Part shown: positions 1-37,849 of the stretch, in pieces
Layout of the letters: each line of letters begins with the position of its first letter
Numbering within the stretch: position 1 is the stretch's first letter
Source: Bacteroidia bacterium
Lineage (GTDB): Bacteria; Bacteroidota; Bacteroidia; AKYH767-A; OLB10
Reading direction: 5' to 3'
Length of the DNA: 37,849 nucleotides
NCBI GenBank assembly: GCA_020847635.1
Contig: JADLBQ010000022.1
Span: forward strand, 1-37,849
Notes under the pieces: model-generated
What the model was told of the DNA's origin: nothing
The model's input: the letters and a program-made list of their open reading frames with translations, nothing else
Database searches by the model: none
Made by a program: the position numbers and the translations under genes

Positions 1-1386
1 ACCTTTGTTATTGGAATCGTGCTGGCAAGACTGCTGACTCCGGCAGAATTCGGTTTAATCGGAATGATTGCTGTGTTTATTGCTGTTTCTGATACCTTTA
101 TCAGAAGCGGTTTCTCACAGGCACTGATTCGAAGGAGGAATTGCACGGAAACAGATTATTCAACTGTTTTTTATTTTAATGTAGGTTCTGGTATTCTGTT
201 CTTTCTGATACTTTTTTTGTCAGCACCCTTTATCAGTTCTTTTTTTAATGAGCCACAACTGCAGGCTTTGATTCGGGTACTCGGTCTTGTGCTGGTTGTA
301 AGATCACTCACCATTATCCAGTCAGTTATTCTGACCAAGCGAATAGATTTTAAACTGCAGACTAAAATTTCAGTCAGTGCAGCAATCTTGTCAGGAACAC
401 TATCAATTGTAATGGCCGGTATGGGATATGGTGTGTGGAGCCTGGTTGCGCAGATTATAAGTAAAGAGGTGATGAATTCACTGTTACTTTGGCTCTGGAA
501 TAAATGGGCTCCGTTATGGAAATTCAGTAGGAAGTCATTCAAAGAATTATTTTCTTTTGGTTATAAATTGTTAATCAGTGGTTTGATTGATTCGTTGTAC
601 CGGAATATTTATTATTTAGTTATCGGTAAGTTCTTTTCAGCCAGTGAGCTTGGATTTTACACACGGGCGCAGACATTTAATGATCTCCCGTCAAAAAACC
701 TTAATGGAATCATATCACGGGTAACTTATCCGGTCCTGTCAGAAATTCAGGATAATCCGGTTAAACTTAAATTTGGTTACAAAAAAATGATTCAAAGTGT
801 GATGCTAGTCAGTATGGTACTAATGGCTTTACTGGCAGCGGTTGCAGAACCACTGGTACTTGTATTGATTGGCCAGAAGTGGCAACCTGCGATTATTTAT
901 CTTCAATTACTTACATTTGTGAGTATGATGTATCCTTTACATGCCCTCAACCTGAATATGCTTCAGGTACAGGGTCGCTCGGATCTTTTTTTGAGACTGG
1001 AAATCATTAAAAAAATAATTGCCATACCTGTAATTGTTACCGGAGCCTTGTTCAGTATTAAAATTATGATACTGGCAATGTGGTTTAATACGATAATTGC
1101 ATATTATCTGAACTCCTATTGGTCAGGTAAACTTATTCATTACTCCATCGGTGAGCAAATCCGTGATATTTTACCGGGATTGTTTATCGCCCTGGCAACA
1201 GGAATGCTTGTTATGCTTACAGGCCTTCTGCTGCCCGAATCGAATCTTGGTAAACTTATAGTTCAAGCTGTAACAGGAATTCTTGTTAGTTTCTTTCTCT
1301 GTGAGATTTTTAAGCCAGCTGCATACATTGAGTTACGCCAGATTACTGTTAACTATCTTTTCGCCCGACTGAAAAAAAAATCTTAA
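1..1386 (+). CDS. Wzx-type polysaccharide flippase, 5' end cut by window
   Basis: This is an integral membrane protein of the MOP/polysaccharide-flippase superfamily, expected to move undecaprenyl-linked glycan repeat units from the cytoplasmic to the periplasmic face of the inner membrane. The first visible codons are in frame and open (TFVIGI before the GTG at 19), so the gene begins upstream of the window. The short motif RLLTPAEFGLIGM near the visible N-terminus is typical of this family's first loop. The roughly 460 visible residues alternate hydrophobic helices with short polar loops. An internal Lys/Arg-rich loop and the very basic C-terminus (ARLKKKS) fit cytoplasmic positions. The stop codon abuts the ATG of the aminotransferase, so this is the upstream member of a glycan operon. 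Substrate cannot be read from sequence. Function class is confident; the full length is unknown. Confidence 0.88.
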   Translation, partial: TFVIGIVLARLLTPAEFGLIGMIAVFIAVSDTFIRSGFSQALIRRRNCTETDYSTVFYFNVGSGILFFLILFLSAPFISSFFNEPQLQALIRVLGLVLVVRSLTIIQSVILTKRIDFKLQTKISVSAAILSGTLSIVMAGMGYGVWSLVAQIISKEVMNSLLLWLWNKWAPLWKFSRKSFKELFSFGYKLLISGLIDSLYRNIYYLVIGKFFSASELGFYTRAQTFNDLPSKNLNGIISRVTYPVLSEIQDNPVKLKFGYKKMIQSVMLVSMVLMALLAAVAEPLVLVLIGQKWQPAIIYLQLLTFVSMMYPLHALNLNMLQVQGRSDLFLRLEIIKKIIAIPVIVTGALFSIKIMILAMWFNTIIAYYLNSYWSGKLIHYSIGEQIRDILPGLFIALATGMLVMLTGLLLPESNLGKLIVQAVTGILVSFFLCEIFKPAAYIELRQITVNYLFARLKKKS

Positions 1387-2478
1387 ATGGACAAACCAAT
1401 TAATGTAACCAGGCCTTTATTAGCTCCTTTAGAAGAAGTAACCCACTATTTAAAAACTGTATGGGAATCGGGAGTTCTAACCCATAATGGCCCGCTACTC
1501 CGGCAATTCGAATCTGAATTAATGAATAAGCTTAATTTGCCTTATTGCTCGGTTCTGGTAAACGGGACAGTAGCTTTACAGGTAGCCATTAAAGCACTTA
1601 ACTTAAAAGGCGAAATTATTACAACTCCCTTTACCTGGGTAGCTACAGCCAGTGCGATAAATTGGGAAGGTTGTACTCCGGTATTTTGCGATATTGATGC
1701 TTCTACCCTGAATATTGATGAAAATAAAATCGAATCATTAATAACAGATAAAACCGTTGCAATCATGCCGGTTCATGTTTTTGGTTCAGCTTGTAATGTC
1801 AATAAGATTGACGCCATTGCCAAAAAACATGATCTGAAAGTAATCTATGATGCTGCACATGCTATGGGAACTCTTTTTGAAGGCAAGACCGTACTGGAGC
1901 ATGGTGATATTTCAGTAATCAGCCTGCACGCTACAAAAATTGTTAACTGCGGTGAAGGCGGAGCATGTTTTACTCTTTCAGAAGAGACTGATTCCAGAAT
2001 AAAAAGAATCAGGTTTTTTGGTCTTAACGATAATAAGGAAATTGTGGAAGACGGGTTAAACGGTAAGACAACAGAGTTGCATGCTGCATTAGGCCTGGCT
2101 AATCTGAAATATTTTGATCAGGCACTAGTTGACCGGAAAAGAAAATATCTTAAATACAAAGAACTTCTTTCTGCCAATGAGGATATTACTTTTCAGAAGA
2201 TTAATGACGGTCAGACCAACTATTCTTATTTCCCGGTTATTCTCCCATCGGAAAAACTACTGTTACGGGTTAAGAAAGTACTTAATGACAATCAAGTCTT
2301 TCCAAGACGATATTTTCATCCCTCAGTGAATACTTACTCAAAGATTGTTAACTACATGCCGGCACCGGTATCCGAAGATATCTCAAAACGAATTATGTGC
2401 CTACCTATGTCATTTTACATCAAAGAAAATGAGATGGAAATGATTTGTAAAATCATCCTGAGTGAACTGAGAAAGTAA
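1387..2478 (+). CDS. DegT/DnrJ/EryC1/StrS-family sugar aminotransferase
   Basis: This is a PLP-dependent, fold-type I aminotransferase of 363 residues, the usual family length. These enzymes transfer an amino group, usually from glutamate, to a nucleotide-activated keto-sugar. Visible family marks are the NGTVAL segment (residues 59-64) that contacts cofactor phosphate, the aspartate of YDAAHA (Asp155) that pairs with the pyridine nitrogen, and HATK (Lys184) as the Schiff-base lysine, followed by the GEGG turn. All key residues are intact, so it should be active. The start codon directly follows the stop of the flippase gene and the WbqC gene begins one base after its end, which argues for one transcript and coupled translation. 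No keto-sugar-forming dehydratase is visible nearby, so the exact substrate is unknown; ArnB/FdtB/WecE-type chemistry is all possible. Confidence 0.92.
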   Translation: MDKPINVTRPLLAPLEEVTHYLKTVWESGVLTHNGPLLRQFESELMNKLNLPYCSVLVNGTVALQVAIKALNLKGEIITTPFTWVATASAINWEGCTPVFCDIDASTLNIDENKIESLITDKTVAIMPVHVFGSACNVNKIDAIAKKHDLKVIYDAAHAMGTLFEGKTVLEHGDISVISLHATKIVNCGEGGACFTLSEETDSRIKRIRFFGLNDNKEIVEDGLNGKTTELHAALGLANLKYFDQALVDRKRKYLKYKELLSANEDITFQKINDGQTNYSYFPVILPSEKLLLRVKKVLNDNQVFPRRYFHPSVNTYSKIVNYMPAPVSEDISKRIMCLPMSFYIKENEMEMICKIILSELRK

Positions 2479-2479
2479 G

Positions 2480-3181
2480 ATGAAAGTTGCCGTTATGCAA
2501 CCTTATTTCTTTCCGTATATCGGTTATTTTCAGCTGATCAATGCTGTGGATGGGTTTGTGTTCTATGATGATGTGAATTATATCAAACGGGGATGGATTA
2601 ACAGAAACAGAATTCTTATCAATCAGAAAGCACAGTACGTGACGATCCCGGTTAAAGACAGTAGTCAGAACAGGCTGATCTATGAAACAGAAGTTATAGC
2701 TGACCGGAAGGTTATCTCAAAGATTTTAAAATCAATTGAATTGGCTTATAAAAAGGCTCCTTTTTTTATTGAAGTGTTCGAAATCATAAGTACGGTTTTA
2801 AATAAGAACTATAAAACCATATCAACCTTGGCTATTGAAAGTATCGAGTGTTGGTCTGATTATTTGGAAATAAAGACGGATTTTTTTGTTTCATCAGAAA
2901 ATTTCTCAGAATCTTCAGGAATGGAAAAAACTCAGAGGCTGATAGCCATTTGCACCCAATTAAATGCCTATACGTACCTCAATTCGATTGGCGGAGTGCA
3001 ACTTTATAGCAGAGCAGACTTTGCAAGACACGGGATTGAGCTGAGTTTTCTGAAAACGAATGATATCAGCTACAAACAGTTTGATAATAATTTTGTTACA
3101 GGTCTTTCCATCATTGACGTTTTGATGTTTAATAAAAAGGAAAAAGTTAAAACCATGCTAAACGAATATGATCTGATCTGA
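2480..3181 (+). CDS. WbqC-like family protein
   Basis: This 233-residue protein has the WbqC-family signature at its N-terminus: the QPYFFPYIGYFQLI segment (residues 7-20), then the acidic FYDDVNY and KRGWINRNRI segments. Members sit in O-antigen and capsule loci, frequently beside DegT aminotransferases as here, but the biochemical activity of the family is not established as far as I know. No signal peptide or membrane helix is visible, so it is probably cytosolic. It begins one base after the aminotransferase stop and ends exactly where the first sulfotransferase starts. A role in modifying the amino sugar made by its neighbour is an inference from position only. Confidence 0.85.
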   Translation: MKVAVMQPYFFPYIGYFQLINAVDGFVFYDDVNYIKRGWINRNRILINQKAQYVTIPVKDSSQNRLIYETEVIADRKVISKILKSIELAYKKAPFFIEVFEIISTVLNKNYKTISTLAIESIECWSDYLEIKTDFFVSSENFSESSGMEKTQRLIAICTQLNAYTYLNSIGGVQLYSRADFARHGIELSFLKTNDISYKQFDNNFVTGLSIIDVLMFNKKEKVKTMLNEYDLI

Positions 3182-3991
3182 ATGATAAGAATTGCTATTC
3201 ACAGTGTACCTCGTTCCGGATCCACATGGCTGGGAGAACTTTTTAATTCAAACCCCCGGGTAGTTTACCGTTATCAGCCGTTATTTTCTTATCAATTTAA
3301 AGGCCGGTTAAATGAAAATTCGAACCTATTTGAGATTGAAAAATTCTTTGAGGAAATCAGCCGGTCTGAAGATGAATTCATAACTCAGTTACAAGCCCGA
3401 AAAGTCGGAATCATGCCGGTTTTTAAGAAAGATGCAGAAGTTGCTGCAATTGTTTACAAAGAGGTTCGGTATCATTATATTCTGGATAATCTGCTGCAGC
3501 AAGACCAGGCTATAAAAGTTATTGGGTTGGTACGAAATCCACTTGCTGTAATCTGCTCGTGGCTGAATGCTCCGAAAGAATTCAGGAAAGACAAAAACTG
3601 GGATGAGATGGAAGAGTGGCGGGCAGCCTCCAGAAAGAATCAGGATAAGCGTGAGGAGTTCAGCGGTTTTGAAAAGTGGAAAGAGGTTACGCTCTTGTTT
3701 GAAGCTCTTGAGCGAACGTATCCGGCTCAGTTCCGGTTAGTTCATTATAGTGATTTGTTGAGCGCAACGGGTGAGACAATCCGTTCTTTGTTTCATTTCT
3801 GCGGATTAGATTTTTCACTTTCAACACAACAATTTATTTCCGATAGCAGGAAAATACAAAACCAGAATGCTTATAGTGTGTTTAAAATTAAAAAATCGGA
3901 TGATGACTGGAAAGGCAAGTTAAATCCCCGCATTATCAGTGAGATTGAAAAGGATGTACGGAATACTAATTTTGAAAAATACTGCCGGTAA
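3182..3991 (+). CDS. PAPS-dependent sulfotransferase family protein (first of tandem pair)
   Basis: This 269-residue protein belongs to the sulfotransferase superfamily, which moves a sulfuryl group from 3'-phosphoadenosine-5'-phosphosulfate to a hydroxyl or amine. The N-terminal VPRSGSTWLGELF (residues 8-20) matches the 5'-phosphosulfate-binding loop, and VRNPLAVICSW (about residues 117-127) matches the 3'-phosphate-binding motif with its conserved Arg and Ser. No transmembrane anchor is visible, unlike eukaryotic Golgi enzymes, so it should act in the cytosol on a lipid-linked or nucleotide-linked sugar before export. It starts with no gap after the WbqC gene and its TAATG stop/start overlaps the next sulfotransferase by one base. 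Acceptor and position of sulfation are unknown. Confidence 0.85.
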   Translation: MIRIAIHSVPRSGSTWLGELFNSNPRVVYRYQPLFSYQFKGRLNENSNLFEIEKFFEEISRSEDEFITQLQARKVGIMPVFKKDAEVAAIVYKEVRYHYILDNLLQQDQAIKVIGLVRNPLAVICSWLNAPKEFRKDKNWDEMEEWRAASRKNQDKREEFSGFEKWKEVTLLFEALERTYPAQFRLVHYSDLLSATGETIRSLFHFCGLDFSLSTQQFISDSRKIQNQNAYSVFKIKKSDDDWKGKLNPRIISEIEKDVRNTNFEKYCR

Positions 3992-4971
3992 TGCAAATTG
4001 ATTTTTTAATCAGCTCAGAAAGATCAGGGAGCAATCTGTTGATTAAGTTGCTTGACAGCCATTCACAGTATTGTGGACCAATGCCAGCCCATCTGATAAG
4101 AGCTTTTTCGCATAACATGAAAAGCTACAGAGAATTAAAGGAAACAAAAAACACTGAAGAGTTCATTATAGATTTTCTTGAATTTTTTAATTCAAAGATT
4201 GGAATCTGGCAGGCTACTTTTACAAAAGAGGAACTGACTGGAATTCATCCGGACAATCTGGCTCAGGTTATTAAATATGTGTATAGAAAGGAAGCTGAGC
4301 TTCAGAACAAGCAAAGAGTTATTATTAAGGAACTGGGTACTTACAGGTTTTTCAATTATCTGGTTGAAAATTTTGATCAACCCCGCTTTATTTGGTTAAT
4401 TCGCGATCCGAGAGACATGGCACTCTCATGGAGCAGGTCTCCGGTTCACCGGGGAGATATCGTTAGAGCAGCTTATACCTGGAATGAAGATCAGAAAGGA
4501 ACGTTGGAACTTTATAAACAATATAGAAGCGTGATTCTGCCGGTTAAATATGAGGAATTGGTCTCTCAGCTGAATACAGCACTTTATAAAATCTGTAACT
4601 TTCTGGGAGTTGAAGCTGAAATGCAGATGGTCGGGTTTTACAGAAGAAAGTTAGCAGTTCAAAATGCAGAACAGACTGAAAGCTGGAAGAATCTGAACCA
4701 ACAGTTAATAACAGATAACTTTAATAAGTATAAAGGTAAACTGTCTGAAGAGCAGGTCAGACTCATTGAATATGTTTGCTGCAATGGAATGACAGCATTG
4801 GGTTATCAAATTGATTTCCCGCTTCTGAATAAAAAGGAGTTTAGCGAGGTAGAAAATAAACTGAAAAGAGAGGAGAGGTATGATAAACCGGAATATCTTC
4901 TGATTGATGAAAAAGAAAAAAGGCTACGGGACAAATGGCAACTGAAGTTCAGGGAAATTCAGAACAGATGA
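3991..4971 (+). CDS. PAPS-dependent sulfotransferase family protein (second of tandem pair)
   Basis: This is a second sulfotransferase-fold protein, 326 residues, with the phosphosulfate loop SERSGSNLLIKLL (about residues 8-20) and the 3'-phosphate motif IRDPRDMALSWSRSP (about residues 137-151). Beyond these motifs it differs strongly in sequence and length from its upstream neighbour, so the pair looks like two distinct enzymes and not a recent duplication. The C-terminal 60 residues are unusually charged (runs such as KLKREERYDKPE and EKEKRLRDK). It overlaps the preceding gene by one base and the following glycosyltransferase by four (ATGA). No genes for PAPS synthesis are in the window. 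Class is well supported; the acceptor is not known. Confidence 0.85.
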   Translation: MQIDFLISSERSGSNLLIKLLDSHSQYCGPMPAHLIRAFSHNMKSYRELKETKNTEEFIIDFLEFFNSKIGIWQATFTKEELTGIHPDNLAQVIKYVYRKEAELQNKQRVIIKELGTYRFFNYLVENFDQPRFIWLIRDPRDMALSWSRSPVHRGDIVRAAYTWNEDQKGTLELYKQYRSVILPVKYEELVSQLNTALYKICNFLGVEAEMQMVGFYRRKLAVQNAEQTESWKNLNQQLITDNFNKYKGKLSEEQVRLIEYVCCNGMTALGYQIDFPLLNKKEFSEVENKLKREERYDKPEYLLIDEKEKRLRDKWQLKFREIQNR

Positions 4972-5993
4972 CTGGATCTGAAAAGACCACTCAGAACCGC
5001 CCGGTAATGGTTAGCATTTGCTGTCTTACCTATAACCACGAAAATCATATAAAAAAGGCACTGGATGGATTTCTGATGCAGAAAACAGATTTTCCTTACG
5101 AAATTGTGATTCATGATGACGCTTCAACAGACGGAACAGCTCAGGTCATCAGAGAATATGAGCAAAAATATCCGGCCATCTTCAAAACCTTATATCAGAC
5201 AGAAAATCAGAAATCAAAATTCAGAACTGGGATGAACCAACGGTTTAATTTTCCCAGAGCAACAGGAAAGTACATTGCACTTTGCGAGGGAGATGATTAC
5301 TGGATTGACCCGTACAAGCTGCAAAAACAGGTTGCCTTTCTGGAACAACATCCCGATTACGGGCTGATTCATACAGATGCTAAAAAATATGATTTGAAGA
5401 CAGGTGTACTTTGGGAAAGTGATATGAAGAAATACCACCCTGGCAAAAGAGCGAATCTGCTGGATGCTTTATTTGCCTGTGAATATCCTGTTTTTACCTG
5501 TACTGCTGTTTTCAGAAGAGAACTGGCAGAATATGCAGCACAATTTAAAAATGAGTTTGCTGCAGGAGATTATTTTATGTGGTTTCATCTGGTTGCAAAA
5601 ACAAAATTCAAATTTTTACCGGAAGTAACAGCTGTCAGGCAGGTTCTTGAAGAGTCAGCAACCCAGTCTAAAAACATTGAAAATGCAATCAACTTCTGGA
5701 ACAAAGATTATGAGATGTATTTATTCTTTATTAAGTACTACAAATACGATAATCAGGAAATTATTCGGCTGATGAAAAGAGTTAAGCGTTCAAGTTCTCT
5801 TAACAGGATTTTCTATTCAGGTTGTCGGCCGTATTACAGGCAATTTTATGATCAGATTAAAGAGGATCATTCCGTTCAATTGCCATTCAAATTCAGTCTG
5901 TATTATATTTTATCCTTTATTCCATTTTCATTCACTGCTATTAATAGGGTATTAAAATGGGTAAGAGTCATGAAAGTAAGACTGAAAAGCTGA
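4968..5993 (+). CDS. GT2-family glycosyltransferase
   Basis: This is a GT-A fold, inverting family-2 glycosyltransferase expected to add one sugar to the growing lipid-linked repeat unit at the cytoplasmic membrane face. The N-terminal strand CCLTYNHENHIKKAL, then IVIHDDASTDGT (nucleotide binding), and the metal-binding CEGDDYWIDP are clear. The C-terminal region is basic, with a hydrophobic stretch near the end that may contact the membrane. Two in-frame ATGs are available. The one at 4935 would overlap the sulfotransferase by 37 bases. The one at 4968 makes a 4-base ATGA overlap like the rest of the operon, so I chose it; it gives 341 residues. Donor and acceptor cannot be predicted. Confidence 0.88.
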   Translation: MTGSEKTTQNRPVMVSICCLTYNHENHIKKALDGFLMQKTDFPYEIVIHDDASTDGTAQVIREYEQKYPAIFKTLYQTENQKSKFRTGMNQRFNFPRATGKYIALCEGDDYWIDPYKLQKQVAFLEQHPDYGLIHTDAKKYDLKTGVLWESDMKKYHPGKRANLLDALFACEYPVFTCTAVFRRELAEYAAQFKNEFAAGDYFMWFHLVAKTKFKFLPEVTAVRQVLEESATQSKNIENAINFWNKDYEMYLFFIKYYKYDNQEIIRLMKRVKRSSSLNRIFYSGCRPYYRQFYDQIKEDHSVQLPFKFSLYYILSFIPFSFTAINRVLKWVRVMKVRLKS

Positions 5994-6025
5994 ACATGAT
6001 TCTCAACAGGGAACAATACAGAATT

Positions 6026-6901
6026 ATGAAAATTGCCCGGACAGTAAAGGACTTACATGACTTGATGAAAGCAGCTGAATCTGCCGACAGGAAGATTGGT
6101 TTTGTCCCTACAATGGGGGCATTGCATAAAGGGCATGCTGATTTAGTCAGACGATGTGTTTCTGAGAACCATCTGAGTGTTTGTTCTTTGTTTGTGAATC
6201 CGACTCAGTTTAATAATCCGGATGATTTGAAAAATTATCCGCGAACAGAACAACAAGATCTCCGGCTGCTTGAATCTTTATTTTGTGATGTTGTTTTTAT
6301 TCCATCAGTTGAAGAAATGTATCCGGAACATAACCTGATAAACCTGGATTTTGGAATTCTGGAAAATGTAATGGAAGGCAAATTCCGGCCGGGGCATTTC
6401 AGAGGAGTTGCAACTGTTGTTGAGAAGCTGTTTCGGATGGTTAATCCATACAAGGCCTATTTTGGGGAAAAGGATTATCAACAACTGCTGGTTATTCAGG
6501 AGCTGGTCTCTCGATTAAATCTTAAAGTTAGAATTGTTCCATGTCAGACTGTTCGTGAACCTGATGGCCTGGCAATGAGTTCCAGGAATGTGCACCTCTC
6601 TGAAGTAGAACGGAAGCAGGCACCGGTTATTTATAATACGCTCCGGTTGGCTGCAAGCCGATTCCTGAATCAGGAAAAAGTAGAAGATATTTATGATGAA
6701 GCTGTAAAAAGAATAGAAGAAAACAAGTTGTTTAAAGTAGAGTATTTTCAGATCTTTTTAATTCAAACAGGAAGGAAACCCTTACTTCAATTAATACAAG
6801 AATATACAAATGCCGAAAACATCCGGATATTTACAGCTGTAAAAGCATCCAATGTAAGGCTGATAGATAATATCCCAGTACCAAAATCAGCTGTACTTTG
6901 A
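6026..6901 (+). CDS. panC: Pantothenate synthetase (pantoate-beta-alanine ligase)
   Basis: The enzyme condenses pantoate with beta-alanine using ATP, the last step of pantothenate synthesis, in the cytosol. Visible marks are the nucleotidyltransferase HIGH-like motif in PTMGALHKGH (residues 28-37), the pantoate-binding FVNPTQFN segment, GEKDYQQL, and the KMSKS-equivalent MSSRN (about residues 183-187). From the ATG at 6026 the protein is 291 residues, close to the family's usual length of about 280-290, and starts MKIARTVKDL like known PanC proteins. In-frame ATGs at 5996 (two bases after the previous stop) and 5957 are alternatives; 5996 would fit the tight spacing of this operon. No panB or panD is in view. 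Its location at the end of a glycan operon looks like housekeeping read-through and not a functional link. Confidence 0.96.
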   Translation: MKIARTVKDLHDLMKAAESADRKIGFVPTMGALHKGHADLVRRCVSENHLSVCSLFVNPTQFNNPDDLKNYPRTEQQDLRLLESLFCDVVFIPSVEEMYPEHNLINLDFGILENVMEGKFRPGHFRGVATVVEKLFRMVNPYKAYFGEKDYQQLLVIQELVSRLNLKVRIVPCQTVREPDGLAMSSRNVHLSEVERKQAPVIYNTLRLAASRFLNQEKVEDIYDEAVKRIEENKLFKVEYFQIFLIQTGRKPLLQLIQEYTNAENIRIFTAVKASNVRLIDNIPVPKSAVL

Positions 6902-6970
6902 GAAAAATCAATCGGTTTTGTTATTGGAGGGTAAAAAATTAAAATTCCTGATGAATTCCAATGAATTGTT

Positions 6971-6978
6971 TTTCTTTG
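6971..6978 (+). promoter_or_regulatory. Putative -7 element for the histidine kinase operon
   Basis: TTTCTTTG followed by CA resembles the Bacteroidota -7 box TAnnTTTG with one mismatch. The same 8-mer with nearly the same flank (CAGTCAGG here, CATCAGG there) recurs before the dihydroorotase-like gene. No clear -33 TTTG is seen. It would give a leader of about 90 bases to the GTG start. Confidence 0.35.
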
Positions 6979-7073
6979 CAGTCAGGTAATTTTAAATAAC
7001 AGGCCCATAACCCACTTCTACCAGATTATTTTTTCAGGCCATTGAGTAAATCAGTTTAAAAATAAGTGCAGGA

Positions 7074-8246
7074 GTGAACATCTATTCACGTAAACAACGT
7101 TGGAAGTTATTCTTACTTGCAGCAGCCCTGCTGATCGGCCTGACTTCGCTTTGGTACACTAATAATCTGGTGAGCAAACTAGCTGAGCAAGAACACATCA
7201 AAGTAGAGCTTTGGGCAAAAGCCATCAGCCATCTGAGTGATGTTTCACTTCAGGCCGGTGACCTCACTTTTGCCCTGGATGTACTTCAAAGCAATAATAC
7301 CATTCCCGTATTACTCACAGACAGTAACTACCAGGTTAAAACCTCAATCAATGTTGATTCAATTCACTTGTCGGATCCAAAGTGGGTAAAGAATCTGATA
7401 AATGAAATGCGCTCACAGCATGACTCAATTGTGGTCAGGTATGATCCTGTAAACTATGACCTGATTTTTTATAAGGATTCAATATTGCTGAACCAGCTCA
7501 GGTACTATCCGTTTTTTCAACTGGCTGTAATTTCCCTGTTTCTGATTGTATCCTACCTTGCCTTCAGCTCATCCCGGAAAGCTGAGCAGAACCAGGTATG
7601 GGTTGGAATGGCGAAAGAAACGGCTCATCAACTGGGAACTCCACTATCATCCTTACTGGCCTGGGTTGAGTTGCTGAAAATGAAAAACAAAAGTGCTGAA
7701 CATATTACCGAAATTGAAAAGGACATCTCACGATTGGAAACCATCACAGAAAGATTCTCAAAAATTGGCTCTGCTCCTGTACTCAACCGTGAAGATGTAA
7801 AAGTCGTTACCGAACATTCCATGAACTATATCCGTTCACGGGCATCATCACTCATTCAGTTCAGTCTGCAAAGTGTTCCTAATCACAGTCACCTTGTGAT
7901 GGCTCCTCTGAATATTCACTTATTTGAATGGGTATTAGAAAATATTTTTAAAAATGCCATTGATGCCATGCAGGGTCAAGGCAAAATAGATGTTCTGATA
8001 ACCGACCAGCAACAGTTTGTTTATATTGATATCACTGATAGCGGATGCGGAATTCCCAAATCCAAATTCAAAACTATCTTTAAACCCGGATTTACTTCTA
8101 AAGAACGGGGCTGGGGTTTGGGCTTGTCGTTATCGAAAAGAATCATTGAAGAATATCATAAAGGACAGATTTTTGTAAAAGCATCTGAACTGAATAAGGG
8201 AACAACAATCAGAATTGTATTAAATAAACAAATACGAAATATATGA
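7074..8246 (+). CDS. Membrane sensor histidine kinase, no adjacent response regulator
   Basis: This is a 390-residue two-component sensor kinase. A first membrane helix (about residues 11-28), a periplasmic domain of roughly 115 residues without a recognisable ligand fold, and a second helix (about 146-164) lead straight into the kinase core with no HAMP linker evident. The phospho-acceptor is His185 in ETAHQLGTP, a variant in which the usual Glu after His is Gln and the Arg/Lys of HExR/KTP is Gly. ATP-binding motifs are intact: N-box ENIFKNAIDAM (289-299), G1 DSGCGIP (322-328) and G2 GWGLGLS (346-352). The start is GTG because a stop codon lies 25 bases upstream with no ATG between. It overlaps gpsA by ATGA, so it is co-translated with lipid and LPS genes. 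No response regulator is nearby. Confidence 0.92.
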   Translation: MNIYSRKQRWKLFLLAAALLIGLTSLWYTNNLVSKLAEQEHIKVELWAKAISHLSDVSLQAGDLTFALDVLQSNNTIPVLLTDSNYQVKTSINVDSIHLSDPKWVKNLINEMRSQHDSIVVRYDPVNYDLIFYKDSILLNQLRYYPFFQLAVISLFLIVSYLAFSSSRKAEQNQVWVGMAKETAHQLGTPLSSLLAWVELLKMKNKSAEHITEIEKDISRLETITERFSKIGSAPVLNREDVKVVTEHSMNYIRSRASSLIQFSLQSVPNHSHLVMAPLNIHLFEWVLENIFKNAIDAMQGQGKIDVLITDQQQFVYIDITDSGCGIPKSKFKTIFKPGFTSKERGWGLGLSLSKRIIEEYHKGQIFVKASELNKGTTIRIVLNKQIRNI

Positions 8247-9229
8247 GTGTGGCGGTTATTGGGGGAGGAAGCTGGGCAACAGCCCTGGTGAAGATTCTGA
8301 GTGATAATCAACATTCAATTACCTGGTGGGTCAGAAGAGCTAGGGTTGCTGAAAAGATCTGTTCAGACCATCATAATCCGGATTACTTAAGCCAGGTTCA
8401 TATTGATGTTTCAAAAGTGAAGGTTACCAATCAGTTTAGCGATGCGATTAGAGATGCTGCAACAATAATTCTGGCTGTTCCCAGTGCGTTTTTACAGGAT
8501 GTATTGGTAACAACCGATAAAACGGATTTTAAAACGAAGATAGTTTTTTCAGCAATCAAAGGAATTGTTCCTGACAAGCTGATGATTGTTGGTGAATACC
8601 TGAACAAATACCTGGATGTTCAATCAGGCAATATTGGTGTGATAACCGGACCTTGTCATGCCGAAGAAGTAGCAATGGAAAAACTTTCCTATCTTACAAT
8701 TGCCTGCTCAGAAATTGAGAATGCCAGAAAATTTGCAGCAATGCTGCAATGCCGGTATATCCGAACGACTATTTCAGACGACATCTATGGAACAGAGTAT
8801 GCTGCAGTTCTGAAAAACGTTATTGCTATTGCCAGCGGAATTTGTCACGGCCTGGGTTATGGCGATAATTTTCAGGCAGTTTTGGTTTCAAATGCTTTGC
8901 AAGAAATCAAGCGGTTTATTGATGCCGTTCATCCCATATCCCGGGATATAAGTGATTCAGCTTATCTGGGCGATTTACTGGTTACCTGTTATTCTCAGTT
9001 TAGCCGGAATCGTACTTTCGGGAGTATGATTGGCAAAGGATATTCAATTGCATCGGCTCAGCTTGAAATGAATATGATTGCCGAGGGTTATTATGCAGTT
9101 GCATGTATTCAGCGAATCAATGAACATATTAACACTGAGATGCCTGTTTGCCAGGCTGTATTTAATGTGCTCTACAAAAAATCTGATCCAGGAGAAGAAA
9201 TCAGCAGATTAGCCGAAAGGTTAAAGTAA
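8243..9229 (+). CDS. gpsA: NAD(P)-dependent glycerol-3-phosphate dehydrogenase
   Basis: This cytosolic enzyme reduces dihydroxyacetone phosphate to sn-glycerol-3-phosphate, the backbone of membrane phospholipids. The N-terminal Rossmann motif VAVIGGGSWATAL (residues 3-15), the TGPCHAEEVA segment (about 133-142) and the C-terminal YAAVLKNVIAIASG with catalytic Lys191 are all present. At 328 residues it has the normal family length. Its ATG overlaps the kinase stop codon (ATGA), and the GT9 gene begins one base after its own stop, so the three genes form one translational unit. Phospholipid precursor supply beside an LPS-core-type transferase is a reasonable envelope theme, but that link is inferred. 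Confidence 0.95.
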   Translation: MSVAVIGGGSWATALVKILSDNQHSITWWVRRARVAEKICSDHHNPDYLSQVHIDVSKVKVTNQFSDAIRDAATIILAVPSAFLQDVLVTTDKTDFKTKIVFSAIKGIVPDKLMIVGEYLNKYLDVQSGNIGVITGPCHAEEVAMEKLSYLTIACSEIENARKFAAMLQCRYIRTTISDDIYGTEYAAVLKNVIAIASGICHGLGYGDNFQAVLVSNALQEIKRFIDAVHPISRDISDSAYLGDLLVTCYSQFSRNRTFGSMIGKGYSIASAQLEMNMIAEGYYAVACIQRINEHINTEMPVCQAVFNVLYKKSDPGEEISRLAERLK

Positions 9230-9230
9230 C

Positions 9231-10235
9231 ATGCCAAAGTTTTTGATCATTCGTTTTTCTTCGATTGGTGATATTGTTCTGACGTCACCGGTTATCCGAT
9301 GTCTGAAAAAGCAGATAAGACATGCCGAAGTCCACTTTCTGACAAAGCAGTGCTTTGCTCCGGTCATTGAATTCAATCCAGGTATTGATAAAAGAATCCT
9401 GTTAAGAGATTCATTGAGTAAAATCTCAGCTCAGCTTAAAAGTGAAAAATATGATTATATAATAGATCTGCACCATAATCTCCGGTCACTTCAAGTCAAA
9501 TCAATTGTCAGAACCCGTTCCTTTTCTTTTCCAAAAAAAAATTTTGATAAATGGAAAATGGTAAACTTAAAAGCTAGCCTTTCTGTACCTCATGTTGTTG
9601 ACCGCTATTTTAAAGCAGTGGAATCATTAGGTGTAAAAAATGATGGCGAGGGACTGGAATTTTTTCTTCCACCTGAACTGGAGCAAAGAAATCCTGTTGA
9701 GTCAGGTTATTTATCAGCTTTAGCGGTAGCCGGGTACATAGCAGTTGTTGTTGGAGCCAATCATTTTACAAAAGAGCCGACAGATGAAATGCTGGCTCGG
9801 ATTTGTAATGAATCTGTCAAACCGGTTGTCCTTATCGGAGGAAATGCAGATATCTCCAAAGCGGAACGGGTACTCAGTCTGAGCAAAAGTCCGAGAACCA
9901 GGGTTCTTAATTTCTGTGGTAAACTAACCCTTCATGAGTCAGCCTGGATTGTAAAATATGCAGATAAAGTTGTAACACCGGATACCGGAATGATGCATAT
10001 TGCTGCTGCATTCAGTAAACAACTGATAACCTTGTGGGGGAATACAGTTCCCGGATTTGGAATGACTCCGTACTTCAGGAGTTCTACCCAGCAAGCAGAA
10101 ATTTATGAGGTAAAAGATCTGGACTGCCGCCCGTGTTCCAAAATCGGATTTAAATCCTGTCCTAAAAAGCATTTTCATTGCATGAAATGGATCAATATGG
10201 ATCAACTCATAGATTCTCTGAATAATGAATTGTAG
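9231..10235 (+). CDS. GT9-family (heptosyltransferase-like) glycosyltransferase
   Basis: This is a GT-B fold family-9 transferase of 334 residues, the class that adds heptose to the inner core of lipopolysaccharide from ADP-heptose on the cytoplasmic face of the inner membrane. The N-terminal RFSSIGDIVLTSPVI (residues 7-21) and the C-terminal donor-site motif PDTGMMHIAAAF (about 249-260) are diagnostic. A Cys cluster near the C-terminus (DCRPC, then SCPKK and HCMKW) is common in the family. It starts one base after gpsA. Whether it is a WaaC- or WaaF-type core enzyme or acts on another glycan cannot be told from sequence. Confidence 0.9.
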   Translation: MPKFLIIRFSSIGDIVLTSPVIRCLKKQIRHAEVHFLTKQCFAPVIEFNPGIDKRILLRDSLSKISAQLKSEKYDYIIDLHHNLRSLQVKSIVRTRSFSFPKKNFDKWKMVNLKASLSVPHVVDRYFKAVESLGVKNDGEGLEFFLPPELEQRNPVESGYLSALAVAGYIAVVVGANHFTKEPTDEMLARICNESVKPVVLIGGNADISKAERVLSLSKSPRTRVLNFCGKLTLHESAWIVKYADKVVTPDTGMMHIAAAFSKQLITLWGNTVPGFGMTPYFRSSTQQAEIYEVKDLDCRPCSKIGFKSCPKKHFHCMKWINMDQLIDSLNNEL

Positions 10236-10304
10236 TTCTTCAGAGATTCGGAATAGCAGGAAATAAATTTTTTAGATATTCGCAAGCCTATAAAAGAAAA
10301 AACT

Positions 10305-12461
10305 ATGAAAAAAATTCTGTCAACTATTCTGGTTATTGGCTTTCTGCTTCCCGTTCAGCTTCGGGCTGATGAAGGAATGTGGCTGTTGAGTTTGCTCAAG
10401 AAAATTAATGAAGGAGAAATGCAAGCCATGGGACTGAAACTCTCTGCAGATCAGATTTATAGCATTAACCATTCTTCCGTTAAGGATGCAATTGTATCTT
10501 TTGGCGGATTCTGTTCCGGTGAGATTATCTCTAAAGATGGCTTATTACTTACCAATCATCATTGTGGACTGGATGCTATTCAGAGCCACAGTTCAGTAGA
10601 ACATGACTACCTGACTGATGGGTTCTGGGCCAAGTCAAGGAAAGATGAGCTTCCAAATCCCGGTTTGTATGTTCGCTTTCTTGTTAGAATGGAGGATGTA
10701 ACGGATCAGGTAAAATCAGAATTGAGCGATACATTGAGTGAAGCTGCCAGGTCAGCTGCAATCAGTAAAATCGGAAATAAAATATCAAAAGACGCATCAG
10801 AAAATGATAAATATACAGCTGAAGTGAAAAGTATGTTTAATGGGGATGAGTTCTATCTTTTTGTTTACCAGACTTTTAAAGATGTAAGGCTGGTTGGTGC
10901 GCCTCCCTCATATATTGGGAAATATGGAGGCGATACGGACAACTGGATGTGGCCGCGCCATACCGGTGATTTTTCAATCTTTCGTGTTTATTGTGATAAA
11001 GACGGAAACCCTGCTTCTTACTCTGAAGACAATGTTCCATTAACGCCAAAGCATTATCTTCCCATTTCAATTAAGGGATTTAAGGAAGGTGACTTCTCAA
11101 TGATTATCGGATTCCCAGGAAGAACAGAGCGTTACCTTACTTCAGCAGGAGTTGAATTAGCAGTCAATGTAACAAGTCCGGCAAGAGTAAAAATAAGAGG
11201 GCAGAAGCTGGATATTATGCGAGCTGAAATGGAAAAAAGTGACAAGGTTCGGATTCAGTATCAGTCAAAACACAACCGGACTAGTAATTACTGGAAGTAT
11301 TATATTGGTCAGATGAAGCAGCTTAAGCGGATGCATGTTGTTGAACAAAAGCAGGCACAAGAAGGGAAATTTGATGAATGGGCTAATAGCGATCCGTCAA
11401 AGAAAGCAGTTTATGGAAATGTAACGGCTTTACTTAAGAAAGCTTATTCAGATTTAACTCCATACGCTTACAACCGGGCATATTTTGGTGAGGCAATCAT
11501 ACAGGGGCCTGAAATCCTGCTGTTTTCTTATAATTTTAAATCATTGGCAACAGCATTAGCTGATAAATTAACATCGAAAGATGAGATAAATAAAATAACC
11601 GCAGAATTGAAGAAAGATGCAGAAGAATATTTTAAGGATTATAATGAGCCAATTGACCGGAAGCTGTACTCGAAAATGTTAAGTACTTACTCTCTGGATA
11701 TTCCAAAGGAACAACAATGTGATCTGTTCAGAATGGTCGAATCAAAATATAAAGGGAACTTTGAAAAGTATGCAGATGATGTCTTCAGAAAATCGATTTT
11801 TACTTCGCTTGAAAAAGTGAATGCTTTCCTGGCTAAACCATCGGCAAAAAAAATCACTTCAGATCCGGCATTTAAAGCCATCACATCATTTTTTGACTTC
11901 TATAATCAGAATATCAGAGGTAAAATGGCAGTAATTGAAAGTGATCTGAACAGCTTGAACCTGAAATATATTAAGGGAACGCGGGAGATGAATCCTGGCA
12001 AAAAGTATTATCCGGATGCAAACAGTACCATGCGGCTTACCTATGGTAAAGTTAAAGCCTATGATCCAGCTGATGCGATAAAGTATAATTGGTTTACAAC
12101 TATTGAAGGGGTAATGGAAAAGATGGACAACAGTAATCCTGAATTTGAGATTAAAGATGAATATGTTAACCTGTTTGAAAAACGGGACTTTGGTCAGTAT
12201 GCTGAGAATGGTACCCTGAGAGTATGTTTTATCTCTGACAATGATATTACCGGTGGAAATTCAGGAAGTGGGGTTATGGACGGAGAAGGGAACCTGATCG
12301 GGATAGCTTTTGACGGGAACTGGGAAGCCATGAGCGGAGACATTGCTTTTGACTCAACTTATAAACGTACCATAAGTACCGACATCCGCTATGTGCTTTG
12401 GGTAATTGAAAAAATCGGGAAAGCTCATAATCTGATTGAGGAAATGACACTTATTCGCTAA
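10305..12461 (+). CDS. Exported S46-family dipeptidyl peptidase (DPP7/DPP11 type)
   Basis: This serine exopeptidase of 718 residues releases N-terminal dipeptides in the periplasm, a main route of peptide use in asaccharolytic Bacteroidota. The N-terminus carries a Sec signal peptide (KKILSTILVIGFLLPVQLRA, cleavage near residue 21). The chymotrypsin-like triad is visible as His85 in LLTNHHCG, Asp222 in PRHTGDF and Ser653 in GGNSGSG, matching the spacing in characterised family members. The residue 18 positions after the catalytic Ser is Gly671 in AFDGNWE. In DPP11 enzymes that position is an Arg that confers Asp/Glu specificity, so Gly here suggests DPP7-like preference for hydrophobic residues. 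That assignment rests on memory of the family. It stands alone between a GT9 gene and a small ORF. Confidence 0.95.
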   Translation: MKKILSTILVIGFLLPVQLRADEGMWLLSLLKKINEGEMQAMGLKLSADQIYSINHSSVKDAIVSFGGFCSGEIISKDGLLLTNHHCGLDAIQSHSSVEHDYLTDGFWAKSRKDELPNPGLYVRFLVRMEDVTDQVKSELSDTLSEAARSAAISKIGNKISKDASENDKYTAEVKSMFNGDEFYLFVYQTFKDVRLVGAPPSYIGKYGGDTDNWMWPRHTGDFSIFRVYCDKDGNPASYSEDNVPLTPKHYLPISIKGFKEGDFSMIIGFPGRTERYLTSAGVELAVNVTSPARVKIRGQKLDIMRAEMEKSDKVRIQYQSKHNRTSNYWKYYIGQMKQLKRMHVVEQKQAQEGKFDEWANSDPSKKAVYGNVTALLKKAYSDLTPYAYNRAYFGEAIIQGPEILLFSYNFKSLATALADKLTSKDEINKITAELKKDAEEYFKDYNEPIDRKLYSKMLSTYSLDIPKEQQCDLFRMVESKYKGNFEKYADDVFRKSIFTSLEKVNAFLAKPSAKKITSDPAFKAITSFFDFYNQNIRGKMAVIESDLNSLNLKYIKGTREMNPGKKYYPDANSTMRLTYGKVKAYDPADAIKYNWFTTIEGVMEKMDNSNPEFEIKDEYVNLFEKRDFGQYAENGTLRVCFISDNDITGGNSGSGVMDGEGNLIGIAFDGNWEAMSGDIAFDSTYKRTISTDIRYVLWVIEKIGKAHNLIEEMTLIR

Positions 12462-12554
12462 ATATTGATTTACAGATTAAAAGCCATGGCTGGAAGTTCA
12501 GGGCCTTTTTTCTGAGTTGATTTTTCAATCATTGTCAATAAAAAATCTGATTCG

Positions 12555-12587
12555 TTTATTTAACTGTATTAACTTACTTTAAATTAG
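12555..12587 (+). promoter_or_regulatory. Putative promoter for the small coiled-coil gene
   Basis: A TTTA (12555-12558) and TAAATTAG (12580-12587) separated by 21 bases approximate the Bacteroidota -33/-7 pair with one mismatch in each box. Transcription would start near 12592, about 28 bases before the small ORF. Confidence 0.35.
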
Positions 12588-12619
12588 CACCATTAATCTA
12601 GATGTTTTTCTGCTAATCC

Positions 12620-12811
12620 ATGGACAATCCTGATTTGGAAAAAATTGAGCAACTCATTAAAGAGAAAGAGGAAAAGTTTTATATAGCACTATCACGGAAT
12701 GCTGATACTACAATCCTGAATGAGTTAAAGAAGGATCTGGAGTTTTTTCGTCAGAAACGAGCTGAAATTTTTAAGAATTCAACGGCTGGAAACAAGACTG
12801 ATCCCGGATAG
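12620..12811 (+). CDS. Small charged helical protein of unknown function
   Basis: This 63-residue protein opens MDNPDLEKIEQLIKEKEEKF. It is dominated by Lys and Glu with Leu/Ile spaced in heptad-like fashion (LEKIEQLIKEKEEKFYIAL, then LNELKKDLEFFRQKRAEIF), so two amphipathic helices or a helical hairpin/coiled coil are likely. There is no signal peptide or membrane segment and I recognise no family. A plausible promoter lies just upstream, and the ORF occupies a gap between two solid genes with no overlapping alternative, which favours it being real. It could equally be a chance ORF. Confidence 0.5.
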   Translation: MDNPDLEKIEQLIKEKEEKFYIALSRNADTTILNELKKDLEFFRQKRAEIFKNSTAGNKTDPG

Positions 12812-12860
12812 ATTTCATTACCTTCGTTCCTGTAATTTCTAATGCTTGCAGCTTTGGTGC

Positions 12861-12868
12861 TAATTTTG
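12861..12868 (+). promoter_or_regulatory. Putative -7 element for the WaaE-like GT2 gene, almost leaderless
   Basis: TAATTTTG is a full match to the Bacteroidota -7 box TAnnTTTG and is followed by C. The -33 position (TTCT) is weak. The box ends only four bases before the ATG at 12873, so transcription would begin at or within a few bases of the start codon, giving a leaderless or near-leaderless mRNA. Confidence 0.45.
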
Positions 12869-12872
12869 CCTG

Positions 12873-13625
12873 ATGGCAGAAATTTCAGCAGTAATCATTG
12901 CCTTTAATGAAGAAAAGAAAATTGCAAACTGCATTGAAAGTCTGCTCAAAGTTTGTGATGAAATAGTGGTGGTTGATTCTTTTTCGACAGATGGTACTGC
13001 CGAAATTGCTGAATCACTGGGAGCCAAAGTCATCAAACATCCCTTTGAAAACTATATTGAACAGAAAAACTTTGCATTGGATTGTCTTAGTTATGAATGG
13101 GCATTGTCACTTGATGCAGATGAAGTATTAAGTTCACAGTTACAGAATTCAATTTTGGCAGTTAAAACCCATCTGTTAGCAGACGGCTATCTTATGAACA
13201 GGCTTACTAGTTATTGCGGGAAGTGGATTCGGCATTGTGGCTGGTACCCAGACAGAAAACTCAGGCTCTTTAAACGCAGCAAAGCCAGGTGGGGAGGAAT
13301 TAATCCGCATGACAAAATTGAAATGGAAGCCGGTTCGATAATTCATCGGCTGAAAGGCGATTTACTGCACTACAGTTTTGACACACCCGAACAGTACGTA
13401 ACCCAGCAACACAAATTTGCTGCCATTTCGGCCAGGCACATGCATCAATTGGGTAAACAATATAGCTGGCCCGTTGTTTTTGCAAAGACAGCCTTTCGTT
13501 TTATAAAGGAATATGTTATTAAAGCCGGCTTTCTAGAAGGAGTCAGCGGATTTAAAATTTGTTCGGTATCAGCTGGAGCTGTATTCAGAAAATACAGTCT
13601 GCTCAAAAAGATGAATAAGAATTAA
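12873..13625 (+). CDS. GT2-family glycosyltransferase, WaaE/KdtX-like
   Basis: This is a 250-residue GT-A transferase of the subgroup that includes WaaE (KdtX), which adds glucose to LPS inner-core heptose. Motifs are AVIIAFNEEKKIANCI at the N-terminus, VVVDSFSTDGTAEIA for nucleotide binding and the metal-binding SLDADEVLS (about residues 76-84). A cluster of aromatic and basic residues (YCGKWIRHCGWYPDRKLRLF) follows, as in related proteins. The C-terminal half is basic with a moderately hydrophobic segment, consistent with a peripheral membrane location on the cytosolic face. It ends one base before uvrC. The LPS-core role is an inference from subfamily resemblance and from the GT9 gene nearby. 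Confidence 0.88.
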   Translation: MAEISAVIIAFNEEKKIANCIESLLKVCDEIVVVDSFSTDGTAEIAESLGAKVIKHPFENYIEQKNFALDCLSYEWALSLDADEVLSSQLQNSILAVKTHLLADGYLMNRLTSYCGKWIRHCGWYPDRKLRLFKRSKARWGGINPHDKIEMEAGSIIHRLKGDLLHYSFDTPEQYVTQQHKFAAISARHMHQLGKQYSWPVVFAKTAFRFIKEYVIKAGFLEGVSGFKICSVSAGAVFRKYSLLKKMNKN

Positions 13626-13626
13626 G

Positions 13627-15462
13627 ATGGAAGAGAGCCAACTTACTTCCCTGCCAGATAACAAACTCTCTGCTATTCTATCGTCACTTCCTGAGGAGCC
13701 GGGTGTTTACCAGTTCTTCGATAAGGAGGAAAGGCTGTTGTATGTTGGCAAAGCCAAGAACCTGAAAAAGCGAGTCAGCAGTTATTTCAACAAGGTACAT
13801 GAGAATAACAGGCTGAGAGTTATGGTCAGGCAAATTGCTGATATCCGTTTTATTGTTGTAAACTCTGAGTTTGATGCGCTGCTGCTCGAGAACACACTGA
13901 TTAAAAAGCACCAGCCCCGTTATAACATCAGTCTCAGGGATGACAAAACCTATCCCTGGATTGTCATTAAGAAGGAACGGTTTCCAAGAGTATATTATAC
14001 CCGTAAGCTGATTCATGATGGCTCTGAATATTTCGGGCCTTATGCTTCAGTAACAATGATTAATACCCTGCTGGATCTGATTTATGACCTTTTCCAGTTA
14101 AGGAATTGCGGCCTGGTCTTGTCTGAAGAAAATATAAAAGCTAAGAAATTCAGAACCTGTATTGAATATGATGTGGGTAATTGTAAGGCTCCCTGTGTCG
14201 GTTATCAATCTGTTGAAAATTATAATGAATCCATTGAGCAGATTCGAAGTATTTTGAAGGGAAATATAGCACCCGTTATGGAGTACCTGAAGCAGAATAT
14301 GCAGTATCATGCAGCACGATTTGAATATGAACAGGCACAACAATATAAAGATAAAATTCAATCGCTTGAAAGATTTCAGAGTAAATCGCTGGTAGTTCAC
14401 CCTTCAATCAGGGATGTTGATGTGTTATCCATTCTTAATGATGCTCCTGACATTGCTTATTTGAATTACCTGAAAGTGGTTAATGGGGCAATCATTCAAT
14501 CCCATTCTTTTGAAATCAGAAAAAAGCTCAATGAAAAATCAGAAGACTTGTTAATCCAGGCACTTACCGAAATGCGGCAGCGGTATAAAAGTACAGCAGC
14601 AGAAATAATTGTTCCGGTTGCACCGGATATACAGACCGAATATTTTCAATTTATAATCCCTAAAATTGGAGATAAAAAGCATTTGCTTGATCTTTCGTTG
14701 AAGAATGCTTTTCATTACCGAAAGGAGAAACTTGACCGGATGGAGAAACTGGATCCTTCACAAAGAACAAAACGGCTTTTGCTGCAAATGCAAAAAGATT
14801 TAAGGCTAAGTGAGCTCCCGCACCGGATTGAATGTTTTGACAATTCTAATTTCCAGGGTGATTACCCGGTTGCAGCAATGAGTGTTTTTATAGACGGTAA
14901 GCCTGCAAAAAGTGAATACCGTCATTTTAATATCAGGACGGTAGAAGGACCAAATGATTTTGCTTCGATGGAAGAGGTTATTTTTAGAAGGTATAAACGG
15001 CTGATCGAAGAAAAAAAGCCACTGCCGCAACTCATTGTAATTGATGGCGGAAAGGGTCAGTTGTCGAGTGCTGTTAGCAGCCTGAAGTCACTGGGGCTTC
15101 ATGGTAAAATTGCCATAATCGGAATAGCAAAAAAACTGGAAGAGATTTTTTATCCGCAAGATCCTATTCCGTTATTTTTAGATAAGCGAAGTGAGACATT
15201 ACGGATCATCCAGCGACTACGGGACGAAGTTCATCGCTTTGGAATTGAGCACCACCGCAACCGGAGAAGTAAGGGTGTTATGAAAAGTGAATTACTCCAT
15301 ATTAATGGAGTCGGGCCGGCAACAACAGAAGTATTGCTCAGGCATTTTAAATCAGTAAAAAAAATAAAACAGGCAACTGAAGAGGAACTGGCAGAGTTGA
15401 CCGGCAGAGACAAAGCAAGAAAAATTGTTCAGTACTTCAACTCCAATCAATCATCCCGATGA
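13627..15462 (+). CDS. uvrC: UvrABC excinuclease subunit C
   Basis: UvrC makes both incisions around DNA lesions in nucleotide excision repair. All domains are present in the 611-residue protein. The N-terminal GIY-YIG nuclease (PGVYQFF and LLYVGKAKNLKKRV, with Tyr28, Tyr39 and Arg49) makes the 3' cut. A UVR motif around FEYEQAQQYKDKIQSL (about residues 237-252) binds UvrB. The RNase H-like domain starts at ECFDNSNFQG and includes IDGGKGQLSSA for the 5' cut. A C-terminal helix-hairpin-helix pair is at LLHINGVGPATTEVLL. The DNSN form replaces the DISH motif of proteobacterial UvrC and is, to my knowledge, usual in Bacteroidota. It follows the GT2 gene by one base, so it may be co-transcribed with it. 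Confidence 0.98.
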   Translation: MEESQLTSLPDNKLSAILSSLPEEPGVYQFFDKEERLLYVGKAKNLKKRVSSYFNKVHENNRLRVMVRQIADIRFIVVNSEFDALLLENTLIKKHQPRYNISLRDDKTYPWIVIKKERFPRVYYTRKLIHDGSEYFGPYASVTMINTLLDLIYDLFQLRNCGLVLSEENIKAKKFRTCIEYDVGNCKAPCVGYQSVENYNESIEQIRSILKGNIAPVMEYLKQNMQYHAARFEYEQAQQYKDKIQSLERFQSKSLVVHPSIRDVDVLSILNDAPDIAYLNYLKVVNGAIIQSHSFEIRKKLNEKSEDLLIQALTEMRQRYKSTAAEIIVPVAPDIQTEYFQFIIPKIGDKKHLLDLSLKNAFHYRKEKLDRMEKLDPSQRTKRLLLQMQKDLRLSELPHRIECFDNSNFQGDYPVAAMSVFIDGKPAKSEYRHFNIRTVEGPNDFASMEEVIFRRYKRLIEEKKPLPQLIVIDGGKGQLSSAVSSLKSLGLHGKIAIIGIAKKLEEIFYPQDPIPLFLDKRSETLRIIQRLRDEVHRFGIEHHRNRRSKGVMKSELLHINGVGPATTEVLLRHFKSVKKIKQATEEELAELTGRDKARKIVQYFNSNQSSR

Positions 15463-15478
15463 TGTCAATCAAATTTTC

Positions 15479-15486
15479 CTTCTTTG
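15479..15486 (+). promoter_or_regulatory. Putative -7 element for the methyltransferase gene
   Basis: CTTCTTTG followed by CA shares the CTTTGCA core found upstream of several other genes in this window. It matches only the second half of TAnnTTTG. It lies 16 bases before the preferred ATG at 15502. Confidence 0.28.
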
Positions 15487-15501
15487 CATACGGTTTTTTT
15501 A

Positions 15502-16380
15502 ATGGGAACAGAAAAGCACAACAGTTGCATACTTTGCAAGAGCACGGTTCTAAAATCGTTGAAAGGCTATGAAAAACACGGACTTCTCAAGTGTTGTTCA
15601 TGCGGCTTGGTTTTTATGGACAGAATTCCTACTGGGAAAGAATTGACAGCATATTATTCTGTTTACAGCTATACTTCAGACCGGCCGGTGTCTCCGGTTA
15701 CTATCAAGAGCTATCATCGTTTGCTTGATGAATTTGAAAGATACCGAAAGACAAATAAAATTCTGGACTCAGGTTGCGGACTGGGTTATTTCCTGGTTGA
15801 AGCAGCAAAAAGAGGGTGGGAAGTTTATGGAACTGAATTTTCAAAATCAGCAATCCGCATCTGCTCAGAAAAAGGAATTGATATGAGGGAGGGGGCATTG
15901 TCTCCTGAAATGTTTGAAGATGCTGCCTTTGATGTGATTACTTCTTTTGAAGTTTTAGAGCATATCAATAACCCCCATGATGAAGTTTCAGCCATTAGTA
16001 AACTGCTCAGGAAAGACGGTCTCTTTTATTGTACAACACCCAATTTTAATTCATTGTTACGATTTTATCTTAAAGCCGATTATAATGTTATTGAATACCC
16101 TGAGCATCTTACCTATTATACTAAAAGGACTTTAAAGAATTTGGTTAGTCGTCATGGATTTAAATCTGCCAGATTTCTGTCAACCGGCTTTAGCCTTTCC
16201 CGGATTTCTTCTTCCTTAAATGCTAATGTTAAGAAAGAACTGGGATCATCAACAGATGAGAAATTAAGAAAAAATATAGACAAAAGCCCCGTTTTATCAC
16301 TAACAAAATCAATCATTAATAATTTTTTAACGTTGACTAATACTGGACTGACGCTAAAAGGATATTTTGAAAAGATTTAG
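15502..16380 (+). CDS. Zinc-ribbon plus SAM-dependent methyltransferase
   Basis: This 292-residue protein has an N-terminal zinc ribbon (Cys9/Cys12 and Cys31/Cys34) followed by a class I methyltransferase. Its SAM-binding motif I is [11 protein letters not shown], and the post-motif [13 protein letters not shown] is characteristic of the Methyltransf_11/UbiG-like group. The arrangement resembles methyltransferases found in polysaccharide and secondary-metabolite loci that methylate sugars, but the acceptor is not evident. The ATG at 15502 is preferred over an in-frame TTG at 15484, which falls within a putative promoter box. The gene converges on fcl and their stop codons overlap by four bases (16377-16380). 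Confidence 0.85.
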
Positions 16381-17324
16381 ACTTTTGATGAGAATCTTGA
16401 GATTTCCCGGTTGGCATTCTTCCAAATCATGCTGATCCCATCTTCAAGATTTATTTTATGCTTCCATCCCAGGCTGTGAATACGTGACACATCCAGAAGT
16501 TTTCGTGGAGTCCCGTCAGGTTTAGTAGTATCAAAAACCAGATTACCCTCAAATCCTGAAATCTTTTTAATTAATCCAGCCAGGTCTGCAATAGAAATGT
16601 CTTCACCTGTGCCGACATTCAACGCCCATTCTCGGTCATAAGATAGCATAAGAAACAAACAGGCATCAGCAAGATCATCTACATGAAGAAATTCACGTTT
16701 CGGTTTGCCAGACCCCCAGATGGTTACTTCCTTATCACCATTCTTCTTTGCTTCATAAAATTTCCTGATTAATGCCGGAAGCACATGCGAATTATTCAGA
16801 TCATAATTATCATTTGGACCATACAGGTTTGTTGGCATTACCGAAAAGAACTGGCAATTATATTGATGGTGATAAGCTTCACACATTTTCAGGCCGGCAA
16901 TCTTAGCAATAGCATACGGTTCATTTGTCTTTTCGAGTTCACCGGTAAGCAGATACTCTTCTCTAATGGGCTGAGGAGCCAGCCTCGGATAGATGCATGA
17001 TGAACCCAGGAACAGCAGCTTCCTGACTCTGCTCAGATATGCCGCATGGATAATATGATTCTGAATAGAAAGATTTTCATATATGAATTCAGCACGATAG
17101 GTATTATTGGCAACGATGCCTCCTACTTTAGCAGCAGCCAGAAAAACATATTCTGGTTTTTCAAATTTAAAAAAGTCCTGTACAGCTTGCTGGTTTCTCA
17201 AATCCAGATCAGCCCGGCTGCGAAGAACCAGGTTGGTATAACCTTCTTTTTCCAACTTCCGGACAATAGCCGAGCCAACCATTCCGCGGTGACCGGCAAC
17301 AAATATCTTAGCCTGTTTATTCAT
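16377..17324 (-). CDS. fcl: GDP-L-fucose synthase
   Basis: This NADPH-dependent epimerase/reductase converts GDP-4-keto-6-deoxymannose to GDP-L-fucose in the cytosol. The 315-residue protein has the Rossmann motif [10 protein letters not shown] (residues 11-20), the GSSCIYPR segment (107-114) with the catalytic Ser/Cys, and YAIAK with Tyr137 and Lys141. The partner gmd lies immediately upstream on the same strand with a 12-base gap, so the pair is an operon giving GDP-fucose from GDP-mannose. Its 3' end overlaps the convergent methyltransferase gene by four bases, leaving no room for a separate terminator. The symbol wcaG is also used. Confidence 0.96.
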
Positions 17325-17336
17325 GGGTTGTTATCA

Positions 17337-18449
17337 TCAGGATTCGTGGTAATGAAGAATGCGATGCCCTCCTTCTTTAAGGTACTTCTCTTTTTCAAAC
17401 AGCTTGATATCAGACTGAACCATTTCTTTTATGATTTTGTCAAGAGTATATTTAGGTTTCCACTTCAGATTTTTCCGGGCTTTCAAGGCATCACCAATCA
17501 ATAAATCAACTTCAGACGGACGGTAGTATGTCTTATCAATGTGCATCACAATGGTGCCGGGTTTCAGTTTAAAACGGTCGTAGCATTTGACAACCCGTGC
17601 TTTTTCTTTTTCATTTTTGCCTTCAAAGGCAATTTCAATTCCGGCTTCATTAAATGCTTTATAAATAAAATCACGCACCGAAGTGGTAACTCCTGTTGCA
17701 ACCACATAGTCTTCTGCTTTCTTTTGCTGAAGCATCAGGTACATCGCTTCAACATAATCCCGGGCATGCCCCCAGTCACGTTTGGCATCAATATTACCCA
17801 TGTAAACATTTTTCTGTAGTCCTAAGGCAATCCGGGCAACAGCACGGGTTACTTTACGGGTTACAAAGGTTTCACCTCGGATCGGAGATTCGTGGTTAAA
17901 CAGGATTCCATTCACAGCAAACATATTATATGCTTCCCGGTAATTGACGGTAATCCAGTAAGCATATAGCTTGGAAACTGCATAAGGTGAGCGCGGGTAA
18001 AATGGTGTGGTTTCACGCTGGGGAACCTCCTGAACCAACCCATAGAGTTCGGATGTTGAGGCCTGGTAAATCCGGCAGGTCCGGGTAAGGCCTAAAAGTC
18101 TGACAGCCTCTAAAATCCTAAGGGTACCGATTCCATCCGCATTGGCAGTATATTCAGGAATCTCAAAACTAACTTTTACATGCGACATTGCACCCAGGTT
18201 ATAGATTTCATCCGGCTGTACCTCCTGAATAATCCGGATCAGGTTGGTCGAGTCGGTAAGATCTCCATAATGCAACTTAAATCGTACATCTTTTTCATGA
18301 AAATCATGGTAGAGATGGTCAATCCGTTCAGTATTAAAGAGTGAACTCCTTCGTTTAATTCCATGAACTTCATAACCTTTCTTAAGGAGAAATTCAGCCA
18401 GATAGGCACCATCCTGCCCGGTGATTCCGGTAATTATTGCTTTTTTCAT
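17337..18449 (-). CDS. gmd: GDP-mannose 4,6-dehydratase
   Basis: This short-chain dehydratase makes GDP-4-keto-6-deoxy-D-mannose, the first committed step to GDP-L-fucose. The 370-residue protein has the NADP-binding [15 protein letters not shown] (residues 7-21), the conserved [14 protein letters not shown] segment (33-46), the catalytic TSE in ASTSELYG (Thr132, Ser133, Glu134) and YAVSK (Tyr156, Lys160). All active-site residues are intact. It is transcribed divergently from the Wzc-type gene, sharing a 224-base intergenic region, and is followed by fcl. GDP-fucose is probably used by the glycosyltransferases of the + strand operon. Confidence 0.97.
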
Positions 18450-18497
18450 GCTGGATAAATTGAGTGAATGCGATTTGCTGAAACGCTTTTAAGGGTG

Positions 18498-18505
18498 CGA
18501 AGTTA
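18498..18505 (-). promoter_or_regulatory. Putative -7 element for gmd-fcl
   Basis: On the - strand this reads TAACTTCG followed by CACC, one mismatch from TAnnTTTG. The region about 20 bases upstream is T-rich (TTTTTTAAAACC) without a clean TTTG. It lies about 48 bases before the gmd ATG. Confidence 0.35.
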
Positions 18506-18568
18506 CATGGATTGTTTTAGGTTTTAAAAAAGAGGTTCTGATAACTTAAAGTTTCATAAAAGGTTCAT

Positions 18569-18576
18569 TACTTTTG
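18569..18576 (+). promoter_or_regulatory. Putative -7 element for the polysaccharide export operon
   Basis: TACTTTTG matches TAnnTTTG fully; the -33 position is poor. A start near 18582 would leave a leader of about 90 bases before the Wzc-type ATG. I see no Bacteroides-type UpxY antitermination gene after it. The divergent gmd box lies 60-70 bases away, so both operons may share control. Confidence 0.42.
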
Positions 18577-18673
18577 TCGATTGAAAATTTCTCACGAGAT
18601 AAGAACCATCTGCCTGTTTTTTCTGTATAAACAACTTTCTTTCTTGTTTCAAGTTAATTGCTATCAATAGTAA

Positions 18674-20983
18674 ATGAAAACTGCAAATACGGCTAATGCC
18701 ATTGTTAACCAGCAGGACATTAAGAACCTTTTTGTGAAGGTATTGAAAAACTGGTACTGGATCCTGATTTTTGTAATTCTCTGCGGGGCAGCTTCCTATA
18801 TCTATCTTCGAAAATCAACCTATATATACGGAGCACAAGCAAAAATTCTGATCAAACCCCAGAAAAACCAGCTCCAGGATGCTTTAAGTAAATCCTTTGG
18901 CAGCCAGCAGAATGAGCAGGATGTAGCCAATGAAATGGAAATTCTGAAGTCATCAAAGCTGGTGGGTGAAACAGTAAATAAGCTCAAGCTGGATGTATCA
19001 TACTTTATTAAAGGGAGGCTTCGTACGGGTGAAATTTATCAAGGTGTTCCTTTTATCGTTGTTGATGCTAAAATTCTGGATTATAATTTTTATGGAGTTC
19101 CATTTAATATCAGCATCCTGAATTCTGAAAGATACACCCTTCAGATAGAGAATGAAAGCTATTCATTTAATAAGACCTATAAGTTTGGAGAGCCTGTAGT
19201 AAATGATAAATTCTCCTTTATTATTAATGGGAAAACAGAACAAATAGAAGGTAACAGCAAGCTAAGTGAAGTAAACTATCAGTTTACCATTAATAATGCA
19301 AAGCAGTTGTTGGCTAAATATCAGAATGCACTGAGGCTTGAGAAGGATTACGATGCTTCGGTTATTAAAATAAATGTTGAAGATGAAATTCCTGAAAGAG
19401 CAGTGGCTTTTCTTGATACACTTTCACACTTGTATATTGATTATTCTGTTTCGGTACAACGAGAGATCAATACAAATACGATTAAGTTTATCGAGGATTT
19501 GTTAGAGGATGTAACTGGTGTGCTTAACAGTGTTGAGACCAACCTCGAACAATACCAGAGGCAGACCGGAACCGTTAGTACCGAAGAGCAGGGAGCCATG
19601 TACCTTCAGCAAAAGGCTGATGCAGAAACAGAATTAAGCAAGCTTCAGGTTCAGCAGCGTTCAGTTGATTATCTGTATGAAAGTCTGACATCAGGCGGAG
19701 ACATGACTACCATTTCACCTTCCTTACTTTCTGAACAGGCCGATCCTACCTTTAGTCAGGCTTTTCAGGAACTTAGCCAGTTAATTCAGAAAAGAAATAA
19801 CCTGTTATTCAGTAATACTCCGAATAGTCCGGTGGTTAAGGAAGTTGATGTTCAGATTGAAACCGGAAAGACAAAACTGCTCCAGATGATTTTGAATCTC
19901 AGACGCTCATTACTGGTTAAAATTAATGGGTTAAATGCTCAGCTAGGTAAATTTCAATCCAGGATCAGTATGATACCTTCAACCCAAAAGGGAATTGTGA
20001 ATATAAACAGAAAGGTTGCCATCAATGAAAAAATATATATTTTTCTGCTTGAAACCCGTGCTCAGACCGTTATCTCCAGTGCTTCAATTGTACCTGATAA
20101 ATCAATCATTGAGCCTTCTTCAAGTACCGGGCTGATTAAGCCAATCAGAAATAAAATAATGATCATGGGTTTTGGAGTGGCCATGGCTTTATCGTTTATG
20201 CTCATTTTCCTCAAAGGCCTCTTCTATAACTACATTACAACCAAAGATGATATTACAGCATTAACCAATCTCCCGGTCATTGGAGTCATTGGACAGAGTA
20301 AAGAAGCAAAAGGTAACTATTTAGTGGTTGAAAAAAGTCCACAGTCGCTGACTACGGAAGCTTTTCGTGTGATCAGAACAAATCTTTCATTTTACAGTAC
20401 TCAGAATCCCAGTAAAATTCTATTGTTAACCTCCAACCATCCCGGTGAAGGAAAAACGTTTTGTTCAGTTAACATAGCCTCCATTCTAGCAAAGACTAAA
20501 AAGAAAGTCATCCTGATTGACCTTGATCTTCACAAACCCAAACAGGCCAATGCATTTAATCTTAAGAATGATATTGGAATCAGCACCTTCCTGGCCGGGA
20601 AATCATCACTGAATGAGATTATTCAGGAATCTCCAGTTGAAAATCTGGACCTGATTTTGTCCGGTCCCCGTACTCCTAATGCTTCTGAACTGTTGCATGA
20701 GCCGGCTCTTGAACAAATGTTGATTGAACTCAGAAAACGGTATGAATATATTCTGCTGGATTCACCACCTGTCGGGTTATTGTCCGATTCTCTGTTATTA
20801 ATGAAATATAGCGACATCAATCTGTTTGTCCTGAAAGCGTATAAGTCTAAGAAAGATTCAGTTGAGCTGGCATTAAATCTGGCCGAGAAAAATCAAATTA
20901 AGAAACTTAGTTTTATTCTAAACGGTGTGAGTGCAAAAAATATTCCTGCCGGATACGGGGGAAGCTATTATTACAATAAATAA
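18674..20983 (+). CDS. Wzc-type polysaccharide co-polymerase / tyrosine autokinase
   Basis: This 769-residue inner-membrane protein is expected to control chain length and export of a Wzy-type polysaccharide. An N-terminal cytosolic tail leads to membrane helix 1 (about residues 27-45), a Wzz periplasmic domain with long coiled-coil stretches (for example EQYQRQTGTVSTEEQ near 290) and helix 2 (about 495-515). The C-terminal BY-kinase domain has Walker A NHPGEGKT (about 587-594), Walker A' VILIDLDLHKP (about 612-622) and Walker B YILLDSPPVG (about 692-701). The C-terminus ends in a very short tyrosine cluster (YGGSYYYNK), four tyrosines within nine residues, compared with longer clusters in enterobacterial Wzc. 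Kinase and co-polymerase are fused as in Gram-negative Wzc. No Wza exporter or Wzy polymerase is in the window. Confidence 0.93.
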   Translation: MKTANTANAIVNQQDIKNLFVKVLKNWYWILIFVILCGAASYIYLRKSTYIYGAQAKILIKPQKNQLQDALSKSFGSQQNEQDVANEMEILKSSKLVGETVNKLKLDVSYFIKGRLRTGEIYQGVPFIVVDAKILDYNFYGVPFNISILNSERYTLQIENESYSFNKTYKFGEPVVNDKFSFIINGKTEQIEGNSKLSEVNYQFTINNAKQLLAKYQNALRLEKDYDASVIKINVEDEIPERAVAFLDTLSHLYIDYSVSVQREINTNTIKFIEDLLEDVTGVLNSVETNLEQYQRQTGTVSTEEQGAMYLQQKADAETELSKLQVQQRSVDYLYESLTSGGDMTTISPSLLSEQADPTFSQAFQELSQLIQKRNNLLFSNTPNSPVVKEVDVQIETGKTKLLQMILNLRRSLLVKINGLNAQLGKFQSRISMIPSTQKGIVNINRKVAINEKIYIFLLETRAQTVISSASIVPDKSIIEPSSSTGLIKPIRNKIMIMGFGVAMALSFMLIFLKGLFYNYITTKDDITALTNLPVIGVIGQSKEAKGNYLVVEKSPQSLTTEAFRVIRTNLSFYSTQNPSKILLLTSNHPGEGKTFCSVNIASILAKTKKKVILIDLDLHKPKQANAFNLKNDIGISTFLAGKSSLNEIIQESPVENLDLILSGPRTPNASELLHEPALEQMLIELRKRYEYILLDSPPVGLLSDSLLLMKYSDINLFVLKAYKSKKDSVELALNLAEKNQIKKLSFILNGVSAKNIPAGYGGSYYYNK

Positions 20984-20993
20984 AAATTTACAG

Positions 20994-21010
20994 AGATCAG
21001 AAGCTGATCT
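20994..21010 (+). promoter_or_regulatory. Perfect 7-bp hairpin just before an ABC transporter start codon
   Basis: AGATCAG-AAG-CTGATCT is a perfect inverted repeat with a 3-base loop. It ends two bases before the ATG at 21013 and lies 10 bases after the Wzc-type stop. A G-U pair could extend it by one. There is no T-tract, so it is not a standard terminator. It would cover the ribosome-docking region and may tune translation of the transporter or mRNA stability. Confidence 0.45.
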
Positions 21011-21012
21011 TC

Positions 21013-22794
21013 ATGAACCCAAAAAGGAATAATTACCTTAAAAACTCCTTAAGAAGTATTCAGGAGTATGTAAACAGGAAGAATAAAATCAGACTGGTTT
21101 ATTTGGCAGCATTATTACTAAGTACGGCTGTTTTTGATGTGTTTGGCCTGGCTTTTATACTGCCTGTTATTAGTGTAGCAACTAATCCGGAGCTTATTCA
21201 GGAGGACAAAATACTTAGCTATTTATACAATACATTGGGATTTACTGATAATAATGAATTTATTATTTTTCTGATAGTAAGCCTGTTTATCATTTTTATT
21301 GCTAAAAGTACCTGGGGTATCATGGTAGCCTATCTCCAGACCCGATTAGTTACTGATATGGCACTTTCAATTTCCAGAGATCAGTTTTATAAATATTTTT
21401 CAATTCCTTATCCTGAATTTCAAAATCTGAAGTCTTCTGTTATAACAAAGGACATTGTTGCAAATGCTGTAAGCTACATTCAATGGATTGTACTGAGTAT
21501 GATTACTGTTTTTACAGAAGGGTTTATAATTCTGTTGATTGTAGCCGGTATTGCTCTTTTCAATATTCAGCTTTTTGTCTTTATTTCATTAATTGTTATT
21601 CCTGCTGCAGCACTCACATCACGGATCATCCGAAATAAATCAAAGAGTATCGGGACAGGTATTGATACCTACTTCCCTCTTTCGTTAGCTTCGGCCGGTC
21701 AGGCAATTCAGGGCTATACCGATATTAAACTTACCGGGAAGGAGGATTATTACATTAATCGCTTTTCGGACTACCAGAAAAATTATTTGTGGTTTAGCCT
21801 GAAACAAAGTTTTGTTAACCAGATCCCGTTCCGTACCAATGAAATCATTGCATTGCTCGGCATGATTATCATTTTTGTGTATGCTTTATTTGTCTCTGAT
21901 AATCAGACTGATCTGATCACTCTCATTAGCCTTTTTGCAGCTGCCTCTTACCGTATGATGCCTTCACTTAACAGAATTGTTAATGCGCTTAATTTTATGA
22001 GTACTAATCAAGTCTCTATTAACAACCTGGATAAATACATGCATTATTTTTACAAGCAAAACAGTCTGAGAATTGAACAGCAGCCCCTGAACTTTGAACA
22101 AGATATAGAATTCCGGGATGTTACCTATAAATTTAATGAGGGAGATACTCCGGTTTTGAAAGGAGTCAATCTGATTGTGAGAAAAGGAGAAAAAATTGGC
22201 TTTGTAGGTAAATCAGGATCCGGTAAAACCACCCTGATGAATATTCTGCTTCAGTTCTACGTTCAGCAAGAAGGTCAGTTATTGGTTGACGGAGTCCCGG
22301 TTACACTTACCAATACCGTTGCCTGGAGAAATAAAATTGGATATGTGAAACAGGATATCTTCTTATTGGATGCTTCAATAAAGGAGAATATTGCTTTGGG
22401 TGAGGATCAGGTTGATGAGGAAAAACTCAGCAGAGCCATTCAGCAAGCCTCATTGGCTGATTTTATTAATTCATTACCTGACGGAACTAACACCCTGATA
22501 GGTGAGCGTGGATCAAGACTTTCTGGAGGACAAAAGCAACGAATCGGAATTGCACGTTCACTTTACCGGAATGCTGAGGTCTTAATTTTTGATGAAGCTA
22601 CCAGTGCACTGGATACAATTACCGAAACAGAAGTAACCCAGGCTATTGATAACCTTGGTAAGTCAAACAAAACTATTTTTATAATTGCTCATAGAATTAC
22701 AACTTTAAAAAATTGCAATCGTATTTATGAGTTGGAGAATGGAAGTGTTGCAGGAGCTCATTCTTATAAAGAATTGATTGAAAAAGTAATCTGA
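21013..22794 (+). CDS. MsbA/PglK-like ABC transporter, permease-ATPase fusion
   Basis: This is a half-transporter of 593 residues with a six-helix type IV exporter membrane domain (about residues 28-315) fused to an ATPase domain. The ATPase has Walker A GKSGSGKTT (about 398-406), signature LSGGQKQR (about 502-509) and Walker B LIFDEAT (about 525-531), all intact, so the homodimer should hydrolyse ATP. Such exporters flip lipid A-core (MsbA) or undecaprenyl-linked oligosaccharide (PglK/WlaB). The location right after a Wzc-type gene and before sugar-precursor and glycosyltransferase genes favours a glycan flippase, but an MsbA or drug-export role cannot be excluded. The start lies 2 bases after a hairpin. 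The next gene begins 9 bases after its stop. Confidence 0.9.
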   Translation: MNPKRNNYLKNSLRSIQEYVNRKNKIRLVYLAALLLSTAVFDVFGLAFILPVISVATNPELIQEDKILSYLYNTLGFTDNNEFIIFLIVSLFIIFIAKSTWGIMVAYLQTRLVTDMALSISRDQFYKYFSIPYPEFQNLKSSVITKDIVANAVSYIQWIVLSMITVFTEGFIILLIVAGIALFNIQLFVFISLIVIPAAALTSRIIRNKSKSIGTGIDTYFPLSLASAGQAIQGYTDIKLTGKEDYYINRFSDYQKNYLWFSLKQSFVNQIPFRTNEIIALLGMIIIFVYALFVSDNQTDLITLISLFAAASYRMMPSLNRIVNALNFMSTNQVSINNLDKYMHYFYKQNSLRIEQQPLNFEQDIEFRDVTYKFNEGDTPVLKGVNLIVRKGEKIGFVGKSGSGKTTLMNILLQFYVQQEGQLLVDGVPVTLTNTVAWRNKIGYVKQDIFLLDASIKENIALGEDQVDEEKLSRAIQQASLADFINSLPDGTNTLIGERGSRLSGGQKQRIGIARSLYRNAEVLIFDEATSALDTITETEVTQAIDNLGKSNKTIFIIAHRITTLKNCNRIYELENGSVAGAHSYKELIEKVI

Positions 22795-22803
22795 GTAAAA
22801 TTG

Positions 22804-23967
22804 ATGATTTTCAGGCAGGCATTTGGACTGGTATCCTCTTTTAAAAATTATAAAAAAAGGGAGGAAGTAATCAATGTTAGTGAAGCTATTCATGCCATTA
22901 AGTTGTGTATGACCTGGTATCAGTCAGGGTTCGACCGTCAGCGTTTACCTGCTTCTTCCTATTCGATCTTACTTGATAGCTATAAAGGGCCTTCTGTTCG
23001 GGTTGTTGCACACTGGTTAAGATTCTTTTGCAAAATAGATAAAAGTCTCGTTTTGGACCGGTGCGAGTATGCAAATCATCTTGTAGACTGGCTGCTGAAG
23101 ATCCAGAAACCAGATGGTAGCTGGCCGGTTGGAAGTTCTGATTATAATAATAGGCCGGCCGGAATTTTTCCGGGAGGAATAGCTGTAAATGCATTATTGA
23201 TTTATCTCTCTGAGTTTGGAAAAAACGAAGAAGTTGAATTGGCAATAAAAAAGCATTTAGAATGGCTGATAAAGATGCAGGGCACAAATGGAGGATGGGA
23301 ATTTTATCATTTTAACAGACCGTTGAAGTTATCAATCGTGGCTGCCTGCTTATTTCAGAGTGGTTCTTATTTTAATAATAAACTTTATTCAGAACACGGT
23401 GAGAAAGCAATAAGTTACATTCTTTCCTTTCAAACTGCAAATGGATATTTTCATTTCCCTGGACTCAATCCAAAAGGACACTTCAGTTCAGATTATATGT
23501 ATATCCTGTTCGGAATTTCGGAAACACTTCAACTTATTGACGATGTGATGTTAAAAAAGGCTCTTACTACAGGAGTTCAGCCCTTGGTTAATAGTTTGAA
23601 CCGGAATCAGGCTCTGCCAGGAATCATTAATCAGCAATTTAAAGCGGCATCAAATTATAATTCTCTTTTTGCCAGTTCTATCCTGGCGTTAACATTGCTT
23701 ACTTATATTGATAAGCATAAAGATGAAAACTTTTTTTCATATAGTATAAAGCTGCTGACTTTTCTGGCGGCCAATCAGTCACGGGATCCTGGCAAGGCTG
23801 TCAACGGAGGCTTCTCAGCATCTATACCGGCAAGTGGAGGACATAAACCCTATGAGATTACTGGTGAATCGGTTGCTATTTTTGCAGAAGGATTAGCTAT
23901 CTATTTTAAATACCAGCAACAGAATAATACACAACTCACACCAACTAATAAAGTTACTGTTCCATAA
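22804..23967 (+). CDS. Prenyltransferase/squalene-cyclase-fold (alpha/alpha barrel) protein
   Basis: This roughly 387-residue protein has repeated helical pairs joined by QW-like motifs: QKPDGSWP (about residues 97-104), QGTNGGWEF (about 158-166) and QTANGYFHF (about 210-218), with a weaker QSRDPGKAVNGGF near 322. These are typical of the terpenoid-cyclase/prenyltransferase alpha/alpha toroid. The DxDD acid motif of class II cyclases is not present, so it is unlikely to be a squalene-hopene cyclase. There is no signal peptide or membrane helix. Similar folds occur in glycan lyases and epimerases, so a role in glycan modification is possible but unproven. I chose the ATG at 22804; a TTG directly in front is the alternative. 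It is flanked by an ABC exporter and UDP-GlcNAc 2-epimerase in the same operon. Confidence 0.75.
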   Translation: MIFRQAFGLVSSFKNYKKREEVINVSEAIHAIKLCMTWYQSGFDRQRLPASSYSILLDSYKGPSVRVVAHWLRFFCKIDKSLVLDRCEYANHLVDWLLKIQKPDGSWPVGSSDYNNRPAGIFPGGIAVNALLIYLSEFGKNEEVELAIKKHLEWLIKMQGTNGGWEFYHFNRPLKLSIVAACLFQSGSYFNNKLYSEHGEKAISYILSFQTANGYFHFPGLNPKGHFSSDYMYILFGISETLQLIDDVMLKKALTTGVQPLVNSLNRNQALPGIINQQFKAASNYNSLFASSILALTLLTYIDKHKDENFFSYSIKLLTFLAANQSRDPGKAVNGGFSASIPASGGHKPYEITGESVAIFAEGLAIYFKYQQQNNTQLTPTNKVTVP

Positions 23968-23988
23968 AACAGATGGATTAAATTAAGC

Positions 23989-25116
23989 ATGAAGAAAATT
24001 CTAATTGTTGTCGGTACCAGACCTAATTTTATAAAGATTACCCGCTTTAAAGCAGAAAATGAGAAAATGGGTTCTCCATTTGATATAAAGATTGTTCATA
24101 CCGGGCAGCATTATGATGATAAGATGGCTAATGTGTTTTTTGACCAGTTTCGATTAGCTCCCGATTTTTTTCTCAATATTCCTAATGCAAGCCCTAATAC
24201 GCAAATGGCTGAAATTATGCTCAGGCTGGAGCAGGTGATAAATCAACAAAAGCCTGATTTGGTACTGGTGCCGGGAGATGTGAATTCTACCTTTGCTGCT
24301 GCATTAACCTGTAACAAAATGGGAATTAAAATTGGTCATATAGAAAGCGGACTCAGAAGTTTTGACCGTACAATGCCCGAAGAGTTTAACAGGATCCTGA
24401 CCGATGAAGTTGCAGATTACTATTTTGTTACCGAACCAAGTGGTAAATCCCATCTGCAAAACGAAGGTAAGTTAACTGAACGGATTTTCTTTGTTGGTAA
24501 TACTATGATTGATACATTGGTCGCTTACCATGAGGAAATTAACTCAAGTGATATAATAGACCGGCTGGGTCTTACAGCCAAACAGTATGTTCTAATGACC
24601 ATGCATAGGCCGGCAACAGTTGACCAGACTGAAGGCCTTACAAAATTATTTGATGCAATCAGAATAATAACTGACCGTTTTAAAGTAGTGTTCCCGATTC
24701 ATCCAAGAACAATTCAGAATATTCGCCATTTAGGAATGGAAACAGAAATGAAGCAGATTCAAGGATTGTTAATTACCGAACCTCAGGATTATTTTGCATT
24801 TCAAAAACTTATCTCTTGTTGTAAATTTGTATTGACTGACAGCGGAGGCATCCAGGAAGAAACAACTTTTCTTCAGATTCCATGCCTGACTTTACGTCCA
24901 AATACCGAGCGGCCTGTTACTGTAGATACCGGTACGAATGAACTGATCCCGTTTGATACGGAAATAATACAAATGAAGATGAAGGCTATAGCAGAAGAAA
25001 AGTTTAAAAAGGGCAATATCCCAGAGAAATGGGATGGAATGGCTACCCACAGAATCCTGGAACATTGTCTGCAACTACTGGTTTCTGAGAAGAAGGAAAA
25101 TACAACAATCAGATAA
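23989..25116 (+). CDS. wecB: UDP-N-acetylglucosamine 2-epimerase (non-hydrolysing)
   Basis: This cytosolic enzyme interconverts UDP-GlcNAc and UDP-ManNAc and supplies ManNAc or ManNAcA for surface polymers. The 375-residue protein shows VVGTRPNFIK at the N-terminus, HTGQHYDDKM, PGDVNSTFAA, HIESGLRSFDRTMPEEFNR, and the C-terminal UDP-binding DSGGIQEET (about residues 284-292) with TERPVT. The segment usually written HRRENFG in enterobacterial WecB reads MHRPATVD here, keeping the His-Arg pair but not the rest; the same variant is, from memory, common in this phylum. Length and all glycan-binding motifs are normal. A UDP-ManNAc dehydrogenase (wecC) is not seen. The gene lies 21 bases after the cyclase-fold gene and 2 bases before the FemAB-like gene. 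Confidence 0.95.
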   Translation: MKKILIVVGTRPNFIKITRFKAENEKMGSPFDIKIVHTGQHYDDKMANVFFDQFRLAPDFFLNIPNASPNTQMAEIMLRLEQVINQQKPDLVLVPGDVNSTFAAALTCNKMGIKIGHIESGLRSFDRTMPEEFNRILTDEVADYYFVTEPSGKSHLQNEGKLTERIFFVGNTMIDTLVAYHEEINSSDIIDRLGLTAKQYVLMTMHRPATVDQTEGLTKLFDAIRIITDRFKVVFPIHPRTIQNIRHLGMETEMKQIQGLLITEPQDYFAFQKLISCCKFVLTDSGGIQEETTFLQIPCLTLRPNTERPVTVDTGTNELIPFDTEIIQMKMKAIAEEKFKKGNIPEKWDGMATHRILEHCLQLLVSEKKENTTIR

Positions 25117-25118
25117 TT

Positions 25119-26123
25119 ATGCAATTCTTATCTTACTCGGAAGAGTCGCATCTGCCGTCCCTAAGCAAGATCGATGAGAACTGGCCATTTCAGTTTCTAA
25201 GCGAATATTGCCGGTTTCTTGAAGTATGGTTTGGAGATAAGATTTTGATTGTTTATGAACCTTCTTTAGCAGCTTATCTTCCGCTTAGAATTTATAAACG
25301 ACTTGTATTCAGATTTGGCCAGATTCTTCATGCACCTGTTGCAAATGGGGAAGAATTGCAGCAAAAAGATCAGCTTGTCTTCTTTAATTTGATGCTGATG
25401 AATATGCGGAGAGTAAATATTTGTGACCGGTTAGTTCAGCCTCATCCCTTCGGAATTCTTGGTGCCCTTCCACACAATACTTCTTATTGTGAGTTTGGAA
25501 CTTATATTACAGAATTGTCCAGATTGAATAACAATGAAATATTTGAATCAATAAATGACAAGTACAAAAAAGCAATAAAACATGCAATTAATAATAAAGG
25601 AGTAGTAAGAACAGGATGGGAAAATTTTGATACCTTCTATCCAATTTTAGAATCTACACTTAATAAAGCAGGAATCGGAGTCGAATGCAAAGAATATTTT
25701 CTACGGTTGCATGACTTTTTAGGAGATAAATACTCAACTTTAGCAGTGGTTTATGATCAGGACCGGCTGATTGGCGGAGCTGTTTTTTTACATTCCCGGT
25801 ATGCTGCTTATTGTACTCATGCGGCTAATATTAATGAAACCAAGCTGTATGGAGCAATGAAATTGTTACATTATGAAATGATGCTGCATTTCAAAGCTCA
25901 AAATGTGAAACGCTACGATCTGGTTGGTGTCAGACTACATAACGACAACCCGTCTCTGGAAGGAATTTTCAGATTTAAAAAGGGATTTGGAGGTAAATTA
26001 AAAACCGGCTACCTGTGGAAAACCGATATAAGACCGGCCAAGCTTAAAGTGTATGATTGGATTCAGCAAGTTCGCAGACGTAGAAATAAAATTAAAGATA
26101 TCATTGATCAGGTTAATCGTTAA
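25119..26123 (+). CDS. FemAB/GNAT-superfamily acyl- or aminoacyltransferase-like protein
   Basis: This 334-residue protein resembles the FemAB (lipid II-glycyltransferase) group of duplicated GNAT folds. Recognisable pieces are ESINDKYKKAIKHAIN (near residue 142), the strand LAVVYDQDRLIGGAVFL (about 207-223), the helix KLYGAMKLLHYEMM, and YDLVGVRLHNDNPSLEGIF with GFGGKL near the C-terminus. Several proteins of this group in polysaccharide loci acylate or aminoacylate amino sugars. No membrane segment is seen, so it would act in the cytosol on a precursor. It starts two bases after wecB and ends two bases before the GT4 gene. Transfer of an amino acid or acyl group to an amino sugar is inferred from fold and position. 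Confidence 0.72.
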   Translation: MQFLSYSEESHLPSLSKIDENWPFQFLSEYCRFLEVWFGDKILIVYEPSLAAYLPLRIYKRLVFRFGQILHAPVANGEELQQKDQLVFFNLMLMNMRRVNICDRLVQPHPFGILGALPHNTSYCEFGTYITELSRLNNNEIFESINDKYKKAIKHAINNKGVVRTGWENFDTFYPILESTLNKAGIGVECKEYFLRLHDFLGDKYSTLAVVYDQDRLIGGAVFLHSRYAAYCTHAANINETKLYGAMKLLHYEMMLHFKAQNVKRYDLVGVRLHNDNPSLEGIFRFKKGFGGKLKTGYLWKTDIRPAKLKVYDWIQQVRRRRNKIKDIIDQVNR

Positions 26124-26125
26124 TA

Positions 26126-27310
26126 ATGCATATTCTGTTTTTCCCTTCATGGTATAAGACTGAGAAGGAACCTTTTATGGGAACCTTTTTTGAAGAGCAG
26201 GCTCGTGGATTAATCCATGCCGGCCATAAGGCAGGTATTATTTATCCTGAACTACTCCCATTTAGAAATCTTTTCCAGGAAAGAGAACAACCGCTTAAGT
26301 CTTATGATGATAATGGATTACCCACTTATATTTCATACATTCAGATGTTATTACCGGGTAAGCTTAAACAGGATTATAATCAATTTTCTCAGGCAGTTGA
26401 TAAAATATTTCTTGATTATGTACATGTTTACGGATCCCCTGATGTCATTCATGCCCATTCGGTTTTTTATGCCGGAATTGCTGCATGGTATATTGCCAAA
26501 AAGTATAACATTCCCTTTGTCATAACGGAACATCTTACTTCCTATGTGATGGGAACAATTACGAATCCTGTAGATATTAAATATGCTAGGGAAATATTCA
26601 GACAGGCAGACAGGTCATTGATTGTCAGTGACTGTTTTAGAAGGGATCTGGCACGAGTTCTTGAAATAGATAAATCAACCTTTCAGGTGGTCCCTAATAT
26701 GGTTAACAATTTGTTCTTTGAAAACCGTTTACAGAAGGATTATCAACGGGATGAACAATTTGTTCTCTTTACAAATTCATTTTTGTTGCCCAGGAAAAAC
26801 CATCTGTTGATTTTCAATGCAATCAAAAAACTTAGAGATCAGCAAAAGAATGTCTTTCTGCTGGTTGGCGGTGAAGGTGAGTTGAGAGATACGTTAATTG
26901 AAAGAGTTAAAAAATTAAAGATTGAAAACCATGTAAAATTTTTAGGAGGATTGAACCGGGAACAGGTGAAGAAATATGTGGATGAATCGCATGCCTTTGT
27001 TTTGACCAGCTTCTATGAAACTTTTGGAGTAGTCTTGATCGAAAGCCTGGCAGCCGGCCGGCCAGTCATTACTACTAATTCGGGAGGACCTGAAGATTTC
27101 ATAAATAAGAAGAATGGCATTTTGCTAAGTGATTTTACTCCGGATTCGCTTACCGAGGCAATAGACACAATGATGATAAATTACCAGAAATATAATCAGG
27201 ATGAAATAAGTGAAGAGTGCCGGAGAAGGTTTAGTGAGAAAACAGTTATATCAATGCTTGAGCAGGTTTATACCGAAGTATTAGCAGAATATCCCAGGGC
27301 AACCCAATAA
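26126..27310 (+). CDS. GT4-family glycosyltransferase
   Basis: This is a retaining GT-B transferase of 394 residues. The N-terminal domain starts HILFFPSWY and holds GTFFEEQARGL and the acceptor-side HAHSVFYAGIAA. The C-terminal domain has LVGGEGELRDTL, KFLGGLNREQVKKY and the donor-site EX7E motif in YETFGVVLIESLAAGRPVI, followed by SGGPEDF. These place it in GT4, whose members use GDP-mannose, UDP-GlcNAc or UDP-glucose among other donors. It is the last + strand gene of this operon. Its stop codon lies one base from the stop of the convergent SET gene, with no terminator between. Donor identity cannot be predicted. Confidence 0.92.
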   Translation: MHILFFPSWYKTEKEPFMGTFFEEQARGLIHAGHKAGIIYPELLPFRNLFQEREQPLKSYDDNGLPTYISYIQMLLPGKLKQDYNQFSQAVDKIFLDYVHVYGSPDVIHAHSVFYAGIAAWYIAKKYNIPFVITEHLTSYVMGTITNPVDIKYAREIFRQADRSLIVSDCFRRDLARVLEIDKSTFQVVPNMVNNLFFENRLQKDYQRDEQFVLFTNSFLLPRKNHLLIFNAIKKLRDQQKNVFLLVGGEGELRDTLIERVKKLKIENHVKFLGGLNREQVKKYVDESHAFVLTSFYETFGVVLIESLAAGRPVITTNSGGPEDFINKKNGILLSDFTPDSLTEAIDTMMINYQKYNQDEISEECRRRFSEKTVISMLEQVYTEVLAEYPRATQ

Positions 27311-27311
27311 T

Positions 27312-27749
27312 TTATTTACTACACTTCTTTTTTGATCTGGATTTCTTTTTATCTAAGGCTTTATTGTATTTCAGATCCCGCCAGTATTCAGCTCCATAAC
27401 CAACTAGAATCTCTCCTCCTGCAGGAATATTTCTGTAGGCTACAATGTAGCAGCGATTCCCAACCACAACATACTTAGAGTTATTTGATACGGCTTTCAA
27501 CTGCCCGATTCCCTTTGCATCATTGGCATATCTGGCAAGTGCTTCTTTATGGTCGTAAGCATCAATGCATCTGTTTTTATTAATATAAAACAGATATCCG
27601 TATCTGTCATTTTGAACCCGTTCATCATATTCTTTATAAGTAATGATATCACCGGTATATTCAATAATGCGGGTTCCCTTCTTAATGGGTTTATCAGTAA
27701 ACAATCCTTTGCCGGCACCCGGCAGAGTTGATTTGGAAACGTAAAGCAT
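27312..27749 (-). CDS. Stand-alone SET-domain protein with Lys-rich tail
   Basis: This compact 145-residue protein is little more than a SET domain, the fold of protein-lysine methyltransferases using SAM. Seen are GAGKGLFTDKPIKKGTRI (residues 11-28), EYTGDI (30-35), the knot-like RYANDA (73-78, where eukaryotic enzymes have RFxNHS) and EILVGYGAEYW (113-123). No pre-SET or post-SET cysteine clusters are present. The tail from residue 124 is strongly basic (KYNKALDKKKSRSKKKCSK), suggesting contact with nucleic acid or an acidic partner. Small SET proteins occur in various bacteria, mostly of unknown target. The PAP2-like gene lies 4 bases upstream on the same strand, so the two are likely co-transcribed. 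Confidence 0.88.
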   Translation of the reverse strand: MLYVSKSTLPGAGKGLFTDKPIKKGTRIIEYTGDIITYKEYDERVQNDRYGYLFYINKNRCIDAYDHKEALARYANDAKGIGQLKAVSNNSKYVVVGNRCYIVAYRNIPAGGEILVGYGAEYWRDLKYNKALDKKKSRSKKKCSK

Positions 27750-27753
27750 AGTA

Positions 27754-28368
27754 TTATAAAAGTAATCTGAGAATAAAAATCATACCAAGAAAGCCGGTTA
27801 TATATCCGGTATAAACTTGTAACGGAGTATGGGCTTCATTAAACAGACGTGACCAGCCAACTAATCCTGCTGCTAACAGGGATAAAATAAAATATCCAAT
27901 GATATCAGCTATCAGGATTTCACCGGTTATCCAGATAAGTCCGGATAAGCCTCCCAGCCCTATCAGGTGAATACTGATTTTCCATTTGAGATTTATCATA
28001 AAAGCAACTGCTATCAGAAATGCTCCTCCCAGTATGAGTGAAGCAACAATGGAAGGTACCGGAAGCAGTCTGATCAGCAAATAGCAGGCTATATAATAAA
28101 TGACGGTTGACAGAAAAGGAATACTGCGCTCTTTACGTTCAGCCATTTCAAGTGAATGAATCCAGCCTTTTTGAACAAGCCAGAGTGCAGTAATTACCGG
28201 GGCAATAAAACACGTTGTAAAAATAAAAACCAGTGAAAGTGTTTTAACTTCACTGGCAAGGCTATAGCTTAGGTATGAATGAATGTTATAAATAAAAATT
28301 GTAGCATAAAACGGCATTAGCAATGGATGGAAAATAACAGGAATGTATCTGGCAAGCTTAATTTTCAT
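27754..28368 (-). CDS. PAP2-superfamily-like polytopic membrane protein, degenerate active site
   Basis: This 204-residue protein has five or six predicted membrane helices and the layout of a PAP2 lipid phosphatase, but with an altered catalytic signature. The first motif reads ERKERSIPF (77-85), comparable to KxxxxxxRP. The second reads SIHLIG (132-137) instead of PSGH. The third is SRLFNEAHTPLQ (173-184), matching SRxxxxxHxxxD except that the final Asp is Gln. The Asp normally positions the nucleophilic His, so activity may be altered or the protein may form a divergent subfamily; similar proteins are, from memory, widespread in Bacteroidota. It leads a two-gene unit with the SET gene and is divergent from the BatA-like gene. 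Confidence 0.7.
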   Translation of the reverse strand: MKIKLARYIPVIFHPLLMPFYATIFIYNIHSYLSYSLASEVKTLSLVFIFTTCFIAPVITALWLVQKGWIHSLEMAERKERSIPFLSTVIYYIACYLLIRLLPVPSIVASLILGGAFLIAVAFMINLKWKISIHLIGLGGLSGLIWITGEILIADIIGYFILSLLAAGLVGWSRLFNEAHTPLQVYTGYITGFLGMIFILRLLL

Positions 28369-28381
28369 TTTATTAGCGCTG

Positions 28382-28389
28382 CGAATGTA
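28382..28389 (-). promoter_or_regulatory. Putative -7 element for the PAP2-like/SET operon
   Basis: On the - strand this reads TACATTCG followed by C, one mismatch from TAnnTTTG. It lies 13 bases before the start codon at 28368, so the leader would be under 10 bases. Confidence 0.35.
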
Positions 28390-28525
28390 TAACTTGTCAG
28401 CATGTTTCTGCTTGAGTTCTAAAACCGAAAGCTCAGATTTAACTCAAGGTTCAGAAAAAATCTTGTAGGTTTGAGCACTGACAACATTGCTGTTAAATCC
28501 ATAACATTCCAGCTGAATATTCTGT

Positions 28526-30574
28526 ATGCTTTTTAACTATCCGGCTTTTCTGTGGGCACTTACTTTTCTGGCAGTTCCGGTTATTATTCATCTTTTCAAT
28601 TTCAGAAGATTTAAAAAGGTCATGTTTACTAATGTGAGATTCCTGAAAGAAATTACAGAAGAAACAACCTCAAGAAGTAAACTCCGCCATTGGTTGGTAC
28701 TGTTATGCAGGTTACTCGCTGTTTCCGCTTTGGTTTTTGCTTTTGCCCAGCCTTACATCCCTGTAAAGAATCAGGTTACTGTATCAGGCGATCAGATTAT
28801 TTCAGTTTATATTGATAATTCATTCAGTATGGAGGCTAATGGCAAGAAAGGGGCCTTATCGGATGAAGCCAAAAATGCTGCAAAAGAGATTGTGAACGCA
28901 TTTAAGCCCTCAGATCGTTTTCAGATTCTGACAAATGATTTTGAAGCAAGGCATCAAAGGCTTGTTAACAGAGAAGAGGCTTTGTCGCAGGTGGATGAAA
29001 TAAAGACTTCGGCTTCAGTACGAACTCTTTCAGAAGTTGTAAAACGCCAGGGACAGGCTGCATCCGGGAATGCAGTTTATGTTAATTCCTACCTGATAAG
29101 TGATATGCAGAAATGGCAGTCTGATATTTCTCAGATGAATCCTGATTCGAATTTTCATATCTTTCTAATCCCACTAGATGCTGAATCTTCTTCCAATCTT
29201 TATATTGATACCTGTAAACTAAGCTCACCTTATTTACTGGCCAGAAAGCCGGTTGAGCTAACAGCAGTAATCCGTAATTTTTCAGATGAACCGGTTGAGC
29301 AGCTTTCGATTAAACTCACAATTAACGGAATTCAGAAGGCTGTCACTAATATTAATCTAGATGCACAGGCTGCGGCTGAAACACAACTTTCATTTACTTC
29401 ATCAGAATCTGGAATTTTAAAAGGTGAGATTTCAATTGCAGATTATCCGGTAACTTTTGATGACAAATGGTATTTTACAATCAAGATGACGGACCATATC
29501 TCTGTATTATCACTCACCGGAAAAGGTTCAAACCGTTATATCCGTTCCGTGTTCGATGCTGACCCGCTTTTCAGTCTTAATGTGCAGTCCGCTTCACAAG
29601 CTGATTATGGCTCCTTCAGTCAGTTTCAGACTATTGTAGTCAGTGATCTTACAGAACTGACAACAGGCCTGTCAAACGAACTGGAAAAATACATTAATGC
29701 AGGTGGGACACTCATACTGTTCCCTGATACAACAATCAATTCGGAAAGCTATAATTACTTTTTCGGGAAAGTAACTGCTGACCTGTTTGACCAGCCGGTC
29801 GAAGGTGAATTCCAGGCCGATCGGATCAACTATGAGAGTGATGTGATGAATGGAATTTTTGATCTGAAGCAGCACCAGGATAAGAATATTGATTTTCCGG
29901 CAGTAAGAAAATATTTCCGGCAAACTACTCATAGCAGATCTTCAAAAGAGCCGATTATTTCACTGCAAAACGGTAACAGCTTCTTGTCAAAGTATAAATA
30001 TGGTAAAGGGCAGATATACATTTTTAGTCAGGCGGCTGCGTTGGCAGCAGGCAACTTGGTCAATCATGCCTTGTTTGCTCCGGTCATGTACAGGATGACA
30101 ATGAGTTCGGCAGTTACCAATCCTGTTCAATACGTAATTGGCCATGAGTCCGGTTATGTGTTTAAATCGCCTGAGCAGGCCGGAGACCTGGTTTGTACGC
30201 TTTCAAATGATGAACTAGGGGTTGAAGTGATTCCACCTGTTAAGGTTATTGCAGGCATAGCTGAACTCAATCTTACAGGAATAATCCATGCAGATGGAAT
30301 TTATACGCTTAAAAACGGAGACAAGCTGATGGATGCCCTCGCTTTCAATTACGACAGAAGAGAATCGGAGTTAAGCTACCTGGGCAAAGATGGACTTAAT
30401 AGTGAAATTTTAAAAAGCGGACTCAGGAATATCTCAATTATTCCATCCACTCCGGCTGGCTATACCAGATCAGTCATATTACAGAATCATGGAATAGCAC
30501 TATGGAAATGGTTCTTAATCACAGCTTTAATATTTTTAGCAGCTGAAATTCTGCTGCTTCGGTTCTTCAAATAA
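28526..30574 (+). CDS. BatA-like protein with N-terminal double-transmembrane region and VWA-like domain
   Basis: This is a 682-residue membrane protein. The N-terminus (FLWALTFLAVPVIIHLFNFRR, then a helix around WLVLLCRLLAVSALVFAFA) is the double-transmembrane BatA-type domain found almost exclusively in Bacteroidota. A von Willebrand factor A-like domain follows, with metal-site motif DNSFS (about residues 92-96, DxSxS). The long middle section is beta-rich with Ig- and GATase1-like stretches (for example YINAGGTLILFPDT). A C-terminal helix (WKWFLITALIFLAAEILLL) anchors the end. The family is linked to the Bat aerotolerance operon, but this copy has no MoxR, BatB or BatC neighbours, so it is probably one of the stand-alone paralogues of unknown role. 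Confidence 0.9.
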   Translation: MLFNYPAFLWALTFLAVPVIIHLFNFRRFKKVMFTNVRFLKEITEETTSRSKLRHWLVLLCRLLAVSALVFAFAQPYIPVKNQVTVSGDQIISVYIDNSFSMEANGKKGALSDEAKNAAKEIVNAFKPSDRFQILTNDFEARHQRLVNREEALSQVDEIKTSASVRTLSEVVKRQGQAASGNAVYVNSYLISDMQKWQSDISQMNPDSNFHIFLIPLDAESSSNLYIDTCKLSSPYLLARKPVELTAVIRNFSDEPVEQLSIKLTINGIQKAVTNINLDAQAAAETQLSFTSSESGILKGEISIADYPVTFDDKWYFTIKMTDHISVLSLTGKGSNRYIRSVFDADPLFSLNVQSASQADYGSFSQFQTIVVSDLTELTTGLSNELEKYINAGGTLILFPDTTINSESYNYFFGKVTADLFDQPVEGEFQADRINYESDVMNGIFDLKQHQDKNIDFPAVRKYFRQTTHSRSSKEPIISLQNGNSFLSKYKYGKGQIYIFSQAAALAAGNLVNHALFAPVMYRMTMSSAVTNPVQYVIGHESGYVFKSPEQAGDLVCTLSNDELGVEVIPPVKVIAGIAELNLTGIIHADGIYTLKNGDKLMDALAFNYDRRESELSYLGKDGLNSEILKSGLRNISIIPSTPAGYTRSVILQNHGIALWKWFLITALIFLAAEILLLRFFK

Positions 30575-30607
30575 AAAATTGATTTTTATTACGTCACCTA
30601 ACTTTCT

Positions 30608-30615
30608 TTTCTTTG
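30608..30615 (+). promoter_or_regulatory. Putative -7 element for the dihydroorotase-like gene
   Basis: TTTCTTTG followed by CATCAGG is nearly identical to the element before the histidine kinase. It overlaps an in-frame TTG at 30613, which is one reason to reject that codon as the start. Confidence 0.35.
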
Positions 30616-30636
30616 CATCAGGTAAAGAGGATACTA

Positions 30637-31929
30637 TTGAATCTGCTCATTAAATCGGTACACCTTGTTGACAACAGAAGCCCTCTGAATGGTAAGCAAT
30701 GTGATATTCATATCAGCCAGGGAATCATCCGCAAAATTGCTTTAGCAATCCGGCCGGAATCATGCGGAAAGGATTTGACAATAGTCAGGAGAAAAGGTTT
30801 GCATGTCAGTATTGGATGGTTTGATCTAGGTGCAAACTTTTGTGATCCGGGATTCGAATATAAAGAGGATATCCTGTCGGGAATTGAGGCTGCTATTGCT
30901 GGCGGATATACAGGAGTGATGTTGTTACCAAATACAGTTCCGGTCATTCAGAATAAGGAGGGAATTGAATATATCAGAAATAAGAGCCGGAATAATCTGG
31001 TAGAAGTATTTCCTGCCGGAGCACTTACAGCTGATTGCCAGGGAAAGGAACTTACCGAATATTTTGATATGAAATCTGCCGGTGCAGTTGCCTTTACTGA
31101 CGGGAAACATACAATTGCAGATTCCGGATCAATGCTTAGGGCATTACAATATGCACAAAATTGTAACTCACCGGTTATTGTCCATGCTGATGACAAATGC
31201 CTATCAGGCAAACTGTTGATGAATGAAAGTGAGAACAGTGTCCTTTTTGGCATAAAAGGTTCACCCGGTATTGCTGAAGAAGTAATGGTTCAGCGTGATA
31301 TCCGCTTAGCACACTATGCCGATTCCCGAATTCATTTTCTGGCATTGTCATCCGCAGGAAGTGTTGAACTAATCAGAAAAGCTAAAAAGCATTTTGATAA
31401 AATTACTGCCGGAGTAACTGCCTATCAGATTTGTTTTGATGACAGCTGCTTAAGCAGTTATAATACCAATTTTAAACTCAATCCCCCATTGCGAACTAAG
31501 GCAGATATTGCGGAGCTGATCAAGGGCCTGGCCGATGATACAATTGATGTCATAATAAGTGATCATACTCCTGAAGACATTGAATCAAAACAAGTAGAAT
31601 TTGAACTTGCCCGTTATGGAATGATTGGTTTGGAAACTGCATTTGCAGCAGTCAATACAGTAGCAGGAAAAAAGCTTGGGCTTGAGAAACTGGTTGAAAA
31701 AATTTCGATTGCTCCCCGTAAAGTTTTAGGACTGGTGGTCCCTGAGATTAAGGAAGGGGAAAATGCTAACCTGACTTTGTTTGACCCCAATGAAAAATGG
31801 ACATTCACAAGGGATGAAATCCATTCCAGGTCAGCTAATACTCCGTTTTTCAACACCGAGTTTACCGGAAGGGTTGCCGGTGTTGTGCTGAATAAGAACT
31901 TTACCTGGATTAGTAAGTCAGTTGCCTGA
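30637..31929 (+). CDS. Dihydroorotase homologue lacking the metal ligands (likely non-catalytic)
   Basis: This 430-residue amidohydrolase-fold protein aligns throughout with type I dihydroorotase, the enzyme of the third step of pyrimidine synthesis, but its metal site is gone. The DLHVHLRDPG segment reads DLGANFCDPG (residues 63-72), so both ligand His are Gly and Asn. VTPHHL reads VTAYQI, HICHVST reads HFLALSS, and TDHAPH reads SDHTPE, where only the Asp survives. The rest of the scaffold (GFEYKED, GGYTGVMLLPNT, RYGMIGLETAF) is well conserved, so the gene is under selection and not decaying. There is no in-frame ATG for 90 codons. The TTG at 30637 (MNLLIKSVHLVD) gives a normal N-terminus. 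A structural role, such as partner of aspartate transcarbamoylase like PyrC' of Pseudomonas, or a new role is possible. Confidence 0.9.
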   Translation: MNLLIKSVHLVDNRSPLNGKQCDIHISQGIIRKIALAIRPESCGKDLTIVRRKGLHVSIGWFDLGANFCDPGFEYKEDILSGIEAAIAGGYTGVMLLPNTVPVIQNKEGIEYIRNKSRNNLVEVFPAGALTADCQGKELTEYFDMKSAGAVAFTDGKHTIADSGSMLRALQYAQNCNSPVIVHADDKCLSGKLLMNESENSVLFGIKGSPGIAEEVMVQRDIRLAHYADSRIHFLALSSAGSVELIRKAKKHFDKITAGVTAYQICFDDSCLSSYNTNFKLNPPLRTKADIAELIKGLADDTIDVIISDHTPEDIESKQVEFELARYGMIGLETAFAAVNTVAGKKLGLEKLVEKISIAPRKVLGLVVPEIKEGENANLTLFDPNEKWTFTRDEIHSRSANTPFFNTEFTGRVAGVVLNKNFTWISKSVA

Positions 31930-31941
31930 TGGCAATTTGCT

Positions 31942-34260
31942 TTAAACAATCTTCAGCCTGGCAAACTTGAGCAGCAACATTTTAGTACCATGTCCCTGAA
32001 AGAAGACGGTTGCCTTAATATCAGGATATCCACCCTCAATGCTTAGTACTTTCCCTTTTCCGAAACGGGCATGTAACACTTCCATTCCGGTTACAATTTT
32101 TCTGGGATCATCTGATTCAAAGTCATTAACCGGAGCAGGATTTACTGTTTTTCCAACCGGTTTAAATCTTCCCTGGGCAGCACCTGTAAAATTATTTTTT
32201 CTGACTACAGCTTTTTCATTCCAGACATTATGGCTGGTCTCCTGAAATGAATCAAATTGAGCCGATACTGGCTGATCAAGATATTCTGGTCTGATCTCAT
32301 TAAGAAACCGGCTGGGTTCGCATCCAATCAAATTACCCCAGCGGTAGCGGGTTGATGCATAGGAAAGATAAAGTTTTTTTTCAGCTCGTGTAATTGCAAC
32401 ATAAAAGAGCCTTCGTTCTTCTTCCAGATCATCCCGGTCAACAAGACTTAACTGGGAAGGGAAAAGATTCTCTTCCAGGCCGGCAACAAATACCTGTTTG
32501 AATTCAAGTCCTTTTGCCATGTGAACAGTCATCAGCGAAACTCTGTTCTTATCTTCCTCTTCCTTTTTGTTGTCATTATCAGTCAGCAGTGCAATATCCT
32601 GCAGAAAGGCATCAAGGGTTCTGGAGTCATCTGCTGGAGTTTCATTATCAGGACCTGGCAGCGGAGTATTTCCTGTTTCTGTAAACTCACGGATCGCACT
32701 TAACAGTTCCTGCAGATTTTCATACCGGCTGATTCCTTCCGGAGTTTTATCATGGTACAATTCACGAAGTAATCCCGAATGATTGGCAATGTGCATGGCT
32801 AACTCATAAGCAGGCTGTTTGACAAGCATGACATTAAAACTGCGAATCATATCAGCAAAAGCGGAAATCTTTGTTTTGATTCCACCGCTGATCCCCGACT
32901 TATAGTGATCAAGATTACAAATCACTTCCCAGAGGCTCACTTCAGATTCTCCAGCAGTTGCAATCAGCCGGTCAATACTGGTCTGCCCGATTCCACGTAC
33001 CGGATAATTGATAATCCTTTTCAGTGATTCTTCGTCATGAGGATTAACAGCCAGCCGGAAGTAGGCCAGCATATCTTTGATTTCTTTCCGTGCATAGAAA
33101 GAAAGTCCTCCATAAATCCGGTATGCAATATTCCTTCTTCGCAGGGCTTCTTCAAGTGCTCTTGATTGTGCATTGGTCCGATAGAGAACAGCAAAATCAC
33201 GATAGGTATAATCGTGAGTCATCTGTTCGCTATAGATTATGTCAGCAATGATACTGCCTTCTTCATTATCACTCAATGCACGTAATAATTTGATTTTATT
33301 TCCCTCATCATTTGCTGTCCAGATCTTTTTTGGCAACTGTTTTTTATTCTGGCTGATAATACTGTTTGCTGCATTGACAATAGTGGCCGTTGATCTGTAA
33401 TTCTGTTCCAGCTTAAATACTTTATGATCCGGATAATCTTTACCAAAAGAAAGTATATTCTGGATATTGGCACCCCGAAAAGCATAAATACTCTGAGCAT
33501 CATCACCGACTACACAAATATTTTCATGCAGAGCTGCCAGCCTCCGGATGATAATATACTGCAGGTAATTGGTGTCCTGAAATTCATCTACCATCAAATA
33601 CCGGAATTTGCTCTGGAATTTATGCAACAGGTCAGGAAACCGATCGAGCAGGAGATAGGTGTTGTAAAGCAGGTCATCAAAGTCCATTGCCGCTGATCTG
33701 AAACAGCGTTTTGAGTAAAGTTCATATAGTTTCCCCATCATGGGTCTTCCTGCCTGGATGTCGCTGTTAACCAGTTCCGAATCCTGATTATACGCCTGCC
33801 AGGAGAGCAGATTGTTTTTAGCACTTGAGATCCGGGCTAATACTGTGGAAGGTTTATAAGTTTTGTCACTTAGATTCTGTTCTTTCAAGATTGACTTAAT
33901 GATACTCTTTGAGTCTTCCGTATCATAAATAGTAAAATTGGAAGGATAGCTTAACCTTGGAGCATCCATTCTCAGTAATCGGGCAAAGACACTGTGATAG
34001 GTCCCCATCCATAAATTCCGGGCTTCACTTCCGGCAAGTGTTTCAATTCTGCTTTTCATTTCCCGGGCTGCCTTATTGGTAAAGGTCAATGCCATTATCT
34101 GAAAAGCATCAACACCATGCGTCAGCAGATAAGCTATCCGGTAAGTTAAAACCCTTGTTTTACCTGAACCGGCTCCGGCAATGATCATCACCGGGCCTTC
34201 CGTACATTCAACTGCCTTTCGTTGTGGTTCGTTCAGTTCGCTTAAATAATCGTCTTTCAT
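31942..34260 (-). CDS. UvrD/PcrA-family superfamily 1A DNA helicase
   Basis: This is a 3'-5' DNA helicase of 772 residues involved in repair and replication restart. Motif Q/I (LNEPQRKAVECTEG, then IAGAGSGKTRVLTYRIAYL near residues 27-46), motif Ia (ALTFTNKAAREMKSR), motif II (MVDEFQDTNYLQY), motif III (VVGDDAQSIYAFRGA), motif IV (LEQNYRSTATIV), motif V (VSLMTVHMAKGLEFKQVFVAG) and motif VI (LFYVAITRAEKKLYLSYA) are all intact. The C-terminal tail contains a tudor-like segment (GMEVLHARFGKGKVLSIEGG) found in UvrD and PcrA for RNA polymerase contact. It converges on the dihydroorotase-like gene with a 12-base gap. uvrC is 16 kb away. It could be named uvrD or pcrA; I cannot choose. Confidence 0.97.
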   Translation of the reverse strand: MKDDYLSELNEPQRKAVECTEGPVMIIAGAGSGKTRVLTYRIAYLLTHGVDAFQIMALTFTNKAAREMKSRIETLAGSEARNLWMGTYHSVFARLLRMDAPRLSYPSNFTIYDTEDSKSIIKSILKEQNLSDKTYKPSTVLARISSAKNNLLSWQAYNQDSELVNSDIQAGRPMMGKLYELYSKRCFRSAAMDFDDLLYNTYLLLDRFPDLLHKFQSKFRYLMVDEFQDTNYLQYIIIRRLAALHENICVVGDDAQSIYAFRGANIQNILSFGKDYPDHKVFKLEQNYRSTATIVNAANSIISQNKKQLPKKIWTANDEGNKIKLLRALSDNEEGSIIADIIYSEQMTHDYTYRDFAVLYRTNAQSRALEEALRRRNIAYRIYGGLSFYARKEIKDMLAYFRLAVNPHDEESLKRIINYPVRGIGQTSIDRLIATAGESEVSLWEVICNLDHYKSGISGGIKTKISAFADMIRSFNVMLVKQPAYELAMHIANHSGLLRELYHDKTPEGISRYENLQELLSAIREFTETGNTPLPGPDNETPADDSRTLDAFLQDIALLTDNDNKKEEEDKNRVSLMTVHMAKGLEFKQVFVAGLEENLFPSQLSLVDRDDLEEERRLFYVAITRAEKKLYLSYASTRYRWGNLIGCEPSRFLNEIRPEYLDQPVSAQFDSFQETSHNVWNEKAVVRKNNFTGAAQGRFKPVGKTVNPAPVNDFESDDPRKIVTGMEVLHARFGKGKVLSIEGGYPDIKATVFFQGHGTKMLLLKFARLKIV

Positions 34261-34269
34261 CCGTCAGTG

Positions 34270-34277
34270 CGAAAATA
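34270..34277 (-). promoter_or_regulatory. Putative -7 element for the helicase gene
   Basis: On the - strand this reads TATTTTCG followed by CA, one mismatch from TAnnTTTG. It sits 9 bases before the ATG, implying a very short leader. The -33 position is not recognisable. Confidence 0.35.
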
Positions 34278-34456
34278 GAAAGAAACTGATAGGCCTTTTT
34301 GTTTTAGTTGCCTGAGAGTTCACAAAAAGTCGTGAATAAATTAGTATATCACCCTCAAATAGGGTTATGCTTGAAAGATCAGGCTAACTTTTTTTACCGG
34401 TGATTGTTCGGTTACTAAACCGGGTATGTTATCCGGACTTGATTGTCTTTGATGCA

Positions 34457-34963
34457 ATGAGAAAATTTATAAGTCTCCGGTTTTCATTTGTTTTACTACT
34501 CGTGGCATGTGCCGGGCAGCCGGGGTGTGATCAACACATTTTGAATATGGAACAAACACAAAATCAAACACTGAATCTTTCGGAAGAAGAATGGAAAGCC
34601 AGACTAACCCCAGAGCAATATCACATCATGCGCGAAAAAGGAACGGAAAGGCCTTTTACCGGGAAATACTACCTGAATCAGCAGCGAGGAGTGTATGTGT
34701 GCGCAGGGTGCGGAAGTACACTTTTTACAAGTGATATGAAGTTTGAGTCTGACTGTGGATGGCCAAGTTTTGACCGGGAAATTGAAGGTGGGAAAATAAA
34801 AATGCAGACTGACCGCTCTCATGGAATGATTCGTACAGAAATTCTGTGTTCCCGTTGCGGATCGCATCTGGGTCACTTGTTTAATGACGGCCCTACAGAA
34901 ACCGGTATGCGCTATTGTGTAAATTCAGCTTCTCTAAACTTTAATCACTCCAAAGAAAAATGA
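34457..34963 (+). CDS. msrB: Peptide-methionine (R)-S-oxide reductase, predicted lipoprotein
   Basis: MsrB reduces methionine R-sulfoxide in oxidised proteins. From the ATG at 34457 the protein is 168 residues with a signal peptide ending in a lipobox (LLVAC, lipidated Cys18), so it should be anchored in the periplasm or outer membrane. The zinc site is Cys82/Cys85 and Cys131/Cys134. The catalytic Cys154 is in [12 protein letters not shown], and Cys100 (ESDCGWPSF) is at the resolving position. His123 and other family residues are present. An upstream GTG at 34400 would bury the signal peptide, and a Met at residue 31 would make a cytosolic form. Its stop overlaps the DinB gene (ATGA). Confidence 0.93.
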
Positions 34964-35415
34964 ATCGCTCATCCGAATGGTTATTTCTTTTTAAACGGGA
35001 TCTGGCAACCCTTAGAAAGGAGGTAGGTGGCTTTAAATCCCCAGATCTGCTCTGGGAAACAGTTCCAGGTATTTCAAATCCGGCTGGTAATTTAACACTT
35101 CACCTGTGTGGAAACCTCAGGCATTATATCGGAGGAGTGTTGAATAATTCAGGATATGCGCGTAACCGTGATGCTGAATTCAGCTTAAAACATATTCTGC
35201 CTGAAGAGTTAATTCAGACAATTGATACTACTGAAAAAGAAGTGGAAAGTGCTTTCAACCAGTTGACCAATGAACAGTTGCAAGCACAATTTCCAGCGGA
35301 GGTTTTAGGAAAAAACTGGATTTGTGAATCTTTTATTATTCATCTATACGGTCATCTCAATTACCATTTAGGCCAGATTAATTACTTGAGAAGATTTTTA
35401 CACTCAAATCAATGA
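34960..35415 (+). CDS. DinB-like (YfiT/DUF664-type) four-helix bundle protein
   Basis: This 151-residue cytosolic protein has the DinB fold of four helices with a metal site made of three His. Visible candidates are His48 in [16 protein letters not shown] and two in the C-terminal [19 protein letters not shown], which is the most conserved motif. Characterised relatives include mycothiol- and bacillithiol-dependent transferases, while most are unknown. The ATG overlaps the MsrB stop by four bases, so translation is coupled. A thiol- or stress-related function next to MsrB is a reasonable guess only. It has no signal peptide, unlike MsrB, so the two act in different compartments. Confidence 0.8.
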
Positions 35416-35438
35416 GCCGGGTTTAAAATTGACAGACT

Positions 35439-35454
35439 TCAGACACTTGTCTGA
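35439..35454. promoter_or_regulatory. Perfect 16-bp palindrome at the AhpD-like promoter
   Basis: TCAGACACTTGTCTGA has 7-base arms (TCAGACA/TGTCTGA) around a 2-base centre. It overlaps the spot where a -33 element would sit relative to TTACTTTG at 35467. No T-tract follows, so it is better explained as a dimeric repressor or activator site than as a terminator for the MsrB-DinB unit. Confidence 0.45.
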
Positions 35455-35466
35455 CTAGGGAATTGC

Positions 35467-35474
35467 TTACTTTG
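35467..35474 (+). promoter_or_regulatory. Putative -7 element for the AhpD-like gene
   Basis: TTACTTTG followed by CA is one mismatch from TAnnTTTG. It would start transcription near 35480, about 35 bases before the ATG. Confidence 0.4.
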
Positions 35475-35513
35475 CAACAGGTACATTATTAACTTTGATA
35501 AAATCATAAAATT

Positions 35514-35951
35514 ATGGAAAGAAGAATGGATTTAGGGAAAATAGATCCGAAAGCAATAGAAGCAATGATTGGTATTGAAAAATATCTGGTACAGAGTGGA
35601 ATTGACAAAAAGCTGTATGAGTTGATAAAAACCAGAGCATCACAAATCAATGGCTGTGCTCATTGTCTGAATATGCATACCCGCGATGCGTTAAAAATCG
35701 GTGAAACTGCTCAGCGCCTGTTTTTACTTGATGCCTGGGAGGAAACGGAATTATATTCACCTAAGGAAAGAGCAGCACTTGAGCTGACTGAAGTCGTTAC
35801 GCTTATTTCGGATGGTCCGGTTCCGGATGAGGTGTACAACAGGGCAGCAGCTGTGTTTTCGGAGAAAGAACTGGCAGCAGTTATTATGGCAATTGTTGTT
35901 ATTAATGGCTGGAACCGGATTGCCATTACAACCCGGTCACCGCTTGATTAA
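35514..35951 (+). CDS. AhpD-like carboxymuconolactone decarboxylase-family protein
   Basis: This 145-residue all-helical protein has the AhpD core motif CAHCLNMH (Cys48, Cys51, His55). Proteins with this CxxC-xxx-H site act as peroxide-linked thiol reductants or alkylhydroperoxidase partners. The rest of the sequence (RASQINGC, LKIGETAQRLFLLDAW, AALELTEVVT, AVIMAIVVINGWNRIAI) fits the YciW/CMD subfamily. An ATG 12 bases downstream is a second possible start. It has its own putative promoter with an overlapping palindrome and follows MsrB and DinB genes, so the three may form an oxidative-stress group. No ahpC is visible. Confidence 0.88.
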   Translation: MERRMDLGKIDPKAIEAMIGIEKYLVQSGIDKKLYELIKTRASQINGCAHCLNMHTRDALKIGETAQRLFLLDAWEETELYSPKERAALELTEVVTLISDGPVPDEVYNRAAAVFSEKELAAVIMAIVVINGWNRIAITTRSPLD

Positions 35952-35972
35952 TCTGCAAGCATGTTACCTTCC

Positions 35973-36003
35973 TTTGGGGTAATGATTGCTGATCCTAATT
36001 TTG
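35973..36003 (+). promoter_or_regulatory. Consensus Bacteroidota promoter (TTTG-N19-TAATTTTG)
   Basis: A TTTG at 35973-35976 and TAATTTTG at 35996-36003 are separated by exactly 19 bases, a full match to the sigma-ABfr consensus. Transcription would start near 36008-36010, about 13 bases before the SDR start codon. This is the best promoter match in the window. Confidence 0.75.
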
Positions 36004-36021
36004 GAATAAGTAGCCGGTCTC

Positions 36022-36738
36022 ATGATTCTTAACAATAAGATTGCAATTGTAACAGGAGCTACCGGAGGTCTTGGATCAGCAATCTCCTTAGCATTAATCA
36101 GCAAAGGAGCCATTGTCTATGCCATTGGAAGAAATGCAGCTGCACTTGAAAGACTTAGAAGTAATGCAGGAGAAAGGGTAAAACCAGTTCAACTGGATCT
36201 AACAAAAGAGCAGAAGGTTACCGAGTGGGTTAGCAATACCTTTACTGAGAATCATTATCCTGATGTATTAATCAACAATGCAGGTGTGGGAACTTTCAGT
36301 AAAATTGATGAAACTCCATCTTCCAAATGGCATGAAATGATTGATACAAATCTGAATGGGATGTATTATATCACGTCACAGGTGGCGACAATGATGAAAA
36401 AAAAGACAACCGGATCGCATATTATCAATATTGGTTCAATTCTGGGAAAGACCGGCAGAACTGAAGGAGCTGCCTATTGTACAACAAAATTTGGTGTGAG
36501 TGGATTTAGTGAAGCACTATACATTGAACTCAGACACTTTAATATTAAAGTCACCTGTGTAAATCCGGGGTCAATTGAAACTGGATTTTTCAAAAGTTCT
36601 GGTATCGAATCTCATTCGAATATGCTGCACCCTCCGGATCTGGCTGATATCATCCTCCATGTTCTTCAAACTCCTGATAACATGCTTATTAATGAACTGA
36701 CAATAAGACCACTAAACCCTAAGGCTCCGGTCAGATAG
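36022..36738 (+). CDS. Short-chain dehydrogenase/reductase (classical SDR)
   Basis: This 238-residue NAD(P)-dependent oxidoreductase has the Rossmann fold motif TGATGGLG (residues 11-18), NNAG (85-88) and the catalytic Ser139, Tyr152 and Lys156 (NIGSILG and YCTTK). Asn110 completes the tetrad. The Gly-rich motif variant and the Arg at GRN (residues 36-38) are compatible with NADPH preference. It stands alone between a consensus promoter and a strong terminator, thus a monocistronic gene. The substrate is unknown: the C-terminal sequence resembles the 3-ketoacyl-reductase-like/YdfG-type group but is not specific. Confidence 0.92.
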   Translation: MILNNKIAIVTGATGGLGSAISLALISKGAIVYAIGRNAAALERLRSNAGERVKPVQLDLTKEQKVTEWVSNTFTENHYPDVLINNAGVGTFSKIDETPSSKWHEMIDTNLNGMYYITSQVATMMKKKTTGSHIINIGSILGKTGRTEGAAYCTTKFGVSGFSEALYIELRHFNIKVTCVNPGSIETGFFKSSGIESHSNMLHPPDLADIILHVLQTPDNMLINELTIRPLNPKAPVR

Positions 36739-36823
36739 AAGAGAAATGATAATCTTTTAAATTCATGAATGTGGATATAAGTCCTAAATAAAAATCCAAA
36801 AGCAATTATCTTCAAAGTTTAGC

Positions 36824-36855
36824 AAAAAGAACCTGCATTGTACAGGTTCTTTTTT
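36824..36855. terminator. Strong bidirectional intrinsic terminator
   Basis: A 12-bp perfect stem AAAAAGAACCTG / CAGGTTCTTTTT with a 7-base loop CATTGTA carries an A-tract on one side and a T-tract on the other. It lies 86 bases after the SDR stop and about 110 bases from the - strand YitT remnant stop, so it can end both convergent transcripts. Confidence 0.8.
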
Positions 36856-36963
36856 ACAGGTGTTTGATTGATGTCAGTTCCTAATGAAAAGGTATTCAAA
36901 TACGGTTACAGGCTAATGCTTAATAATTTCTTTAACAATGCCACCCTGAGGTTCGCAGACCGT

Positions 36964-37359
36964 TTATGAGAAAATAAAGGCCTTCTGATCAATTTGATAA
37001 ACAATATTTCTGAGTTCGCGAACTTCAAGTCGGGTTACAATAGTAAATATGATATCAACCTGGTTGCTGACTTCGTAAGACTCTTTCATAAATCCTCTTT
37101 CTCCTTTATAAACGGTAATACCACTGTTGAGGGTGAGCACAAGTACCTTTTTGATCTCCATGCTGTTTGCCGATATAATTGTAATTCCTGTACATACTTC
37201 TACACCTTCTATAACATATTGAGTTGTCTGGCTTGCAATAATATAAGTAAGAATGGCATAAAAAGCGGTTTCAATATTCAGGAATACTACAGCAATGATA
37301 AAGATAACAGTGTTCATACCCAGTATGATTTCAGTGGTGCTGAAACTGCTTCTTTTCAA
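36964..37359 (-). pseudogene. 5'-truncated YitT-family membrane protein (C-terminal half with DUF2179)
   Basis: The 131 visible residues match only the end of YitT-family proteins: the last helix pair (ILGMNTVIFIIAVVFLNIETAFYAILTYIIAS), then the cytosolic DUF2179 domain (GITIISANSMEIKKVLVL, GITVYKGERGF, DIIFTIVTRLEVREL, IDQKAFIFS). Full-length members are about 280-300 residues with five or six helices, so roughly half is missing. The reading frame begins at a TTG and a stop codon lies 18 bases upstream. I translated the next 120 upstream bases in three frames and found no continuation, and a divergent gene starts at 37496. A deletion that removed the 5' half is the simplest explanation. A short functional derivative is not excluded, because the remaining domain is undamaged. 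Confidence 0.65.
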
Positions 37360-37402
37360 AGTTAGAATAACAATTTAGCAGGATGCTTAACAGGATTTAA
37401 GT

Positions 37403-37410
37403 TAGCTTTG
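37403..37410 (+). promoter_or_regulatory. Putative -7 element for the terminal membrane protein gene
   Basis: TAGCTTTG is a full match to TAnnTTTG. No convincing -33 TTTG is found at the right distance. Transcription from near 37416 would leave about 80 bases of leader before the ATG at 37496. Confidence 0.42.
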
Positions 37411-37495
37411 TAAACATGATTCAAAGGCAATCCTTACAATCCTTGCTAATATACAAGTCAGCATATGCTGTTATTTATATGGTCAATATCCGGTC

Positions 37496-37849
37496 ATGAA
37501 GTTATTGAAGATCATACATACCTTCTTGCTGGCATGTTTAGGTGCTGTATCTGTCTTTATGACCCTTTCAGTAATTTTTAATCTGTTTGGAATACGGGAA
37601 ATAGAAGGAAATTATGTTTTGTTTGTTGTCTATTCAAATTTAGTCTGTGGAATTATTTATTTATGTGCTGCAATTGCAAATTGGAAAAATTTAACATTTA
37701 GTTTCTACATCATGGTGTTGGCTTCACTGATATTAATAGTAACTTTTATCTTTTTTGGTGTTTATATAACGGGCGGAGGAATCTATGAAGCAAAAACGGT
37801 TAAAGCAATGACATTCCGGACAATATTTACTGTTGTCATGGCAGTTGTT
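37496..37849 (+). CDS. Hypothetical polytopic membrane protein, 3' end cut by window
   Basis: An open frame from the ATG at 37496 runs 118 codons to the last base with no stop. It encodes a hydrophobic protein starting MKLLKIIHTFLLACLGAVSV, with membrane helices at about residues 5-28, 45-62 and 70-92 and the start of a fourth after a short polar loop (TGGGIYEAKTVKAMTF). I do not recognise the family. No signal peptidase site is apparent, so the first hydrophobic stretch is probably a membrane helix. A plausible -7 box lies 86 bases upstream. It is divergent from the truncated YitT gene. Confidence 0.7.
   Translation, partial: MKLLKIIHTFLLACLGAVSVFMTLSVIFNLFGIREIEGNYVLFVVYSNLVCGIIYLCAAIANWKNLTFSFYIMVLASLILIVTFIFFGVYITGGGIYEAKTVKAMTFRTIFTVVMAVV

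Follow-up and report, generated by a model that had tools for sequence, protein, structure and literature searches.

The window analyzed here, a stretch of 37,849 nucleotides from a Bacteroidia draft genome, contains on its forward strand a gene (30637..31929, +) for a 430-residue homolog of dihydroorotase (DHO). The frame is open throughout, running from a TTG start that aligns with ATG in the orthologs to a stop codon at 31927-31929, and we refer to its product as a pseudo-dihydroorotase (pDHO). On the same strand, 62 bp upstream, lies a gene for a BatA-like membrane protein (28526..30574, +; PF07584, 81 bits; TIGR02226), which is a conserved upstream neighbor of the pDHO gene. Homology of the window protein to type-I DHOs extends over its full length. 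In a profile search, it scores 304 bits against TIGR00857 (pyrC_multi), for which the cut-off is 279, and its closest sequence match among solved structures is the Aquifex DHO (E 2e-70). The top VIA structural match of an AlphaFold2 model of the protein (pLDDT 93.6) is the same enzyme in its complex with aspartate transcarbamoylase (ATCase; 4bjh; Z 57.1, rmsd 1.8 Å over 418 residues), with which the Thermus DHO ties (2z00; Z 56.6). The lowest-confidence part of the model, residues 190-210, lies near the equivalent of a loop that, in the Aquifex DHO, becomes ordered upon ATCase binding (PMC3880350).

We read the active-site residues by alignment against the Aquifex DHO, taking ligand roles from the published work on that enzyme. 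Its α site, formed by His61, His63, and Asp153, binds the single zinc ion needed for catalysis, and its β-site ligands are His180 and His232 (PMC3880350). In the window protein, the α-zinc HxH motif is replaced by Gly65-Ala66-Asn67 (GAN; 30829..30837, +), the third α ligand, Asp153, by Gly156 (31102..31104, +), and the β-site His232 by Ala236 (31342..31344, +). The equivalents of two other residues are retained, namely His180 as His183 within a VHADD motif (31183..31185, +) and Asp305 as Asp309 within an SDH motif (31561..31563, +), and the substrate-pocket residue His309 is replaced by Glu313 (31573..31575, +). The segment that reads VNPNHL in the Aquifex DHO reads VTAYQI here. A catalytic PyrC would be expected to carry an HxH motif together with an aspartate or carboxylysine, and at these positions the window protein has GAN and Gly156 instead. 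With all three α ligands and His232 replaced, it is predicted to be catalytically dead and, as judged from its sequence, is a type-I DHO fold with the catalytic zinc site destroyed.

The original prediction held that every metal-binding histidine had been replaced. Set against the Aquifex enzyme, this is accurate for the change of HxH to GAN, for the histidine of HICHVS, and for VTAYQI, and inaccurate in that the His180 and Asp305 equivalents are kept. It also counted the histidine of TDHAPH as a lost ligand; that residue has indeed become a glutamate, but it corresponds to His309, which belongs to the substrate pocket and is not a listed zinc ligand. Conversely, it overlooked the replacement of Asp153, the change that completes the loss of the α site. 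The observation of a lost metal site is thus real, if slightly overstated, and the destruction of the catalytic zinc site stands. One could still suppose that the protein remains a dihydroorotase with another metal arrangement, given that its scaffold is fully conserved and that the Aquifex DHO tolerates removal of both His180 and His232 (PMC3880350). We regard this as extremely unlikely, however, as His61, His63, and Asp153 are all gone and the same genome encodes a separate, full-length DHO, described below.

Comparison of 31 non-redundant intact DHOs with 87 dead ones identified the columns that are invariant in the former and relaxed in the latter: His61, His63, Arg65, Met93, Asn95, Asp153, Gly154, His180, Glu182, His232, Ala307, and His309. 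In the dead set, the His61 column holds Arg, Gln, Lys, Phe, Asn, and His, and also Gly; the His63 column Asn, His, Ser, Asp, Arg, and Ala; and the His309 column Gln, Glu, His, and Leu. Mean column entropy barely differs between the sets (1.65 for intact and 1.79 for dead DHOs), and about 50 scaffold positions are conserved at more than 85% in both. Because the relaxed columns coincide almost exactly with the active site while entropy has hardly changed, the pattern goes beyond chance, and this conservation profile indicates that the pDHO gene is kept for shape rather than chemistry. It also bears on the suggestion, made in the original prediction, that the protein has acquired a new activity, either metal-free or with a differently coordinated metal. 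Amidohydrolases can be repurposed, and Asp309 and His310 of the SDH motif are retained throughout a 15-member alignment, with Asp309 present in 74% of a wider set. Nearly all other active-site side-chain positions are highly variable, however, and no replacement set of catalytic residues is conserved, which leaves the suggestion without support and makes a new activity very improbable.

The dead form extends far beyond the window genome. Sixty of 61 relatives have a match, and most of these encode a type-III DHO, more distantly related, in addition to a pDHO; a type-I DHO homolog is found at E below 1e-60 in 250 of the 296 sampled genomes of the window's class; since these positives include at least one intact DHO (in genome G130), we speak of about 250 genomes with a pDHO. 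Among roughly 100 class members read at the ligand positions, the zinc site is lost in all but an acquired pair in one genus. A further 20 of 20 class members are likewise dead, and 18 of 18 further DHOs from phylum members outside the class are intact. The frame is uninterrupted in nearly all class genomes, and dN/dS is 0.04-0.08 in the closest pairs with a median of 0.09 among 14 congeneric genomes, so that the gene is under strong purifying selection (dN/dS about 0.05-0.09). The open frame, low dN/dS, and class-wide presence rule out a decayed gene, and the loss of the zinc site across class relatives rules out a chance substitution in a single genome. The description of the protein as a maintained pseudo-enzyme was therefore correct. 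Its expected GAN/YQ clade was borne out as a conserved clade, but not in its residues: those at the former zinc site differ between class members. In families f79 (g186), f90, and f22 and in genome G058, the pDHO is extremely diverged, at ~23-27% identity; f79 g186 and f90 had appeared to lack the protein, a view that we rejected when very diverged pDHOs were found. The gene is evolving fast in f79 (g186), f90, and f22 (loci L190, L194, L198, L196, and L265). We found no description of this class-wide pDHO family in the literature searched, which comprised open-license papers.

The window genome, a 2.58-Mb draft that is 99.8% complete, encodes a full-length type-III DHO on contig 86 (24793-26028), which scores 717 bits against PRK09236 (cut-off 535). 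The original prediction depended on the presence of a second DHO in the genome, and one is indeed encoded there; this protein, the sole candidate catalytic DHO that we found, is probably active. Its HxH motif reads QVH, which may signify an unusual metal site; the glutamine is common to several class relatives, and PyrI-bearing relatives have HVH. About 16 kb from the type-III DHO gene, on the same contig, is a stand-alone pyrR-pyrB pair, the PyrB of which scores above its cut-offs. No PyrI was found in the window genome. The pyrB gene on contig 86 and the pDHO gene on contig 22 are unlinked, which we counted against the proposal, also contained in the original prediction, that the pDHO pairs with ATCase.

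A partner of ATCase would be expected to disappear from genomes in which the ATCase has been lost or is differently partnered. In phylogenetic trees, PyrB sequences from pDHO-bearing genomes form one clade (support 99/99 and 100/100 in two trees), which we term native. Counting the very diverged pDHOs, 20 of the 22 sampled genomes with a native-clade PyrB have a pDHO. By comparison, PyrI is encoded by 15 of the 296 genomes, distributed over seven families, and none of these 15 has a pDHO, versus about 250 of the 281 genomes without PyrI (Fisher 8e-14, not corrected for relatedness, many of the co-losses coming from related genomes). The PyrB that accompanies PyrI is of a foreign lineage (AU p 0.0002). 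A foreign PyrB is also present in G412 (AU p 0.0004), in which no pDHO is found within the 307 nt that follow BatA before the contig ends. The Hymenobacter-like genome G130 at first looked like an exception, a pDHO with an odd PyrB; we rejected this reading, since its DHO is intact and lies beside pyrB, and its BatA operon is without a pDHO. The DHO of this pair shares 95% identity with a DHO carried by a Hymenobacter canadensis plasmid. Three genomes (G224, G368, and G399) have no PyrB, no recognizable type-III DHO, and no pDHO, and have kept BatA. The pDHO is thus inherited and lost together with native PyrB, and in this respect the proposed pairing with ATCase gained indirect support.

Some genomes fit less well. 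Two with a native PyrB are without a pDHO. In G520, BatA lies at a contig edge, so that the absence is not informative; the draft of G036 lacks both BatA and pDHO, and we counted this genome against a partnership with ATCase. A remaining misfit is G058, whose fragmented draft of 230 contigs yielded a very diverged pDHO but no PyrB. Families f27 and f97 have no pDHO and a long-branched PyrB outside the native clade; these PyrB proteins are compatible with being diverged native ones (AU p 0.41 and 0.35, respectively), in which case a native-type PyrB may manage without a pDHO.

The same distribution can be used to ask whether the pDHO acts elsewhere in the pyrimidine pathway, with another partner or as a regulator that binds the type-III DHO or a nucleotide. 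Its disappearance with the whole pathway in G224, G368, and G399 would fit any pyrimidine role, and the type-III DHO is likewise widespread in the class. PyrI-bearing genomes retain the type-III DHO, yet have no pDHO, which indicates that the pDHO disappears according to the type of PyrB present and not with the pathway as such; we consider such a role unlikely.

Our DHO trees covered the pDHOs of the class, intact DHOs, and a single Planctomyces pseudo-DHO; a branch with 100/100 support splits all intact forms from all class pDHOs. This clean split suggests a single loss, with the zinc site disappearing once in the class. The intact relatives are commonly tied to pyrB: in 10 of 10 fetched pairs, the DHO gene is directly behind pyrB (gaps of 2-59 bp in nine and 193 bp in one), as it is in most of the named outgroup DHO loci, which come from Ignavibacteria, Marinimicrobia, Zixibacteria, Omnitrophota, and others. 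The native PyrB clade adjoins the PyrB proteins of pyrB-pyrC operons. Long open frames surround the DHO in G131 and G193, in both of which the zinc ligands are intact. In a record titled Planctomyces sp. (L149:5856-7119), a DHO directly behind pyrB has several ligands replaced (HSGHTDF); this pseudo-DHO is separate and probably of independent origin.

Taken with the co-inheritance and with the structural match to the Aquifex DHO of the ATCase complex, these relationships favor, at a probability that we put at about 0.73, a pDHO that acts as an obligate, non-catalytic partner of PyrB, working like the class A2 pseudo-DHO of Pseudomonas. In the ancestor, the DHO gene would have followed pyrB immediately, and the two proteins would have formed a dodecamer of two ATCase trimers and three DHO dimers. 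In the line leading to the window's class, a type-III DHO of the PRK09236 kind may then have taken over catalysis, after which the zinc site of the old type-I DHO would have been lost and its gene relocated to a position beside that for the BatA-like protein. The pDHO would have kept the structural role of type-I DHOs, binding to the catalytic PyrB trimer, and would have persisted because the assembly, stability, or activity of native PyrB requires it.

The gene neighborhood raises another possibility, that the pDHO serves an envelope function with the BatA-like protein, together with DUF4199 proteins and glycosyltransferases, and is unrelated to pyrimidines. The adjacency is old and tight: in 30 of 42 class pDHO loci, the immediately preceding gene, in the same orientation, is a BatA homolog, often overlapping the pDHO gene or only a few bases from it, and DUF4199 and glycosyltransferase genes are often downstream. 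The two genes nevertheless part company in both directions. BatA is present and the pDHO lost in six genomes (G446, G545, G224, G368, G424, and G130); those of the six that were checked for PyrB have all lost or replaced it. Conversely, G149 (family f26) has a pDHO without a close BatA homolog. In G446, which encodes PyrI, the pDHO gene is gone from between BatA and DUF4199-GT2, an order present elsewhere, and BatA is now directly adjacent to genes similar to that DUF4199-glycosyltransferase pair. We accordingly rejected BatA, rather than PyrB, as the main co-inheritance link and consider a purely envelope-related function improbable; the adjacency of the two genes probably reflects shared expression or history. 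No better odds attach to a pDHO with two partners, one that would be an obligate ATCase assembly subunit and also, through the BatA-DUF4199-glycosyltransferase operon, link pyrimidine synthesis to envelope construction. The BatA-like protein is itself widespread in the class, in an operon with the pDHO, DUF4199, and glycosyltransferase genes, and a 12.5-kb "plasmid" of Rufibacter tibetensis (L304, NZ_CP012645.1), possibly an assembly artefact, consists largely of a pDHO-DUF4199-DUF4199-glycosyltransferase operon.

Reading the pDHO as an ATCase partner places it alongside several known systems. The closest match in both sequence and structure is the Aquifex aeolicus DHO-ATC "reactor" (class A1; 3d6n, 4bjh), in which three DHO dimers connect two ATCase trimers; the Aquifex DHO binds zinc and is active, in contrast to the window protein, which is without an α site. 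The class A2 pDHO of Pseudomonas (PyrC') is also a type-I DHO homolog; its zinc ligands no longer work, and catalysis falls to a separate DHO encoded in the same genome (PMC7053772), a position that in the window genome is taken by the PRK09236 match, with its predicted activity. In P. aeruginosa, the ATCase chain is an inactive monomer on its own and needs its dead DHO chain, a 1:1 mixture of the two yielding an active 457-kDa complex (PMC7053772). By analogy, the pDHO studied here would be a non-catalytic ATCase subunit. The Pseudomonas gene lies beside pyrB, however, whereas that of the window genome is not directly downstream of pyrB and sits in a BatA operon on another contig; the native pyrB is paired with pyrR, the probable catalytic enzyme is a type-III DHO, and the dead form occurs across a whole class. 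With pyrB linkage absent, and with a 6:6 dodecamer with ATCase and common descent with the Pseudomonas form both putative, we do not file the window protein as a class A2 member. The pseudo-DHO domain of fungal CAD-like URA2 is similarly a dead DHO kept with an active ATCase, but it is covalently fused, whereas the pDHO is a separate protein and a putative subunit. PyrI, the regulatory subunit of class B ATCases, occupies the bridging role proposed for the pDHO and is mutually exclusive with it in the class sample; it is far smaller (about 150 residues) and not a DHO homolog.

With about 250 of the 296 sampled genomes carrying a pDHO, a partnership with PyrB would make the ATCase of most of the class a two-component enzyme, the second component being a catalytically dead protein whose gene lies elsewhere in the genome, and PyrB might then seem inactive when expressed or assayed by itself. 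Natural experiments are also available within the class, namely replacement by PyrI, acquisition of a pyrB-pyrC operon, and loss of the pathway, in which the dead subunit vanishes with its putative partner, and the class is thus well suited to studying why dead enzymes persist. Two Hymenobacter plasmids (L305, NZ_CP114768.1, and L306, NZ_CP095065.1) carry pyrB and an intact type-I DHO near purine genes, with purE in one and a carboxyaminoimidazole ribonucleotide synthase gene in both, and a near-identical copy of this pyrB-DHO pair is present in G130. Proteins of the pDHO family usually bear the name "dihydroorotase," as does the dead DHO of Rufibacter tibetensis (motif SFGRQGW), and such annotations make it easy to credit the wrong gene with the third step of the pyrimidine pathway.
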